Made by a program: the position numbers and the translations under genes. From Geothrix terrae (GTDB lineage: Bacteria; Acidobacteriota; Holophagae; Holophagales; Holophagaceae): DNA of 64,000 nucleotides. Below are positions 1-64,000 of the stretch, piece by piece (position 1 is the stretch's first letter; each line of letters opens with the position of its first letter). Location: NCBI RefSeq assembly GCF_022808775.1, contig NZ_JAKZLA010000009.1, forward strand, positions 62,001 to 126,000, given 5' to 3'. The notes beneath the pieces were generated by a model. The model was not told where the DNA came from. It was given only the letters and a program-made list of their open reading frames with translations, and did no database searches.

Positions 1-48
1 CCGGGACCACAGGGGATCCATCTGGCGCGCCTTCGGGTCTTCATCCAT
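1..48 (-). CDS. 5' end of an unidentified gene, cut by the window edge
   Basis: A minus-strand ATG at 48 opens a frame that stays open to the window edge (16 codons, MDEDPKARQ...). A GGGAG Shine-Dalgarno-like motif lies about 8 bases upstream, which is the main support. Nothing can be said of function from so few residues. It could be a chance open frame. Confidence 0.35.
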   Translation of the reverse strand, partial: MDEDPKARQMDPLWSR

Positions 49-217
49 CTGCGCAGCTCCCAGGGCGAGAAGTTGGCGGCGGAGACCGATATTCAGAATC
101 GAATCATGGCACGTTAGACCCACTCCATATCAATGGTCAATTTGTTAATTTAAGACCATGCGATCAGCGACCGTGCCGATCGGGACGGCCGTCCTTGTCT
201 CCCACTCGCTCCTGCCA

Positions 218-631
218 TCAGGCGAGGTGGCTCCTGAGGTCGGCCAGGCTGAAGGGCTTCGGCATCAGGCGCACCCCGGGGTAGCGCCCCACCAGCTCCA
301 GGACGGCGTGGTTGACGCGGCCGGTCGAGATCACCACGGGAAGGTCCGGACGGAGGGCGCGAAGGCGTGGCAGCGTGCCAGCCCCGCCCAGTCCGGGCAT
401 ATCCATGTCCAGGATCGTCACCACGGGCTGGAGTCCCCCCTCCAGGAGGTCCAGCGCCGCTTCCCCCGTGGCGGCTATGACGGGCTCGAAGCCCAGGAAA
501 TCCAGGATGGCGCCCACGGAATCCTGGATGGAGGCATCGTCGTCCACAAGGAGGACCACGGCGCGCGAGGCAACGCGCGCACCAGGCAAAGCCGTCTCCG
601 GGTCAGGCTCGGGTTTCCCGACTGCAGGCAT
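218..631 (-). CDS. single-domain response regulator (REC domain)
   Basis: A 137-residue protein that is almost entirely one CheY-like receiver domain. The acidic pocket D30-D32, the likely phospho-acceptor D75 (in ILDMDMPG), T103 (ISTGR) and the invariant lysine K125 (MPKPF) are all present in the expected order. No output domain follows, so it probably works by binding a partner such as a kinase or flagellar/chemotaxis protein. No histidine kinase is visible beside it. The first 20 residues are a non-conserved extension, and the true start may be slightly downstream. Confidence 0.85.
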   Translation of the reverse strand: MPAVGKPEPDPETALPGARVASRAVVLLVDDDASIQDSVGAILDFLGFEPVIAATGEAALDLLEGGLQPVVTILDMDMPGLGGAGTLPRLRALRPDLPVVISTGRVNHAVLELVGRYPGVRLMPKPFSLADLRSHLA

Positions 632-812
632 GGGGGTCTCATCGATCTGTTGTCCAGTCTATCGTTAGGGTCCGAATGGCTCGATTCCAGGGTCACCGGG
701 ACTGTTAGTCTTGTGATTATCGGCATTTACGTTGACGCCCCCAACAGCCGTTCTAGAAACCAGAGGCCTCGCCAACCGTATGGTGGGGACGGTGGAGAGG
801 GGGGATCTCGTC

Positions 813-1589
813 ATGGACGAGCGGATGCGACTGTTGCGGGGCCTCGAGCCCAAGCACGCGGGCCAGGCCTCGTACACCGCCATCCTCGAGGCGGCCGCGG
901 GCCTGTTCCGGCAGTTCCCCGCGGACGCCATCGCCCTGCGGGACATCCTCGCCCTGTCCGGCGTGGGCAACCAGACCCTGTACAACTACTTCCCCGCGGG
1001 GCGGGACGACGTGGCCATCGCCCTCTTCGACCGGCTCCGGCGCGCGGACGAACGGGCGTTCCGCCACCACGTCCAGACCGTGGCCTGGGATTCCCTGACG
1101 GAGGCCGAGGACATCACCATGGCGCTCAGCGCCGCCCTCGCGCGGGCCACGGTCGGGAACCTGAAGGGGAGCCTGCAGCTCCATGCGACGGTGAACGCCT
1201 ACCTGAAAGCCCATCGCCTGGGTTCCCTGGCCACCCCTGTCGAGGGTCTGGAGGAGGCCCTCCGGCAGGAGATCCTCCTGCGCTACGGAAGCCGCTTCTC
1301 CGAGCGCGCCCTGGCTCCAGTCGTGCACCTGAGCCTGCATGTCGTGCATGGCGTCGCCGACGTGGCCATGGCCCATCCCGCCTGCCCCCTCGGAGACCTC
1401 GAATCCATGGCGCGGAAACTTCTCCGGCCCATCCTGCAGTCCGGGCTGAGGCGCGAAACCCCGGTGAGTGGGGACCACCCGTTCGCCGCCGACGCGCCCG
1501 CCCCCGTGGCCATCACCGGGGCCCCGGTCGGCCCCTCCAGGCGGGAGGCCATCCTGGCGCGGATCTTCAAGCGCCAGCGGCCCCGGTAG
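813..1589 (+). CDS. TetR/AcrR-family transcriptional regulator
   Basis: The N-terminal part has the TetR helix-turn-helix layout: a helix AILEAAAGLFRQFP, then ALRDILALSGVGNQTLYNYF, the recognition region ending in the typical LYNYFP. The C-terminal two thirds are helical and would form the ligand-binding domain; its ligand cannot be told. I chose the ATG at 813 because a GGGGGG purine stretch lies about 9 bases upstream, although the frame extends to 732. The last 40 residues are Pro/Ala-rich. The neighbouring ExbD-TonB pair in the same direction is a possible but unproven target. Confidence 0.8.
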   Translation: MDERMRLLRGLEPKHAGQASYTAILEAAAGLFRQFPADAIALRDILALSGVGNQTLYNYFPAGRDDVAIALFDRLRRADERAFRHHVQTVAWDSLTEAEDITMALSAALARATVGNLKGSLQLHATVNAYLKAHRLGSLATPVEGLEEALRQEILLRYGSRFSERALAPVVHLSLHVVHGVADVAMAHPACPLGDLESMARKLLRPILQSGLRRETPVSGDHPFAADAPAPVAITGAPVGPSRREAILARIFKRQRPR

Positions 1590-1685
1590 CCCCGCGTCCG
1601 ATCCGGAGCCGCCAACCACGGTTCCAGCCGCGCCGACAGCAGACCTGGCAGGCGGTAGACTGGTACCCAGACGTGCGAGGTCCCC

Positions 1686-2129
1686 GTGTCATTCACCCCA
1701 GGCAGCAGGCGCGGCGCCATGGCCGACATCAACATGACCCCCCTCATCGACGTGATGCTGGTGCTGTTGATCATCTTCATGATCGCGGCCCCCATGATGA
1801 TGACGGGCGTGGACGTGAAGCTGCCGGAGAGCCGCACGGGCCGGAACCTGGAGAGTGAGGCCCTGACGGTCTCCATCACCTTCGACGGCCGCCTCCAGTT
1901 CGACCAGGCCTTCATGGCCCTGCCCGTGCTGGCCAACCAGCTGAAGGCCCGGGCCCAGTCCGGCGGCAAGCGGCCCGTGCTGGTGCGGGCCGACCACAAC
2001 GTGCCCTACGGCCGCGTCATCCAGGTGGTGGACGCCATCCGCGAGGCGGGCTTCACCCAGGTGGGCTTCGTCACCGCCGCCGCGCCCATCGCCGCGCCCA
2101 CCGCCGCGTCAGCCACTGGAACGAAATGA
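1686..2129 (+). CDS. ExbD/TolR-family biopolymer transport protein
   Basis: An inner-membrane energy-transducing protein of 147 residues. One transmembrane helix (about residues 20-37) carries the conserved proton-path aspartate D22 in the motif NMTPLIDVMLVLLIIFM, followed by the periplasmic ExbD/TolR domain. Start is GTG with GAGG upstream. It overlaps the next gene by ATGA, so the two are translationally coupled. The usual ExbB/TolQ partner is not encoded next to it here. TolR and ExbD cannot be separated on sequence alone. Confidence 0.9.
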   Translation: MSFTPGSRRGAMADINMTPLIDVMLVLLIIFMIAAPMMMTGVDVKLPESRTGRNLESEALTVSITFDGRLQFDQAFMALPVLANQLKARAQSGGKRPVLVRADHNVPYGRVIQVVDAIREAGFTQVGFVTAAAPIAAPTAASATGTK

Positions 2130-2941
2130 GCCAGGACCTCCAGGCCTACCTCCGCAGCCGCGCCCACCTGGGCGAGCTCCGCTGGGGGCCTGGGCTGGCC
2201 CTGAGCCTGGCCCTGCACCTCACCATCGGCGTGGCCTTCTTCTGGCCCCGGGGCGGCGGCGGCGAGAAGGCCGAGGAGGTCAAGGTCACCTGGGTGAACC
2301 TGCCCGCGGCCATGGGCGGCCAGTCCGGTGGTTCCGACGCCATGGAGGTGGGCAAGACCGGCGAGCGCCTGCGGCGGGTGGAGGAGGTGGCCCCGGTGCG
2401 GAACACCCCGCCGTCGGCGACGGCCCCGGATCCCTTCGCCACGAAGACCACCAAGTCCGCCGCCAAGGGCGACAGCAAGGATGCCGCCAGCACCGGCACG
2501 GGCACCACCGCCGCCAAGGGCAAGACCGCCACGCCCAACCCCGTGGCCGGCGCCGTGGGCTCGGGCAACGGCGCCGCCTTCGGCGCCGGCTCGGGCATCC
2601 CGGGCCTGAACCCCACCTCCGGCGTCCAGGGCGGCGTGGGCCTGGTGGGTGGGGTGGACGGCAACTTCCCGTTCGTGTGGTACCTGCAGCAGGTCCAGGC
2701 CCGCATCACCTCGAACTGGAACCGCGTGTCCAGCACCCAGGGCCGCGTGCAGATCTACTTCCGCATCGCCCGGGACGGCAGCCTCGACCGCGTGCGGGTG
2801 GAGATCCCCAGCGGCAACGCTGCCATGGACGAGAGTGCCCGCATGGCCGTCCTCCGCGCCGCGCCCCTCCAGCGCCTGCCGGACGGCTACGACGGCTCGT
2901 ACCTGGGCGTGCGCTTCTGGTTCACGTACCTGGGGAACTGA
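2126..2941 (+). CDS. TonB/TolA-like energy transducer
   Basis: A 271-residue protein with a cytoplasmic N-terminus, one membrane anchor at about residues 23-40, a long low-complexity Gly/Ala/Lys/Thr linker (about 45-180) and a C-terminal TonB/TolA-type domain (about 185-271, with QVQARITSNWNRV and a FRIARDGSLDRVRVE strand pair). The layout is that of proteins that span the periplasm and pass inner-membrane proton-motive energy to the outer membrane. It shares ATGA with the upstream ExbD-like gene, which supports a common machine. Whether the partner is a TonB-dependent receptor or a Tol-Pal complex is not shown. Confidence 0.85.
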   Translation: MSQDLQAYLRSRAHLGELRWGPGLALSLALHLTIGVAFFWPRGGGGEKAEEVKVTWVNLPAAMGGQSGGSDAMEVGKTGERLRRVEEVAPVRNTPPSATAPDPFATKTTKSAAKGDSKDAASTGTGTTAAKGKTATPNPVAGAVGSGNGAAFGAGSGIPGLNPTSGVQGGVGLVGGVDGNFPFVWYLQQVQARITSNWNRVSSTQGRVQIYFRIARDGSLDRVRVEIPSGNAAMDESARMAVLRAAPLQRLPDGYDGSYLGVRFWFTYLGN

Positions 2942-3066
2942 CCAGGAACCCCGACTCGCTGGCCCCCTGCCTGAGGCGGGTCGGTCGAAGTTGCCCCTTC
3001 CCTCCAGGGAGCCGTTCCAGGCCTACCTTTGGGGTGTGCGCACCAGCGCCCCAGAAAGGGGGATTT

Positions 3067-3627
3067 ATGCCAGCGCTCATCAACCTCACATCCGCCTCTC
3101 TCGCTTGGAAGAAGACCGGCGGGACCGGTCCCACCTTCAGCCTGGAGACCAGGGAGGGAACCGCCGCCACCCTCGCCTTCCTTCCCGAGGATCCCACCCT
3201 GGCCCGGGTGGAAACCTCCGGCGGAGCCTGGACCCTCAAGCACAGCCGCTTCCCGGCCAGTTCCGTCACCCTCCGCCAGGCAGGCTCCAAGACGGACCTG
3301 GCCATGTTCCATCCCCACCTGGTGGGAAACGGGAAGCTGGTCTTCCAGGGTGACGAGACCTTCGACTGGGTCCGCATCGGAGGCATCCACCCCGGCGCGG
3401 CGTTCCTGGACGCGGACGGCCTGCCGCTGGTCCAGCTCACCGTGAACCCGGACGGCACCAGCCGGTCGGCCCCGGAGGACACCCCCCTCGCCCTGGTGGA
3501 CATCTCCCAGCCCCACCGGCGCCTGGCTGATCCGGCCCTGCTGGCCGCCATCGGGTGGTACCTCCTCCAGCTCGAGACCCTGCTGGAGGACCCGGGCGTG
3601 GCCGCGGAAACCAGCCTGAGGATGTAG
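3067..3627 (+). CDS. conserved-looking protein of unknown function
   Basis: A 186-residue soluble protein without signal peptide or membrane segment. The sequence alternates short hydrophobic stretches with polar turns and is probably beta-rich (for example VETSGGAWTLKHSRFP and GKLVFQGDETFDWVRIGG). I do not recognise the family; a tubby/LURP-like beta fold is only a guess. The start at 3067 follows a good AAAGGGGG ribosome site. Codon use and GC match the backbone. Confidence 0.7.
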   Translation: MPALINLTSASLAWKKTGGTGPTFSLETREGTAATLAFLPEDPTLARVETSGGAWTLKHSRFPASSVTLRQAGSKTDLAMFHPHLVGNGKLVFQGDETFDWVRIGGIHPGAAFLDADGLPLVQLTVNPDGTSRSAPEDTPLALVDISQPHRRLADPALLAAIGWYLLQLETLLEDPGVAAETSLRM

Positions 3628-3695
3628 GGACCCGAACCGGTGACGTCTGACAAAACGCCAGGGCGCCGGGGGATCGGGTGCACTAAACTCCCCTG

Positions 3696-4913
3696 ATGCG
3701 CTCAGCCCTCTGGATGACGGTGGCCCTCGGGTTTCTTCAGGCCCAGCCGCCCTGCACCGTGACCGCCGAGCCGCGCGAAATCCGCCCGGGCGAATCCGTG
3801 CTGTTGGCCTGGACCTGCCCCCAGTCGGCCCAGGTGCGCCTGGAACCCGGCGGCATGATCCTGCCGGGACGGTCCCAGGTGACGGTGCGTCCCGCCTATA
3901 CGACGAGGTACACCCTCTTCGACGCGAGGTCCGGCGCCGAACCCGGCGGGGCCGAGCTCGGCCACGCAGAGGTGCGCGTGACGCCCGGGATGCCCCTGGG
4001 CGAGGCCGCCCGCATCTGCGCCTTCGACGCCAGCACCAGGGCCGTGCTGCCCGGCGAGCCCGTGGTGCTGAAGTGGGAATGCGCGGGCAGCGCCAAGGTG
4101 CGCCTGGAGCCCGGCGGCCTCGAGCTCGATGGCAAGAGCGAGGTGACGGTCACCCCCCTGGAGAGCACCCGCTACACCATCACCGCCAACAACGCCGCCG
4201 GCGGCCAGAGCCGCACGCTGGAGGTGGCGGTGCTGGGGCACCGGGCCATGGCGGCGGCCCAGACGCCCATCGCCAGCGTCTGCAGCTTCGAGGCCAGCCG
4301 CACTGTGGTGAAGCCCGGCGAGCAGGTCGATCTCAAGTGGATCTGCCAGGGCGACGCCAAGGTGCGTCTCGAGCCCGGCGGCCTGGAGCTCGACGGCCAG
4401 TCCAGCATCGCCGTGGTCCCCGACAAGACCACGGTCTACACCCTCAGCGTCAGCAACCTCATGGGCGGGTCCTCCCGCAGCCTCGAGGTGCAGGTGGAGG
4501 CCCCGCGCCGCGTGCTCACGGAGAAGGACCTGGCCGATCCGGAGGAGGCCGTGAAGCCGCTGGAGCGCATGGACCTCCAGGAGGCCCTGCACCGGGGCGC
4601 CGCCCAGCGGGCCGCCGCCCCGCAAGGCGCCTGGACCCTGCGCTTGGTGGTCTCCGGCCGCGCCGAGGGCCTCAAGCAGGTGGCCAGGGCCGCGGGCCCC
4701 AAGGCGCCGGACGTGCTGGTGCTGCCCTACGTGCGCCCCGACGGCTTCCGCTGGTGGCAGGCCTGCTATGGAACCTACCCCACCCGCGCCGCCGCCCTGA
4801 AGGCCTGGCGGAGCGCCCCGGAAAGCCTGCGGAAGACCTTCCGCGACGCCCTGCCCCTCCGGTTCCAGCACCTCCCCGGGGATTCGCCAAAGGCCGGCCC
4901 TAGTTCCGGGTGA
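3696..4913 (+). CDS. secreted protein with three Ig-like repeats and a SPOR-like C-terminus
   Basis: The protein has a short signal sequence (cleavage near AQPP, residue 17) and then three tandem repeats of about 75-80 residues. Each begins with a Cys and runs PGE..xLxWxC...V+LEPGG...T.YT. Repeats 2 and 3 are closest (both contain AKVRLEPGGLELDG). The paired cysteines in each repeat suggest an intradomain disulphide, as in bacterial Ig-like folds. The last 90 residues (GAWTLRLVVSG...WWQACYGTYPTRAAALKAW) resemble the SPOR peptidoglycan-binding domain, with its typical YG.Y.....A terminal pattern. It probably acts in the periplasm or at the cell surface; the substrate is unknown. It converges with the next gene, and the 3' ends overlap by 14 bases. 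Confidence 0.75.
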   Translation: MRSALWMTVALGFLQAQPPCTVTAEPREIRPGESVLLAWTCPQSAQVRLEPGGMILPGRSQVTVRPAYTTRYTLFDARSGAEPGGAELGHAEVRVTPGMPLGEAARICAFDASTRAVLPGEPVVLKWECAGSAKVRLEPGGLELDGKSEVTVTPLESTRYTITANNAAGGQSRTLEVAVLGHRAMAAAQTPIASVCSFEASRTVVKPGEQVDLKWICQGDAKVRLEPGGLELDGQSSIAVVPDKTTVYTLSVSNLMGGSSRSLEVQVEAPRRVLTEKDLADPEEAVKPLERMDLQEALHRGAAQRAAAPQGAWTLRLVVSGRAEGLKQVARAAGPKAPDVLVLPYVRPDGFRWWQACYGTYPTRAAALKAWRSAPESLRKTFRDALPLRFQHLPGDSPKAGPSSG

Positions 4914-5415
4914 CCTCCAGCGTGTAAGGCTCGCCGACCATGTTGGCGTCGAGGGTGTCGACGATGAAGTAGATGGTGCGCGTCTCCTTCGTGGGGTTCT
5001 CGTATGTGGCCTGGGGCTCGCCGGTGGGGATCCGGTTCTGGAGCAGCCCCGGCTCGTCCCGCCCCCAGGCGTTCACGGCCAGCACCCGGAACCAGGCCTT
5101 CCGGCCCTCCACGACCTGGGCCTTCACCTTGCCGCCCGCCGGCACCTCGATGGCGAAGGCCCGCCGCCCGCTCATGTCAGGGACCTTGTCCGTCACCCGG
5201 ACGCTGCCCGCGGGCAATTGGAGGGCCGGGATGGACGGCCCTTTCCGGGCCCCGTGCCGGCTCTCGCCCAGGATGCTGGCCTCACCGCCGGGATCCGGGC
5301 GATGCGGGGTCATGGGACCCCGGGGGGCATTGGGAAGGTCCTTGGCCTCCACCACCGGCAGGGGCGCCGGGGCCTGGAGGACCACCATGGGAAGCATCAA
5401 CAGACTGAGAAGCAT
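4900..5415 (-). CDS. exported protein of unknown function
   Basis: It begins with a hydrophobic signal sequence (MLLSLLMLPMVVLQAP) and continues as a 171-residue periplasmic protein. A beta-rich C-terminal part (AFAIEVPAGGKVKAQVVEGR... TIYFIVDTLDANMVGEPYTLEVTRN) looks like a small jelly-roll or pre-peptidase-type domain. I chose the ATG at 5415 because GGAGGT lies just upstream; the in-frame ATG at 5433 adds only six residues. The family is not recognised with certainty. Confidence 0.6.
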   Translation of the reverse strand: MLLSLLMLPMVVLQAPAPLPVVEAKDLPNAPRGPMTPHRPDPGGEASILGESRHGARKGPSIPALQLPAGSVRVTDKVPDMSGRRAFAIEVPAGGKVKAQVVEGRKAWFRVLAVNAWGRDEPGLLQNRIPTGEPQATYENPTKETRTIYFIVDTLDANMVGEPYTLEVTRN

Positions 5416-5635
5416 CGGCACCTCCGCGCACATCCATCTCTAAGATGCTCCCAGCCCGGGATGGGTTTAGGAGCATCACAAGCGCCCAGGACATCGCCTC
5501 TGGAAAAGCCTTCCCCTGCCCCCCCCTCTTGGCGGGGGAATCGGCCTCTGCCGCCGGACAATCCACCTGTTGCGACAGACAAGGCGAGGGACTATCGTCG
5601 GACAGCCCATGCGGGCTTTCTACCAGGAGGAAGCA

Positions 5636-6079
5636 ATGAAGATCTCACCTTCCGGGCTGGTCGTGCTTTCCGCGGCCTTGGTTGCCGGCACCCTTTCCTT
5701 CGCCCACGGCGGCGAGAAGCGCAGCGGGGAGGTCACCCTGGCCGCCGACAAGCTCCCGTGGGAGGAGCTGGCGGCCAAGGGCGTCGGCGTGATGGTGGCC
5801 GATGTCGAGGGCCTTCACGCCAAAGGGGCCTGGCACGGCTTCGTCAAGTTCCCCGTCGGCAGCAAGAGCGCCGTCCACGCTCACTCCAGCGCCCTGAGGC
5901 TCGTGGTGGTGTCGGGCACCTTCCGCTACGGGAGCGACCCCGACCACGAGCAGCCCTACGGTCCGGGCTCCTACGTCTTCATCCCGGCGAACCATCCCCA
6001 CTCGAACAGCCAGCCGGACGGGGCCGTGGTCTACGTCGAGCAGCCCGGCAAGTACGACAACAAGCCTGTGGGCCACTAA
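5636..6079 (+). CDS. periplasmic cupin-domain protein
   Basis: A 147-residue protein with a signal peptide (about residues 1-23, ending SFAHG) and a single cupin fold. Metal-ligand-type histidines appear in the cupin 1 region (SAVHAHSSALRLVVVSGTF) and the cupin 2 region (PGSYVFIPANHPHSN). A strong AGGAGG ribosome site five bases before the ATG fixes the start. Similar cupins bind a metal and small organic ligands, but no substrate can be inferred. It seems to be transcribed alone. Confidence 0.8.
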   Translation: MKISPSGLVVLSAALVAGTLSFAHGGEKRSGEVTLAADKLPWEELAAKGVGVMVADVEGLHAKGAWHGFVKFPVGSKSAVHAHSSALRLVVVSGTFRYGSDPDHEQPYGPGSYVFIPANHPHSNSQPDGAVVYVEQPGKYDNKPVGH

Positions 6080-6103
6080 GCCGAACCGGGGCGCGCCACC
6101 CGG

Positions 6104-6628
6104 TCAGCGGAGCACCTGGTACTCGCTCTGGACCAGGCCGCTCGGGAAGGACCGGGTGGCGACATGGCGCAGGTGGATGTCGTGAGGCAGGGTGCTGAAG
6201 AGGGGGATGCCCTCGCCGATCAGCACCGGAACCCGGGTGATGATGAGGCGGTCCACCAGCCCCGCCCGCAGGAACCGCTGGATGGTGATGCCGCCATCCA
6301 CGTAGAGATTCGTGGCCCCGCGCTCCGCCAGCCGGGCCACGATCTCCGCCGGCGAGCCCGCCATCTGCTCCACCGCGCTGCCGATGGCACTCGGCAGCCG
6401 GAGCGGCTGGCCGCTCAGCACCACCACCCGCTTGGAACCATAGGGCCAGGGATCGAAGGTCAGCACCTTCTTGAAGGTCTTGCGGCCGATGACCAGGGCA
6501 TCGATGCCCGCCAGGAACTCCTCGTAGCCGTGCGCCTCCCCGCCCCCCTCCGGCAGCCAATCCAGGTCGTGGTTCAGGCGCGCGATGAACCCGTCCACGC
6601 TCGCCCCCACAAAGACGGATACCGTCAT
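6104..6628 (-). CDS. dihydrofolate reductase-family protein (RibD C-terminal type)
   Basis: A 174-residue cytoplasmic protein with the NADPH-binding fold of the RibD-C/DHFR-like family. It shows an N-terminal SVFVGASVDGFIAR strand, the GIDALVIGRKTFKKVL segment, the central NLYVDGGITIQRFLRAGLVD motif and the C-terminal RVPVLIGEGIPLF. These small stand-alone reductases are widespread and mostly uncharacterised; folate reduction itself should not be assumed. The start is supported by GGGAGGG upstream. Confidence 0.85.
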   Translation of the reverse strand: MTVSVFVGASVDGFIARLNHDLDWLPEGGGEAHGYEEFLAGIDALVIGRKTFKKVLTFDPWPYGSKRVVVLSGQPLRLPSAIGSAVEQMAGSPAEIVARLAERGATNLYVDGGITIQRFLRAGLVDRLIITRVPVLIGEGIPLFSTLPHDIHLRHVATRSFPSGLVQSEYQVLR

Positions 6629-6721
6629 CGGGCCCTCCCCACCTTTTGGGTGGCGCGGAGTGGGTGAAAGTGACCGGATTTGCCTGCGGCCAGGCGCTTT
6701 TCAGAAGCCCGGATCAGGGCC

Positions 6722-7327
6722 TCAGCCCCCGGTCGAGGGGCTTGCCGGCGCTCCGAGCACCTGGCCGAGGGAGATCTCCAGGTCCCGGCTGATCTGCTCG
6801 CTCCCGCCGGTGCTGGCCACGGCAAGGTTCCCCTGGCGGTCGATGATCAGGTGCGTCGGGAACGCCACGCTGGACCCCGACATGGCCAGCTGCTTGAGCG
6901 CCACGAACGGGATGCAGGCCACCGGGAACTGGAAGGGCCGGGTTTTCAGGAACGCCCGGACCTTCGACTCGTCGTCGTAGGCCAGGGCCAGCATGACCAG
7001 GTCCGGATGGGATCCGAGCCGGGCGTGGAGGGCATTGAGGTCGGGGATCTCCTTCACGCAGGGCGGGCACCCCGTGAACCAGACGTTGAGGTAGACCACC
7101 TTCCCCCGCAGGGCCGCCAGGGACCACGTCTTCCCCTGCAGGTCCGCGAACTGGACGTCGGCCACCGGCTGGCCGATCCTGGCCTTGAACGCCTCGGCGG
7201 GGCGCAGCCCCTGCGGAGCCTGGACGGGGGCGACGGAGGCCCCCTCGGACTTGGAGGCGGGCGGGGCCTGGCCCAGGAGCGCCAACGTCGAAAGCCCCGC
7301 GGCCAGCAGAAGTCGTGTGGAAGTCAT
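6722..7327 (-). CDS. TlpA/ResA-like thiol-disulphide redoxin
   Basis: The protein (201 residues) has a signal peptide (MTSTRLLLAAGLSTLALLG) and a thioredoxin-fold AhpC/TSA-type domain from about residue 50. The redox-active pair is C87-P-P-C90 in WFTGCPPCVKEIPDL, and the cis-proline region (SVAFPTHLIIDRQG) is present. It should act in the periplasm as a thiol reductant, for example in cytochrome or envelope protein maturation. The frame is open to 7432, but the start at 7327 gives a clean signal peptide. Confidence 0.85.
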   Translation of the reverse strand: MTSTRLLLAAGLSTLALLGQAPPASKSEGASVAPVQAPQGLRPAEAFKARIGQPVADVQFADLQGKTWSLAALRGKVVYLNVWFTGCPPCVKEIPDLNALHARLGSHPDLVMLALAYDDESKVRAFLKTRPFQFPVACIPFVALKQLAMSGSSVAFPTHLIIDRQGNLAVASTGGSEQISRDLEISLGQVLGAPASPSTGG

Positions 7328-7460
7328 GGAGATGCCCTCATGGGTGGGCCCCGATCGTGGGGGCGCGGAAGGTCGAGTCAGGACTCGGTGCAGCAGAAGA
7401 AACGACAGGAAGCGGAGCGCGTGGAAGGCCACGTAAGCGGGACTCGGGCCGATGGGGCGG

Positions 7461-7946
7461 TCAGTCGAGCCGGAGGACGCCCCAATGGTTCAGGAGGAGG
7501 TACGGCGGAAAGACCACCAGGCAGAAGGCGAGGAATGACACGAGAACGACGCCGGTGACGTTCCAGCCGGAGCGACGCTGGTACTGCTCCGAGGCCTCGA
7601 GCTGCGCTTTGGAGAGCTGCTTGGCGCTGGCGACGCCGCCGGCGGCAATGGAATAGAGCAGCGGAATCACCTGCCGCGGAAAGCGCTCGGGCAGGAAGGG
7701 CAGCAAGGCCAGCAGCGCCACGTTGAAGGCGATCCCCAGTCCCAGCGTCAGGCGTTGGCCCCGGGTGTCTTGCAGCGCCTTGAAATTCTGGTGGAGGGTG
7801 AACACCGCCGCGAACGGGCCCCCGAGGAAGGAGGCCAGACGCACCTGGAACGGGGTGTAGATCGGCCGTCGCTCAGAGGCGACCTCCGCCCCCGGTTCTG
7901 CGAGCAGGGCTTCCGGCGGAGCGTAGGGATTGGAAATGTCATCCAT
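7461..7946 (-). CDS. small membrane protein beginning MDDISNPYAPP
   Basis: A 161-residue protein with a short soluble N-terminus carrying an NPYxPP motif, which is common in uncharacterised small membrane proteins. About four hydrophobic segments follow (around residues 35-53, 68-84, 92-106 and 128-150). It lies at the distal end of the minus-strand attC array. The base just upstream (7985-7991) resembles a lone attC core, so it may sit at the array edge rather than in a cassette. Function unknown. Confidence 0.6.
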   Translation of the reverse strand: MDDISNPYAPPEALLAEPGAEVASERRPIYTPFQVRLASFLGGPFAAVFTLHQNFKALQDTRGQRLTLGLGIAFNVALLALLPFLPERFPRQVIPLLYSIAAGGVASAKQLSKAQLEASEQYQRRSGWNVTGVVLVSFLAFCLVVFPPYLLLNHWGVLRLD

Positions 7947-7984
7947 GGGAGATCCTTTTTGTCGAGATGCAATCCGGGTGGATG

Positions 7985-7991
7985 GTCAGGC
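7985..7991 (-). repeat. lone attC-like core GCCTGAC at the array end
   Basis: On the minus strand GCCTGAC follows the stop of the 7999-8859 gene, where the other cassettes have the R'' core GCCTAAC. The rest of an attC site is missing. It looks like a truncated terminal site, or chance. Confidence 0.3.
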
Positions 7992-7998
7992 TTGTGTG

Positions 7999-8859
7999 CT
8001 ACGGCTTGAAGCTGACTTCATAGATCCGCCAACTGCCTGCAAACTGGGCGAAGACGATCTCTTTAAGAACAGCACTCTTCGGAAATTTGATGACATGGAA
8101 GACCCCGCTCTCGGAGAGCCTGATCTGGGGGTCTTCCTGGGCGTCTTTTCTTGACAGTGCATCATTGAGACCCAGCGGGCCGTAGATGACCTCCTTGATC
8201 TTGGGGTTGGAGCGAACTTCATTTTCGGAGGGGCCATTATAAGAAATGATGTTGTCGCCCCTATAGAATTCGAAATCTGGCGTAAGCATGGCTTCCAGAG
8301 CCGCCGGATCCTGCTTTGCTAGGATCTTCTTCAAGCTTTCAGAGGTGGGTAGAGGCGGAACCTCTTTCGAGAAGCCATCGAATCCCAGAATCCTGATGCT
8401 GACAACCAAGCCCTCATGATTGAGCTCTAAGCTGTAGTTTCGATCGGCGTAGTCGAGGCGCGTATATTCCGTGCCGTCATCCAGATACTTCGATTTCGAC
8501 TTGGGCGGACCGAGCGACTTGAGCACCTCGCTTTCGGTCGAGCCGAGCGTGACCCCGGGGAGGCCCCCATCCCCCGGCGTCGGCTTTCCAAAGAGCTGGA
8601 TCGCGGTGATGCGATCCTTCTTGGGCGCTGCGAATTCGAAAATCAGCAGGTGCTCATGTTTTTCAGAGGTCCAGAAGGCCTTGATCAGCCAGCCATCCGA
8701 GGTGGTCCGCTCCTCATAGGGTTTCCCGAGGGCTGCTTCAGCCACCCTGGCAACCTGGCCCAACTGGAACCCACCTAGTTTCAGTTGACTCGGTAATTCT
8801 TGGCCAATAGCGAAGGTGGAAGCAAGAGCCAGCAGGATTCGGAGGGGCTGTTTGAGCAT
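7999..8859 (-). CDS. cassette gene: exported protein of unknown function
   Basis: A 286-residue protein with a signal peptide (MLKQPLRILLALASTFAIG). The middle part (KLGGFQLGQVARVAEAALG ... LPGVTLGSTESEVLKSLG) looks like paired repeats of the kind found in SmpA/OmlA-like or DUF-type envelope proteins. The C-terminal part may be an NTF2-like domain (KKILAKQDPAALEAMLTPDF...). I set the start at 8859 because it follows GGAG and gives the signal peptide; the open frame continues upstream only by reading through the attC site. Its GC is lower than that of the backbone. Confidence 0.6.
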   Translation of the reverse strand: MLKQPLRILLALASTFAIGQELPSQLKLGGFQLGQVARVAEAALGKPYEERTTSDGWLIKAFWTSEKHEHLLIFEFAAPKKDRITAIQLFGKPTPGDGGLPGVTLGSTESEVLKSLGPPKSKSKYLDDGTEYTRLDYADRNYSLELNHEGLVVSIRILGFDGFSKEVPPLPTSESLKKILAKQDPAALEAMLTPDFEFYRGDNIISYNGPSENEVRSNPKIKEVIYGPLGLNDALSRKDAQEDPQIRLSESGVFHVIKFPKSAVLKEIVFAQFAGSWRIYEVSFKP

Positions 8860-8876
8860 GTTCCTATCTCCAGAAG

Positions 8877-8999
8877 GCCTGAGGAAGGAAGCAACCGGCC
8901 CCACCTGAGCCGAGGCGAGGAGCGGAGACGAGGGAGCGAGAGGTTGAGAGAGGGCAGACGGCAATGTAGGTGGGGTCCGAGTTGAGCGGAGGGTCAGGT
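8877..8999 (-). repeat. integron attC site m2 (degenerate cores)
   Basis: A 123-bp site in minus orientation, sharing most of its body with the attC family at 31-38 kb (CTCAACTCGGACCCC arm, GGGGCCGGTT arm). Both outer cores are altered: R'' reads ACCTGAC and R' reads CTCAGGC, against GCCTAAC and GTTAGGC elsewhere. It is probably a decayed recombination site. Confidence 0.75.
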
Positions 9000-9437
9000 T
9001 CACCTGTTGGTTGGATTCAAACCGAAATATGAATACGCAGCTGAGACAGCCAATCCCAGCCACGCCTGACCAAGTGTCGTGAGTTGTGGAACTTCTTTGG
9101 GGTGGTAAAGGCCAACCATAAAAGCGGTAAGCCCGGTGGCGACCCACACAATTACGTAAGATACGGACACAATTGATAGGAGCTTGATGGCCCAAGGTGA
9201 GGCTTCTTGTTTAAGGGCACGCCTTGCTGGCACTTCCCCTGGCTTTGCGATGGCAAGCTCGGCGACCACAAGCGCTGAGACGAGGCCTCCGATGACAGAG
9301 AGGGCTTGTGCCATGCCTTCGGTGAATGCGAGTCCGGCCGTAGGTAGGCTATAGACGATCTTGATGGCTGCGCGCACAAGATGAACATAGATACCAAGGA
9401 GAATTACCGAAATGAGACCCCCAAAAAGCAATTGCAT
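9000..9437 (-). CDS. cassette gene: four-helix membrane protein of unknown function
   Basis: A 145-residue protein with about four transmembrane helices (MQLLFGGLISVILLGIYVHL, a Gly/Ala-rich second helix near residue 45, LLSIVSVSYVIVWVATGL, and a C-terminal one). The start at 9437 has a near-perfect AGGAGGT ribosome site, and the frame upstream is only attC read-through. Its stop lies directly at the R'' core of attC m2. No family is recognised. Confidence 0.7.
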   Translation of the reverse strand: MQLLFGGLISVILLGIYVHLVRAAIKIVYSLPTAGLAFTEGMAQALSVIGGLVSALVVAELAIAKPGEVPARRALKQEASPWAIKLLSIVSVSYVIVWVATGLTAFMVGLYHPKEVPQLTTLGQAWLGLAVSAAYSYFGLNPTNR

Positions 9438-9465
9438 TGTGGACCTCCTATGAGTGAGTGAAGGG

Positions 9466-9589
9466 ACCCAACGAATGAAGCTAAGCGGCCCCGCCTGCAC
9501 CGAGGTGATGAACGGAGCCGAGAAAGCGGGATGTTGAGAGAGAGCGGAAGGCAGCGCAGGCGGGGTCCGAGTTGAGCGCAAGGTTAGGC
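9466..9589 (-). repeat. integron attC site m1
   Basis: A 124-bp site in minus orientation with R'' GCCTAAC and R' GTTGGGT. The stem arms CCCCGCCTGC and GCAGGCGGGG are intact, apart from the central loop. It is the same family as the plus-strand attC sites 22 kb away. Confidence 0.85.
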
Positions 9590-9600
9590 TGAGCGGTTGT

Positions 9601-9975
9601 CTACTTGGCTTGATTGGTCATTCTCAACCTGAACGGCATGCTCAGTTTGAAGCGAGCATATTGAGGTACACCGTTCAAAGTACAGGGTGCAAATTTCCAT
9701 TTGAGTGCATATGCCTCAGCTGTTTGGCGAAGCTCAATAGGGCCTTCTAATGCTATTGCTGAATAAGGAATACCCTTAGTATCAACAGTCAATTGAACTA
9801 CGACAGTACCTTGGATACCGGCTACTTTCGCTTCAAGAGGGTACGGTGGAGCAGGAGGTTGATAGATGACTCGTATTTGACTGAAATCAGTATAGAGACT
9901 GATCTTTTGATCATTTGTTTTGGGGGGCGTGCAACCTAAAGAGATGGCGAGGGTTAGGATGAAGCATCTCTTCAT
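9601..9975 (-). CDS. cassette gene: lipoprotein with TonB-like C-terminal domain
   Basis: A 124-residue protein with a lipoprotein signal (MKRCFILTLAISLGC, lipobox Cys at 15). The small domain (PYPLEAKVAGIQGTVVVQLT ... AYALKWKFAPCTLNGVPQYA) matches the TonB C-terminal fold without the usual membrane anchor and linker. Free-standing TonB-C lipoproteins of this type are known, but their role is unclear. It is the first cassette of the minus-strand array, directly after an attI-like core. Confidence 0.75.
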   Translation of the reverse strand: MKRCFILTLAISLGCTPPKTNDQKISLYTDFSQIRVIYQPPAPPYPLEAKVAGIQGTVVVQLTVDTKGIPYSAIALEGPIELRQTAEAYALKWKFAPCTLNGVPQYARFKLSMPFRLRMTNQAK

Positions 9976-10004
9976 TGGAACTCCGAAAGAGAAGGGGGAA
10001 TGCG

Positions 10005-10053
10005 GCCTAACTTTTTGAATTAGACGACCAAACCCGTCCTGAGCCCGTCGTCT
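10005..10053 (-). other. attI-like head of the minus-strand cassette array
   Basis: On the minus strand a 7-bp inverted repeat (AGACGAC/GTCGTCT) is followed by CTAATTCAAAAAGTTAGGC. This resembles the insertion end of class 1 attI, which I recall as CCCTAAAACAAAGTTAGGC. The cassette starts at the GTTAGGC core. No integrase gene is adjacent; lpxB lies on the other side. Confidence 0.5.
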
Positions 10054-10226
10054 GATATGAATGAAGGAACGATACCGACATTGTAGATCACCGGGTCCTT
10101 TCCCCGCCGAACGGTGGCAAAACCTGGGGCGAACGGGAATGCCCCGCCCTCCCGACGCCGGGTGGGGTGGGAAGCAGGGATCGCCCAATCGGTAGTCCCG
10201 CTCTCAGGCTCTCTTGGCAGCGCCCC

Positions 10227-11372
10227 TCAGGCCTGGAGCTTCGCCAGCAGATCTTCGGCCACGCGGCCGGCGGCGCCGGGCTGGCCCAGGTGGCCGCGCA
10301 CCTCGCCCAGCTCGGCGCGGATGCGCCTTGCTGTCTCGGGGTCCAGCAGGCGCGCCAGCTCCAGGCCCAGGCGCTCGGGGTTCACCTCGCCCTGGAGCAG
10401 CTCGGGGGCCACTTCGCGGCGGGCCACCACGTTGGCGAGGCCGAAGTGGGGGACCTTCACCACGCGCTTGGCCAGTTCAAAGGTGAGGGCATTCAGCTTG
10501 TAGACGATGGCGAAGGGCGTGCCCAGCAGGGCCGTCTCCAGGGTGGCGGTGCCGGAGGCCACCAGGGCCGCGTCCGCGTGGGCGCGGGCGGCATAGGGGC
10601 GGTCCTGCACCAGCGCCACGGGGGCCGGATCCTGCGTCGGGCCCAGGTGCGCGCGCACGAAGGCGGGCTCCAGCGTGGGGGCCACGGGCAGCACCCACTG
10701 GACCTCGGGCCGGGCCGTGCGCCAGCGCCGGGCCAGCTCCGCCATGGGCGGCAGCAGGCGCTCGATCTCCCCCTTGCGGCTGCCGGGCAGCAGGGCCACC
10801 AGGGGCCGCATGGGGTCGAGGCCGGTCTCGGCGAAGAAGGCGGCGCGGTCGCACTCGGGCTTCACCACCTCCACCAGGGGATGGCCCACGAAGCGGGCGT
10901 CCACGGGATAGCCGCGGAACAACTCGGGCTCGAAGTCGAAGAGGCAGTAGAGCGTGTCCAGCACCGTGCCCAGCTCGGGGATGCGCCCCTTCTTCCAGGC
11001 CCACACCTGGGGGCACACGTACTGGTGCAGGGTCACGGCGGGCAGCTGCTTCCGCAGGGCCTTGGCCAGCCGCAGGTTGAAGCCCGGGTAGTCGATGAGC
11101 AGGGCGCCGGCGACCTGCTCCTCCGCCGCGGCGGCCAGGATGGCCTTGAACAGCCGGTTCAGGCGCGGCAGGTGCTTGATGACCTCCACGAAGCCCACCA
11201 CGGCGAGATCCTTCACGTCCGCCAGCTTGAGGTCCAGGAAGGGGCTCATGCGCGGGCCGCCCACGCCCACGAGGCGCAGGTCGGGCCGGCGGGCCTTCAG
11301 CTCGCGCAGCAGCTCCGCGCCGTGCAGGTCGCCAGAGTCCTCGCCCGCGATGACCAGCAGGGTCTTCGTCAT
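10227..11372 (-). CDS. lpxB: lipid-A-disaccharide synthase
   Basis: A 381-residue glycosyltransferase (GT19) that joins UDP-2,3-diacylglucosamine and lipid X to form the lipid A disaccharide at the inner membrane. Typical LpxB blocks are visible: the N-terminal LVIAGEDSGDLHGAELLREL, the central YVCPQVWAWKKGRIPEL, VGHPLVE, LLPGSRKGEIERLLPP and ALVASGTATLETALLGTPF. It is full length. It overlaps the upstream gene (11369-12055) by ATGA, which implies one transcript. Confidence 0.96.
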   Translation of the reverse strand: MTKTLLVIAGEDSGDLHGAELLRELKARRPDLRLVGVGGPRMSPFLDLKLADVKDLAVVGFVEVIKHLPRLNRLFKAILAAAAEEQVAGALLIDYPGFNLRLAKALRKQLPAVTLHQYVCPQVWAWKKGRIPELGTVLDTLYCLFDFEPELFRGYPVDARFVGHPLVEVVKPECDRAAFFAETGLDPMRPLVALLPGSRKGEIERLLPPMAELARRWRTARPEVQWVLPVAPTLEPAFVRAHLGPTQDPAPVALVQDRPYAARAHADAALVASGTATLETALLGTPFAIVYKLNALTFELAKRVVKVPHFGLANVVARREVAPELLQGEVNPERLGLELARLLDPETARRIRAELGEVRGHLGQPGAAGRVAEDLLAKLQA

Positions 11373-12055
11373 GAACGGTTCCCCGTGGGATCCCAGTGCC
11401 GCCCGAAGGCGAAGCCCTCCGGCGGCTCCGCGGCGCGGTCCAGGCCCGGGGGCAGGATCTCCTCGGGGAAGATCACCTCGGGATGGGCGGCGGCCAGCGC
11501 GGCGGCCTGCGCCTGGAAGGTGGCGGGATCCTCCGCGGGCAGGGCCATGTCCCACCGGTAGCCCAGCTTCTGGAGCGGGCGCAGGTCCGAGGCCGGCCCG
11601 CAGACGCCGCACCAGAGGCGGTCCGCCAGGCGCTCCGCGTCCACGGTGCCCGGGTGCCAGCAGAAGCCCACCGCGTCGGCCTTGGCCTGGGCCAGCAGAT
11701 CCAGCACGGCGGCCTCGGCCCCACCCTCGATGCTCAGGGCGATCTTCGCGCCGCGGCCGCTGGCGGCCTCCAGCAGGGTCTCCAGGTGGCCCAGCAGGCG
11801 GAAGCCCGCCTCGCGGTTCTGCGGGCGGGCGGCGGGCAGGATGAGGAAATCCGGGCCGAGCGAGGCGTGGAGCACCGCGAGCCCCTCGTCCACGGGCGAC
11901 TCGCCGGACAGGTGGACGGCGTGGATGGCCAGGCCTCGCCGGGCGAGGATCGACCAGTCGGGATGCAGGCCGCCGTCCCACCGCAGGGTCAGGGGCGCCA
12001 GGGGAACCCAGGGACCGGGATCAACGTGGGAAGGGATCTGGGGCACGAACCGCAT
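11369..12055 (-). CDS. TIM-barrel-like protein coupled to lpxB
   Basis: A protein of about 228 residues whose strand/loop pattern (GLAIHAVHLSGES, PDFLILPAA, KIALSIEGG, ADAVGFCWHPGTVDA) resembles sugar-phosphate isomerase/epimerase barrels. I cannot name a family with certainty. The start is uncertain: in-frame ATGs lie at 12055, 12073 and 12100, and none has a strong ribosome site. It is divergent from the DUF2203 gene with almost no gap. Its coupling to lpxB by ATGA may be only organisational. Confidence 0.65.
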   Translation of the reverse strand: MRFVPQIPSHVDPGPWVPLAPLTLRWDGGLHPDWSILARRGLAIHAVHLSGESPVDEGLAVLHASLGPDFLILPAARPQNREAGFRLLGHLETLLEAASGRGAKIALSIEGGAEAAVLDLLAQAKADAVGFCWHPGTVDAERLADRLWCGVCGPASDLRPLQKLGYRWDMALPAEDPATFQAQAAALAAAHPEVIFPEEILPPGLDRAAEPPEGFAFGRHWDPTGNRS

Positions 12056-12083
12056 CGGCTTATCATGGAGCATCGGAGGTGCC

Positions 12084-12446
12084 ATGGGCCGCATTTTCAC
12101 CCTGGACGAAGCGCGGGCCCTGATGCCGCAAGTGAAGGCATTGACGGAACCTGTCTACACACTGGCCGCCAGCCTCGCCGAGGAGCTGACCCAGGCGGAA
12201 GAGGCCCGGGACGAGCGCCGGGTCGAGGAGCTGCGCGAGCGCCTGCAGGTCCTGGTCAAGTCCTGGCAGCAGAGCATGCAGGACCTGGAAGCCGACGTGA
12301 AGGGCCTGTGGCTGGTGGATTTCGATGCCGGCGACGGCTACTGGTGCTGGGCCTACCCCGAGGAGGCCCTCGACCACTGGCACAGCTACGAAGGCGGCTT
12401 CCGCTCCCGCGTGCCCGCCGACCAGCGGCCCGGCGTGCGGGCCTGA
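12084..12446 (+). CDS. DUF2203 family protein
   Basis: A 120-residue cytoplasmic protein with a helical N-terminus (FTLDEARALMPQVKAL) and a long charged helix that is probably coiled coil (residues 27-60). The conserved C-terminal pattern is DVKGLWLVDF...WCWAYPEEALDHWHSYEGGF. This matches DUF2203, whose function is unknown. A GGAGGT site before the ATG supports the start. It is separated from the next gene by only four bases. Confidence 0.85.
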   Translation: MGRIFTLDEARALMPQVKALTEPVYTLAASLAEELTQAEEARDERRVEELRERLQVLVKSWQQSMQDLEADVKGLWLVDFDAGDGYWCWAYPEEALDHWHSYEGGFRSRVPADQRPGVRA

Positions 12447-12450
12447 GCGC

Positions 12451-12813
12451 ATGCCCAGGCCCAGACCTGTGAAGCGCATCGAACCCGACGCGCCGCCCAC
12501 GGACTTCCGCGCGGCCGTCCTGGCGGTGGTGGCGCGCATCCCCAAGGGTCGCCTGGCCTCGTACGGCCAGGTGGCCCTGCTGGCGGGCTTCCCCCAGCGC
12601 CCCCGGCAGGTGGGCATGGTGCTGTCGGGCCTGCCGGAGGGCACGGCCCTGCCCTGGCACCGCGTGGTGAACACCCGGGGCTACGTGCCCAGCCGGGGCC
12701 GCTGGTGGGGCGCCATGGAGCAGATCGGCCGCCTGCGGGACGAGGGCATCGAGGTGGACGACCAGGGGAACCTGGACCTGGAGGCCCATCGGTGGCGGCC
12801 CCGGGGCCGGTGA
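12451..12813 (+). CDS. alkyltransferase-like protein (ATL), MGMT DNA-binding fold without the acceptor cysteine
   Basis: The protein (120 residues) covers the DNA-binding domain of O6-alkylguanine-DNA alkyltransferases: FRAAVLAVVARIPKGRLASYGQVA, the arginine-finger region RQVGMVLS, and then the active-site block. The block reads P-W69-H-R-V rather than P-C-H-R-V, so alkyl transfer is impossible. Established ATL proteins bind alkylated guanine and hand it to nucleotide excision repair; that role is inferred here. It directly follows the DUF2203 gene. Confidence 0.9.
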   Translation: MPRPRPVKRIEPDAPPTDFRAAVLAVVARIPKGRLASYGQVALLAGFPQRPRQVGMVLSGLPEGTALPWHRVVNTRGYVPSRGRWWGAMEQIGRLRDEGIEVDDQGNLDLEAHRWRPRGR

Positions 12814-12844
12814 CCATCAGGTACACTGGAGGGCGGAGGGCTCC

Positions 12845-13080
12845 ATGAAGGTGCGCGTGTCGGTGCAGTTGAAGCCGGGGATCCTGGATCCCCAGGGCAA
12901 GGCGGTGGAACAGGGGCTGCACGGCTTCGCCTTCGAGGTGGAGCATGTCCGCATCGGCCGGCTCATCGAGATGGACATCCCGGGCACCGACCCCGCCGAG
13001 GTGAAGGCCAAGGCCCAGGCCATGTGCGACAAGCTGCTGGTCAATCCCGTGATGGAGAAGGCCTCCATCGAGGTGTTGTG

Positions 13081-13081
<1 letters not shown>
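12845..13081 (+). CDS. purS: phosphoribosylformylglycinamidine synthase, PurS subunit
   Basis: A 78-residue protein matching PurS, the small bridging subunit of the FGAM synthase complex. It has the VSVQLKPGILDPQGKAVEQG start, the VRIGRLIEMDI strand and the CDKLLVNPVMEKASIEVL tail. Its stop overlaps the purQ start (TGATG). The catalytic subunit purL is 5.6 kb away on the other strand. Confidence 0.95.
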
Positions 13082-13774
<693 letters not shown>

Positions 13775-13779
<5 letters not shown>

Positions 13780-13812
13780 ATTGGGTCTGAATCGGGCCTG
13801 AATCGGGTGGGG
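13775..13812 (+). repeat. short tandem repeat after purQ
   Basis: Three imperfect copies of a 12-base unit (CTGAATYGGGYC) follow the purQ stop. No hairpin or protein is evident. It is probably a slippage product. Confidence 0.6.
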
Positions 13813-13937
13813 ATGAGGCTTTGCCGGCAGCGTGGAAAAAAAACAGCCTTGGCTTGTGAAATTTTCACGCGTGCCGAAAAGTTTTCCTGTCATCCTTCCG
13901 GAAGGCCCCGATGGGCACCTCTGTTTATTCCTGAGCC

Positions 13938-14795
13938 ATGAGCGTACCTGAAGCCAAGAACCTCCAAACTTATACCAGCGGACCTCTCCGCCTGGCCGTC
14001 CTCAAGCGCGACCCCGTGCCCGCGAAGCTGCTGCCCGCGCGGGACGCGTGGACGCTGCTCCAGCCCACGCATGCGGTGCGCGTCTGCACCAGCGAGGACC
14101 GCGAGGAGGGCGTCATCCGCTCCGGCGACCTGGCCCTGCTGCTGCCGGGCTTCGGCCACACCCTGAAGCGCCACCACGCGAACGCCCCCTTCGGCTTCAC
14201 GGCGCTGTTCATGGAGGGCCCCTTCCCCGAGCCGCTGCTGTCGTCGCTCCAGAACCCGCCCCGCAAGTGGCAGGAGTCCAGCTTCGCGGTGCTCCGCAGC
14301 CTCAGCCTCAAGCAGCTGTTCAGCATCTTCACCCAGGAGCTGTCCAACCCCGACGGCGTGCAGCTGATGACGCGCGAGCTCTTCCTCATCCTGCTGGGCG
14401 CGGAGCTGTCCCGCCTCACGGAGAAGGAGGACCGGGGCCGCTTCCCCTACCGCCTGAACCGCTCCACCCTGCAGCTGGTGCTGGACCACATGGAAGTCCA
14501 CATCGGCTCCAAGAACAGCGTGCCCGAGCTGGCCACCATGGCCCGCTGCACGCCGGACCACTTCATCCGCCTCTTCCGCGAGGCCACCAGCACCACGCCC
14601 CACCAGTACCTCATCGAGCGCCGCCTCCAGCGGGCCGTGACGCTGCTGGCCAACGGCGAGCGCCCCAGCGACGTGGCGAAGATCCTGGGCTTCTACGACG
14701 CCAGCGCCTTCACCCGCGCCTTCAAGCGCCGCTTCGGCGTGCCCCCCAGCGAGTACGCGCAGGAAGCCTACGAGCGGCAGTTCCCGAAGAAGTAG
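13938..14795 (+). CDS. AraC-family transcriptional regulator
   Basis: A 285-residue regulator with an N-terminal cupin-like sensing region (about 15-105) and the double helix-turn-helix AraC DNA-binding domain at about 185-280. Helix 1 is VPELATMARCTPDHFIRLFRE, followed by TTPHQYLIERRLQRA and SDVAKILGFYDASAFTRAFKR, with the family's closing FGVPPSEY. A strong terminator follows. The effector and targets are unknown; no catabolic operon is next to it. Confidence 0.92.
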   Translation: MSVPEAKNLQTYTSGPLRLAVLKRDPVPAKLLPARDAWTLLQPTHAVRVCTSEDREEGVIRSGDLALLLPGFGHTLKRHHANAPFGFTALFMEGPFPEPLLSSLQNPPRKWQESSFAVLRSLSLKQLFSIFTQELSNPDGVQLMTRELFLILLGAELSRLTEKEDRGRFPYRLNRSTLQLVLDHMEVHIGSKNSVPELATMARCTPDHFIRLFREATSTTPHQYLIERRLQRAVTLLANGERPSDVAKILGFYDASAFTRAFKRRFGVPPSEYAQEAYERQFPKK

Positions 14796-14823
14796 AAACG
14801 TCCTGGGCCTTCCCTGGTGGAGG

Positions 14824-14860
14824 CGAAGCAAAAGCCCGGCTCTGCCGGGCTTTTGCTTCG
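14824..14860 (+). terminator. hairpin terminator after the AraC gene
   Basis: A perfect 16-bp stem (GAAGCAAAAGCCCGGC and its complement) around a short loop, with four T within the 3' arm. It lies between the AraC gene and the convergent 14902-15258 gene and could serve both. Confidence 0.8.
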
Positions 14861-14901
14861 GGGTTCCGGAGGTGTGCGCGCAGCGCGGGACCCCCGGATC
14901 A

Positions 14902-15258
14902 TCACTTGGCAACCTTCTCAGTGACCGCCTTGGCCTTGTCGGCGCCTTTCGTGGTGCCCTTCTTCGACTTCGCCTTGGCCTTGGTGGTGCCGGTCTTGGC
15001 GGCGCCCTCGCCCTTGGCGGTGGCGGCCTTCACGTGCTCGCCGGCCACCGGGACCGTCCCGGCCTTGGCGTCCGCCTTGGCTTTGGCGTCCGCAGCCTTC
15101 TTGTCGGCCTTGGCCTTGGCTTCATCAGCCTTGGTATCCGCCTTGGCCTGGCCCTTGTCCACCGCCGCATTCGCGGCGCCCTTCAGATCATCCTTGCCGG
15201 GAACCTGCGCCACGAGCGCCAGCGAAGCGCCCAGCATCAAAGACAGAACCACGCTCAT
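14902..15258 (-). CDS. Ala/Lys-rich exported protein
   Basis: A 118-residue protein with a signal peptide (MSVVLSLMLGASLALVAQ) followed by an almost pure Ala/Lys/Asp/Thr sequence (AKADTKADEAKAKADKKAADA...). It would form a charged helix, much like histone H1-like or Lpp-like low-complexity proteins. The start at 15258 has GGAG upstream; the in-frame ATG at 15270 is less likely. It sits next to a second protein of the same style, so the two may be related by duplication. Role unknown. Confidence 0.6.
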   Translation of the reverse strand: MSVVLSLMLGASLALVAQVPGKDDLKGAANAAVDKGQAKADTKADEAKAKADKKAADAKAKADAKAGTVPVAGEHVKAATAKGEGAAKTGTTKAKAKSKKGTTKGADKAKAVTEKVAK

Positions 15259-15295
15259 AGGAATCTCCACTGAGGCCGGAGCGGAGGATCGCCCC

Positions 15296-15775
15296 CTAGG
15301 GCTTGCACACCTTGCAGGCCTTGTAGCCGGCCTTGTCGGCCTCGGCGGCGGAGGCGAAGGAGACCTTGTTGGCTTCCTTCATCTTCGAGGCCAGCTTGCA
15401 GTCGGCGCGGTGATAGATCTTGGAATCCTTGTTGGCGATGATGGCAGTCGAGGTCGCCGCGGTCTTGGGGGTCGCGGACTTCGCGGCGGCGGCCGCTGCG
15501 GCCGCTGCGGCGGGGGCGGCCGGGGGCGCGGGAGCCGGCTTCGCCGCCGCCGGTGCAGGCATGGGCTTCGCGGCAGGTGCGGGAACTGGCTTCGCAACAG
15601 CGGCCTTGGCCTCCGCGGCCTTCTTCTCCGCTTCCGCCTTCTTGGCCTTCTTCTCCGCCTTCTTCTCGGCCTTCAATTCAGCGGCGGTCTTGGGTTCGGC
15701 TGGCTTGGTCTTGGGTTCCTGGGCCACAGCCACCAGGGAGGCAGCCAACAGGAGGGCGAACAGGGCGCGGTTCAT
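15296..15775 (-). CDS. exported Ala/Lys-rich protein with an Ada-like Cys motif at the C-terminus
   Basis: The protein (159 residues) has a signal peptide (MNRALFALLLAASLVAVAQ), a long charged/Pro-Ala linker and a compact C-terminal module of about 45 residues. The module (KIYHRADCKLASK ... AGYKACKVCKP) has three cysteines spaced as in the zinc-binding N-domain of Ada and in small secreted C..CxxC modules. It may bind a metal or form a disulphide in the periplasm. The neighbour 14902-15258 shares the Ala/Lys-rich style but lacks the module. Confidence 0.7.
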   Translation of the reverse strand: MNRALFALLLAASLVAVAQEPKTKPAEPKTAAELKAEKKAEKKAKKAEAEKKAAEAKAAVAKPVPAPAAKPMPAPAAAKPAPAPPAAPAAAAAAAAAAKSATPKTAATSTAIIANKDSKIYHRADCKLASKMKEANKVSFASAAEADKAGYKACKVCKP

Positions 15776-15860
15776 GGATGCTCCTTGAATGGGAGGACAA
15801 GCGTGGTCTTGGGAGCCTCCGCTGTCAACAGGACTGTCCACGGGGCTGTCAACGGATCAG

Positions 15861-17471
15861 TCAGCGGGTCAGGCGGCAGGACGGCGCGAAGCGTGGCGGC
15901 CGGCGGGCCCTGGAGGCCTGTTCATAGGCGTAGGCCAGCTTCAGCAGGGTGCCCTCCTGCCAGGGCGCGCCCACGAAGGACAGGCCCAGGGGGAGGCCCG
16001 CGGCGAACCCGGCGGGCACAGTGATGTGCGGGCAGCCCGCCACCGCGGCGGGGCTGGAGAAGCTGAAGCCCGAGCTGTCGCCGTTGAGGTGGTCGATGAG
16101 CCAGGCGGGACCGCCCGTGGGCGCCACCAGGGCCTGCACCGCGTGCTTCTCCAGCAGGCCCAGGATGTCCTTCCGGGCCTGGGCGCAGGTCTCGAGGGCC
16201 TTCCGGTAGGCGGGATCCGTCAGCGGCCCCTTGGCTTGGGCCTGCAGGACGATCTCCTGGCCGAAGAAGGGCATCTCCCGCGCCTTCTCGCGCTCGTCGA
16301 AGGCCATGAGCCCCGCCAGATCCTTCACGGCGCCGCCCCGGCCTGCCAGGTAGGCGTTGAGGCCCGCCTTGAACTCGTACAGCAGCACCTCGAACTCGGC
16401 GTCATCGTAGGCGGCGGTCTTCAGCTCCACGTCCACGAGCACGGCCCCGCGGGCCTTCAGCAGGTCCAAGGCGGGCTGGATGACGGCGTCCACGTGGGCA
16501 TGCACGCCCAGGAAGTTCTTCGCCACCCCGAGCCGAGCCCCTTGGAGGCCCTCGGCGGCGAGGAACTGGGTGTAATCCTTCTCCCGGCGGGCGGCGGGAT
16601 CGCCGGTGGCGGCATCCTTGGGGTCGGCGCCGACCAGCGCGTTCAGCAGGAGCGCCGCGTCCCGCACGGTGCGCGCCATGGGCCCGGCCGTGTCCTGCGT
16701 ACTGGAGATGGGGATGATGCCGCTGCGGCTCACCAGCCCCACAGTGGGCTTCACGCCCACCAGCCCATTGGCATTGGAGGGGCTCACGATGGAGCCGTCG
16801 GTCTCGGTGCCCACGGCCATGGCGCAGAGGCTGGCGGCGGCGGCGACTCCGGAGCCCGAGCTGGAGCCGCTGGGGCTGCGGTCCAGGGCATAGGGGTTCC
16901 GGGTCTGCCCGCCCCGGCCGCTCCAGCCGCTGCTGCTGCGGGTGGAGCGGAAGTTGGCCCACTCGCTGAGGTTGGTCTTGCCGAGGATCACCGCGCCCGC
17001 TTCCCGCAGCCGCTTCACCACGAAGGCGTCCTCCTTCGGGGCCGGGGCCTCCGCCAGGGCCAGCGAGCCCGCCGTGGTCTTCATGCGGTCCGCGGTGTCG
17101 ATGTTGTCCTTGATGAGCACGGGGATGCCGTGGAGGGGCCCGCGCAGGCTCCCCGCCTTCCGCTCGGCGTCCAGCGCCTTCGCGATGGCCAGGGCATCGG
17201 GGTTCAGCTCGATGACCGCGTTCAGCTTCGGCCCCGCCTGGTCCAGGGCCCGGATGCGCGCCTGGTACCGCTTCACCAGCTCCACCGACGTCCAGCGTCC
17301 GTCCGCCATGCCCGCCTGGAGGGCATCCACCGTGGCTTCCTCCAGCACCAGGCCCTTGCGGACCGGGCCCACCTTCAGGTCGCCCCCCACCAGCGCGGCC
17401 GCGCCCGTGGCCAGGCCGGCCCCCAGGAAGGCACGGCGATCGAGGGACAGGGAATCATCTCGGCGTGGCAT
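15861..17471 (-). CDS. Tat-exported amidase (amidase-signature family)
   Basis: A 536-residue enzyme. The N-terminus has a twin-arginine signal (LDRRAFLGAGLATGAAAL), so the folded protein is probably exported. The amidase-signature Ser-cisSer-Lys triad is visible: K121 in PVLIKDNIDT, the Gly/Ser-rich SPSGSSSGSG block (around S203) and the nucleophile near S227 in GTETDGSIVSP. Family members hydrolyse linear amides; the substrate is not predictable. The frame runs open far upstream, but 17471 gives the Tat signal. Confidence 0.92.
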   Translation of the reverse strand: MPRRDDSLSLDRRAFLGAGLATGAAALVGGDLKVGPVRKGLVLEEATVDALQAGMADGRWTSVELVKRYQARIRALDQAGPKLNAVIELNPDALAIAKALDAERKAGSLRGPLHGIPVLIKDNIDTADRMKTTAGSLALAEAPAPKEDAFVVKRLREAGAVILGKTNLSEWANFRSTRSSSGWSGRGGQTRNPYALDRSPSGSSSGSGVAAAASLCAMAVGTETDGSIVSPSNANGLVGVKPTVGLVSRSGIIPISSTQDTAGPMARTVRDAALLLNALVGADPKDAATGDPAARREKDYTQFLAAEGLQGARLGVAKNFLGVHAHVDAVIQPALDLLKARGAVLVDVELKTAAYDDAEFEVLLYEFKAGLNAYLAGRGGAVKDLAGLMAFDEREKAREMPFFGQEIVLQAQAKGPLTDPAYRKALETCAQARKDILGLLEKHAVQALVAPTGGPAWLIDHLNGDSSGFSFSSPAAVAGCPHITVPAGFAAGLPLGLSFVGAPWQEGTLLKLAYAYEQASRARRPPRFAPSCRLTR

Positions 17472-17597
17472 GGGCTTCCTCTGGGTGGGTGTCAGTGGAT
17501 CATATCCTCCCGCGTCCGGCCGGTCCGCAACGAGCGTTGACCGGTCCCGGCCGCCACCCCGGGCCGGCCGGCCCCATCCTGGCCCCGGGAGGCTTCC

Positions 17598-17792
17598 ATG
17601 GCCGCGTTCCTGCTTTGGCTCATCCTGCTGGTGGTCTGCTGGCCCCTGGCCCTCCTGGCGCTGATCCTCTACCCGCTGGTCTGGCTGCTGCTCCTGCCCT
17701 TCCGGCTCCTGGGCTTCGCCGTCGATGGGGTGTTCGGGCTCATCAAGGGCCTCTTCCTGCTGCCGGCCCGGCTGCTGGGCGGCCGGCCCTAG
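17598..17792 (+). CDS. very small hydrophobic membrane protein
   Basis: A 64-residue protein with two hydrophobic helices (FLLWLILLVVCWPLALLALI and a second one overlapping VWLLLLPFRLLGF) and almost no soluble part. The start is supported by GGGAGG six bases upstream. No family is recognised. A chance frame is possible, but the ribosome site and codon use favour a gene. Confidence 0.55.
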   Translation: MAAFLLWLILLVVCWPLALLALILYPLVWLLLLPFRLLGFAVDGVFGLIKGLFLLPARLLGGRP

Positions 17793-17882
17793 AGAGCCGG
17801 GGCTGGCATAAGGGCCGCCGGGACCTGATATTTGGCCACGGCCACGGCCCGCCGGGACGCGGCCAAGCCGGCGGGAGGGACC

Positions 17883-18071
17883 ATGGAACTCTACCTGGAC
17901 GCCAAGGAAACCGAACTCCTCATGCGGATACTGGACCACAGCCTCGACGAGATCCGGCGGGAGATCCACCACACGGACCACGCCGCCTTCAAGGCCACCC
18001 TCAAGGCCGACCAGGAGCTGATGCAGAAGATCGCCGCGAAGCTCAAGGCTCCGGCCGCCATGGGGATCTGA
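17883..18071 (+). CDS. small helical protein of unknown function
   Basis: A 62-residue cytoplasmic protein rich in charged residues (MELYLDAKETELLMRILDHS...), probably two helices. GGGAGG lies just before the ATG. The pattern resembles small DUF proteins that start ELxLxxxExxLL, with no known role. Confidence 0.6.
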   Translation: MELYLDAKETELLMRILDHSLDEIRREIHHTDHAAFKATLKADQELMQKIAAKLKAPAAMGI

Positions 18072-18096
18072 GTCGGACGGCTGTCTCTGGAGGATC

Positions 18097-18600
18097 CTAC
18101 TTCGGCACCGTTTCCGGCTCGGGCTTGGGCGCGGGTTCCGGCTTGGGAGTCGGCTTGGGCGCCACATCGGCCTTGGTCGCCGGCACCTCCTCGGGCTTGG
18201 CGGCCGGCTTCGCGGACTTGGCCGGCTTCGCCTTGGCCCCCTTGAGGTTGGCCACTCGCTGCTGAGCCTCGCGGGCCTTCACGCGGGCCTCGCTGGCCTT
18301 GTCGGAGGCCGCCTTGGCCTCGGCCTCCGCGGCCTTGGCCCGGGCCTCCGAGGCCCGGATCTGAAGGTCCGCCACGCGGGTCTCCGCGTCCTTGGCCTTG
18401 GCTGCCGCCGCCTTCGCCTGCGACTCCGCCTTGGCCGCGCCGGCCTTCAGGCGCTCAGCGGAGGCCTTGGCGCGCTTCGCCTCGGCTTCCAGGCGGGTGG
18501 CTTCGGCTCCGGCCGCGGAGGGCTTGGTCTTCGCGGCCTTCTGCGGAGCGCCGGCCACGAGGAACGTGGAGGCCAGAAACAACAGGATGGGCAGACGCAT
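18097..18600 (-). CDS. exported Ala/Lys/Glu-rich coiled-coil protein
   Basis: A 167-residue protein with a signal peptide (MRLPILLFLASTFLVAGAP), a long Ala/Lys/Glu heptad-like region (about 30-115, e.g. ARAKAAEAEAKAASDKASEA) and a Pro/Lys/Glu tail. It would form a periplasmic coiled-coil rod. It is the third protein of this composition within 4 kb (see 14902 and 15296). It is downstream of purL, but no functional tie is evident. Confidence 0.65.
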   Translation of the reverse strand: MRLPILLFLASTFLVAGAPQKAAKTKPSAAGAEATRLEAEAKRAKASAERLKAGAAKAESQAKAAAAKAKDAETRVADLQIRASEARAKAAEAEAKAASDKASEARVKAREAQQRVANLKGAKAKPAKSAKPAAKPEEVPATKADVAPKPTPKPEPAPKPEPETVPK

Positions 18601-18647
18601 GGGGCCCCCGGGGAATGTCCCAGGGTTCCCGGGGCCGTGGTGCCCTG

Positions 18648-20972
<2,325 letters not shown>

Positions 20973-21111
20973 GGAGGCTCCGGAAGCCTTGATTCTAGCG
21001 GTTCCGGGCGCTCCAGACGAGGCTTGACATGCGTCGGAGAACCAACCGCGGAATGTCCGCTTCCCTCGGGAATCCCTTTCCGTACACTGGAAAGTCACGC
21101 CCTTGGAGCCC

Positions 21112-22779
21112 ATGACCCCTCCCCGCACCCTGCTCGCCTACAGCGCCCCCCGCAGCGGCTTCGGGGACGAGTGGATGACCTTCCTCCCCATCGGGCTGGG
21201 CTACCTGCAGGCCATGCTCAAGGCCCGGCACCTTCCCTGCCGGGTGGCGAACCTGAGCGGCAAGGGGCGCAAGGAGGTCCTGGCCTACCTGAGGGCCCAG
21301 AACCCGGCGGTGGTGGGTGTCTCCATGTTCACCTTCAACCGGAAGCGCTCCTACGAGCTGCTGGCCTGGGCCCGGGAGGCCTGCCCTGGCGCCATCCTCC
21401 TGGCGGGCGGGCCGCACCCCACGCACCTGGCCGATGAAGTCTTCGAGGACTGCCCGGCCCTGGATGCCATCGTGCAGGGCGAGGGCGAGGCCGTGCTGCT
21501 GGGCATCGCGGAGCGCCTCAAGACCGCCCCCGGTTCGGACCTGTGGAAGCGCACGCCGGGCCTCATCCTCCGCGAGGGGCGCACCCTGCCCCAGCCGCCC
21601 CTGGAGGACCTGGACGCCATCGGCATCCCCGCCGAGCACCTGGAGGCGGACTTCCTCAACGATGTGGGCCAGCTGGCCTACCTCAGCACCAGCCGCGGCT
21701 GCCCGGCCACCTGCAACTTCTGCAACACGCCCGAGTTCTGGGGCACCTCCATCCGCTTCCGCAGCGCGCCCTCCGTACTGCGCGAGATGCGGCTGCTGCG
21801 CGAGCGGCACGGCCTCACCTACTTCAGCTTCCGGGACGACACCTTCACCGCCAACCGCGACCGCGTGCTGACCCTGATGAAGGGCATCCAGGAGAGTGGC
21901 CTCCACCCCCTCTGGAACTGCCAGAGCCGCGTGAACCTGGTGGACGAGGATCGGCTGGTGGCCATGAAGCGGGCCGGCTGCGAGTTCATGCAGTTCGGCG
22001 TGGAGCACGGCAGCGAGCGGGTGCTGCAGTTGCTGGACAAGGGCACCAACCTGCGGCATGCGCGACGGGCGCTGGGCCTGGTGCGCAAGGTGGGCATGAA
22101 CCTGGGCATCTACCTCATCACCGGCATCCCCGGCGAGACCTGGGCGGATGTGGAGGAGACCGCCGCCTTCGTCCGCGACACCCGGCCCCAGGACTGCCAG
22201 ATCAGCCCCCTGGCGCTGTATCCGGGTACCCGCATGTTCGACCAGTACCGCGCCGAGGGCCGCATCCGGAAGGACTTCTACCGCGCCTCGGGCGATGCCG
22301 AGATCTTCGCCCGGGTGGACGCCCACACGGAGAAGGCCCTGCGCCACATCGACCACGTCGCCCAGCAGGCCCGGGCGAAGTCGCGCTTCAGCCCCGCGGA
22401 GTTCGCCGAGCAGAAGGCCTGGCTGGGCTTCTGCGCCGTCACCAACCTGCTCTGCGGCGAGGCCGCGGAGGAGGAGGGCCGCTTCACGGAGGCCGAGGCT
22501 GAGTACGCCGAGATCATCGCGAAGGAACCGGCCAATCCCTGGGGCTTCATGAAGCGCGCCCTGCTGCGGGAGAAGCTGGGCCGGGCGGGGCAGGCCCGGG
22601 CGGACCTCGCGGAAGTGCTGGCCCTCGCCCCCGGCAACCCCGAAGCCATGGAACTGGCGACCCTCTGGGGCCTGAAGCGGACCGATGCTCGTAAGGGGGC
22701 CCGCCCGAAGAAGCCCGCCCACGGGCCCACGGCCGAGATGAAGGGCGCCGAGGCCTACCTCAGCCGGCCGAAGATGTGA
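21112..22779 (+). CDS. B12-binding-domain radical SAM protein
   Basis: A 555-residue enzyme. The N-terminal region (about 1-140) is a cobalamin-binding-like Rossmann domain ([10 protein letters not shown]... [10 protein letters not shown] ... [10 protein letters not shown]). The radical SAM core follows, with cluster ligands C197, C201 and C204 in [19 protein letters not shown]. The C-terminus adds helical TPR-like repeats (about 440-520). Such proteins carry out methylations or other radical reactions in natural-product, lipid or tRNA pathways; none can be assigned here. I took the ATG at 21112 over the in-frame TTG at 21103. The end overlaps the convergent pnuC by 20 bases. Confidence 0.88.
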
Positions 22780-23368
22780 CCTCCACCGGCTGCCCCGGCA
22801 CGGGGATTCCCGCCCGGAGCGCCCGCCGCCAGGCCACCCAGCCGAGGACGCAGAGCACCTGGTAGACCAGGTAGAGCCCGCTGGTGACGTAGAGCCCCTT
22901 GTAGATCAGCAGGCCCACCGAGATGCAGTTGGCCGCGATCCACACCAGCCAGTTCTCGAGCCACTTGCGGGTCATCATGAACTGGGCCGCGAGGCTGAGG
23001 GCCGTGATGAGGGAATCCAGCACGGGCACGGTGCTGTTCGTGAAGTGGCGCAGCAGCCAGGCCAGCACAGCCGTGGTGGCGGCCACCGCCAGGGCCAGCA
23101 GGACCGCCGGAAGCGGGGAGATGCGGCTCACGGTCAGGGCCCCGTGGTCCCGTCCGCCGTGCAGCCAGCTCCACCAGCCATAGATCGAGATGGCGACGTA
23201 GAAAGCCTGGAGCCCGACGTCCGCGTAGAGGCCCGCGCGGTAGAACAGGGCGATGAACACCAGGTTGTTGGCGATGCCGATGGGCCAGTTCCAGATGTTC
23301 TCCCGCACCAGCAGCGCCACGCAGGCCGCGCCCGTCAGGAACCCGAAGACTTCCATTCCGCCCGGCAT
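22760..23368 (-). CDS. pnuC: PnuC-type nicotinamide riboside transporter
   Basis: A 202-residue inner-membrane protein with about seven hydrophobic helices. The PnuC signature parts are visible: ENIWNWPIGIANNLVF, the aromatic stretch FYVAISIYGWWSW, and LENWLVWIAANCISVGLLIYKG. It imports nicotinamide riboside or a related vitamin by facilitated diffusion. The start overlaps the stop of the upstream gene (TGATG). It ends a pyrF-orf-pnuC operon; no NadR-like kinase is adjacent. Confidence 0.88.
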   Translation of the reverse strand: MPGGMEVFGFLTGAACVALLVRENIWNWPIGIANNLVFIALFYRAGLYADVGLQAFYVAISIYGWWSWLHGGRDHGALTVSRISPLPAVLLALAVAATTAVLAWLLRHFTNSTVPVLDSLITALSLAAQFMMTRKWLENWLVWIAANCISVGLLIYKGLYVTSGLYLVYQVLCVLGWVAWRRALRAGIPVPGQPVEVTSSAG

Positions 23369-23910
23369 CAGTCCTCGTGCTTCAGGTTCGGACTGCGTTC
23401 CAGGATCATCATCACCAGCCGCTCGAGCTGGTCCACCATGAGGAACCGCAGGGTCGGATCCTTCGGGCCCTCGTGGCCCGGCTCGCCGCCCCCCTTCACG
23501 ACGAAGAAGGGGCCGGAGCGCTCGAGGTGCGTGATGCGCTTCCAGAGCAAACGGCCTGCCCCCAGCTTCCGGGCCAGGGGGGCCGGCAGGGCGTTGTGCT
23601 CCACGGCGAGGCCCAGGTCATCCACCAGCACCTGGGAACCTTCCACCAGGAGCAGGCCGAAGAGGGTGCCCAGGAGCAGCAGGCTCCCCGCCACGACGGC
23701 GCCGATGGCGGCGATCACCGCGACCCAGAAGGACCAGGTGGGTTCTTTGGCGGCCTCGGCCACCTTCATGGAGGCGCGCAGGATGGGCAGGCGCTCGAGG
23801 ATCTGCGCCAGGGCGCGGACCCCCACCATCCAGGAGCCCGCGAACAGCAGCACGGCCATGGCCCGTTGGGCGAAGGACGGACGGAAGACCAGGGGGGAGC
23901 CGACACTCAT
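23368..23910 (-). CDS. two-helix membrane protein between pyrF and pnuC
   Basis: A 180-residue protein with two hydrophobic segments (MAVLLFAGSWMVGVRALA and VAVIAAIGAVVAGSLLLLGTLFG). A basic cytoplasmic C-terminal part follows, containing KRITHLERSGPFFVVKGGGE and a final helix ERLVMMILE. Both ends overlap neighbours by TGATG, so it is an operon member. I do not recognise the family. Confidence 0.7.
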   Translation of the reverse strand: MSVGSPLVFRPSFAQRAMAVLLFAGSWMVGVRALAQILERLPILRASMKVAEAAKEPTWSFWVAVIAAIGAVVAGSLLLLGTLFGLLLVEGSQVLVDDLGLAVEHNALPAPLARKLGAGRLLWKRITHLERSGPFFVVKGGGEPGHEGPKDPTLRFLMVDQLERLVMMILERSPNLKHED

Positions 23911-24665
23911 CAGGCTTCCATCTCCGCGACGATGGCCTCGGCGGCCGCGGCGGGATCCGCGGCGTGGGTGATGGGCCGTCCCACCACCAGCCAGGTGGAG
24001 CCCTGCTTCAGCGCCTGGGCCGGCGTCATGACGCGGGCCTGGTCCTGGGTGGCGGCTCCGGCGGGACGGATGCCCGGCGTGAGGCGATGGAAGGCTTCGC
24101 CACAGGCCTCGCGGATGCTGGCGGCCTCCCAGGCAGAGCACACCACGCCGTCGCAACCGGCGCGGTGGGCCAGCTTGGCGTAGGCCAGCGCCAGGTCCTC
24201 GGGCCGTCCCGCGTGGCCCAGGGCCGCCAGGGCCTCCCGGTCCAGGCTCGTGAGCACGGTCACCGCCAGCAGCTCGGTCCGGCCGCCCGCGGCGCGGTGG
24301 GCGCGCACGGCTTCCACCGCCGCCTCCAGCATGACCGGGCCGCCCTGGGTGTGGACGTTGATGAGGCGGGGGTCCAGCTTCAGGACGGCCTCCAGGGCCC
24401 GGCGCACGGTGGTGGGGATGTCGTGGAGCTTGAGATCCAGGAAGACCGGCACCTGCTTCTGCAGGTCCCGGACGAAGGCCGGCCCCTCGGCGCAGAACAG
24501 CTCCAACCCCACCTTCAGCATGCCCACGCGGCCCGCCAACCGCTCCGCCATGGCCAGGGCCTCGCCGGCCGTGGGCAGGTCCAGGGCCACCACGAGGCGG
24601 TCCCGGGGCGTGAGAGATGAGGGGGCTGCGTTCAAGGAGGACTCCCGTATGATGCGGAGGACCAT
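23910..24665 (-). CDS. pyrF: orotidine 5'-phosphate decarboxylase
   Basis: A TIM-barrel enzyme that decarboxylates OMP to UMP in the last step of pyrimidine synthesis. The active-site block is DLKLHDIPTTV (Lys/Asp pairs), preceded by RLVVALDLP and VGMLKVGLELFC. The phosphate loop GIRPAGAATQDQARVMTPAQAL and the closing WLVVGRPIT are also typical. The ATG at 24665 is used here; a TTG at 24635 with GGGAG just upstream is a serious alternative start. The end couples to the next gene. Confidence 0.95.
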   Translation of the reverse strand: MVLRIIRESSLNAAPSSLTPRDRLVVALDLPTAGEALAMAERLAGRVGMLKVGLELFCAEGPAFVRDLQKQVPVFLDLKLHDIPTTVRRALEAVLKLDPRLINVHTQGGPVMLEAAVEAVRAHRAAGGRTELLAVTVLTSLDREALAALGHAGRPEDLALAYAKLAHRAGCDGVVCSAWEAASIREACGEAFHRLTPGIRPAGAATQDQARVMTPAQALKQGSTWLVVGRPITHAADPAAAAEAIVAEMEA

Positions 24666-24685
24666 TCTGCCACCAAGGTGACCCC

Positions 24686-25645
24686 GTGCCACTGACCGCC
24701 CCGCCGCCCACTCCTCCCGCCGAGGTCCGTCCCGCGCCGCCCACCGCGGCCCAGCTGCAGGACCAGGCGCTGGACGCCTACGACTGGGGCCGCCCCCTGC
24801 CTGCGGCTCCCCGGGGCCCCGGGGCCGCCGCCTACCGGTGGCTCCAGGCCGCGGCCACCTTCGACCCCCTGGCGACGCCGCCCGCCGCCCCCTTCCCGCC
24901 TGGGGCCGCGCGCCGGGAGGCGGAGGCCCTGAGGGCCCTGATGCAGGCGCCCCAGGCCCGGCTGGCCCAGCGCCTGGCCGCCCTGCCCCTCCGCCAGGCG
25001 GGCACGGCCCTGGCCCTGTGGCGGTGGGGCAAGGCCCAGGTCCGCGAAGGCCGGTTCACGCCGGCGATCCGGCAGGCCTGGGAGGACCGCCTGCTGGCGA
25101 AGGGGCCCGCCCTCACCCGGGGCTATGCCCTGCGCCATGCCCTCTGCTGGGCCCTGGCGGACCAGGACGAGGCCCGGTTCGCCGCGCTCAAGGCCCGGGC
25201 CGAGGAGCCCGCCGAGCCCATCCTTTCCCAGTTCCAGCGCCTGTTCGGCCTGCTGGGCGGACCTTCCCCGGTCCTGCGCCTGTGGGCCCTGCCCAGCCAG
25301 GAGTACCAGGACCTGCGGCTGGATCAGCTGGGCGCCCGCCGGATCTGGATCTACCCCGCCGGAGAGGGCGCCTGGCCGGAGCTGCCCGCGGATGTGGCCT
25401 GGGTCATCCCCAGCCTGGAGGCGGGCATGGACGAGCGCAGCGCGAGCATCCCCGAGGGGCTGGCGGCCGAGGCCCAGGCCCTGTCCGCGCGGCTCCAGAC
25501 CGCAGGGCGGACCGCGCGCTACGTCCCCAGCCGGGCGGCCTTCGAGGTCCTGGGCCTGGCCTGGTTTCCCATCCTCATCGACCTGGACGCACAGGGGAAC
25601 ATCCAGAGGGTGCGCATGGGGGACGCGGCGCCGCGGAAACCCTAG
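24686..25645 (+). CDS. protein of unknown function, Ala/Pro/Leu-rich
   Basis: A 319-residue soluble protein starting with GTG (AAGGTG upstream) and a Pro-rich N-terminus. The middle (about 75-190) is helical and Leu/Ala-rich. The C-terminal 110 residues look alpha/beta (RRIWIYPAGEG..., DVAWVIPSLEAG, ARYVPSRAAFEVLGLAWFPILI). No family is recognised. Codon use matches the backbone, and the reverse-strand frames here are shadows. Confidence 0.65.
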   Translation: MPLTAPPPTPPAEVRPAPPTAAQLQDQALDAYDWGRPLPAAPRGPGAAAYRWLQAAATFDPLATPPAAPFPPGAARREAEALRALMQAPQARLAQRLAALPLRQAGTALALWRWGKAQVREGRFTPAIRQAWEDRLLAKGPALTRGYALRHALCWALADQDEARFAALKARAEEPAEPILSQFQRLFGLLGGPSPVLRLWALPSQEYQDLRLDQLGARRIWIYPAGEGAWPELPADVAWVIPSLEAGMDERSASIPEGLAAEAQALSARLQTAGRTARYVPSRAAFEVLGLAWFPILIDLDAQGNIQRVRMGDAAPRKP

Positions 25646-25663
25646 GCTGACCTGGCGGGCGTC

Positions 25664-27610
25664 CTAGCCGATCCCGCAGCCCTGCAGCCACCCCGCCACG
25701 GCGCCCCAGACCATCTGCGACCAGTAGTAGAAGCCGCGCTTGATCGGCTTCGGCGTGTAGCTGGCGTGGAGCCGGTCCTTCAGCATGGGGTAGTTGCCGT
25801 CGGGATCCAGCACGGCGGCGGCCACCGGCGAGTCGAACTCGTAGGTGATCCAGCGATCCTGGCCGTCCCACACGAGCCGCTGCTCTTCGCGGTTCTCCAG
25901 GCGCACCCAGAGCGTGATCGGCACCTTCAGCCCGCCCTTCCGCTCGAGGGTGATGGAGCCGACCCGGCCCGGCGCCGCCGGCTGCGGCGCCGCGAAGACC
26001 GGCGCCTTGTCCGAGAACAGCCAGCCGCCCTGGGTGACCTCGCGGCTCTTCACGCAGCGGATGGCGTAATCGAGCACCTCCGTGCCTTCCACGAAATCCC
26101 GCCAGAAGGCCGAGAGATCGCGGCCGGACACGCGCTCCGCGATCCGCTGGAAATCGTGCCGGGTGGGGTGGCGGAAGGCCATCTCCTGGGCGTAGGTCCG
26201 CATCACCTGCTCCATCACGGGCCGGCCCAGCATGGCCTCCAGCTGGTCCAGCACCAGGGTGGGCTTGCCATAGGCCGTCACGAAGTAGCTCTGGAGGTTG
26301 ACCGTCTTGAAGCCGGCCCGCGTGAGGGGATCGGCGGAAGGCAGGGACCAGTACCCCGCCCACTCCACGAACTCCGTGGGGATCTGGAACCTCCGCCCGC
26401 TCAGCAGGCTGTGGTAGCTGCGCTCCATGGCCTTGCGGGTGAACCAGCTGGTGAAGCCTTCATCCAGCCAGGGTTCCTCGAACTCGTTGCTGGCGAGCAT
26501 GCCGTAGAAGTACTGGTGCCCGTACTCATGGACGGACACCACCTCGGGCACGAACCGCTGCTGGATGGGATCGAACGGCAGCGAGCCGGCGGTGATGAGG
26601 GTCGGATATTCCATGCCGTCGGCCCCGGAGGCGTCCTTCGGGGTATCGATCACCGTCAGCGTGGGGTACGGGTACTTGAAGAACCACTCCTCGCTCCAGC
26701 GGAGGGCGTTCTCCACCGCCCGGCGCTGCCGCTGGAAATTCTCCCGGTTGCGGTCCGCGGCGTAATAGAACACCTGCACGCCGCGATACTCGAACATGGC
26801 CGGGTTCCGCCAGCTCTCCCGGGGCATCACCGCCCAGGCGAAGTCGTGGACATCCTCCGCGTGCAGGCGCCAGATCACGTTCAGCGGGCGCTTGGGATCC
26901 TGCTCGATCTCCGTCACGAAGTTCGTCTGGGTCCCCGTGTGGGCCAGGCCCAGCGCGTTCGGCAGGGACAGGGATACCTCGTAGACGCCGAAATCCGCGA
27001 AGAATTCGGTGTTCGCGTGGTAGGCGTGGCAGTTCCACCGGTCGCCCTGGTAGACGCCCACCTTGGGGAACCACTGGCCCGACATGAGGAAATCCTCCGA
27101 CCACCCGCTGCGCGCGAAGACCTTGGGGTAGCGGTTCTCCCAGGTGATCTCCACCTGGATGGTCTCCCCGGGCGCGACGGCCCGCGGCAGCTTCAGCCAA
27201 TGGACGGTCTCATCCTCGCCCGCGTGGCCGGGGAGGTCGTGGCCCTCCATCCGGGCGCTGATGAGGCGGCAATAGCCCCAGGACGACGGCTCCGCGGGCC
27301 GATCCTGGTGGTCCATGCGCAGGCGCCCGCCGCTCTCCTGAACGAAGAGGCTCTGGGGCCCCTTGAAGGCATTGAGGTACAGATGCAGCGGCAGCTCCTG
27401 CGTGGGCGTCGTGCCCGTGTTCCGCCACGACAGCGTCTCCGTCGCCTCCAGCGTCTTGTGCTCGAAGTCCAGCACCGCGTCGATCCGGTAGTTGGCGATC
27501 CGCGGCGACTTCGGCTTGTCGAACCACTTCTCCGGCGTCCACGTGCGCGGCGCCGCGCCCAGACCGAGGGCCGCGAACAGCACCAGCGCAGCCACCATAC
27601 GGCGTCCCAT
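25664..27610 (-). CDS. M1-family (gluzincin) metallopeptidase, exported
   Basis: A 648-residue protein with a signal peptide (MVAALVLFAALGLGAA). An N-terminal beta-saddle domain is followed by a thermolysin-like catalytic domain: zinc ligands H361 and H365 in VVSVHEYGHQYFYG, the third ligand E384 in PWLDEGFTSW, and catalytic E362. The substrate-binding GAMEN-type strand reads DGMEYPTLITAG. A C-terminal hydrophobic stretch (FYYWSQMVWGAVAGWL) may anchor it. It is probably a periplasmic or surface aminopeptidase. GGAGG sits just before the ATG. Confidence 0.92.
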   Translation of the reverse strand: MGRRMVAALVLFAALGLGAAPRTWTPEKWFDKPKSPRIANYRIDAVLDFEHKTLEATETLSWRNTGTTPTQELPLHLYLNAFKGPQSLFVQESGGRLRMDHQDRPAEPSSWGYCRLISARMEGHDLPGHAGEDETVHWLKLPRAVAPGETIQVEITWENRYPKVFARSGWSEDFLMSGQWFPKVGVYQGDRWNCHAYHANTEFFADFGVYEVSLSLPNALGLAHTGTQTNFVTEIEQDPKRPLNVIWRLHAEDVHDFAWAVMPRESWRNPAMFEYRGVQVFYYAADRNRENFQRQRRAVENALRWSEEWFFKYPYPTLTVIDTPKDASGADGMEYPTLITAGSLPFDPIQQRFVPEVVSVHEYGHQYFYGMLASNEFEEPWLDEGFTSWFTRKAMERSYHSLLSGRRFQIPTEFVEWAGYWSLPSADPLTRAGFKTVNLQSYFVTAYGKPTLVLDQLEAMLGRPVMEQVMRTYAQEMAFRHPTRHDFQRIAERVSGRDLSAFWRDFVEGTEVLDYAIRCVKSREVTQGGWLFSDKAPVFAAPQPAAPGRVGSITLERKGGLKVPITLWVRLENREEQRLVWDGQDRWITYEFDSPVAAAVLDPDGNYPMLKDRLHASYTPKPIKRGFYYWSQMVWGAVAGWLQGCGIG

Positions 27611-27702
27611 CGGATCCTCCAGAGCGTCCGTCGAGTCTACCAACTCCCGTCCACCATGCGTCCTTGCCACGCCCGAGATCCCTGCTACACTTGATTTCCT
27701 AC

Positions 27703-27779
<77 letters not shown>

Positions 27780-27785
27780 AATGCA

Positions 27786-27811
27786 ACGGCCGACTACAGT
27801 CGGCCGTTTTT
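27786..27811 (+). terminator. terminator after the initiator tRNA
   Basis: Ten-base arms ACGGCCGACT/AGTCGGCCGT are followed by five T, a standard rho-independent terminator. A related hairpin stands at 62603-62639 beside a decayed copy of the same element end. Confidence 0.85.
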
Positions 27812-27848
27812 GTTATCGGATCGAGAATCGCGGGGAACCCGCTGGCCC

Positions 27849-28388
27849 CTAGGCTGAGAGTGGTTCGACTGGGCGCTTGCGCGGTGTCCGCTTGACCTGC
27901 CGTTCCCCGCCTTCACCCCCCTTTTGGGCACGCACAGTCCCAACCTGAGACGGATTTGGGCGAGATTCCACCTGAAATTCGGGGGTCGCATTAACCATCC
28001 GAGAGGTTCTGCCCCAATCCCTCTCACCACAGGCCGTATTCACCGCGAGGATTTCCTGCTCCCTCCAGCCATCGATCCGCGCCAGCTTGAGCAAGGTCCG
28101 GAACCCCATGCCCTCCTCTCCAGCCAGAATGGACTCTTGAATCCTTGGGGATAGAAAGGTCAATGCCACCAGCATGGACACCCGAGGCTGGCTCACCCCC
28201 ATACGCTCGGCGACCTCACCATAGCCCTGGACTTCGCCGTTTTCAACGGCCTGCACAATCCGATGCCCCAGGACCAAACACCGGGCCATGGGGGAGGCTT
28301 TCTGGGGGAGCGGCAGCTGTCTGAACTCGCTGAACCCGATCCGGCCCCCCAACCTCACCCTCACCAGTGGCACCTCGAAGGTCAGCAT
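27849..28388 (-). CDS. ParB/KorB-like helix-turn-helix partner of the serine recombinase
   Basis: A 179-residue protein. The centre has a ParB-type helix-turn-helix (YGEVAERMGVSQPRVSMLVALT), followed by a short helical part and a basic Arg/Lys/Pro tail. It starts inside the last seven bases of the recombinase gene, so the two are coupled. Such small ParB-like proteins often accompany large serine recombinases and may regulate them or bind DNA; that role is inferred. Its 3' end is repeated in decayed form near 62.66 kb. Confidence 0.75.
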   Translation of the reverse strand: MLTFEVPLVRVRLGGRIGFSEFRQLPLPQKASPMARCLVLGHRIVQAVENGEVQGYGEVAERMGVSQPRVSMLVALTFLSPRIQESILAGEEGMGFRTLLKLARIDGWREQEILAVNTACGERDWGRTSRMVNATPEFQVESRPNPSQVGTVRAQKGGEGGERQVKRTPRKRPVEPLSA

Positions 28389-29674
28389 GAGGCCTCCGCC
28401 TCGATCCGGATTTCAGCAAGGTTCTTCAACCGCACCGACAGCTTCCCCACCCGCTGGTCGACCCGAACCTCTTCCACCAGGAGTCGGACGAGCCGCTGCC
28501 GGTTGGGGAGCGTCATGGCCTCCCAAACCCCGGAGAACCCTGTCCCCGTGGCCTGCAGGCCCAGCTGCGCCAGGTAGGGCTTTGCGAACCCCTGAAGCTC
28601 CGGCTGCTCCAGATACCCCCGTACCCTGTCCACGACAAACCCCTCGATGGCATCGGCCGGCATCTGCACGGTGGGACACACTGCCTTCCCCTGCTTGTCC
28701 CTGGTACTGCATCGGTAGTACCGGTGGAGCCGCCCGCTTCGGAAGGTGCTGGCGCTGGTCATCTGGTACCCGCAGATCCCGCACTTCAGCGCCCCCCGAA
28801 CGAGGTAGACGGGGTTCCGGCACTCCTGCCGGGTCCGCCTCACCTTCGGCTCCAGCATGTGCTGGACCTGGTCGAAGGCCTTTTGATCGATGAGCCTGGG
28901 GTGCTCGGCCACTACGAACTCTCCCTGGCAGGAGAGCTCGCCCAGGTAGATGCGGTTCCGCAGGATTCGAAGCACAAGGTCCTTGGTCCAGGGGTTCGGC
29001 CGGGGGGTCTTGGCAGTCTTGAGGGGGAGGCCGGCGGCGTTGAGCCGCTGGGAGATCTTCAGGGCACTCACCCCCTCCAGATACCAATCGAACACCTGAC
29101 GCACCCAGGGAGCCTCCTCCTCGTGGACCAGGAGCCGGGCCTTCTCTGAGCGGTAGCCCAGGGGCGCATGGCCCCCGGTCCACCGGCCCTTCCTCCGCTG
29201 GGCCCGGATCTTGTCGCGAATCCGCTCGGCGATCATCTCCCGTTCGAACTCGGCGAAGCTCATGAGCATGTTCAGGGTCAGGCGCCCCACCGGGTCTGTG
29301 GTGGAGAAGTGCTGGGTCACGCTGACAAACCCCACCCCCTGCCGGTTGAAGTGCTCCATAACCTGAGCGAAGTCCGGCAGGGATCTGGAAAGGCGGTCCA
29401 CCTTGTAGACCACCACTACATCCACCTGCGCCCGGCCCACCCAGCCCATGAGCTTCTGGAATCCGGGTCGCTCGGTATTGGCTCCGGTGTACCCCCCGTC
29501 GTCGAAGGCCTCCGGCAGCAGGGTCCATCCCTCGTGCACCCGGGTCCGGATATAGGCCTCACAGGCCTCCCGCTGGGCGTCCAGGGAGTTGAAGTCCTTC
29601 TCCAGGCCCGCCGCCGTGGACTTGCGAGTGTAGATCGCGCAGCGCACCCCTTTCGGGAGTTCAGGCTTGGCCAT
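28382..29674 (-). CDS. large serine recombinase
   Basis: A 430-residue site-specific recombinase of the resolvase/invertase class. The catalytic serine is S19 in AIYTRKST, with the conserved arginines in VVVYKVDRLSRS and FEREMIAERIRDKI. The recombinase domain (about 155-260, GHAPLGYRSEKA...) and a zinc ribbon (LKCGICGYQM ... YYRCSTRD) follow. These enzymes integrate and excise mobile DNA at short att sites. It is full length and in one operon with DUF2924 and ParB-like genes. The start at 29674 has AAGGAG upstream, inside the DUF2924 gene. Confidence 0.92.
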   Translation of the reverse strand: MAKPELPKGVRCAIYTRKSTAAGLEKDFNSLDAQREACEAYIRTRVHEGWTLLPEAFDDGGYTGANTERPGFQKLMGWVGRAQVDVVVVYKVDRLSRSLPDFAQVMEHFNRQGVGFVSVTQHFSTTDPVGRLTLNMLMSFAEFEREMIAERIRDKIRAQRRKGRWTGGHAPLGYRSEKARLLVHEEEAPWVRQVFDWYLEGVSALKISQRLNAAGLPLKTAKTPRPNPWTKDLVLRILRNRIYLGELSCQGEFVVAEHPRLIDQKAFDQVQHMLEPKVRRTRQECRNPVYLVRGALKCGICGYQMTSASTFRSGRLHRYYRCSTRDKQGKAVCPTVQMPADAIEGFVVDRVRGYLEQPELQGFAKPYLAQLGLQATGTGFSGVWEAMTLPNRQRLVRLLVEEVRVDQRVGKLSVRLKNLAEIRIEAEASC

Positions 29675-30197
29675 CGACCCGCTCCTTCCCCAGGCCGAAG
29701 AAGGTGAACCCGTTCCAGGGGGTGCCGGCAATCTCCTTTGCGATGGCCGACAAGCTCCGGTAGTCCCGGCCCCGGTAGCGGAAGCCCTGCTCCAGGACCT
29801 CCACCTCGTGGGCGAATCCCTTGTGCTCGCGGGAGAGCACCGTCCCCGGTGCCGGGAGCCTAGGATCCCGGATCTTGGAGGGGGGCATCCTGGGGGGGAT
29901 TTCGCACTGCACCTTGGCCCGCCTCCTACCCTCCGGCAGGGTGGGCGGGGCCAATTCCTCGATCCGGGCCCTGGCCGCCGGAGAAAGGCCACCATTCACG
30001 CGCTCCTGCAGCCGGAAGGCCAGCCGTTTCCGGAGGTAGGGTAGGTTCTTGGAACGGGCCTCCTCCCCGAACAGCTCCAGGTGCTTGTCACGCAGCTCTG
30101 ACAGCCCCATCTCCTGCAACTCGGCCAGCTGGAGCCCCAGCTTCTGCATTAGCGCCGCCTCCTGGGCCAGGGCTTCGCCGTGGGCTTGTTTCGCCAT
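29661..30197 (-). CDS. DUF2924 protein of the recombinase module
   Basis: A 178-residue basic protein. The N-terminal half is helical (AQEAALMQKLGLQLAELQ...). The C-terminal half shows the DUF2924 signature: RDPRLPAPGTVLSREHKG, then VLEQGFRYRGRDYRSLSAIA and AGTPWNGFTFFGL. DUF2924 genes typically precede a large serine recombinase, as here (14-base overlap). The exact role is unknown; a DNA-binding accessory is a reasonable guess. Confidence 0.88.
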   Translation of the reverse strand: MAKQAHGEALAQEAALMQKLGLQLAELQEMGLSELRDKHLELFGEEARSKNLPYLRKRLAFRLQERVNGGLSPAARARIEELAPPTLPEGRRRAKVQCEIPPRMPPSKIRDPRLPAPGTVLSREHKGFAHEVEVLEQGFRYRGRDYRSLSAIAKEIAGTPWNGFTFFGLGKERVDGQA

Positions 30198-30378
30198 TCA
30201 ACACCTCCGTGGGTTAACCCCGTTCTCGGGGTCACCCATGGACGCTCTCTGGAGCCCAAATTTCAACGAGAAAGGAACTAAAAAAGAATGAATCTGAATT
30301 TCGTTAGGACTGAAGAATGGATCCAAGCCCCTAGGTGCATCGGCCTTGACCCATCCGGTGTTTTATAGTCTGGCTAAC

Positions 30379-30405
30379 CCGTGGGGTGCTAAATTAGCCC
30401 CACGG
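30379..30405. repeat. 8-bp inverted repeat in the array leader
   Basis: Arms CCGTGGGG and CCCCACGG flank an 11-base AT-rich loop; with one bulge the stem extends outward by AA/TT. There is no T tract, so an operator or an attachment-site arm is as likely as a terminator. Confidence 0.5.
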
Positions 30406-30437
30406 TTCTATCAAGACTTACATTCGTCTCTCACCTG

Positions 30438-30489
30438 TTTAGGCGAACTCGATGCCATGCACCCTGGTTCGCCTAATATAAAGTTAGGC
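30438..30489 (+). other. attI-like head of the plus-strand cassette array
   Basis: An 11-bp inverted repeat ends in GTTCGCCTAAT, followed by ATAAA and the core GTTAGGC (30483-30489), where the first cassette starts. It parallels the end of class 1 attI as I recall it (GTCGCCCTAAAACAAAGTTAGGC). The head of the minus-strand array has the same arrangement. The alternative is a degenerate attC whose R'' core is lost. Confidence 0.5.
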
Positions 30490-30534
30490 CTTACCACGAA
30501 CACTTAGATACCACTTAATCCACTGGAGGTTGCA

Positions 30535-30939
30535 ATGGCAACAAGGTTTTCTATTTCAGCCGTAGCGCTCTCTGTTCTGCTCATGTCTGCCTGCAAGGCA
30601 CCAATCCCCACAATTAACTCCCACCCGTTCTTACCCGATGCCCAAGCTGAATGTATTCAGGGTGACGGGAAGGTTTGGCTACAACTCACTGTTCCTCACG
30701 AACCTTCCGAGGGGCAGTGGGTTATTGATTTCCGAAATGGTACGCCAGAAGGTTTTAACGCCACTCCGGCGAATTCAAGCACCCAATTCAAGTGGTTGGT
30801 CCCCCCAGACAAAGTTACGATTGGCGGCCTTCCTGGGTTCCCTCTGACTCTGAAAAATGCCAAAAAAAGCTATGAAATCATAGTCACTGTTCGCCCGACA
30901 TACTCGGTCGTTCTTCAGGGAATGAAATTCCCCATTTGA
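30535..30939 (+). CDS. cassette 1: small lipoprotein
   Basis: A 134-residue protein with a lipoprotein signal (ISAVALSVLLMSAC, lipobox Cys at 20). The mature part is probably a beta sandwich (GKVWLQLTVPHEPSEGQWVI, PDKVTIGGLPGFPLTLKNA). It is the first cassette after the attI-like core, the position that is usually best expressed. CACTGGAGG precedes the ATG. GC is about 50%, far below the backbone. No family is recognised. Confidence 0.7.
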   Translation: MATRFSISAVALSVLLMSACKAPIPTINSHPFLPDAQAECIQGDGKVWLQLTVPHEPSEGQWVIDFRNGTPEGFNATPANSSTQFKWLVPPDKVTIGGLPGFPLTLKNAKKSYEIIVTVRPTYSVVLQGMKFPI

Positions 30940-30951
30940 CTCCGACAGTCG

Positions 30952-31075
30952 GCCTAACCCTTAGCTCAACTCGGACCCCGCCTGCATTGCCTTCCGCTCT
31001 TTCTCTTCATCTCGCTTCCTCGGCTCCGTTCGTCGCCTCGGTGCAGGCGGGGCCGGTTAGCTTCCTTCGTTAGCC
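30952..31075 (+). repeat. integron attC site 1
   Basis: 124 bp from R'' GCCTAAC to R' GTTAGCC. The inner arms CCCCGCCTGCA and TGCAGGCGGGG can fold a long hairpin, with L'' GCTCAAC opposite L' GTTAGC. R' differs by one base from the consensus of this array. Confidence 0.9.
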
Positions 31076-31391
31076 CTCGTTCGCCTGTCTATTTCTGTCT
31101 GCTGGGTGAGCGCGGGGATCGGCGGGTTCAACCGTTGGTTCGCGAATTCATGGCAAAGCCTCATCAGGTCTCAGTCTTCAGCGTTCAAGGAATAGGGTTA
31201 TCGCTTACTCATCAACCGTCGGCCCATGGATTTCTGCCATCATCGAGGTCACTTCACCAGCTCGGCCTTCACGTTCACGCGATAACTCCGGTGTTCTCCT
31301 TTTGGGCTCGTCGGCATGAACCTTCGCTCTCGCTCAAGCAGGCTCAAACCTAAGCGCGCCGCGTGCTCGGGAGGCTACTGCTTAGGGCTCG
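31076..31391 (+). other. cassette 2: no convincing gene
   Basis: The 316-bp cassette body holds one open frame with an ATG at 31150 and end at 31353 (67 residues, starting MAKPHQVSVFSVQG). It lacks a clear ribosome site and shows no domain. It may be an ORF-less cassette or carry an RNA; I cannot decide. Confidence 0.4.
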
Positions 31392-31515
31392 GTCTAACTC
31401 TCTGCTCAACTCGGACCCCGCCTGCATTGCCTTCCGCTCTCTCTCAACTTCTCGCTTCCTCGCCTTCGTTCAGCGCCTCGGTACAGGCGGGGCCGGTTAG
31501 CTTCATTCGTTAGGC
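31392..31515 (+). repeat. integron attC site 2
   Basis: 124 bp, R'' GTCTAAC and R' GTTAGGC, with the same stem arms as its neighbours. The first core differs by one base from the array consensus but still fits RYYYAAC. Confidence 0.9.
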
Positions 31516-31570
31516 GCTCACCATCCACGTCGAGTGGATTCTTAATCGGCAGAGCCAAAAGGAGAAAACC

Positions 31571-31702
31571 ATGGGAATCAAACCGGGTCCAAAAAGAATC
31601 GCCAAATCAACAGGCAAGCCAGATAAGCGTCAACATGACAACAAAGAAACTCCAAAGAACACGCCATCGCTCAAGCCTCACAAGCACAAGAAAGGCGATT
31701 AG
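31571..31702 (+). CDS. cassette 3: 43-residue very basic peptide
   Basis: The ATG at 31571 is preceded by AAAGGAG at ideal spacing. It opens a 43-codon frame rich in Lys, Pro, Thr and His (MGIKPGPKRIAKSTGKPDK..., ending KPHKHKKGD). The composition suggests a nucleic-acid-binding or ribosome-associated peptide. It shares its cassette with the opposite-strand gene at 31740-32057. Translation is plausible but unproven. Confidence 0.5.
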   Translation: MGIKPGPKRIAKSTGKPDKRQHDNKETPKNTPSLKPHKHKKGD

Positions 31703-31739
31703 TTTGGGTGTAGGCTCCTATCGAGGAGCCACACAGGAC

Positions 31740-32057
31740 CTACCATCTTCCGGCGATGAAGAAGGCGATAGTAACTGCCGCGAATACGATCCCGGTATGC
31801 CAGTCTTTCACTCCCCCAGCAGCGCCGAGAAGAATTAGCCCTCCGAAGAACAGAACAACAAGCTGGTTGCCTCTTGATTTCGAGGCCTGACGGGATTGGG
31901 TGAGTTCGGCTTCGAGTTCATCAATTCGTTTCTGGCATTCGACAAGAGTGGGTTCAAAGCCCCAATAATCACGACGGCGCAGCGCCAGCTGAGCTTTCAC
32001 GTTGGCCTCAATTTTATCCTGAGAGTCTTGTTGGGGGCTCCGTTCATCGTTCGTCAT
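31740..32057 (-). CDS. cassette 3, reverse gene: coiled-coil membrane protein
   Basis: A 105-residue protein read against the direction of the array. The N-terminal half is charged with a coiled-coil stretch (LVECQKRIDELEAELTQSRQ). The C-terminal half has two hydrophobic helices (LVVLFFGGLILLGAAGG and TGIVFAAVTIAFFIAG). AAGGAAGG precedes the ATG. Reverse-oriented cassette genes need their own promoter and are often toxin-antitoxin or membrane genes. No family is recognised. Confidence 0.65.
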   Translation of the reverse strand: MTNDERSPQQDSQDKIEANVKAQLALRRRDYWGFEPTLVECQKRIDELEAELTQSRQASKSRGNQLVVLFFGGLILLGAAGGVKDWHTGIVFAAVTIAFFIAGRW

Positions 32058-32134
32058 GGGGCCTTCCTTTGGGGAAATGCTACCGCTGAAGGAGGGCCCG
32101 GGGTATTTTCTTCCCTTAGCCGCACACGTCCAAC

Positions 32135-32258
32135 GCCTAACCCTGCGCTCAACTCGGACCCCGCCTGCATTGCCTTCCGCTCTCTCTCATCGTTCCGCTT
32201 CCTCGGCTTCGTTCAGCGCCTCGGTGCAGGCGGGGCCGGTTAGCTTCTTTCGTTAGGC
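32135..32258 (+). repeat. integron attC site 3
   Basis: 124 bp with consensus cores GCCTAAC and GTTAGGC and intact stem arms. Confidence 0.92.
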
Positions 32259-32276
32259 GTCATAAGGCACACCCGA

Positions 32277-33266
32277 ATGCCCAAACCATGGCAACAAGCT
32301 CTGCTCTCCTCAGGCCTGCCTCTGGAGAATGATTTGCGCGGCTACCTCGAAGAGAAGGGGTGCATAGCGAGCTTCGAGTATTCATATCTCAAGCCTGACG
32401 AGCACACTATCGAGCGTGAGTTCTCATATGACCTGGATGCTTCTTACATCAAGGGCCTTCACTTCATCGATCTTATGGTCGAGTGCAAGTATCGGTACCC
32501 AGGAACAAAATGGATATTTACGCCTGGTGAGTATGGCGGCCCAGGTGAGCTTTACCCAAATGATTTCATGCATCCCTTTGACCATTTCATCAAGGGTAAG
32601 TTCCAATTTGGTGGTAACTTTCCTCGGCAACTCGCTCCCGTATGCAGCAAAGCAGTCGAACTCCTTCCCGATGGTGCAAACGAGAAGAGTATTGCTCAGG
32701 CTCTACACCAGTTGTCCTATGCATTCGCTCCAAAACTCATTTCGGCTATTGACCATCAAGTTAATCGTTGGCTGGTACATGATCACATCTTCTACAACGT
32801 ACCTATAGTTGCAACAACTGCCCAGCTCTTCAGGCTACGAGATGGCATGCGAATTCAGCAAATTCGCGAGGCCAAGGAACTTGAAGAAGTGGCATCTGTC
32901 GAATCCTGTCTAATCATGAATTACACGCCTGGCGCGGAGCTTCATCGATACAACATTAATAACTTCAACTCATTTCTAGCTCGTTCAGACCAAAAAAAGC
33001 TTTTATCTTCATTGCACTCATTCACTACGGACCTCTCACACTTTTTTTCTGTCTTAGCAAACAACTACTGCCCTCGAGCAGTGGTCTTTGTCACAGTAGA
33101 CGAGGCCCAGAGTGGGTTCGAGAAGCTCTTTCAATATATTGGTGAATTAGTCAATCCAAGTGCAGATCTTCTTGCTGAGCTTGCGGATCAACAAAGGAAC
33201 TTCGAAGAGCTCCTTGCAACCTTTCAAAAGGATCGCCAAAAGATGTCTAAGAAACCGGGCGCCTAA
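32277..33266 (+). CDS. cassette 4: putative PD-(D/E)XK nuclease-like protein
   Basis: A 329-residue cytoplasmic protein, the largest cassette product here. Residues about 46-75 read REFSYDLDASYI...HFIDLMVECKYRY. The IDL..ECK pattern, with an upstream acidic residue, fits the D..ExK active site of restriction-like nucleases. The C-terminal part is helical (LVNPSADLLAELADQQRNFEELL). A defence or restriction role is inferred from the motif and cassette context only. The stop TAA is part of the next R'' core. Confidence 0.6.
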   Translation: MPKPWQQALLSSGLPLENDLRGYLEEKGCIASFEYSYLKPDEHTIEREFSYDLDASYIKGLHFIDLMVECKYRYPGTKWIFTPGEYGGPGELYPNDFMHPFDHFIKGKFQFGGNFPRQLAPVCSKAVELLPDGANEKSIAQALHQLSYAFAPKLISAIDHQVNRWLVHDHIFYNVPIVATTAQLFRLRDGMRIQQIREAKELEEVASVESCLIMNYTPGAELHRYNINNFNSFLARSDQKKLLSSLHSFTTDLSHFFSVLANNYCPRAVVFVTVDEAQSGFEKLFQYIGELVNPSADLLAELADQQRNFEELLATFQKDRQKMSKKPGA

Positions 33267-33384
33267 CCCTTAGCTCAACTCGGACCCCGCCTGCATTACC
33301 TTCCGCTCTCTCTCAACTCCTCGCTTCCTCGGCTCCGCTCCGCGCCTCGGTGCAGGCGGGGCCGGTTAGCTTCATTCGTTAGGG
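33261..33384 (+). repeat. integron attC site 4
   Basis: 124 bp, R'' GCCTAAC, R' GTTAGGG (one change in the last base). Its first bases supply the stop codon of cassette gene 4. Confidence 0.9.
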
Positions 33385-33392
33385 CGCTCCCC

Positions 33393-33770
33393 ATGAGGCT
33401 CCAAATTCCACTGATTTCACTCTTCGCCGCGTTTGCGGTCTTCAGTCCCGCATGCCACAAGCAAGAATCTGCAGAAGTCAAAATGCTGAGGTGGGTCCAG
33501 ACTGCTGACCCCGCTGTTGAATACAAAGCGGCCTTGGCTCGGGGTGATCACAGGCTCTTGGCAGTTAGGGGCCTGATCGTCTCCCTACCTGGGGTGGATT
33601 CACTGGACACCGAGTTCTACCGCCAAAATTACGGGGTCAGAGAGATCGAGGGAACGACCGATGGCCTGGTAAATGAGGAGCACCGGCGCCTAGTCCAACG
33701 GGCAATCGATTACGCCAAGGCTTATAACCTCATGATGGTCCATGCCTACAAACCCAAAGGTCATCCATGA
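33393..33770 (+). CDS. cassette 5: small lipoprotein
   Basis: A 125-residue protein with a signal ending in a probable lipobox (ISLFAAFAVFSPAC, Cys at 21). The mature part is helical and polar (AALARGDHRLLAVRGLIVSLPG ...). No family is recognised. It starts nine bases after the attC R' core with no strong ribosome site, as is common for cassette genes. Confidence 0.65.
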   Translation: MRLQIPLISLFAAFAVFSPACHKQESAEVKMLRWVQTADPAVEYKAALARGDHRLLAVRGLIVSLPGVDSLDTEFYRQNYGVREIEGTTDGLVNEEHRRLVQRAIDYAKAYNLMMVHAYKPKGHP

Positions 33771-33773
33771 GCG

Positions 33774-33897
33774 TCCTAACCCTCCGCTCAACTCGGACCC
33801 CGCCTGCATTCCCTTCCGCTCTCTCTCATCGTTCCGCTTTCTCGGCTCCGTTCAGCGCCTCGGCGCAGGCGGGTCCGGTTAGCTTCATTCGTTAGGC
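33774..33897 (+). repeat. integron attC site 5
   Basis: 124 bp, R'' TCCTAAC, R' GTTAGGC. The first core deviates at its purine position. The right stem arm carries GCGCAGGCGGG. Confidence 0.88.
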
Positions 33898-33909
33898 GCC
33901 CCGACTCAC

Positions 33910-34209
33910 ATGCCGGATCTATTCTTCACGCTGATGTCTTGGATTGCTTCGATCAGGAAGCTTTTCCTCGATTTGGGCAAATCCCTCGCTGGATACGGCT
34001 ATCTCAGTCTTACTATGTTTACGGCCTTGCTCCTGTTTTTCGCATTGGATTTTATTGACGGCTACCTACATGGGCATTTCGATTTCGTCGATCTGATCAT
34101 TGATGAGCCAACCGCCTTTATGTGTCTTCTGGCAGTTCCAATCCCTCTCTTTGGTATTGTCTATAAACTCAAATATCCAGCCGTACCACCGGAGAACTCG
34201 AGCGCCTAA
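33910..34209 (+). CDS. cassette 6: small membrane protein
   Basis: A 99-residue protein with an amphipathic N-terminus and two hydrophobic helices (YLSLTMFTALLLFFALDFI and AFMCLLAVPIPLFGIVY) joined by an acidic loop. No family is recognised. Its stop TAA is in the R'' core of attC 6. Confidence 0.65.
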   Translation: MPDLFFTLMSWIASIRKLFLDLGKSLAGYGYLSLTMFTALLLFFALDFIDGYLHGHFDFVDLIIDEPTAFMCLLAVPIPLFGIVYKLKYPAVPPENSSA

Positions 34210-34327
34210 CCCTCAGCTCAACTCGGACCCCGCCTGCATTGTCTTCCGCTCTCTCTCATCCACTCGCTTCCTCGGCTTCGCTCAGCGCCTCGGTGCAGGC
34301 GGGGCCGGTTAGCTCGAATCGTTAGGC
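34204..34327 (+). repeat. integron attC site 6
   Basis: 124 bp with consensus cores GCCTAAC/GTTAGGC and intact arms; supplies the stop of cassette gene 6. Confidence 0.92.
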
Positions 34328-34333
34328 CTCACC

Positions 34334-34636
34334 ATGAATGTCATCCCAGACAAATGGCCATTCGATCAGGGTCCGAGGGTGGCTTGTCTGACAACTAAGC
34401 AGGTCTTCGATCTCAATTACCCAATTCTGAGCGTCACTCACTTCTCGGATGAAGAAGATTGGGCATTCACATGCGGCACAACTGCCGCCGACGATGACGC
34501 CATGCTGGTAGCCATGGAAGAGGCGTACGCCCGTGATCCAACCATTGCTGAAGTAGCCGACCTACCTCCAGGTTGGCGTGCACATCGCCAATATGTTGGT
34601 GGGCCGTGGTCACGCCAAGCTGACTCTTCGGCCTAA
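34334..34636 (+). CDS. cassette 7: small acidic protein of unknown function
   Basis: A 100-residue soluble acidic protein. The sequence VFDLNYPILSVTHFSDEEDWAF..GTTAADDDAMLVAM, followed by DLPPGWRAHR, recalls small uncharacterised proteins of the DUF2185/immunity-protein style. That resemblance is from memory and is weak. Its stop TAA is part of the R'' core of attC 7. Confidence 0.65.
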   Translation: MNVIPDKWPFDQGPRVACLTTKQVFDLNYPILSVTHFSDEEDWAFTCGTTAADDDAMLVAMEEAYARDPTIAEVADLPPGWRAHRQYVGGPWSRQADSSA

Positions 34637-34754
34637 CCCTTAGCTCAACTCGGACCCCGCCTGCATTGCCTTTCGCTCTCTCTCACCTTCCCGCTTCCTC
34701 GGCTCCGCTCGTCGCCTCGGTGCAGGCGGGGCCGGTTAGCTTCATTCGTTAGGC
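34631..34754 (+). repeat. integron attC site 7
   Basis: 124 bp, consensus cores GCCTAAC/GTTAGGC, intact arms; supplies the stop of cassette gene 7. Confidence 0.92.
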
Positions 34755-34775
34755 CGCTGTGATTGGTCCACTTGC

Positions 34776-35051
34776 ATGAACTCCTCATTCCACTGGTCAC
34801 GACTTGCTTGTGCCTTTTTCGGCGCAGTCATCATTAATGCTATTGGTTTCTGGGCTTTCCTCAGTTGGGTTCATAATCCAACCAAGCTAATAACTTTCAT
34901 TGAGATTGTCTGTTTACCAATCTTCCAGATTGGTAGCCGCAAAGGGTTTTTCTGGGCATCCATCGTGGCTGATAACATCCTTTGGACCTTCCTCCTCTTC
35001 AGGCTCTTCACTTTCGTTTCGCAGCACGGGCGAAAGCAACCATCGGCCTAA
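34776..35051 (+). CDS. cassette 8: small membrane protein
   Basis: A 91-residue protein with two to three hydrophobic segments (LACAFFGAVIINAIGFWAFL, LITFIEIVCLPIFQIG, NILWTFLLFRLFTFV). It is basic at the C-terminus. No family is recognised. Its stop TAA lies in the R'' core of attC 8. Confidence 0.62.
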   Translation: MNSSFHWSRLACAFFGAVIINAIGFWAFLSWVHNPTKLITFIEIVCLPIFQIGSRKGFFWASIVADNILWTFLLFRLFTFVSQHGRKQPSA

Positions 35052-35169
35052 CCCTTAGCTCAACTCGGACCCCGCCTGCATTGTCTTCCGCTCTCTCTCA
35101 TCTTCCTGCTTCCTCGGCTCCGCTCGTTGTCTCGGTGCAGGCGGGTCCGGTTAGCTTCATTCGTTAGGC
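35046..35169 (+). repeat. integron attC site 8
   Basis: 124 bp with consensus cores GCCTAAC/GTTAGGC; supplies the stop of cassette gene 8. Confidence 0.92.
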
Positions 35170-35175
35170 CGCCCC

Positions 35176-35487
35176 ATGAACCACTTCACAGTTCTGAGCA
35201 AATTTGGAACCGAGGGAATAGGTCTTGCTCTGGCTCTCGATGAGCAAACAAAGGTAAATCCAGATCTGATCAAAATCCTTCAGGCACATGTGCCGGGGTT
35301 CACCATCGAAGAGGATTGGCCAACAGAAGAAGGGCATATTTGGGAGTGTTCATTTCCCACTGGTGCATTCGTCATTTCGATTGACCTTGAAGGGGTTCAC
35401 ATCTTGGCCACCGAGGGCAGGCCAACAACCACCTTCCAATTGGCCTCTTCCCTCGAACTTTCCCACCAATTCGAGCGAAAACCATGA
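35176..35487 (+). CDS. cassette 9: small soluble protein of unknown function
   Basis: A 103-residue acidic soluble protein, probably alpha/beta (ALDEQTKVNPDLIKILQAHV, then HIWECSFPTGAFVISIDLEG). No membrane segment and no known motif. It starts seven bases after the R' core of attC 8 and ends 15 bases before attC 9. Confidence 0.62.
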   Translation: MNHFTVLSKFGTEGIGLALALDEQTKVNPDLIKILQAHVPGFTIEEDWPTEEGHIWECSFPTGAFVISIDLEGVHILATEGRPTTTFQLASSLELSHQFERKP

Positions 35488-35502
35488 GGGCAAACCTGGT
35501 CA

Positions 35503-35626
35503 GCCTAACCCCTAGCTCAACTCGGACCCCGCCTGCACTGCCTTCCGCTCTCTCTCAGCTTCTCGCTTCCTCGGCTCCGCTCAGCGCCTCGGTGCAGGCG
35601 GGTCCGGTTAGCTTCATCCGTTAGGC
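35503..35626 (+). repeat. integron attC site 9
   Basis: 124 bp with consensus cores GCCTAAC/GTTAGGC and intact arms. Confidence 0.92.
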
Positions 35627-35633
35627 GCTACCA

Positions 35634-35957
35634 ATGCACCTGGCCAAACTCATCGAATCGATGTCTCTCTTCCAAGGTATCTTCGTCGTTGCAGCCATCT
35701 CTGCATTGATTGCATTTGCCACCTCGCGAATTAGGCCACCTCGTATTCGATGGGGCGTCCTCTGCGGGGTCCCAGTTTTCATCTCCTATTGTTTGTATTG
35801 GCTGCCGGTTTGGTCGGGTGTTACTCATTCTGATGAATATGCCGCGTGGCAGTTCGTTTGCATCATCCCTTGGTCTGGCTCGGGCATTCTCGCTTCATCA
35901 ATTGTTGCGGACTATGTTCAGCGCTTGCTTGGTGCAAAGTCCCGACCAAGCGCCTAA
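35634..35957 (+). CDS. cassette 10: small membrane protein
   Basis: A 107-residue protein with about three hydrophobic segments (GIFVVAAISALIAFAT, GVLCGVPVFISYCLYWLPVW, FVCIIPWSGSGILASSIVA) and a basic end. No family is recognised. Its stop TAA is in the R'' core of attC 10. Confidence 0.62.
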   Translation: MHLAKLIESMSLFQGIFVVAAISALIAFATSRIRPPRIRWGVLCGVPVFISYCLYWLPVWSGVTHSDEYAAWQFVCIIPWSGSGILASSIVADYVQRLLGAKSRPSA

Positions 35958-36074
35958 CCCTCCGCTCAACTCGGACCCCGCCTGCATGGCCTTCCCTCTC
36001 TCTCAGCTTCCCGCTTCCTCGGCTCCGCTCAGCGCCCCGGTGCAGGCGGGTCCGGTTAGCTTCATTCGTTAGGC
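35952..36074 (+). repeat. integron attC site 10
   Basis: 123 bp with consensus cores GCCTAAC/GTTAGGC. The central loop is one base shorter than in its neighbours. Confidence 0.92.
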
Positions 36075-36077
36075 GCC

Positions 36078-36701
36078 ATGACTCGAATCCTTGCATTTCT
36101 CCTAACAGGTCTGCTGCTAATTGCCGCAGTGATCGGAGTGTTTTTCAAATTTGAGTATCTGGGGAAACCGGCCTTATCTGATGGCCAGTACTGGGCGCTA
36201 TTCGGAACCTACTTCGGTGGTGTAGTCGGGCCGTTGCTAACATTTTTAAGTGTTTTACTTATTGTCTATACGATCAATCAGCAGAGCAAACAAATTGCAT
36301 CTGCAGACCACGAAACCCTAAAGCGAGACCTTCTCGCTCACATCACAAAAGCAGATGATGAAATTGACCGTTGGCTTCAGCGTCAATTACCTATGCCAAG
36401 ACCTAGTGGTCTTACAGTTGAGTTCGGCGACATCGTATGGGGTCTTGCAAAATCAGATTGTGCTTCCTTACCAGAATTTCGAACTGCAATTGCTCGGCTT
36501 CACTATTTAACAAGTCTCTACTGCGAAGCGCTCGGGTTATACAGAGACAACATTAATCCTCATTTCATCTTCACCTACCACCGTAAGAAGGCTGAGTCTC
36601 TTCTAGCCTTCCTTATGAAACATAGTGATCATCTTGATCCCATGTCTGGCCCGTCATTAGCCTTTTGCCAGATGAATCTTGATAGCCAGCGCAAGGCTTA
36701 A
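36078..36701 (+). CDS. cassette 11: AbiC-like membrane protein, candidate phage defence
   Basis: A 207-residue protein with two N-terminal transmembrane helices (ILAFLLTGLLLIAAVIGVFF and VGPLLTFLSVLLIVYTI). Between them is the stretch YWALFGTYFGGVVGPLL, and after them INQQSKQIASADHETLKRD. This N-terminal layout matches the putative phage abortive-infection (putAbiC) family as I know it. The remaining 130 residues are a helical cytoplasmic domain. The defence role is inferred from the family and the cassette context. Confidence 0.6.
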   Translation: MTRILAFLLTGLLLIAAVIGVFFKFEYLGKPALSDGQYWALFGTYFGGVVGPLLTFLSVLLIVYTINQQSKQIASADHETLKRDLLAHITKADDEIDRWLQRQLPMPRPSGLTVEFGDIVWGLAKSDCASLPEFRTAIARLHYLTSLYCEALGLYRDNINPHFIFTYHRKKAESLLAFLMKHSDHLDPMSGPSLAFCQMNLDSQRKA

Positions 36702-36819
36702 CCCTCAGCTCAACTCGGACCCCGCCTGCATTGCCCCCTGCTCTCTCTCAACTTCACGCTTCCTCGGCTCCGTTCAGCGCCTCGGTGCAGGCGGGGCCGG
36801 TTAGCTTCATTCGCCAGGC
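36696..36819 (+). repeat. integron attC site 11 (degenerate)
   Basis: 124 bp with R'' GCTTAAC and an altered R' GCCAGGC in place of GTTAGGC; the GTT of the recombination triplet is lost. The arms remain. This cassette boundary is probably fixed. Confidence 0.85.
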
Positions 36820-36828
36820 ATCTTACAT

Positions 36829-37419
36829 ATGCAAACCATCATCAATACCCTAGAGATTGGACAGAAGGGGAAAGGCATCCCCTATGGCGGTTTGGGTGAA
36901 ATTCGGGAGGATGGGGATGCCAACTATGGATTCAAATACCTTAAGGGCAACGAGCAACTCCTCGGAGAGATCCCAGAGTTGAAGCGCGACGAAGCCCTGC
37001 ATCGCCTCGTTCGCGCAATAAATTCCAATCACACAGGTCTGTTTTCAGTTGGTTGTGTTAGCGGGATAGTGCAAGACGAGAGAGGTTTTCGGTATTCTGG
37101 ATATGTGGAATTCTCGTGGGATTCCATTTCGATGGTTGCTGATGCACAGCACTATTTCCAACTGTTTTTTCATTTTGATAGATATTTGAGAAAATTAGAA
37201 TTTCTAACTCGCGTCGCATTCGTCTGGGAGCTTATGCCTGCGTCATTTATTGACGCCAAGGCCAATGGCTTCTCATGCTCCATCACAATCAACACCGATT
37301 ATTCAGAAACAGAGGAGTCAGCAGTGCAGGCATGGTCTCAGGCCCTCGCCGCGCTTGAGATCTACCTTGGTAGCATCCCTCCGCAAATGCCAGATCGCAT
37401 TCCGTTCCGCGATGCCTAA
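36829..37419 (+). CDS. cassette 12: protein of unknown function
   Basis: A 196-residue soluble protein, probably alpha/beta with aromatic-rich segments (AQHYFQLFFHFDRYLRKLEFL, FVWELMPASFIDAKANGF). No known motif. Its stop TAA is part of the next R'' core. Because the upstream attC has a broken R' core, this cassette may now be inherited together with the AbiC-like cassette 11. Confidence 0.65.
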   Translation: MQTIINTLEIGQKGKGIPYGGLGEIREDGDANYGFKYLKGNEQLLGEIPELKRDEALHRLVRAINSNHTGLFSVGCVSGIVQDERGFRYSGYVEFSWDSISMVADAQHYFQLFFHFDRYLRKLEFLTRVAFVWELMPASFIDAKANGFSCSITINTDYSETEESAVQAWSQALAALEIYLGSIPPQMPDRIPFRDA

Positions 37420-37537
37420 CCTTGCGTTCAACTCGGACCCCGCCTGCATTGTCTTCCGCTCTCTCTCATCGTTCCGCTTCCTCGGTTCCATTCAGCGCCT
37501 CAGTGCAGGCGGGTCCGGTTAGCTTCACTCGTTAGGC
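37414..37537 (+). repeat. integron attC site 12
   Basis: 124 bp with consensus cores GCCTAAC/GTTAGGC and intact arms. Confidence 0.92.
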
Positions 37538-37540
37538 GCC

Positions 37541-37933
37541 ATGAATTCAGCTTATTTCGAGCAACGCTTAGAATTGAGTGAATCGCTCGATGATCTGGCA
37601 ATGGTGCTCGAAATCCTTCTCAGTGGCGGATATGGCGTCGGAGAAGGGAATCAGGTTTACAGCATTAGGCAGCTGGTTGATAGCGTTAACGGGTTACGCA
37701 TTGAAATCTTCTCCCGAGAACACGCCCCACCTCACTTCCATGTTTCAAAAGGCAATACCAACGCGACTTTCTCAATAACGGATGGGCACCACCTCAATGG
37801 GGAAATAGGGAGTAGAGAGAAAGCCCTCGTCCAATGGTGGTTCGCTCGTTCTCAAGCCAAACTGCTTAGGATCTGGAATGAAACTCGTCCAAGCGGCTGT
37901 CAGGTTGGGCCCATCCATATCTCCGGCGCCTAA
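37541..37933 (+). CDS. cassette 13: DUF4160-family protein
   Basis: A 130-residue protein. Its centre fits DUF4160 (LRIEIFSREHAPPHFHVSKG, then ATFSITDGHHLNGEIG and a closing W...LLRIWNE). DUF4160 proteins are often encoded beside a DUF2442 partner in toxin-antitoxin-like pairs; no such partner is present in this cassette. The N-terminal 45 residues are an extra helical part. It is the last cassette, and its attC is cut short. Confidence 0.75.
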   Translation: MNSAYFEQRLELSESLDDLAMVLEILLSGGYGVGEGNQVYSIRQLVDSVNGLRIEIFSREHAPPHFHVSKGNTNATFSITDGHHLNGEIGSREKALVQWWFARSQAKLLRIWNETRPSGCQVGPIHISGA

Positions 37934-37970
37934 CTCCTCACTCGACTCGGACCCCGCTTGCATTGTCTTT
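37928..37970 (+). repeat. truncated terminal attC site 13
   Basis: The R'' core GCCTAAC and the left stem arm (ACTCGGACCCCGC, then TTGCATTGTCTTTC) are present, but the right arm and R' core are missing. The array therefore ends in a deletion or a foreign junction. Confidence 0.8.
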
Positions 37971-38006
37971 CACCTTTTTCAACGCACCACTCCCACCATT
38001 ACCCTC

Positions 38007-38564
38007 ATGCACGCTCGGATGACCACCTGGGTGTCCCAGGTTAACGATGCGACTGGCTTCCTCCGTCGCCTCTATACGGACCTCAAGGACCCCGACCAAC
38101 GCGCCCGCGCGGACGCGGCGGGAGCATTTGCCAAAGAACAGCGACGCGCGGCTGGCCGACGACCCTCCACTACACCTACACCCTGGGTTGGCCTCCCTGC
38201 CGACCAAGCCGAACGCGCTGCTTGGACCTGTGCGGTTCGCGGCCTTCTGGGCCTCAATCTCCTCGTCGCCCTCGGCGACCCGTTGAGCTCCGGCCCCCGG
38301 GCCCGCCCCCTACGTCAGCGCCTGAACCAGGATCTTGCCTCGGCCCTCCGGGGCTTCGCCACGGCCTTCCCCCGGGACATCGTCGAGGCCGACCTTGACG
38401 CCCTATGCGAGGAGGCCATCCAGGAGGCCTCCGAGGTCGCCGAGACCGCCTGGAAGGAAGTCCGCTCGCCTGGCGAGCCCCACGTCGAGGTGGGCAACGC
38501 CCTCCGGGCGGAATGGCTCCAGGAGGTCCGGCCAAACCTCCAGGCCATGTTGACGAAGCTCTAA
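38007..38564 (+). CDS. helical protein of unknown function after the array
   Basis: A protein of about 185 residues, Arg/Ala/Leu-rich and all-helical in appearance (QRARADAAGAFAKEQRRAAG, AETAWKEVRSPGEPHVEVG). GC is back to backbone level, unlike the cassettes. The start is uncertain (ATG 38007 or 38019, neither with a strong ribosome site); the upstream open frame is only the truncated attC. No family is recognised. Confidence 0.5.
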   Translation: MHARMTTWVSQVNDATGFLRRLYTDLKDPDQRARADAAGAFAKEQRRAAGRRPSTTPTPWVGLPADQAERAAWTCAVRGLLGLNLLVALGDPLSSGPRARPLRQRLNQDLASALRGFATAFPRDIVEADLDALCEEAIQEASEVAETAWKEVRSPGEPHVEVGNALRAEWLQEVRPNLQAMLTKL

Positions 38565-38800
38565 CGGGCCCGCGACATGGCCCCCAGCACACCAACCTTC
38601 GAGACTTACCCCAATGTGAAGGCCCGACGGTCCTGAGGCCCCCCTCAGGTACCGCCGGGCCATTCAGCCTCTTGCTGGGCCCCTTCTTGGCCACAAGGCC
38701 CGGGGCCGCCTCTGAGACCACCCTGCCCTACCCGCCACCGCGTGCTCGGGTCCCCGGAGGTGGGCCCCAAATATGAGCCCACCCGCCCCCCCCTGTCTCC

Positions 38801-40330
38801 TCACAGATCGAAATAGCTCAAGGAGCCGTGGACATAGCTATGCATTGCGGCTGAATGCGAAATGCGGGTTCCCGCCCCACGGATCATGTCACTACTCACC
38901 CACCGGTTAGCCTGCGCCCAGGCCAGAACTTGCGAGGTCGAATCCACCTGGTCTTTGCGTTTTGAACGTGGGAAGGATTCGAGCTCCCGACGGTACTCCA
39001 CCAGCCAGGGCGCCTCCACCGGCAGCAACACATTGCCGCCCTCGATCCACGTGAGGTGGGTGTAGAGCCGCGTGGCCTTGTCTCCCTCCGGCTTGCAGCT
39101 CTTGAGGCCCCGCATGCCCTCCCTGGGCAGTTCCTGGAGCAACGCGGTTCCTGAGGCCTTGTCCTCGATCAGGATCACGGCCGGCTTGTGCTTTTCAGCC
39201 TGCAGCTTCACGGCCCGCTTGAGGTCGGGGTAGTCCAGCTTCTCCCGGAATACGTCCAGGAGGTGGAGCTTCCGGTCCTTCATGCCCCAGGTCGTGCACA
39301 CGCTGTAGTCGGCGAACTCGGTGCTCTTGCAGGCGGTGTCCCAGCTCTGAATCACCTGGTTGAAGGATTCGGGCCGACGCTCGTAGAACCGCCACCACGC
39401 AGCCTTCACCATCGCCCCGCCCAAAGGGACCGGGTTCTGCTGGTACTGGGCTGAGAAAGCGTACTCGCCCTGATTCTTCCGGAGGCGGTCCAGGGCCTCC
39501 CGGTCCAGGTGAGCTTCATGCAGGAGGTCCCCTGGGCGACGCACCACGGTCATCACCTCGCCTAAGGTTCGGATCTTATGACGCTCCTCCTCCTCGGCGA
39601 TGGCCGGCAGGGAGAGCACCTCCCAATCGTCCTTTTCCAGCACGTGCCCCACGAGGTCATCCATGTGGAGCCGCTGCATGACGATGATGATTACGCCGGT
39701 CTTTTGGCTGTCGAGGCGCGAGTACAGAGTCCGATCAAACCAGTCATTCACGTTGGCGCGCTGAACATCTGACGCGGCCATGTTCGGGTCCAAGGGATCG
39801 TCCACGATGATGATGTCCCCGCCCCGGCCCATCAGGCCACCCTCAACCCCGAGCGATAGACGATAGCCCCCTTCGGTGGTCAGGAACTCGCCCACAGCGT
39901 CCCGCTTGGCCGACATTCGGGTCAGGGGGAAGGCCTGGCGATACCATGGCGCCCCCATCACCTGCCGGCAGCTCCGGGCCAGCTTGTTCGCCAGGTCCTG
40001 CGTGTAGCTGGCGCAGACGATCTTGGCGGAAGGATCCGTCCCCAACCAGAACGCGGGGAGGGCGATGGAGGCGAACAAGCTTTTGAAATGCCGTGGAGGC
40101 AGGTTGATGATGAGCCGCCGGCATTCACCCCTCATGCAGGCTTCGAGTTTGTTCGTGATGAGCACCTGATGCCAATTGGGCAGGAATTCTGTTTTTTTCT
40201 CGAGCTCTCGGAAGCACTGGACCGTGAACGCATAAAGGTCCTGACGCAGCAAGGCGTTGAATTCGTCCTTGGTGAACGGATTGCCGCCGGCTGCCATCGC
40301 TGCCCGGTGTTTGTTGGCCATCCCCGTCAT
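38801..40330 (-). CDS. phage terminase large subunit (TerL)
   Basis: A 509-residue DNA-packaging motor protein. The ATPase domain has NLPPRHFKS (about 76-84, the Walker A region of this family), the adenine-binding region KIVCASYTQDLANKLAR and Walker B DIIIVDDPLDP. The C-terminal RNase H-like nuclease part starts near VIQSWDTACKSTEFADYS, with the metal-binding D in SWDTA and E in ILIEDKASG. It is coupled by ATGA to the DUF5681 gene. No portal, capsid or tail genes follow. Confidence 0.93.
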   Translation of the reverse strand: MTGMANKHRAAMAAGGNPFTKDEFNALLRQDLYAFTVQCFRELEKKTEFLPNWHQVLITNKLEACMRGECRRLIINLPPRHFKSLFASIALPAFWLGTDPSAKIVCASYTQDLANKLARSCRQVMGAPWYRQAFPLTRMSAKRDAVGEFLTTEGGYRLSLGVEGGLMGRGGDIIIVDDPLDPNMAASDVQRANVNDWFDRTLYSRLDSQKTGVIIIVMQRLHMDDLVGHVLEKDDWEVLSLPAIAEEEERHKIRTLGEVMTVVRRPGDLLHEAHLDREALDRLRKNQGEYAFSAQYQQNPVPLGGAMVKAAWWRFYERRPESFNQVIQSWDTACKSTEFADYSVCTTWGMKDRKLHLLDVFREKLDYPDLKRAVKLQAEKHKPAVILIEDKASGTALLQELPREGMRGLKSCKPEGDKATRLYTHLTWIEGGNVLLPVEAPWLVEYRRELESFPRSKRKDQVDSTSQVLAWAQANRWVSSDMIRGAGTRISHSAAMHSYVHGSLSYFDL

Positions 40331-40731
40331 TCGGCCCCCTTGGGACCAGAATCACCCTTGGCCAGCTCGGTGCGCATTCTCAGCAGGATCCCTTGGAGGT
40401 GGGCCTGGTCCCGCTCCGTGCTGGGGGTTTCCTCCCCGAGGTCTGCCAGTCCTTGCTCGGCAATTCTGAGCACCAGAGGTGCGGCTTTGAGATCTCCAGA
40501 GGCCGCCTTGTTCACCAGTCGGCGCAGGACCACCTCCATCATGGGCATCACCTTCTTCTGGCCGCCCTTCTCAACCACCGAAATCCGCTCGGCCATGAGC
40601 TCCTGCATGAGGGTGGCTGCGTTCAGGCTGCCCTTCGGCCGGCCCTTGGGGTTCCCGGACTGACCCTTCTGGAACTGGGTGACCTTCGGAGGCCGGCCGT
40701 AGCCCACCTGGTAATCCTTCTCCTCAGCCAT
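40327..40731 (-). CDS. DUF5681 protein (small-terminase-like)
   Basis: A 134-residue protein starting with the DUF5681 signature: TQFQKGQSGNPKGRPKGSLN, preceded by VGYGRPPK. The rest is helical (VVLRRLVNKAASGDLKAAPLVLRIAEQ). Such proteins are commonly encoded just before terL and may act as the DNA-recognising small terminase subunit; that is inferred. It overlaps both neighbours by a few bases. Confidence 0.85.
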   Translation of the reverse strand: MAEEKDYQVGYGRPPKVTQFQKGQSGNPKGRPKGSLNAATLMQELMAERISVVEKGGQKKVMPMMEVVLRRLVNKAASGDLKAAPLVLRIAEQGLADLGEETPSTERDQAHLQGILLRMRTELAKGDSGPKGAE

Positions 40732-42136
40732 TGACCACCTCCTTCAGGTCGGTCGCCTGGCGCTCCGCCTGCACCTGCTCGAAACCCGCCCCGCCCTCCG
40801 CGAGCACCGCGGAATCTCCCGTCAGCTTCTGCCAACGCCGAATGATTGTGTCCACGTAGAGGGCGTCCAGCTCCATGCCGAAGCAGGCCCGCCCTACCCT
40901 TTCCGCCGCCATGAGGGTGGTGCCGCTGCCGAGAAAGGTGTCCAAGATGATCTCGCCCCTCCTGGAGCTGTCCAGAATGGCGTCCGCGACTAGCGCCACC
41001 GGCTTCACCGTGGGATGCAGCGCCAGAAGGTTGCCCTCCTCGGTAGCCCGACCAAACGAGTTCACGCCCGGATACCGCCAGACGTTGCTGCGGTAGCGGC
41101 CATGCTGACCCAGTTGCACGTGGTTCTGGTGAGGAGCCTTCCCATGCTTGAACACCAGCACCAGCTCGTGCTGGCTGCGGTAGAAGGAGCCCATGCCGGC
41201 GTTGTCCTTGGCCCAGACACAGAGGTTCTTGAGTTCGGTGTAAACCTGGTGGCCGGCGTCGAGGACCTCCGGCAGGTGGCGCCAGTCCATGCAGACGTAG
41301 TGCAGGGCCCCGTCCTCGCTGCAAGCTACGAGGCGTTCCATGGCGGTCTTCAGGAAGGCCGTGAACTCGGCCACGCTCATTTCTCCGGCGGCCATGGCGA
41401 ATTCGCGGTGCCTCACGGAGCCGAGGCCGGTGCAATGTCCATCGATGGGCACGTTATAGGGCGGATCCGTGAACACGGCTGCCGCCTTCCGCCCATCCAT
41501 CAGCTTGGTCAGATCCCCCACCTCAAGGGCATTCCCACAGAGCACCCGGTGACGGCCCAGGAGCCAGAGGTCACCCGGACGACTGACCGGGGCCTCTGCG
41601 GAGATCCCAGGAACCTCGTCGGCGGGGTCCGGCTTGTCCTCCCCGGGCTCCCGAAGGTCGAGGCTTTCGATCCGAACGTCGATCTCCCCCATCTCGAAGC
41701 CGGTGACCTCAAGGCTGAAGTCCAGGTCGACCAGCGAGAGTTCCTTCAACTGCTCCGCCAGGAGCTGGTCGTCCCACTCCGAGATCTCCGTCAGACGGTT
41801 GTCTGCGATGCGGTAGGCCTTGGCCTGGTTCTCGGTCAGGTGCTCCAGCATGATGGTCGGCACCGCCTCCCACCCGAGTTTTTGTGCCGCCTGAAGGCGC
41901 CCATGTCCAGCCACGATCTGACCATTCCGGTCGACCAGAATCGGAACATTGAACCCCCACGTCTCGATGCTCCGAGCGATCTTCGTGATCTGCCGTGGGG
42001 AGTGCTTCCGAGGGTTGCGTGGGTCGGGACTGATCTCCCCCAACGGCCGCATAACCACTTGAAGAGTCGTATTCCCACAACTTGATGCCCTACACGGGTC
42101 CAGCCCAGTTACGAGCGTTGATGCCTTGCCCACCAT
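40724..42136 (-). CDS. ParB-domain DNA methyltransferase (beta-class, amino-methylating)
   Basis: A 470-residue fusion. The N-terminus (about 28-115) is a ParB/Srx-like nuclease domain (ISPDPRNPRKHSPRQI, VDRNGQIVAGHGRLQAAQKLG). The C-terminal half is a methyltransferase with D224-P-P-Y227 first and the SAM-binding FLGSGTT (about residue 396) after it, which is the beta-class order. It should methylate adenine N6 or cytosine N4. A start at 42052 is possible. It heads a ParB-MTase, DUF5681, TerL operon typical of prophages. Confidence 0.9.
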   Translation of the reverse strand: MVGKASTLVTGLDPCRASSCGNTTLQVVMRPLGEISPDPRNPRKHSPRQITKIARSIETWGFNVPILVDRNGQIVAGHGRLQAAQKLGWEAVPTIMLEHLTENQAKAYRIADNRLTEISEWDDQLLAEQLKELSLVDLDFSLEVTGFEMGEIDVRIESLDLREPGEDKPDPADEVPGISAEAPVSRPGDLWLLGRHRVLCGNALEVGDLTKLMDGRKAAAVFTDPPYNVPIDGHCTGLGSVRHREFAMAAGEMSVAEFTAFLKTAMERLVACSEDGALHYVCMDWRHLPEVLDAGHQVYTELKNLCVWAKDNAGMGSFYRSQHELVLVFKHGKAPHQNHVQLGQHGRYRSNVWRYPGVNSFGRATEEGNLLALHPTVKPVALVADAILDSSRRGEIILDTFLGSGTTLMAAERVGRACFGMELDALYVDTIIRRWQKLTGDSAVLAEGGAGFEQVQAERQATDLKEVVNG

Positions 42137-42730
42137 GATGATGATCTCCGATGCAACATCCCCACGATGGGGCTGTGCAATCAGATGATTTCAGATGACC
42201 TATGTTTTGCTTGTTCGCCTAGGCGAAAAGAATTCTCAGCTGGCTTCAGATAGAATGCCGGACCATTCCACCAGGTACCTGCACACCGAGAACTAGGTGC
42301 TCGTGGGCAAGGGTGGAACGGTGTAATCGTAGGCAGCCAAACCACCCGTGGCTTGACGAATGCTTCACCGGCCAGCAGATACCTGCTTGATATCCGCACT
42401 GGACCAGCGAGCTCGGACGACTGAGTCATTCCGGCTGGATCCTTGGAGGCCGGGGTATCTGCGCGAGGCGCTAATCCGCACTCGCTGTGGAAACCAAGTA
42501 GGCTTCCAGCACCAAGTCCTTGGAGGGATAAGCCCTCGGGCGTTGCCCTCCTGGCGAGGCGGCAAAAATGCCTAGATCTAAACACAAGAATGCGTGGCTC
42601 TCGCCGGAGATCTATGGAAGTAGAACGGGAAAGCAGAAGGCCCGCCCCAAGGGCGTACAGGTCTTCTGCTGTTCCACGGAATTCATGATTCGGCCCTCTG
42701 GAGGTAGCCAGATTCCCAGTCAATTCCAGA
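42137..42730. other. 594-bp gap without a supported gene
   Basis: Open frames here have no ribosome site, domain or codon bias and mostly extend antisense into the DUF3187 gene. The only structured element I see is a 14-bp palindrome at 42214. It is probably the junction between the phage module and the envelope block. Confidence 0.5.
42214..42227. promoter_or_regulatory. perfect palindrome TTCGCCTAGGCGAA
   Basis: A 14-bp palindrome about 80 bases upstream of the ParB-methyltransferase start, in an AT-richer stretch. It could be an operator for that operon. Its half-site GTTCGCCTA also occurs in the hairpin at the head of the cassette array. Confidence 0.35.
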
Positions 42731-43849
42731 TCAGAAGGAGGCCGTGAGGCTTGCCCCAAACCCCATGTCGGCCGTGTTCTCGTTGTGGGTGATGTTATTG
42801 AGATACCGGAATGTGAAAACCAAGTCCTTCTTGATCTGCCAGTGAAATCCCAGATCGTGCTGAAGGCTGGGCCGGTCCAACTTCTGATAGGGCTGTTTCG
42901 GGAGGAAGCCACTCTGAAGATAGAGTTGGAGGAAGGGGCGAACCTTGTGCCATCGACGGTATTCCCAAGCGACATGGGTGCCCCATGCGTCGCGGAAACT
43001 GCCAAATGCCATGGTGTTGTACGCAGCAGATCCACCGGGTCGATGAATGAATCCGAATCCGCCGTAGAAGACGTGTTGCAGGCTGGGCTGCCACCTACCT
43101 GTGAGCCCAAGAGACTGATCCCAGCCGGAGCGAAAGACATCATAGGTTGTGGTCAAGGGCGGCTTGATTGACAGATAGGTGGACAAGGTCCAGGTTGGCC
43201 CTTCTGACAATCGGTGGAGCAGCCCAATCGTCGGATCCTCCGTCTTCCCCCGGATGTGTTGATCACTATAGAAAACCAAATGGCCATGGGTCATCACCAT
43301 GAGCGTCACTTGGTTTTGCTTCACCAGATCTCGCCCGAACTGCTCAAATCCAAGCTTATGAAAATCCTCGATAACACCATCCAGGAAACCACCCCCTTGG
43401 CTCTGGAAAGGAAGCTCGGCCCAAACCTCGGTCTGGTCCGTGAGGCCATAACGAACCCGAAGTGAGGTCCGGGCAGTCTCCTCATCGAAGAAGAAAACGA
43501 GGGGGATCGAGGCGTACTCTGAGGCATGCGCGAGCACGAATTCTCGGGTAATCGCAAGCCGACCCTGAGCATCACGCGGCGCCTGGTCCTTCAGGATGTC
43601 TGAGAATTCAAACGTGTTCGCCTGCATGTGATCCAGAGAGATCCGCCAGCGTCCCCGCCCTACGGGAGTGGGGTCCACCGGTTGGTAGACCATTGGGAGC
43701 AAGAAAAGAGGGAACATCTCTCTCGTCGGGGAGGGGCCCATTTCCATCGGCTGCTGGGCACAGAGAGGGATGAGACTTCCCGACATGAGTGCCAAGTGAA
43801 AACCGAGTCTTTTCACCCAAGTGGCTGATGATGCCTGGTTGGATCGCAT
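42731..43849 (-). CDS. DUF3187-family outer-membrane protein
   Basis: A 372-residue exported protein with a signal sequence (LGFHLALMSGSLIPLCAQQ). Amphipathic beta strands run throughout (RWRISLDHMQANTFEF, HVFYGGFGFIHRPGGSAA), ending in FGASLTASF with a terminal Phe, as in outer-membrane barrels. The pattern fits DUF3187. I chose the ATG at 43849 (GGAG upstream) over 43873. Its function is unknown; it lies downstream of the small barrel gene and the efflux operon. Confidence 0.8.
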   Translation of the reverse strand: MRSNQASSATWVKRLGFHLALMSGSLIPLCAQQPMEMGPSPTREMFPLFLLPMVYQPVDPTPVGRGRWRISLDHMQANTFEFSDILKDQAPRDAQGRLAITREFVLAHASEYASIPLVFFFDEETARTSLRVRYGLTDQTEVWAELPFQSQGGGFLDGVIEDFHKLGFEQFGRDLVKQNQVTLMVMTHGHLVFYSDQHIRGKTEDPTIGLLHRLSEGPTWTLSTYLSIKPPLTTTYDVFRSGWDQSLGLTGRWQPSLQHVFYGGFGFIHRPGGSAAYNTMAFGSFRDAWGTHVAWEYRRWHKVRPFLQLYLQSGFLPKQPYQKLDRPSLQHDLGFHWQIKKDLVFTFRYLNNITHNENTADMGFGASLTASF

Positions 43850-44338
43850 GTGGCATTCTCCAATTCTCGCCAATCCTTTTCAGGCCAGAGCGGTGCTCCG
43901 TTTCTCGCAATCAGATGCCGTGACTCAAGACGAATGGGCCCTGTTGCTGAATGAAAGGCGCTGTCCTCCGAATTGCTTGTTGGTAGAGATGGCTCGAAGA
44001 GTTCGAATGCAGCAGACGAAATACGCTGAATGGCGGTGGACCGCCTCCTTCAGAACAACTTTTGAATTCCGTCTTGATTGATAATTTCTCTAAGAAGGCG
44101 TTTGAGCAGTCCCTGTATGATGGCCAACCGAATCGAGTCAGGCTAAAACATCCCCCCAGGCTCAACAGTGAGCAGATCCACGGCTGGACAGAAGATCAGG
44201 AATCGGTCGTGGAATTCGGTACAAGCCCCTGTTGGGGCGGCGGGGAGGGAGACGATCTGTGATCGCCTCCCTCCCTGCCTAGATCACGCCTTTGGAACGA
44301 GTTGATGGGTCAGCCTGCGTTCCTAAGAGACATCCTGT
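43850..44338. other. 489-bp gap with a strong hairpin
   Basis: No gene is supported on either strand. The one clear element is the hairpin at 44243-44275. The stretch upstream of the DUF3187 start is the likely place for its promoter, but no box is convincing. Confidence 0.5.
44243..44275 (-). terminator. 15-bp hairpin downstream of the barrel gene
   Basis: Arms GGGAGGGAGACGATC and GATCGCCTCCCTCCC with one mismatch and a three-base loop. It lies about 65 bases after the stop of the 44339-44926 gene. There is no T run, so it is a stability element or a rho-independent terminator of the weak type. Confidence 0.55.
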
Positions 44339-44926
44339 TCAGAATCGAAAGATGAAGCTCGCATTGATGGCAGGCGCATCTACCGTGGGCTTGCCGGTGT
44401 AACCCCGAGGAGCGAAATCGGCCACTTCGGGCTTGTACCGGCTCCAGGTGTAGCGCAGCTCGGCGCCCAGGTTCTTGGTGAACATCCAGCCTCCCTCCAC
44501 AGCGCTGTAGACAGATTTCGGGGTGTCGCTGGAGGAATATCCGCGGCCGGTGAGCTCGAATTTGGCCAAGCCGAACCCGAGGCCGGCGCCAAGGTAGGGC
44601 CCCTCGTTCACCTTCCCGCGGAGGAAGTAGTTGTAGTCCGCGCCGATCTGATACGTCTGGACCTTGCGGTCCACCCCGGACTCCGACTTCTTGAAATAGG
44701 TGTAGTCGAACCGGGGCACGATGGCATGGCCTCCCTGGAAACCGATGACCATGTGGGCACCGATGCCCGCTCCTGGCTTACCGTCCAGCCAATCCTTACT
44801 GGACAGAGGGCCCACTGGGATGGCCGCAGAAACCTGCCCGCCGAAGCTTAAATCCTGGGCAGAGAGGGAGGCGCCGCTGATCACGAGCGCTGACAGGCCG
44901 AGGGCCAGGTGGTGGACTTTACGCAT
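44339..44926 (-). CDS. small outer-membrane beta-barrel protein
   Basis: A 195-residue protein with a signal peptide (ALGLSALVISGASLSAQ). It looks like an eight-stranded OmpA/OmpX-type barrel: alternating strands such as GAGIGAHMVIGFQGG, YQIGADYNYFL, GPYLGAGLGFGLAKFEL, and a C-terminal INASFIFRF ending in Phe. GGAGTG precedes the ATG. It may be a porin-like or adhesion barrel; the gene stands alone between the DUF3187 gene and the TetR-efflux operon. Confidence 0.8.
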   Translation of the reverse strand: MRKVHHLALGLSALVISGASLSAQDLSFGGQVSAAIPVGPLSSKDWLDGKPGAGIGAHMVIGFQGGHAIVPRFDYTYFKKSESGVDRKVQTYQIGADYNYFLRGKVNEGPYLGAGLGFGLAKFELTGRGYSSSDTPKSVYSAVEGGWMFTKNLGAELRYTWSRYKPEVADFAPRGYTGKPTVDAPAINASFIFRF

Positions 44927-45093
44927 GATTCACTCCTTGGTGATGACACATCCCAGATTGGGATGAGGGGTTAATTCCGATCGCTGGATCGGAAGGGAAA
45001 AGAGGCATTCCTGTTAGGTCTTGATGGCGACCGTCTGTCGAAGGCACCGACCATCCATAGACAACGTCTATTGGGGATTCCGATGCTTCCGGT

Positions 45094-45828
45094 TCATGGC
45101 GACTCGGGTTCGAGGTAATAGTCTGGGATTCTCAATCCATTCAGGTTGAACCTGAGGAAGTGGGTCACCAGGCGCGGCACGTCGTCCTCGTCACAGGGCG
45201 GCTCATTCAGAAGCCGGGCAAGGATGTCCTGGTGGCAGAGGAAGAAGATCAACTGTGCATGAATGCTCATGCCCATCCGCACCAAGCCATCGTGATCCAG
45301 GTCGGATCTGAGAACGCGAAGGCAGCGGTTCAAATACTCAATGTGTGGCTGAATCGCTTCCATCAAACTGCTCATCGATTCTTCAGGTGGGTAGATCATG
45401 GATTTCGCGATGAGAACCAGGATGGCTCGTTCAAGTTCAGGATCTTTGTCGGGGGGCAGGTTGGACTTCTGGCGGAGGCTCATCCGGATGAATTCGCGAA
45501 TGTAGGCTCGAAGTGCGGTGACCGCTTGTCGAAGCACCGCAGCCTTGCCCGCAAATGGGCCGACTGGCAATGGCGGCATTGGCAATGTCTTGGCGGTGTG
45601 TATCGCCATCCGAGAGGCGAGGTGAAGTGAGGCGGCATGCAGACCGGCCTTTCCTCCGAAGTGGAAGGAGATGAGGCTGCTGTTGACTCCTGCCGCATCG
45701 GCGATCTCTCGGATGGAGGCGCCTTCGAACCCCTTCTCGGCGAAGATGCGGATGGCGGCCTTCAATAGCATCAGTCTCGAGTTCGTGATCGGCGCAGGCG
45801 TGTTCAGGTTGTCTCTGGAGTCAGTCAT
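45094..45828 (-). CDS. TetR-family regulator of the efflux operon
   Basis: A 244-residue regulator. The helix-turn-helix is at about residues 20-65 (LLKAAIRIFAEKGFEGASIREIADAAGVNSSLISFHFGGK). The ligand domain resembles the CecR-like (DUF1956) type. Its start overlaps the stop of the RND-pump gene (ATGA), so it is the last gene of the operon it probably represses. The inducer is unknown. Confidence 0.9.
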   Translation of the reverse strand: MTDSRDNLNTPAPITNSRLMLLKAAIRIFAEKGFEGASIREIADAAGVNSSLISFHFGGKAGLHAASLHLASRMAIHTAKTLPMPPLPVGPFAGKAAVLRQAVTALRAYIREFIRMSLRQKSNLPPDKDPELERAILVLIAKSMIYPPEESMSSLMEAIQPHIEYLNRCLRVLRSDLDHDGLVRMGMSIHAQLIFFLCHQDILARLLNEPPCDEDDVPRLVTHFLRFNLNGLRIPDYYLEPESP

Positions 45829-48800
45829 TGGTTCAGGCCTCCTCCGAGCAGTCGATCCAGCTCGGCGCGCGTGAGATCAAGCCCCAGGCGAGCGGCGAGA
45901 AGTTCGGCCTCGGAAACATTGGCCTCGGCATCCGCTTCCAACTTTTTTGAGACTGGGATCAGTCCGGACTTGTGCTGATTCTCAGCCAGGCGGGCCTTTT
46001 CTGCGTTCATGGCATACGCATCTTCAGCGGCCTCTGACAGGATTCGCGCCGTTTCCACCTTACGGAGCAGCCGATCGAGATCGATCTCAGTACGGTTGCG
46101 CACCCGGTCGTAGTTGCTCGAGGCTTGGCTCGCAAGGGCAGCCCGCTGGTGGACCACACCGGATCGCTTGCCCCAGTCAAAAATGGTCCAACTCAGGGAG
46201 AGCCCGTAGGAGGTGGAGTTGGCTTGGACGAAAGGGAGTCCATCTTGGTGGGTCTGACGGATGAAGGCACCCAGTTCCGGAATGTATTCGGATTTGCCTG
46301 CCTTGAGGGCGCTGCGGCTCTTCTCGAGAGAGGCCTGGGCTACTGCCAGATCGGGATTGGACTTCCGGATCTGATCCAGCATCGCTTCACGCGCTGGAAG
46401 CGGCCGTGCTTCAGTGGAGACAGGGGCAAGGTCCAGACGTGTCTGAAGGGGTTCACCCATCAAGTCGTTGAGTTCCGACGTGAGATCAGAGGCGGTGGCC
46501 TGAGCGGTACTCAGCTTGTAGCGGTTCTGAAGGAGCTTTGCCCGACTCCCGATTTGCTGCACCTTCAGGGCATTCCCCGCTTTGACGGCATCTTGGGCAT
46601 CCAGATCCTGGGATTCGGCCGCAGCCACGCCTGCCTGAGCAGCCGTGATTTGGGCCTGAGCGATCAGAAGGCCGTAGTAAGCCTGGCGTGTCTGATAGGC
46701 GATCTCGGTCTCCATCTTTCGCAGCTCGGCCGTTGCCACCCGCTCCTCGGCAGAGGCGACCTCGTTCCCATGGTGGATCTTGAAAAGCTGGGTGAGGGGC
46801 TGACTCAAGGTGATGTTCTGATAGAAAAGATGCGTCTTACCCTGGCCCAGATTGGCATCCTGGGTCGGGAAGGGCCCCAGGCCCGGCACGGTTCCGAGGG
46901 AGCCTGCTGGAACGGTCATGAATGGCTGATCGTTGCGCTTCAACCACGTGGCATCCATTGCGAGTTGCGGGAAGTAGTCGGCTCGCGCCGTGCGTTTCTT
47001 CCCCGCTGCCTCATCGACCTTGGCCCGGGCGATGCGGATTGCCGCACTGTGGTCGAGGGCGCTGGCCACAGCCTGCTCGAGAGTCAGGTGCTTCGGTTCC
47101 GACCCCCCCGCACTGAGCGGGGACGCCAGGACCAAGGCCAGGATGAACATCGGGACGACCGAAACCACCCGACTTCCAGTGGATGAGCTCTCTTTGGATC
47201 GGAACACGAGCACGTAGATGACGGGGACCACCAGAAGCGTGAAGAACATCGAGAAGATCAGACCGACCGCGAGGACGCTGGCCAGAGGGCTCCACATCTT
47301 CGAGCCCGAAAGAACCATGGGTGTTACGCCGACGGCCGCAGCCATGGTGGTGAGGAAGATGGGTCGCAGTCGACGCTCACCGGCGAGGGTGGCGGCCTCC
47401 ACAAGGGGGATACCCTCGCGCAGCTTCTCCTTGATGTAGTCGATAAGGATGATGGCGTTCCGGACCACGATGCCGCAGAGGCTGATCATGCCCATGAAAG
47501 CCGTGAAACCGAAGGAATTGCGGGTTATGAGGAGGCCCACGACCACACCAAAGAGCGAAAGTGGAATGGAAGCCATGACGACCAGGGGTTCGACCAGGTT
47601 CCGGAACTGGATCATGAGGATGAAGAAGATGGCCAGGAGACTGATGCCAAGGGCCACAACCATCTCGGGCTGTGTTTCTTCCTGGTTGGCAAATTCGCCG
47701 CCCAGTTCGAGCCGGTACCCGGGAGGAAGCTTCAGAGCCTTCACCTTCGGCAGAGCGTCCTTGAGGATGGAAGAGGCATAGGTCCTCGGTGCCTGGAGGC
47801 AGCGGACGGTCAGGGTGCGCACGCCGTTCCTGCGCACGAGACGGCTGGTCTGCCAGGTGGGAGCAAGATCCGCGATGGCCCGCAGGGGTACCTTCCCGTT
47901 GGTGATGGAAGAACCGACGTACGTGTTTCGCACATCATCGAAGGTGGCACGGTGGGCAGGGTCGACCCTCAGGACGAGGTTCACCGCCCGGTCGCCCTCC
48001 CAGAACGTGCTGACGGGTGCACCATCGAAGGCGCCATAGAGGAGGTTCGACACGCCCATGTGGGTGATGCCCAGGCGGTTGGCCAGCTCCGTATTAAGGT
48101 CCACATTGATCATGGGGGAGTCGTTCCGGTAGTCGGTGTGGAGGAACTGGGCCCGGGGGTCTTTCTGGAGGATGTCCCCGATCTGCTCACCGATGGCTTT
48201 CAGCTTCGCCTCGTCATCCCCGGAGATCCGGAACTCGATGGGCGCCTCCATCACAGCTCCCTGCTGGAGTTCCTGAACCAGGACCATGCCCTCGGGCGCC
48301 AGACGTGCCAGGCGTGACCGGAGCTCCTCCACGAGCGCCGTGGTGGCCTTCACGTCCACCGTGTTCACGATGAACTGGCCGTAGGCAGGATCGGGCTGCT
48401 GTGGGTTCACGTTGTAGTAGAAGCGGGGGGAGCTCTGCCCCACGAAGCCGGCAAGGTGAGTCACCCGCTTGTCGCGGAGGAGTTCGCCCTCGATGCGCTT
48501 CATGGTGGCGTCCGTGGCCTCGATGCGTGTTCCCTGGGGCATCCAGAGGTCAACGACGAACTGGTTGCGTTCGGCGTTGGGGAAGAATTCCTGGGGGACA
48601 AACCGGAATAGGAAGGCACCCAGGACAATTCCTGCCACGCCCAGGCCGACCGCGAGCATGGGCTTGGACATGAAGTACGTAATGGCCTTCTTGTAGGCGA
48701 CCTGGAGGAGATCCAGGGCATTGAACTTCTTGACGTGATCCGTGGGCTCCGCGTCGTGGTCGTGCAAACCTTTATGGATGAAGGTCCTGCAGAGGAGGGG

Positions 48801-50255
48801 GGTGACAAAGACCGCCACGAGGAAGGAGACGGAGAGGGCTACCGCCACGGTGATGGGGAGGGCCAGGATGAACTCACCGGCACTGCCTGAGATGATGATC
48901 AGGGGCAGGAAGGAGGCGATGATCGTGAGGGTCGCCGCCAGCACCGGCACGAGCACTTCCGTGGCAGACCGCCAGGCAGCTTCGGGTCGCGGGACCTTGT
49001 GATCCAGTAGCTCCACGTAGTTGTCGGCGATGACGATGGCGTCGTCCACGACGATGCCGAGCACCACGATCAGGGCTGCGATGGAGACCTGGTGGAGTTG
49101 GATCCCGAAGACGTTCATGACGGCGATGGTCGTCAACATGGTCGTTGGGATGGCCAGTGCCGCGATGAGCGAGACCCGGAACGGCAGCAGGAGGACCGTC
49201 ACGACGATGACGCACCCGATAGCGATGAGGAACTCACGGCCCATGTGGGTCATCCGCTCTTCCACGACTTGCGGCTGGTTCGCGATGTAGTCCATGTGGA
49301 GATCGGGCGGGAGCATAGGTTTGACCCGGTGGTTGAGCACCTCGGTCACCTTGTCGCCCATCTCGACGATGTTGTGCCCTTTCTGCATCTCCACGGAGAT
49401 CATCAGGGCGGGCTTGCCGTCGTAGCGGACCATGAATTCCGGATCCTGGTACCGACGCTCCACACTGGCGAAGTCCCCGATGTAGATTGGCTGCCCGGTC
49501 GGGGACATGCCGACCATCACCTTCTTGATCTGTTCTTCCGTGTTGAAGGACCCCGTCGTGTGGAGGGGGATCTGGCCGTTGTCCGTGCGGGCGTTCCCGG
49601 CGGCCTGAATCTCGTTTCTCTGATTCAGCGCTCCCACGATTTGCCGGGGATCCGTGAAGTACTGGCTCATGCGCTCGAGGCTGCTGGTCACCCAGATCTG
49701 TTCGTTCTGCCGGCCGTAGACCGCGATCTTACCGACCTCGGGCACGGTGCGAAGGGCATCCTGGATCGTGTCCACGTAATCGCGCAGCTCACGGTAGCCG
49801 TAGCGTTCGCCGCTCACGCAGATGAGCATGGCCACGGTGTCTCCGAAATCCGAATCCACCACCGGTCCCATCACCTCGCCCGGCAATTCTGTGGCCTTCA
49901 CCAGGTTCATCTCGTGGCGCAGCTTCGCCCAGAACACATCCGGAGTCTTGACATTCTTCTCCAGCTCCACGTTGATGATCGCGAGGCCAGGTCGGCTGGT
50001 GGAGTAGGTCTTCTCCTTACGCACTTCCTGGAACTTGAAGATGTGCGATTCCAGAGTCTTGGTGACCTGCTTCTCCACCTGTTCCGTGGTGGCACCAGGA
50101 TACATGGCGGCGACGATACCGGTCCGGATGGTGATGCTCGGGTCCTCGGTACGAGGCATGCCCATCAGGGCGTGAATCCCCAGCGCCACGGCCATGATGA
50201 CGAGAATGGCCGTGATGGTCGGGTAGCGTAGGAAGGCTTTGATGGCTTTGTTCAT
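45825..50255 (-). CDS. RND efflux pump fused to a TolC-like outer-membrane factor
   Basis: A single 1,476-residue frame. Residues 1 to about 1025 are a complete HAE1/AcrB-type RND permease with twelve predicted helices; the proton-relay aspartates lie in VLGIVVDDAIVIADN. From about 1030 a signal-like hydrophobic segment (VVPMFILALVLASPLSAGG) leads into a TolC/OMF domain to the end: LEQAVASALDHSAAIRIARAK, repeat helices with QTRQAYYGLLIAQAQI, and a second half ending LDRLLRKVET... The separate pump and channel of a tripartite exporter are thus one polypeptide. The membrane-fusion gene ends two bases upstream; TetR overlaps the end. Confidence 0.93.
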   Translation of the reverse strand: MNKAIKAFLRYPTITAILVIMAVALGIHALMGMPRTEDPSITIRTGIVAAMYPGATTEQVEKQVTKTLESHIFKFQEVRKEKTYSTSRPGLAIINVELEKNVKTPDVFWAKLRHEMNLVKATELPGEVMGPVVDSDFGDTVAMLICVSGERYGYRELRDYVDTIQDALRTVPEVGKIAVYGRQNEQIWVTSSLERMSQYFTDPRQIVGALNQRNEIQAAGNARTDNGQIPLHTTGSFNTEEQIKKVMVGMSPTGQPIYIGDFASVERRYQDPEFMVRYDGKPALMISVEMQKGHNIVEMGDKVTEVLNHRVKPMLPPDLHMDYIANQPQVVEERMTHMGREFLIAIGCVIVVTVLLLPFRVSLIAALAIPTTMLTTIAVMNVFGIQLHQVSIAALIVVLGIVVDDAIVIADNYVELLDHKVPRPEAAWRSATEVLVPVLAATLTIIASFLPLIIISGSAGEFILALPITVAVALSVSFLVAVFVTPLLCRTFIHKGLHDHDAEPTDHVKKFNALDLLQVAYKKAITYFMSKPMLAVGLGVAGIVLGAFLFRFVPQEFFPNAERNQFVVDLWMPQGTRIEATDATMKRIEGELLRDKRVTHLAGFVGQSSPRFYYNVNPQQPDPAYGQFIVNTVDVKATTALVEELRSRLARLAPEGMVLVQELQQGAVMEAPIEFRISGDDEAKLKAIGEQIGDILQKDPRAQFLHTDYRNDSPMINVDLNTELANRLGITHMGVSNLLYGAFDGAPVSTFWEGDRAVNLVLRVDPAHRATFDDVRNTYVGSSITNGKVPLRAIADLAPTWQTSRLVRRNGVRTLTVRCLQAPRTYASSILKDALPKVKALKLPPGYRLELGGEFANQEETQPEMVVALGISLLAIFFILMIQFRNLVEPLVVMASIPLSLFGVVVGLLITRNSFGFTAFMGMISLCGIVVRNAIILIDYIKEKLREGIPLVEAATLAGERRLRPIFLTTMAAAVGVTPMVLSGSKMWSPLASVLAVGLIFSMFFTLLVVPVIYVLVFRSKESSSTGSRVVSVVPMFILALVLASPLSAGGSEPKHLTLEQAVASALDHSAAIRIARAKVDEAAGKKRTARADYFPQLAMDATWLKRNDQPFMTVPAGSLGTVPGLGPFPTQDANLGQGKTHLFYQNITLSQPLTQLFKIHHGNEVASAEERVATAELRKMETEIAYQTRQAYYGLLIAQAQITAAQAGVAAAESQDLDAQDAVKAGNALKVQQIGSRAKLLQNRYKLSTAQATASDLTSELNDLMGEPLQTRLDLAPVSTEARPLPAREAMLDQIRKSNPDLAVAQASLEKSRSALKAGKSEYIPELGAFIRQTHQDGLPFVQANSTSYGLSLSWTIFDWGKRSGVVHQRAALASQASSNYDRVRNRTEIDLDRLLRKVETARILSEAAEDAYAMNAEKARLAENQHKSGLIPVSKKLEADAEANVSEAELLAARLGLDLTRAELDRLLGGGLNQ

Positions 50256-50257
50256 GG

Positions 50258-51337
50258 CTACTTACCCCCCTGGACGGGTTCGGCGCTCATGCCGTTACGC
50301 AGGGTGTTCTGGCCGGCCACCACGATGGATTCGTTCCCTGTAAGGCCGGATCGAATCTGGATGCTGCGCCCGTACACCGCCCCCACTTCCACTCGCTTTG
50401 AGTAGACTCGCTGCTGATCGGGGAAGAACTGAAATACCTGGGTGGCGCCTTGGGGATCCCGAACGATGGCTTCGGAGGGCAGGGTTAGCATGTCCAAATG
50501 CTGCGATCCGGTGATGGAGACCTCGGCAACCATGCCCACCTTGAGCTCACGTTGCGGATTGGGGACGCTGACGCGAGCCATGTAGGTGCGCGTCGCCGGA
50601 TCGGCTGAAATGTTCACCACCCGCACGCGGCCCTGGAAGAGGCGGCCGGGTAAAGCGGGAATCGTGACCGAGGCGGACTGCCCCACCTTCACGAGCCTTA
50701 CGTCGGTTTCTGGGATTCCGACGTTCACCTCAATGGGATCCAGCTGCGCGATTTCGAAGACGGGCTGGCCTGCGCCCACCATGACGCCCGGCTCCACCAT
50801 CCGCCGCGCGATGAAACCGTTGATGGGTGCCACCAGTCTGGCTTCGGCCAGGTTCTTGCGAGCCACGCCTTCCCCAGCGATCGCCTGCTGAAGCTGCTCG
50901 CGGGAGGCGTCCCGGGCCGCAGTAAACTTTGCGAAATCATTGGGCGCTAGGCTCTGAGTGTCGAACAGCTGCTTCATGCGGCGGAATTCCTGGTCTGCCT
51001 GGTCCGCTCCCGCCCTTGCAGCCGCCACCTGGGCACGGGCTGCTTCCACTGCATGGGCGAGGTTCTCGGCATCTAGGACGGCCAGGAGCTGTCCCTTCCG
51101 CACTGGCTCGCCTTCCCTCAGAAGGACCTGAACCGCCCGGCCCGGCACCTGAAAGGCCACCATGGAGGATCCACCCTGGGGCGTCAGGGTGCCGCTGACG
51201 CCAACGCGTTCCAGTTCCTGGACACGGGTGGGCTGTGCCACCGAGATATTGACCTTGGCGGTCTCGACGGCCTCCCGGTGGCTCCCGCAGGCAAGGATCA
51301 GGCACAGAGGAGATAGGATGAGAAGTTTGCGTTGCAT
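50258..51337 (-). CDS. RND membrane-fusion (periplasmic adaptor) lipoprotein
   Basis: A 359-residue adaptor with a lipoprotein signal (LLILSPLCLILAC, lipobox Cys at 17). It has the HlyD/AcrA layout: lipoyl half-motifs (VAFQVPGRAVQVLLREGEPV and RLVAPINGFIARRMVEPGV), an alpha-hairpin between them (about 95-170), a beta-barrel domain and a membrane-proximal domain. It should bridge the RND pump and the fused outer-membrane factor. It lies two bases ahead of the pump gene. AGGAGA before the ATG fixes the start. Confidence 0.93.
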   Translation of the reverse strand: MQRKLLILSPLCLILACGSHREAVETAKVNISVAQPTRVQELERVGVSGTLTPQGGSSMVAFQVPGRAVQVLLREGEPVRKGQLLAVLDAENLAHAVEAARAQVAAARAGADQADQEFRRMKQLFDTQSLAPNDFAKFTAARDASREQLQQAIAGEGVARKNLAEARLVAPINGFIARRMVEPGVMVGAGQPVFEIAQLDPIEVNVGIPETDVRLVKVGQSASVTIPALPGRLFQGRVRVVNISADPATRTYMARVSVPNPQRELKVGMVAEVSITGSQHLDMLTLPSEAIVRDPQGATQVFQFFPDQQRVYSKRVEVGAVYGRSIQIRSGLTGNESIVVAGQNTLRNGMSAEPVQGGK

Positions 51338-51362
51338 GGAATTCTCCTGAAATGGGAAAAGG

Positions 51363-51647
51363 TCAGTCCTTGGAAAGGGATTCGACTTCCTCAATGACGG
51401 CTTCGATGAATGGAGTTGGACCTTGCAGCAAACACCCGGCTCGGCGCATGGCCGCGAGCATGGCTTTGCCACGGGCATCCACAAAAGAAACCTCCGATAA
51501 GTCCACGACTACTTCCCAGTGACCGGGAATTCGGGGGGAGGCATCCATCCACACCCTGAAGAGTTCGTCCACCCATGGATGGATGACCTTCCCTTCTAGG
51601 CGCAGCCGCACAGTTTCTTGTTCAGATTCAACATGGATTCTCAGCAC
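51363..51647 (-). CDS. STAS-domain-like protein at the head of the efflux operon
   Basis: A 94-residue protein resembling STAS (anti-sigma-antagonist) domains: ETVRLRLEGKVIHPWVDELF, then the core strand HWEVVVDLSEVSFVDARGKAML and a final helix. The usual phosphorylated Ser position reads D-A-R-G, so classical phospho-switching may be lost. I chose the GTG at 51647 because GGAGG lies six bases upstream and it matches the domain start; the longer frame begins at 51701. It is 25 bases from the adaptor gene and probably in the same operon. Confidence 0.65.
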   Translation of the reverse strand: MLRIHVESEQETVRLRLEGKVIHPWVDELFRVWMDASPRIPGHWEVVVDLSEVSFVDARGKAMLAAMRRAGCLLQGPTPFIEAVIEEVESLSKD

Positions 51648-51778
51648 ACAGAACCTCCATTCACGGAGCCCTATGCGCACACTTGATGCCAGTTTGTTCA
51701 AATTTTTTAACTCTTTTTATATTAATATTTGTATCAACAGATCCTGCCTCTGCTCCGAAGACGACATCGTCGCCACGA

Positions 51779-51810
51779 GACGACATGGAGTCTCGCGACT
51801 TCATGTCGTC
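51779..51810. repeat. palindrome copy 1
   Basis: Arms GACGACATGGAGTC/GACTTCATGTCGTC around TCGC, with one mismatch. A near-identical, fully perfect copy lies at 52799-52830. Confidence 0.8.
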
Positions 51811-51905
51811 AGTTGGCTCGGCCAAAGCGAGTCATTGTGTCTCGGCGTGAGAGATGCCGTGTTTCAGCCCAGGAAGGGCGTCGATGCCTCCGGCTCACCC
51901 AGGCA
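51811..51905 (-). pseudogene. possible remnant of a Fis-type activator 3' end
   Basis: Reading minus, a stretch encoding GLKHGISHAETQ-stop-LALAEP can be laid beside the end of the intact regulator (LGLKRTTLNSKMKRLGLDRPK), and both are followed by the same palindrome. The match is short and includes a stop codon, so this is a weak call. Confidence 0.3.
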
Positions 51906-52093
51906 GTGGAGGCACAGCGGGCTGGGTAGAACGAGCCGTATGGGAAGTCCTTCCCCAACCTCCCTAGTGATCATGTTCCCGTACGAGTTCCGAAGGGCCC
52001 GAGGCCCCATAGGCCTCATGCAGCAAGGATCCCTTCACCCTTCGATTCATGAAGAGAATTTGAACCTTCGATCAAGGAAGGAACCACTTCGCG

Positions 52094-52705
52094 TCAATCC
52101 CGAAGCATGGAGCGGGATGGGGTGCGATCGGATTCAGTGTGGGGTGGTATGAGGTCCAGCAGCCCCGTCAAAGCGGGTTGATTCCTCACCCCTTGTCTCG
52201 GATCCAGCTTGTAAGGAATCTCGGCGTGCCCCCACCAGAGCTTTCGTGCGCCGTGTCGCTCGAATATCTCCATGACTGGAACCCGGGTGCGTGGGGACGA
52301 CTCCTCAGTGAACGTGGTCAGGACAATTTGAAAATCCGCCTCCTGAGGCAGCGCCATCCGGTAACCCTTCTCCATGAGTCGGTCAGACACCAATGGCTTC
52401 AACTCTTCGAAGGGAATGGTCCGCATATTCCAGATGCAAAGCGCTGAATCTGGCTGGCTATCGATGCAGAATGTCTTCAGGGTGGTGAGGCGATCCTCCT
52501 CCAGGGAGGTGCCGGTGAAATTGAGCCTCCTGCATGAGAGCAGTGCCTGGAGTAGAAGCAGAGCACACAGGAACGCCACACCTCGAATCAGCGTTCGCAC
52601 TGCTTGACTCGGAGGAGCACTGGCCCGCCTTTCGGCCTGGTGCCCTTTTTCATCGTGGATTCGTGGCACCTCGGGCCTCCAATCATGAAGCCCTTGAGCA
52701 CACAC
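52094..52705 (-). CDS. putative lipoprotein of unknown function
   Basis: A frame of up to 203 residues. After about 35 polar residues comes a lipoprotein-like signal (GVAFLCALLLLQALLSC), so the true start is probably nearer, for example a GTG at 52600. The mature part (FEELKPLVSDRLMEKGYRMA, ADFQIVLTTFTEE) recalls DUF4136-style envelope lipoproteins. The palindrome GCTAAATC/GATTTAGC at 52735 lies upstream and may be regulatory. Confidence 0.55.
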   Translation of the reverse strand: MCAQGLHDWRPEVPRIHDEKGHQAERRASAPPSQAVRTLIRGVAFLCALLLLQALLSCRRLNFTGTSLEEDRLTTLKTFCIDSQPDSALCIWNMRTIPFEELKPLVSDRLMEKGYRMALPQEADFQIVLTTFTEESSPRTRVPVMEIFERHGARKLWWGHAEIPYKLDPRQGVRNQPALTGLLDLIPPHTESDRTPSRSMLRD

Positions 52706-52734
52706 GATGCCAATCTTCCAATAGCACTCAAATC

Positions 52735-52755
52735 GCTAAATCAATGCGATTTAGC
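52735..52755. promoter_or_regulatory. palindrome GCTAAATC-N5-GATTTAGC
   Basis: An 8-bp inverted repeat 30 bases upstream of the longest start of the lipoprotein gene and beyond the end of the sigma-54 activator. The AT-rich half-sites suit an operator. Confidence 0.4.
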
Positions 52756-52798
52756 TCGTACCTGTCGACTCCATTCATGGACCATTCTGCTTTGGCGA

Positions 52799-52830
52799 GA
52801 CGACATGAAGTCTCGCGACTTCATGTCGTC
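52799..52830. repeat. palindrome copy 2, at the end of the activator gene
   Basis: Perfect 14-bp arms GACGACATGAAGTC/GACTTCATGTCGTC around TCGC, beginning at the stop codon of the activator. There is no T run. It may be a terminator or stability hairpin duplicated with the gene end. Confidence 0.8.
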
Positions 52831-54502
52831 ATTTGGGCCGATCGAGTCCGAGGCGCTTCATCTTGGAATTCAGGGTTGTGCGTTTCAGGCCAAGGCGCGC
52901 AGCTGCGCCGTGGGGCCCCCCCACCGCACCCCCGCTCGCCTTCAGAGCCTCCAGGATGCCCTGGCGTTCCAGGTCTTCGTAGGTCTGGGCAGCGGCGACT
53001 GGCGAGTGGACCGCCGGCAGGATCATCTCACCCATGGGCACATGCAGGTCCGGACCTGGGCTGAGGATCACCGATCGCTCCACCAGGTTCTGCAATTCCC
53101 GGATGTTTCCAGGCCAAGGCCATCGAACCAGGAATTCCATGGTTTCGGCAGGAATGCGCACGATGCGCTTGTCCATGGCCCTGGCAAACTTCTGAGTGAA
53201 ATATCGGACCAAGTTGGGAATGTCCTCCTTGCGATCACGCAGCGGCGGGACTCGGACCGGAAACACATTTAGGCGGTAAAACAGGTCCCGGCGGAAGGTC
53301 CCATTCTCGACCATCTGTGCCAGGTCCTGATGAGTCGCGGCGATCAGCCGCACGTCGACTCGAAGGGTTCGGGTGCTGCCCAGGCGTTCAAATTCTCGCT
53401 CCTGAAGGGCGCGTAGAAGCTTTGGCTGAAGCTCCAGGGGGAGGTCACCAATTTCGTCCAGGAACAGGGAACCCAGGTGGGCCAACTCGAATCGGCCGAC
53501 CTTTCTGGCGATGGCTCCTGTGAAGGCCCCTCGTTCATGGCCGAACAGCTCGCTCTCCACCAGACCCATGGGGATGGCCGAGCAATTGAGTTTGATAAAG
53601 GTGCGCTCCTTCCGTTTGCTCCGCTCATGGATGGCTCGCGCCAGCAGTTCCTTGCCAGTTCCGGTTTCTCCCAGCAGGAGGACCGTGGCGTCGGAGGGGG
53701 CCACAGTTTCAATCTGCTGCAGGACCTTTGCGAAAGATGGGCTAGCACCGACCATCTCTTGGGTTGCGAAGTCCTGGGCCCTTTCCTCTTCCAGATAGAG
53801 CTTTTCCTCCACCAGTTTATCGTGTGAGTGGCGGATGTCCTGGAAGGCCATGGCATTGTCCAGGGCGAGGGCAATCTGGCCCGCCACGAGTTCCAGCAGA
53901 CGCAAGGTGGGGCCCTGGAAGGCATTCTCCTTTTGGCTCCCAAGGCTGATCACCCCGAGCGCTTTGCCTCTGGAGTGCAAGGGAATGAGGCAGATGGACT
54001 GGATGTGCTCCTGCTGTAGCAGTCGGGCAAGCTCAGGCGGTTGAAGAGCGGCGATCCGCGCCGGATCGAGGATATCGATCTGCTTGGTGTCCAGGGCCCT
54101 GCTAGCCAACTCCAGGGATTCAGGGACCTGATCGCCAATTCTGAACTGCCCCCGAGAGCGAGTGAAGTCCAAGAGCCGAAGACGCTCCATGGTACCTTTC
54201 GACTCCAGTGTGCTCAGGGTCATGAAATCGTGGTGCGTGCGCTCCCATAAGGCCGACGAGATGGCCACGAAAAGCTGCTCTGGGTCCAGGTTGTTCAGAA
54301 GAAGCTTGTTGATGTGCAGCACGAGTCGCAGCTCGTCGCGTTCTTGCGCCAGCTGATCCAATCGACGACGGAGCCCCTGGAGCACCATCAGTTTGCGAGA
54401 TACACCTTGCCACCTGCGGTGACCCGCGAATTTCTCTCCCGCCGCGTTCTGATTCGGACTCCGGCCATGGTGGGAGGGGGGTGTCACGTGGTCGTCTTGC
54501 AT
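52829..54502 (-). CDS. sigma-54-dependent activator with GAF sensor
   Basis: A 557-residue enhancer-binding protein. The N-terminal GAF domain (about 60-220) would sense a small molecule. The AAA+ domain has Walker A GETGTGKE (279-286), the sigma-54 contact loop GAFTGA (325-330) and Walker B GSLFLDE (344-350). A Fis-type helix-turn-helix closes the protein (from about 515: DLERQGILEALKASGG..., ending RTTLNSKMKRLGL). It is divergent from the BBP2 porin gene, a likely target. I saw no clear -24/-12 box between them. Confidence 0.94.
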   Translation of the reverse strand: MQDDHVTPPSHHGRSPNQNAAGEKFAGHRRWQGVSRKLMVLQGLRRRLDQLAQERDELRLVLHINKLLLNNLDPEQLFVAISSALWERTHHDFMTLSTLESKGTMERLRLLDFTRSRGQFRIGDQVPESLELASRALDTKQIDILDPARIAALQPPELARLLQQEHIQSICLIPLHSRGKALGVISLGSQKENAFQGPTLRLLELVAGQIALALDNAMAFQDIRHSHDKLVEEKLYLEEERAQDFATQEMVGASPSFAKVLQQIETVAPSDATVLLLGETGTGKELLARAIHERSKRKERTFIKLNCSAIPMGLVESELFGHERGAFTGAIARKVGRFELAHLGSLFLDEIGDLPLELQPKLLRALQEREFERLGSTRTLRVDVRLIAATHQDLAQMVENGTFRRDLFYRLNVFPVRVPPLRDRKEDIPNLVRYFTQKFARAMDKRIVRIPAETMEFLVRWPWPGNIRELQNLVERSVILSPGPDLHVPMGEMILPAVHSPVAAAQTYEDLERQGILEALKASGGAVGGPHGAAARLGLKRTTLNSKMKRLGLDRPK

Positions 54503-54834
54503 GGGACATCCTTCTTCGGGGTTACATCATCGGGGCAGGATGGAGATCTGCAAACCACTTTTCCCGAAACCCTTCGGTTCGAAATCCAAGAGGTTGGCCC
54601 GCCAGGCGAAGGTGGGCTGGTATCGAGGTAGTCACCCTTCCCCTCCAAACGAATCAAGTGTCGGCGTCCGCGCGTTAAGGCGGTGTTGGGATGCGGGCGT
54701 TCGGCATTAAGAACTCATGAAGAGTCATGTTCCTAATGCCATCTTTACGAGATCTAGCTCCATTTTAGCGCTGCTTTAACGCTGGCCATGGGCACCTTGT
54801 TCGGCTGGCGTTTGGCGCCTGTGTTGGAGCCGTG
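54503..54834. other. 332-bp divergent intergenic region
   Basis: It lies between the sigma-54 activator and the porin gene and must hold both promoters. The stretch ATTAAGAACTCATGAAGAGTCATGTTC (about 54706-54732) contains imperfect inverted motifs. I could not find a good GG-N10-GC sigma-54 promoter. Confidence 0.45.
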
Positions 54835-56211
54835 ATGAAAACCCCCCTTCTGCCACTCATCCTTGTCGGGCTTCCGAGCATGGCGCAAACCGCCGCAACG
54901 CCTCAGGCGACACCGGTTCCCGCGGCTCCGGCCGCTCAATTGGTCAAGCCCGCCGAGCCATTTGCGTTCGCCGATTTCACATGGCTCAACGGGAACAGTC
55001 GCCAGAAGGACGCCATTCTCGATTCCAAATATTTCACCGGCGAGTTCCGGGCAGACCTGAACCTGGTCTACGACTTCAACCACCCCAAGGACCATACTCT
55101 GGGGGGCTCCAGCGAACTTGGCCGCACCAACGAAGTGCACGTCCAGCAGCTGGGCATCGGTGGGGACTTCCACTGGGAGAACGTGCGAGGACGGCTCATG
55201 ACCCAGTTCGGCCTGTACTCCACCATGACGCCACGCAACGATGCCAGCACTGCTAACGGCCAGTGGCAAACGGACAACGCCTATCGCTACGTATCCGAGG
55301 CCTACGGTGGCTACCACTTCAATGTGATGAACGGTCTCAACCTCGATGCCGGCATATTCATGTCCTACATCGGCCTCTTCAGCTACTACAACTTCGATAA
55401 CTGGGCCTATCAGCCCTCGTACGTGTCATCCAACACACCTTGGTTCTTCAACGGCATCCGCGTCCAGTTGTTTCCCAGCGACAAGCTGAAGCTGGAGTTG
55501 TGGCTCACGAACGGCTGGCAGTCCTACAACACCTTCAACAACACCCCGGGCATCGGCGGATCGGTGACCTACCGGCCCAACGGGAACTGGTGCTTCATCT
55601 CCAATGATTACTTCCTGGGGGCCGACACCCTCGGCAACCAGAAGCGCACGCGGCGCCACACCGACAACAGCATCGAGTGGAAGTACTGGGACAAACCGGA
55701 GCATCTCCTTTCCAAGATGGCTACGTCCTTCACCTTCGACCTCGGTGACGAACAGGGCGGTGGCGTGAGCCGGAACAGCCACGATCCAAACAACCCCAAA
55801 CAGTATTTCGTCGGGTGGATGCTCTACCAGCGCTTCTGGTTCGACCATGACCGCCAGGCCCTCACCTTGGGCGGCGGCGCCATCACCAACCCCGGTCGCT
55901 ACCTGGTGCTGATGCCACCCATCAACGGGGCCACCGCCGCCTCGGGCACCCCGTACTTCACCCAGAACCCCGGGGATACCTACCATGCCTGGGATTGGTC
56001 TCTCACCTACGACGTCATGCCGAACCAGTGGATCACCTTCCGCGGAGAGTTCAACCGCCGCGGCGCCAACGTGCCCTACTTCTCAGGCCCCGGTGGCGTG
56101 ACACCTCCCGGCGGCAACCAGGGCGCACCGGGTTCGGCCGTGGCCGGATGGACCCCAGACCTTCGCAAGACCGAGAGTCGCCTCACCCTCGCCATGCTTG
56201 TGAAGTTCTAG
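54835..56211 (+). CDS. outer-membrane beta-barrel porin (BBP2/OmpL-like)
   Basis: A 458-residue exported protein: signal peptide (MKTPLLPLILVGLPSMAQ), a short Ala/Pro linker, and an aromatic-rich barrel with many alternating strands. Examples are FADFTWLNGNSRQKDAIL, EAYGGYHFNVMNGLNLDAGI and WLTNGWQSYNTFNNTPG. It ends in LTLAMLVKF with the terminal Phe. The family is the putative beta-barrel porin-2 group. I chose the ATG at 54835 (GGAG upstream); a GTG three bases earlier is possible. It is probably controlled by the divergent activator. Confidence 0.85.
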   Translation: MKTPLLPLILVGLPSMAQTAATPQATPVPAAPAAQLVKPAEPFAFADFTWLNGNSRQKDAILDSKYFTGEFRADLNLVYDFNHPKDHTLGGSSELGRTNEVHVQQLGIGGDFHWENVRGRLMTQFGLYSTMTPRNDASTANGQWQTDNAYRYVSEAYGGYHFNVMNGLNLDAGIFMSYIGLFSYYNFDNWAYQPSYVSSNTPWFFNGIRVQLFPSDKLKLELWLTNGWQSYNTFNNTPGIGGSVTYRPNGNWCFISNDYFLGADTLGNQKRTRRHTDNSIEWKYWDKPEHLLSKMATSFTFDLGDEQGGGVSRNSHDPNNPKQYFVGWMLYQRFWFDHDRQALTLGGGAITNPGRYLVLMPPINGATAASGTPYFTQNPGDTYHAWDWSLTYDVMPNQWITFRGEFNRRGANVPYFSGPGGVTPPGGNQGAPGSAVAGWTPDLRKTESRLTLAMLVKF

Positions 56212-56480
56212 GAAGCGCGGCAGTGGGTTACCTAACGTCTCACCAGCCATTCCCCCATTCCCAAACGACTTGAACCCGGTCATGGCTCGTGGCCACGATG
56301 AAAGACTTTCCCGTGACGAAATAAAGTCGTTAAGACGAAATGAAACCCTCAAATCATGGATTGACTCGTGAGTGCTTGGCTTTTGTCTTTTATAAACATT
56401 TAAATATTTATAGTTACAAATCGAATTCCATTTGGCATCTTACCTGCTCTGATCGCACCGACCCGATTGGGAGGTGAGTT

Positions 56481-56978
56481 GTGCGGGAGATTCATGAGGG
56501 AACTCTGGCAAGGAACAGGGGGCGCGGCCTTCAGCGTACCCCAGGGGGACTCCCAATCCGTGGATTGAGGTTTCTGCCGCTGATCGCCTCGGCCCTGGCC
56601 GCCGCTTCCAGCCTCACCGCTCAGCCTCCTGGTCAAGGCGACCGGGCGGCTGAACGGATGCAGGCGACCAGGAGAGTTCCCAAGCAGCCGCAGGCCAGGG
56701 ACCAGGACAGGGAGCGGGCCAACCTCGCCCTTCGCAGCGTCTCGTCTCGGAGTACCGGTCCCACAGTACGTTTCCTTGTGGATGCGGGGCCTGTCTCCAA
56801 CGTCATCACGATGTTCGTGGACCTGAACGGGATGATGGTTCAGGGATCCCTCGTTCCTGTGCAGGCCGCTAAGGCGCCGAGCGAGATTCAAGATCTAAGT
56901 AACAGGGACCGCCTAGAGGACGGTGCCCCCCGATGCGTCCGGCGTGAAGCAGGCATTCGGACCACCTGCAGGTTCTAG
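56481..56978 (+). CDS. small exported protein with GTG start
   Basis: A 165-residue frame that begins with GTG after a strong GGGAGGTG ribosome site. A basic N-terminus leads to a hydrophobic signal segment (GLRFLPLIASALAAASSLTAQ). The mature part is Arg/Gln-rich at first and then mixed (RFLVDAGPVSNVITMFVDLNG). The ribosome site and signal argue for a real gene, but an antisense frame (56400-56891) is also open. No family is recognised. Confidence 0.45.
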   Translation: MREIHEGTLARNRGRGLQRTPGGLPIRGLRFLPLIASALAAASSLTAQPPGQGDRAAERMQATRRVPKQPQARDQDRERANLALRSVSSRSTGPTVRFLVDAGPVSNVITMFVDLNGMMVQGSLVPVQAAKAPSEIQDLSNRDRLEDGAPRCVRREAGIRTTCRF

Positions 56979-57055
56979 GGAAAGCGAAAACACGGTTCCC
57001 TGGCCCTGAGGCAAGGGCAGGGAATGCCATCTGGATTCAAAAAAAAAGGACGCTC

Positions 57056-57838
57056 ATGCGAACAGTTCTGCCGTCGATTCTTGCGATCATGCTCTCCGCC
57101 GCCAGCCTCCTGGCAGCCGATCTCACACTGACCCAGACCGGCGTGGGTCACGGTCATGAATGGGAACAGATCCAGCTTTGGTCGTCCCGATACATGCGTA
57201 TCAACCAACCTGGAAACCAAGTGGATTTTCTGGTCGATTTCACCCAGGGAGTTTCCTACCACATCGATCACGACAAGAAGCTCATCCAGAAGATGAACTG
57301 GGATGACCTTGAAATTGCAGCGAAGGTTCTTGGAGAGAAGTTGAAGAACCTGCCTCCCTTGATTCAGAAGGCGTTGGGTGCCAACGATGCTCCCGTCTCC
57401 GTGGTAGACCAAGGTTCTGAGATCATCCTCGACCGCGAGTGCCACAAGTGGAAGATCGTCGTGGGCCCGACGACCATCGAGACCAGCAACGATCCGTCGA
57501 TCACTCCTCCGGTTCCCGCGATCCCCTATCAGCGCTTTCTCAGGCTTCATAACGTCATCGGCCAGCCACAGACCAATGCTGCCCCACTCCTCAAAGCCGG
57601 TGAAGAACTGACCAGAGTGCAAGGCCTCGCGCTGAAGTACTGCATCGTACTACCCATTGCCGGGCAGACGACCACCCTCACCACTCATATCGAAGAAGGG
57701 CCCATCCCTCCCTCAGCCTTCGAACTGCCTTCGGACTACCAGGTGGAAGACTCGGGCAAGAAGGTGCTGGAGAACCTGGGCGTATACGTCAGTCATTCTG
57801 TTCCTGTAAGCCAGGTCCAGCCGTGTTCAGGGATTTGA
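57056..57838 (+). CDS. periplasmic protein of unknown function
   Basis: A 260-residue exported protein: signal peptide (ILAIMLSAASLLAADL), then a beta-rich domain (QIQLWSSRYMRINQPGNQVDFLVDF, VSYHIDHDKKLIQKMNW). The pattern resembles DUF4412-type lipid-binding-like proteins, with low certainty. Its end overlaps the GTG start of the MscS gene by 16 bases, so the two are probably cotranscribed. Confidence 0.7.
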   Translation: MRTVLPSILAIMLSAASLLAADLTLTQTGVGHGHEWEQIQLWSSRYMRINQPGNQVDFLVDFTQGVSYHIDHDKKLIQKMNWDDLEIAAKVLGEKLKNLPPLIQKALGANDAPVSVVDQGSEIILDRECHKWKIVVGPTTIETSNDPSITPPVPAIPYQRFLRLHNVIGQPQTNAAPLLKAGEELTRVQGLALKYCIVLPIAGQTTTLTTHIEEGPIPPSAFELPSDYQVEDSGKKVLENLGVYVSHSVPVSQVQPCSGI

Positions 57839-59238
57839 GGACCGTTGTCAGCCCGTGGCGGCGATGGGTGGCCATTGGCCTGCTACTGACGGCAGGCGTT
57901 CTGGCCGTCTCAGCACTGGGCGATGGCCACGGCTACCCTGTGCTGGTGCGGGTGCGTGAGCTTGTGGTCTGGGCTCTGGGCTCCTATCTGGGAATCCGGG
58001 TCTTCACCCACGTGTTGCTGGACCCGCTGTTGAGCCACTGGCGCACCTCCACCCCTGGGTTCGCCCGGGATCTGGTGGTGGTGACCCTGTATTTGGGTAC
58101 CGCCGTGTTCCTGCTTCACAAGTCGGTAGGCGTGAACCTGGGCACCCTGATGAGCACCGGTGCCATCGCCGCCGCGGTATTGGGTCTTTCCATGCAGGAG
58201 ACTTTGGGCAACCTGTTCGCCGGCGTCTCTATGAGCCTGGCCCCGGCGTTCCGCGTGGACGACTGGGTGGAGGTCACAGGCAACCTGAGGGGCGGCAGCG
58301 GTCAAGAGACCTTCATCGGTCGCGTGGATGCCATGACCTGGCGCACGGTCCAGATCATCACCGAGAACGGCGACACCAGCATCTTTCCGAACCGGATCCT
58401 CGCCCAGGCGGTGGTCACCAACCTCTATGCCCCTTCCGGTCTGCACCGGCGCACCCTGAAGGTGACCGTGGCGCCCCACGACACCATGGTAGCCACTCTG
58501 GCGGCCCTGGAGCAGGCCCTGGGTGGCATCCCCCACCCTCCAGACCACAAGCCCGAGGTCAGATCCCACAGCTTCGACATGGGCGGGGTGGTGTTAGAGA
58601 TTCGGTTCTGGGCCCTGGGTTGGCGTCACGGCCGGGCCGCCAACTTCCAGGCGGTGCGCCTAACCCAGACGGTGTTGAACCGCCTGGGGGTGCCTCTGCT
58701 GGGACCTCACGGGCCCACCCCCACCAGGACCCACCCAGTGTTGCTCCAGGACGGGGTCTTGGAGGACATCCTGGAACGCTTCGGGCTGCCGGGAGAGTTG
58801 GCCCAGGAGCTCAAGGAACGTGTGGTCCTGCGCCGGACGGAACCAGGCGAGGGAGTAATCCGGGAAGGGGATCCGGGCGAATCCCTATTCATGGTCATGG
58901 CCGGCACTCTTCAGGCCATGAAGGTGGTCGAGCGCTTCGAGCCCTACACCGGGCTGTTCTGGGAGGGGATCGGAGAACTCGGTCCCGGGGACTGGTTCGG
59001 CGAAGGGTCCCTGCTCACGGGCGCCCCCCGCCGGGCCACAGTGGTGGCTGCGACGGTCTGCGAGCTGGTGGAGGTGCCCAAGGCCGCCTTCGAACACGTC
59101 CTGCGCAGCGCCCCCCATCTGGTGGAGGGCCTGGTCGAACTGAAGGAATCCAGGTCCGGACACATGGCTGACTTGCCCAAGACGGCCAATCGCCGAGACT
59201 TGGCGCGGGTGGAGATCAAGCGCTGGTTCGGGCTCTAA
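57823..59238 (+). CDS. MscS-type channel with a cyclic-nucleotide-binding domain
   Basis: A 471-residue protein. The N-terminal part has four hydrophobic helices. The pore helix and beta domain follow in MscS style (TGAIAAAVLGLSMQETLGNLFAGVSMSLAPAFRVDDWVEV, then GRVDAMTWRTVQIITENGD and FPNRILAQAVV). The C-terminal part (about 325-440) is a cNMP-binding fold (EPGEGVIREGDPGESLFMVM, GELGPGDWFGEGSLLTGAPRRATVVA). It resembles the ligand-gated bCNG subclass of MscS. The start is GTG, inside the preceding gene. Confidence 0.92.
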   Translation: MFRDLRTVVSPWRRWVAIGLLLTAGVLAVSALGDGHGYPVLVRVRELVVWALGSYLGIRVFTHVLLDPLLSHWRTSTPGFARDLVVVTLYLGTAVFLLHKSVGVNLGTLMSTGAIAAAVLGLSMQETLGNLFAGVSMSLAPAFRVDDWVEVTGNLRGGSGQETFIGRVDAMTWRTVQIITENGDTSIFPNRILAQAVVTNLYAPSGLHRRTLKVTVAPHDTMVATLAALEQALGGIPHPPDHKPEVRSHSFDMGGVVLEIRFWALGWRHGRAANFQAVRLTQTVLNRLGVPLLGPHGPTPTRTHPVLLQDGVLEDILERFGLPGELAQELKERVVLRRTEPGEGVIREGDPGESLFMVMAGTLQAMKVVERFEPYTGLFWEGIGELGPGDWFGEGSLLTGAPRRATVVAATVCELVEVPKAAFEHVLRSAPHLVEGLVELKESRSGHMADLPKTANRRDLARVEIKRWFGL

Positions 59239-59244
59239 ATCCAT

Positions 59245-61905
59245 ATGCGAAGTTTCCTTGCCATCCTCTTCCTGAGTTTCTGCTTCGGGGCGCAGGCCCA
59301 GGAACGCCTCGCGCTGACCGTGAGTCCACCGGACCAGCGGTTCCGTTTCCTGCCGGTGCTCCACGCCCCCGGCGAGCGCCCCCTCGTGCTGGCTCTGCGG
59401 GGCGGGAGTGCCAAGGGCTTGGCCCATGCCGGCGTGCTGCGGCGCCTTGAGGAGGAAGGCTGGCACCCCGAGGGAATCGTGGGCACCAGCGCCGGCAGCT
59501 TCGCGGCGGCGCTCTACGCCAGCGGTTTCGGTGGGGTCGGGGCCGAGCGGATCTTCTTGCGCCGGGACTACTCCCTGGTGCTCGATGATCGACGGCGGAC
59601 GCCGGGCCTGAGCGCCTCCGAGGACGAAGAACGGCACGGCACCTTGATGGGACTCTCCTTCGTCGGCGGTCGACCCATCCTTGTGCCCGGCGAGGACCGA
59701 GCGCGCCGCCTGCGGATCGCCCTGTTCGAAACCCTGGCCCGGGCTCAGGCGCTGGGTGGCTCGGACTTCGACCGGCTTGGTTCACGCCTGCGGATTGTGA
59801 CTTCCAGCCTCACGCGGGGCGAGGCCCGAATTCTGGCCCAGGGGGACCTGGTGGATGCGGTGAAGGCCTCCATGTCCATTCCGGGTTTGTTGGCCCCCGT
59901 AGCCATCGGCGATGAGCGCCTGGTGGACGGCGGCCTAGTGGAGAACCTGCCCGCCATGGCAGCCCGCTCGGCCTTTCCCGGCGCTCGCATCCTCGCCGTG
60001 AACATCGGGCGCACCTGGGATGCCACACCACCTTCCGACATCCTAGCCCTGCTGGACCGCAGCCTCGACCTGGCCATGCGGGTCACCGAAGCGCGGAGCG
60101 AGGCGAATTCGGATCTGGTGATCCGGCCCGAGACCGACAAGGTGGACGAGTTCGCCTACCGGGGCAAGGAGTCCCTGCTCTTCGAGGCTGGCGCGACCGC
60201 CCTGAGTGGCGCCCTGCCCCAGTTGGAGTCCCTCCTGATGTCGGATGCCGGGGTTCCGGCCGCAGCCACCCTGAGGGTGGATGGCCCCGGCCATCCTGAT
60301 CTGGCTGGGTTGCTGGCAGACACCCGACCGGCCGCCGGTCCCTGGTGCCGCGCCGACCTCTGGCGCCTGCTCCGCCGCGCCCACCGGAGGCTGCCTCTGG
60401 ACCGGGCCTGGGTGGACCTGCCCGCCACTCCTGAAGGCGAGGCGACCTTCCACTGGGAGCCTGCGGATCTCATCCGGCGGGTACAGTTGGACCTGCCCGC
60501 GGACTGGGCCACGGCCTACAAGGCCCGAGTGGCCCAGAGCCTGCATGAGCGGGGCCTGGTCCCGGGGCAGCCCTTCCACGCCGCACGCTTCGGACTGGCT
60601 GAACAGGAACTCCTCGCCGAGGCCGTCGGCAAGGGCGCAGCCATGCTAGATCTGCGGGGCAGCGGTTTCGCCAATGGGGTGCTCACCCTCGCGGTGCGTG
60701 AGCCCCGCCTGGTGCGCGTCGAAGTGGAGCCTGGCCCCGTGGCAGCCCCTACCCATGCCATTGCCCAGGGACTGGAAGGTCAGGCGCTTCGCGCCTCGGA
60801 ACTGGAGGAGGTGCTGGGACGCGCCCAGGACCGCATGGGCATTCAGCGGCTGGAGACGCGCCTCCAAGAGCGCGAAGAGGGCCTTGTCCTCAACCTCCGC
60901 CCCGTGGGCAGCCAACCCACCCTGCTGAACCTCACCCTGGCCTACGAAAGTGACTGGGGCCCGCACGGCGGCGTCCTTATGCGAGGCCGGAACCTCTTCG
61001 GCGGCGGCGAGAGCGGCTCCATCGAAGCGGTGGCCGACAACCTCCAGAAGCGCCTGGAGGGACACGTGGCCTGGAGCTTCCCCTCCCTTCCGGCCTTGTC
61101 GCTGGGGGCCTTCGGCTCCTGGTCGCAAAACGACGTGCGTGGCGGCGTCCTGTTCGTGGAGCCCATGGCGGACCTAGCCTCGCGCTTCACCCGGAAGGAA
61201 TTGGGCGTGGAGGCCATCCTGCGCTGGGGCAAGGAGGATCGAGCCCGCTTCGGCCTCGCGGCCTTCCAGCACAGGGGCACCTTCACCCGCGCAGGGACCG
61301 ACATCGACACGCCGAATGCAACGGTGGTGAGGGGCTGGCTGGAGTGGGACGATCTGGACTTCCACACCATCCCCACCGAAGGCACCCTCCTGCGCTTTTC
61401 GGCGGATCGGAGCCTCTCCGTGGAAGGCGAGGCCTACCCGTACTGGCGCAGCTATGCCCGGGCCAAACGCCACCAGCCCCTGAGTTCCAACTGGGGACTG
61501 ATGGTGGACACCGAAGTGGCCCTGTCGAAGGATGCGCCGCCGGATCGCCTGTGGATCGCGGGCGGCAGCGATTCCTTCATCGGCACCCGAAGTGCCGCCT
61601 ACCTAATGCCGAACTTGGCGGCCCTAAAGATCGGCCTGCCCTACACCAAGGCTTCAATGGTGGGCACGGGCTGGCAGATCGGCCCCCGCTTCGACCTGGG
61701 TCGGGCCTCTGACCAGCCGTCCACCCTGGGCGATGGCCTGCGCATCGAAGGGTTGGGCCTGGTGGCCAGAACCGGCTTCCGGGAATTCTTCATGGAGCTA
61801 TCTGCCGGCCGGGTGCACCTCCATCGAGGCTCCGCCTCCCAGCACGAGAACCGCGTGTCGATCCTCCTGGGCGCCCGGCCATTCGATCTCTGGCGGCGGA
61901 AGTAG
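59245..61905 (+). CDS. patatin-POTRA-barrel protein (type Vd autotransporter, PlpD-like)
   Basis: An 886-residue exported protein. Signal peptide 1-19. The patatin lipase domain has the oxyanion loop RGGSAKG (52-58), the catalytic S82 in GTSAGS (80-85) and the D-G-G of VDGGLVEN (near 230). A POTRA-like part follows (about 370-560). The C-terminal 330 residues form a 16-stranded Omp85-type barrel (LGAFGSWSQNDVRGGVLFVE, ending VSILLGARPFDLW). Type Vd proteins secrete their own phospholipase through the barrel. It starts 7 bases after the MscS gene. Confidence 0.9.
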   Translation: MRSFLAILFLSFCFGAQAQERLALTVSPPDQRFRFLPVLHAPGERPLVLALRGGSAKGLAHAGVLRRLEEEGWHPEGIVGTSAGSFAAALYASGFGGVGAERIFLRRDYSLVLDDRRRTPGLSASEDEERHGTLMGLSFVGGRPILVPGEDRARRLRIALFETLARAQALGGSDFDRLGSRLRIVTSSLTRGEARILAQGDLVDAVKASMSIPGLLAPVAIGDERLVDGGLVENLPAMAARSAFPGARILAVNIGRTWDATPPSDILALLDRSLDLAMRVTEARSEANSDLVIRPETDKVDEFAYRGKESLLFEAGATALSGALPQLESLLMSDAGVPAAATLRVDGPGHPDLAGLLADTRPAAGPWCRADLWRLLRRAHRRLPLDRAWVDLPATPEGEATFHWEPADLIRRVQLDLPADWATAYKARVAQSLHERGLVPGQPFHAARFGLAEQELLAEAVGKGAAMLDLRGSGFANGVLTLAVREPRLVRVEVEPGPVAAPTHAIAQGLEGQALRASELEEVLGRAQDRMGIQRLETRLQEREEGLVLNLRPVGSQPTLLNLTLAYESDWGPHGGVLMRGRNLFGGGESGSIEAVADNLQKRLEGHVAWSFPSLPALSLGAFGSWSQNDVRGGVLFVEPMADLASRFTRKELGVEAILRWGKEDRARFGLAAFQHRGTFTRAGTDIDTPNATVVRGWLEWDDLDFHTIPTEGTLLRFSADRSLSVEGEAYPYWRSYARAKRHQPLSSNWGLMVDTEVALSKDAPPDRLWIAGGSDSFIGTRSAAYLMPNLAALKIGLPYTKASMVGTGWQIGPRFDLGRASDQPSTLGDGLRIEGLGLVARTGFREFFMELSAGRVHLHRGSASQHENRVSILLGARPFDLWRRK

Positions 61906-61913
61906 ACGAAGCT

Positions 61914-62006
61914 ATGAATGCTGCCTGGATCTCGAGCCTGATCGGGGCCGGTGTCGGGGCGATTCTGGCGAACGCTGCAACAGATCCCGGGAAAGCCCGG
62001 CGATAG
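61914..62006 (+). CDS. 30-residue hydrophobic peptide frame
   Basis: An ATG at 61914 opens a frame with one Gly/Ala-rich hydrophobic segment (AWISSLIGAGVGAILANAA). It follows the patatin gene by eight bases and lacks a clear ribosome site. It may be nothing more than chance. Confidence 0.2.
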   Translation: MNAAWISSLIGAGVGAILANAATDPGKARR

Positions 62007-62602
62007 GAATCCCCAAGTCGTTAGAGGTGGCCACTTGACAGGGTTACAGAAATAGTCGCGTAATTCATTGCATCCAAGGTGCTCATCACCTTGGGACAAC
62101 CCTCCTTTGCCGGTTAACCCGGCCCTCCGGAGACAACCATGATTGACCGCGCCGAAAGGCCCGGGGTCCAAGCCGAAAGCGCTTGTGGAACTCCGGTGCA
62201 ACCGATGCTCTTCGCCCCCAGAGAACTTGGCCTCACTGATCCGTGGGCCGACTTCCTGGATGATCTTCGCACTGGAAATGTCGACACTCTGCCAGCCGCA
62301 TAGAATGGCCACCCAGATCGAGGAAATGGCGCGACATCGCATTCCACTTCGAAGGCAGCGCCATGAACAGCCCTGATGGTGGGGTTTGTCCAATTCCCTG
62401 TATTCCCTGCTCTGGCCTCGAAATTCCCTGCTCCGATGTATAGGGAATTCAGACTGTCTGTGCCCGGAAACACAGCCTGGGGCGCGCTTACTGGTTTCCG
62501 TTCCTTGGTCCGTTGCCCTTGAAATGAGAGAAATCCCTGCAGAATTCCCTGAAACGGGAATTTTCTGGCCGACGATCAGTCTGAAGGATTCACTGCACTA
62601 CC
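62007..62602. other. gap with ATTCCCTG repeats
   Basis: No gene is supported. The stretch 62386-62563 holds repeated ATTCCCTG motifs in both directions, listed separately. It ends at the CTACCAA that precedes the hairpin at 62603. Confidence 0.55.
62393..62562. repeat. cluster of ATTCCCTG motifs
   Basis: ATTCCCTG occurs at 62393, 62402, 62423 and 62544, AATCCCTG at 62532, and inverted forms (AGGGAATT, CGGGAATT) at 62442 and 62555. Spaced direct and inverted short repeats next to an element end resemble recombinase or regulator binding arms. Confidence 0.6.
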
Positions 62603-62639
62603 AATCAAAAGGGCCGACTGCATGTCGGCCCTTTTGATT
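62603..62639. terminator. 16-bp perfect hairpin at the second element end
   Basis: Arms AATCAAAAGGGCCGAC/GTCGGCCCTTTTGATT with a five-base loop. It could terminate in both directions. The core GGCCGACT resembles the hairpin just after the initiator tRNA, and both are preceded by CTACCAA. Confidence 0.8.
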
Positions 62640-62654
62640 AAGTTACGAGAACCC

Positions 62655-62840
62655 GCCAGCCCGTAGGCTGAGACCCGACCAAACAAGATTTGAACATCGA
62701 CCATTCCGGGGTGATTGAGCCAATTTTCACCTACGGAATCCCTGGATCTGCGGAATTCTCGGGGGCCTTTGGGCGCCAGAAAGTGCTCTGAGTTAAGGAT
62801 CCGAGAGTTCGCGCCCGGATCGCTCTCTAGGCAGTTCATC
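62655..62840 (-). pseudogene. decayed 3' part of a ParB-like recombinase-partner gene
   Basis: The sequence GTAGGCTGAGA and, further on, TTAAGGATCCGAGAG...CTCTC can be aligned with the end of the intact ParB-like gene at 27849-28030 (CTAGGCTGAGA, TTAACCATCCGAGAG...CTCTC). The frame is broken. It is a remnant of a second element of the same type, beginning at the same hairpin arrangement. Confidence 0.5.
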
Positions 62841-63053
62841 CTTAACACGACTCCTGTCACCTTTCTGTCACTCACTGGGCCAACCCAAGTGATTCAAAGT
62901 AGGAAAGGGCGAACCGTGAGAACTTCACAACAATCCCCCTTGAGTGAGGTATGAGGTCTGGACGAGATGGGCGAATAGGTTTCCATTCCCCATCTAATTG
63001 AAGATAAGGTGATTAGGAAATTCATTCACCTTTGAGATGGTCGTCAACTCATC

Positions 63054-64000
63054 ATGCCCACCGAAGCCGACACCTGTAGAAAGCACGTCGTGCCCCTCCT
63101 GCAGGCGGCGGGTTGGGATTCTGAGCCTCACTCCATCGCAGAGCAGCGATCCATCACGGATGGCCGGATTGTTCCCGTGGGTAAAGGGTTCATTCGGCGT
63201 CCCCCCAAACGAGTGGACTACTTGCTCCGCTTCCGGCGGGACTTCCCCATTGCCGTTGTGGAGGCAAAGGCCGAGTACAAATCCGCGTCAGACGGACTTC
63301 AACAGGCCAAGGATTACGCGGAGATGCTGGGCCTGAAGTTCGCCTATGCGACCAATGGCCCAGACATCATCGAGTTCGACTACTTCACGGGGCTAGAAAC
63401 CCATCTGACGAGCTACCCCACACCTGATGAACTCTGGCGTCGTTACCAACAGGGAATCGGACTGGCTGATGGAACAGCCGAACGGATCCTCGAACCCGGC
63501 AACCATTCGGTAGGCAAAGGGGAGCGCTACTACCAACAAATCGCCATCAACCGAACCGTTGAGGCAGTCATCAAGAGCCAGAGCCGGATGCTCCTGACCA
63601 TGGCTACCGGCACAGGTAAGACGGCCGTCGCGTTCCAGATCTGCTGGAAGCTCTGGAACGCCCGATGGAACCGCACCGGCGAGTATCGCCGCCCCAAAAT
63701 CCTCTACCTGGCCGACCGGAACATTCTGGTGGACCAGCCCAAGGACGGCATCTTCGCGGCCTTTGGCGATGCCCGGTGCAAGATCGAATCAGGTGAGGTG
63801 CTGAAGAGCCGGGAAATGTACTTCGCCATTTACCAGGCTCTGGCCGAAGACGAGCGCCGGGATGGTCTCTTCAAACAGTTCTCACCCGATTTCTTCGACC
63901 TTGTGATCGTGGACGAATGCCACCGGGGCAGCGCGCGGGACGACAGCTCGTGGCGAGCGATCCTCGATTACTTCGAACCGGCCTTCAAGCTCGGTATGAC
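63054..64000 (+). CDS. hsdR: type I restriction enzyme R subunit (HsdR), 5' part
   Basis: The frame runs to the window edge (315 codons seen of a usual 800-1,000). The N-terminal nuclease domain shows D55 and E70-x-K72 (VDYLLRFRRDFPIAVVEAKAE). The helicase motor has Walker A ATGTGKT (near 187) and the DECH box (about 287, IVDECHRGSARDD). HsdR translocates DNA and cuts distant sites after recognition by HsdS. The M and S genes are not in view and probably follow. No strong ribosome site precedes the ATG. Confidence 0.92.
   Translation, partial: MPTEADTCRKHVVPLLQAAGWDSEPHSIAEQRSITDGRIVPVGKGFIRRPPKRVDYLLRFRRDFPIAVVEAKAEYKSASDGLQQAKDYAEMLGLKFAYATNGPDIIEFDYFTGLETHLTSYPTPDELWRRYQQGIGLADGTAERILEPGNHSVGKGERYYQQIAINRTVEAVIKSQSRMLLTMATGTGKTAVAFQICWKLWNARWNRTGEYRRPKILYLADRNILVDQPKDGIFAAFGDARCKIESGEVLKSREMYFAIYQALAEDERRDGLFKQFSPDFFDLVIVDECHRGSARDDSSWRAILDYFEPAFKLGM

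Follow-up and report, generated by a model that had tools for sequence, protein, structure and literature searches.

In the window (the whole 64,000-nucleotide stretch of Geothrix terrae DNA analysed here), a single gene encodes an RND pump followed in frame by a TolC-like outer-membrane factor (OMF). We propose, with a probability of about 0.85, that its product is a precursor that would be cut at an internal signal peptide into pump and channel, and not a lasting two-membrane fusion. It is also quite probable that RND-OMF fusion genes in general, found in several phyla and across at least six changes of state, encode polyproteins that are cut by signal peptidase I, thereby fixing 1:1 synthesis for two membranes.

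Gene structure and operon organization

The gene (45825-50255, minus strand), carried by a genome of 3.43 Mb, is a single uninterrupted ORF with no internal stops. The following features were identified (window coordinates):

45825..50255, minus strand: pump-OMF polyprotein gene (ATG start, 1476 aa, conserved in relatives)
47202..50255, minus strand: RND pump part, residues 1-1018 (ACR_tran at residues 5-1017; 12 predicted TM helices)
47109..47201, minus strand: junction, residues 1019-1049 (basic cytoplasmic loop, core, signal-peptidase-like end)
47166..47168, minus strand: in-frame GTG (V1030) with a GGAAG-like motif upstream, a possible relic or minor internal start of the OMF, read from the sequence
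47103..47111, minus strand: predicted signal peptidase I site between A1049 and G1050, or alternatively between G1050 and G1051 (site rule and comparison with 49 fusions)
45828..47108, minus strand: OMF part, residues 1050-1476, the mature channel if cleaved (two OEP matches, AlphaFold, TolC match)
50258..51337, minus strand: periplasmic adaptor of the MFP/HlyD family (HlyD_D23, 116 bits; RND_mfp TIGR01730, 231 bits, above cut-off)
45094..45828, minus strand: TetR-family regulator (TetR_N, 52 bits)

The adaptor has a lipoprotein-type start (MQRKLLILSPLCLILAC), and 2 nt separate its stop codon from the fusion ATG (50255-50260). Downstream, the fusion TGA and the ATG of the TetR regulator overlap as ATGA (45825-45828), so these two genes are probably co-translated. 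Taken together, the 2-nt spacing and the ATGA overlap suggest that the adaptor, fusion, and TetR genes are all translationally coupled, and they would form one operon whose product is a tripartite efflux system. Elsewhere in the window, an ORF at 40724-42136 (minus strand) reads like a ParB-like domain joined to a DNA methyltransferase, judging from the sequence alone.

Pump and channel domains

The Pfam ACR_tran profile matches residues 5-1017 over nearly its entire length (612 bits; positions 2-1020 of 1021), 12 hydropathy peaks lie ahead of the junction helix, and the proton-relay residues are at their usual positions (Asp404-Asp405 in TM4, Arg932 in TM10). The complete HAE1-type pump described in the earlier note is therefore present, with its cytoplasmic C-terminus, and can be called an HAE-1-like RND pump. 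Because no curated cut-off of the named NCBIfam multidrug permease subfamilies was reached (the best score was 510 bits vs a cut-off of 1250, for NF033617), no named subfamily is claimed, and "HAE-1-like" is the limit of the evidence. Membership in the CusA/CzcA heavy-metal RND family is contradicted by a TIGR00914 score of 345.5 of the 701 bits required and by a distant position in the pump tree. The closest solved relatives are TriC (6vej, 469 bits) and MexK (460 bits), with AcrB at about 239 bits, and the substrate is presumably drug-like.

The C-terminal part contains two Pfam OEP stretches (158 bits) that reach residue 1471. An AlphaFold model of residues 1019-1476, built with 45 relatives, has a pLDDT of 90.5 and displays the two-repeat pattern of long helices and beta-hairpins. 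Its best structural match is TolC in the AcrAB-TolC complex 5ng5 (Z 32.2, 386 residues, rmsd 3.8). Thus, a full outer-membrane factor domain, as had been claimed, is supported by both OEP repeats and by the alpha/beta-barrel protomer fold of the model. Model residues 39-458 align with TolC 1-410, which places fusion residue 1057 (model residue 39) on residue 1 of mature TolC. The predicted cut therefore falls only seven residues ahead of the TolC-equivalent start, and the preceding chain is of signal length with hardly any linker.

A signal-peptide-like junction

The junction at 47.1 kb (residues 1019-1056) reads RSKESSSTGSRVVSVVPMFILALVLASPLSAGGSEPKH. It comprises a loop with three basic residues (R1019, K1021, and R1029), a hydrophobic core (1036-1044), and an end of S-P-L-S-A; AlphaFold placed a helix only at 1034-1043, with low confidence. 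The cleavage site, L-S-A followed by G (or S-A-G followed by G), was scored as having the basic n-region, the hydrophobic core, and small residues at -3 and -1, with Leu at -3 and Gly at +1 being acceptable, not ideal. Two signal peptidase I family proteins are encoded in the genome. Across 49 dereplicated fusions, the chain after TM12 runs through a K/R-rich loop, a short hydrophobic core, and a small-x-A/G/S end into OMF helix H1. The signal-like helix between pump and OMF that had been noticed in the window was thus borne out, with Sec-signal features in every fused relative. Three junctions (L123, L162, and L163) have longer linkers rich in Ala, Ser, Thr, and Pro, with about 22-28 residues from core to H1.

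A simple AxA regular expression applied after the core was abandoned as a discriminator (41/49 at the junction vs up to 43/49 at other TM helices; shuffle mean 36.8). It failed because the proteins are Ala-rich, and was replaced by a stricter rule and by a test of the +1 residue. The strict rule, which also requires a following polar residue and was written after the junctions had been inspected, matched 38 of the 49 fusions. In 1000 shuffles it matched 21.0 ± 3.1 (never more than 30), and at the six remaining in-to-out TM helices it matched 0-8 of 42-49 sequences per helix. None of the 49 fused junctions has a lipobox, which led us to reject a lipoprotein-type junction.

In Bacteroidetes, Gln occupies the +1 position in about 71% of signal peptidase I substrates (PMC5837995). 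This residue is present at all 10 Bacteroidota junctions among the fusions already collected, compared to 1 of 58 other in-to-out TM ends in the same proteins. Thirty CusA-type loci (L188-L217) that were uninspected before provided the sole site test with a prediction made beforehand: Gln occupies +1 at 28 of these 30 junctions (shuffle mean 7.7, maximum 16 of 30), with one gene occurring in both sets (L184 is L213). Bacteroidota members of the fusion set thus carry the clade-specific mark of signal peptidase I substrates; outside Bacteroidota, +1 Gln occurs at 15/39 junctions. There is no evident reason for the upkeep of this residue at an uncleaved helix, which supports cleavage.

Distribution and evolution of fused genes

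A genome-wide scan for related loci found pump and OMF in the same frame in 77 of 80 cases, spanning Acidobacteriota, Thermodesulfobacteriota, Nitrospirota, Deferribacterota, and others. The three exceptions are loci in Dyadobacter (L145) and Spirosoma (L147), each with one stop between the two parts, and one locus (L159) that ends before the OMF. In the pump tree (80 rows, inferred by a quick method and with some long branches), the window clade comprises 33 rows, all fused, and in this clade fusion is the rule in members from Acidobacteriota, Thermodesulfobacteriota, Nitrospirota, Deferribacterota, and Gemmatimonadota. The CusA-type fusions of Bacteroidota group apart in the tree. They are common in that phylum, in agreement with the earlier note: of 198 Bacteroidota genomes, 72 gave a match at E<=1e-60 in a CusA-type search, and almost all of the matches lay in frames of ~1440-1520 aa. 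The statement that fused forms are mainly of this type was nevertheless too narrow, given the several phyla of the window clade. Two fusions close to those of Holophagaceae come from MAGs named as Deltaproteobacteria (L086) and Bacillota (L088); they are 86-90% identical to the window gene at the pump end and 60-62% in the OMF, and their contigs are probably mis-binned or wrongly labelled as to phylum.

The fused or separate state changed at least six times on the tree (counted in either direction), all changes being forced by starred branches, and every fused group has a signal-like junction. In the Dyadobacter and Spirosoma relatives, a single in-frame TAG interrupts the chain after the pump, and the OMF then starts at the same place with an ATG and a normal signal peptide; the signal peptides of these separate OMFs end in LWA before QT and in LLA before QS. 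Since only a TAG separates the two genes and the OMF already carries its signal peptide, a fusion would arise once that one stop codon is lost. In four relatives with 39-40% identity (G304, G181, G328, and G188), adaptor, pump, and OMF are three genes in the same order.

Alternative explanations

The junction helix could remain as a 13th TM helix, so that the OMF stays attached to the pump even in the finished complex. The hydropathy of this helix matches that of genuine TM helices, neither this measure nor the length of the uncharged run sets it apart from them, and the fused frame has been kept over long evolution. The known geometry of these pumps nevertheless makes a stable fusion very unlikely. 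In MexAB-OprM, the intermembrane distance is 23 nm, with MexB (7 nm) and OprM (10 nm) separated by a gap of about 6 nm and making no contact (PMC4754349), and H1 of the OMF is located in the equatorial domain, mid alpha-barrel (PMC8277102); these dimensions imply that ~18 nm would be needed from the inner membrane to H1. Linkers from core to H1 in the fusions are 8-28 residues long (median 12) and reach at most about 10 nm when fully extended, and the window linker would reach about 4-5 nm. Arguing from known pumps, the uncut chain is therefore too short for a canonical tripartite pump, and no known tripartite arrangement would allow a tethered OMF to insert its barrel into the outer membrane. 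The maintenance of cleavage-site features and +1 Gln, and of a signal-like junction through repeated switches of state, also speaks against a lasting tether.

A second possibility is that an internal start near residue 1030 also, or mainly, makes the OMF, the fused frame being a by-product of a lost stop codon. The V1030 codon is GTG or ATG in all seven Geothrix-group sequences compared, a pattern that is not general outside them, and split relatives begin the OMF with an ATG close by. However, an in-frame ATG, GTG, or TTG lies between TM12 and the core in only 37/49 fusions, and is accompanied by an SD-like motif in only four. The V1030 product would be without the positive charges of the basic loop, and the fused frame persists across many phyla. 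An internal start is thus highly improbable as the source of the channel.

The frame was checked at 47.1 kb, where a missed frameshift or stop could have separated two genes; neither is present. The junction is read through in six further Geothrix-group assemblies (G006, G028, G012, G001, G237, and a remnant in G200). Four of these orthologues (G006, G028, G012, and G001) share 87-99% identity within the genus, and the sole change in junction length within Geothrix is an in-frame insertion of 6 nt in G028. The frame is also kept in the more distant G316, G131, and G212, which are 42-65% identical over the pump end and OMF. Although a frameshift does exist in the OMF part of one relative (G019), an assembly or sequencing artefact joining two genes has a negligible likelihood, because many independent assemblies, isolates included, share the open frame. 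That relative, a single-contig assembly with a similar gene (L014/L041), has its frameshift early in the OMF domain, not at the junction, and it is either a sequencing error or a young pseudogene. In Geothrix fuzhouensis SG12 (L085/L075; L085 5980-7680), a remnant that is 93% identical consists of the final ~100 residues of the pump, the junction, and an entire OMF; the adaptor is absent, and unrelated genes lie upstream.

Proposed processing of the polyprotein

Under the preferred reading, processing at an internal signal peptide, the pump part would insert with 12 TM helices and leave its C-terminus in the cytoplasm. The following hydrophobic segment, with its positive loop inside, short core, and small-x-Ala end, may then be read as a signal peptide, the Sec machinery would export the OMF part, and signal peptidase I would cut after about A1049. 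The predicted products are an RND pump that is ordinary apart from a short additional helix at its C-terminus, and a separate TolC-like OMF bound for the outer membrane; three pumps and three OMFs, together with the lipoprotein adaptor, could then assemble in the normal way. For the window proteins, Sec export, cleavage, and assembly are our reading of the sequence. Targeting and cleavage of the chain would coincide in a single step, and the likely gain would be equal (1:1) synthesis of pump and channel, both of which are trimeric.

These considerations alter two statements of the earlier note. "One polypeptide" is correct for the gene, which is one ORF with an open frame, and is probably wrong for the mature proteins, given the signal-peptide-like junction and the linker geometry. 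The unusual topology that was remarked on is real in that a cytoplasmic pump end is followed by an extra helix; since this helix looks like a cleavable Sec signal, the puzzle vanishes if signal peptidase I separates the parts.

The domain architecture itself is on record in databases, where annotated proteins of Adhaeribacter and Persicobacter, for instance, display it, and the genes are entered there as single permeases: for the Persicobacter protein, encoded by a CDS of 4404 nt, the annotation reads simply "efflux RND transporter permease subunit". If our interpretation is correct, annotation overlooks the OMF, and many efflux systems have been wrongly taken for two-membrane fusions. The fusions would also be an example, widespread in bacteria, of a single signal peptidase cut that supplies subunits to two different membranes, a simple form of stoichiometry control. 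A search confined to the open-access literature, and thus weak evidence of absence, found no description of RND-OMF fusions, their junction, or its cleavage.

Comparison with known systems

The window pump part aligns over its whole length with TriC and MexK (of TriABC and MexJK in Pseudomonas aeruginosa) and shares the Asp-Asp pair of TM4 and the Arg of TM10 with TriC. Neither TriC nor MexK extends beyond the pump, whereas the window pump continues in frame into an OMF. The full OMF fold is common to the window OMF part and the TolC/OprM OMFs; the latter have their own N-terminal signal peptide, whereas the window OMF is made behind the pump. OprM and CusC are of the lipoprotein type, unlike the fused junctions. 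Fusions of the CusA/CzcA type in Bacteroidota keep the same order of parts and a signal-like junction of the same kind, in which Gln stands at +1, but their pumps are far from the window pump in the tree, and fusion there is of separate origin.

A precedent for the proposed layout is FbcH, the cytochrome b/c1 polyprotein of Bradyrhizobium japonicum, in which a polytopic membrane protein is followed by an in-frame internal signal peptide and an exported protein, and the two are separated after synthesis; the FbcH gene cluster is reportedly the subject of a 1989 paper by Thony-Meyer et al., which PMC6256036 cites. The precursor layout is the same as in the window gene, although the proteins differ. 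Both products of FbcH are in one inner-membrane complex, whereas one product of the window gene would reach the outer membrane.
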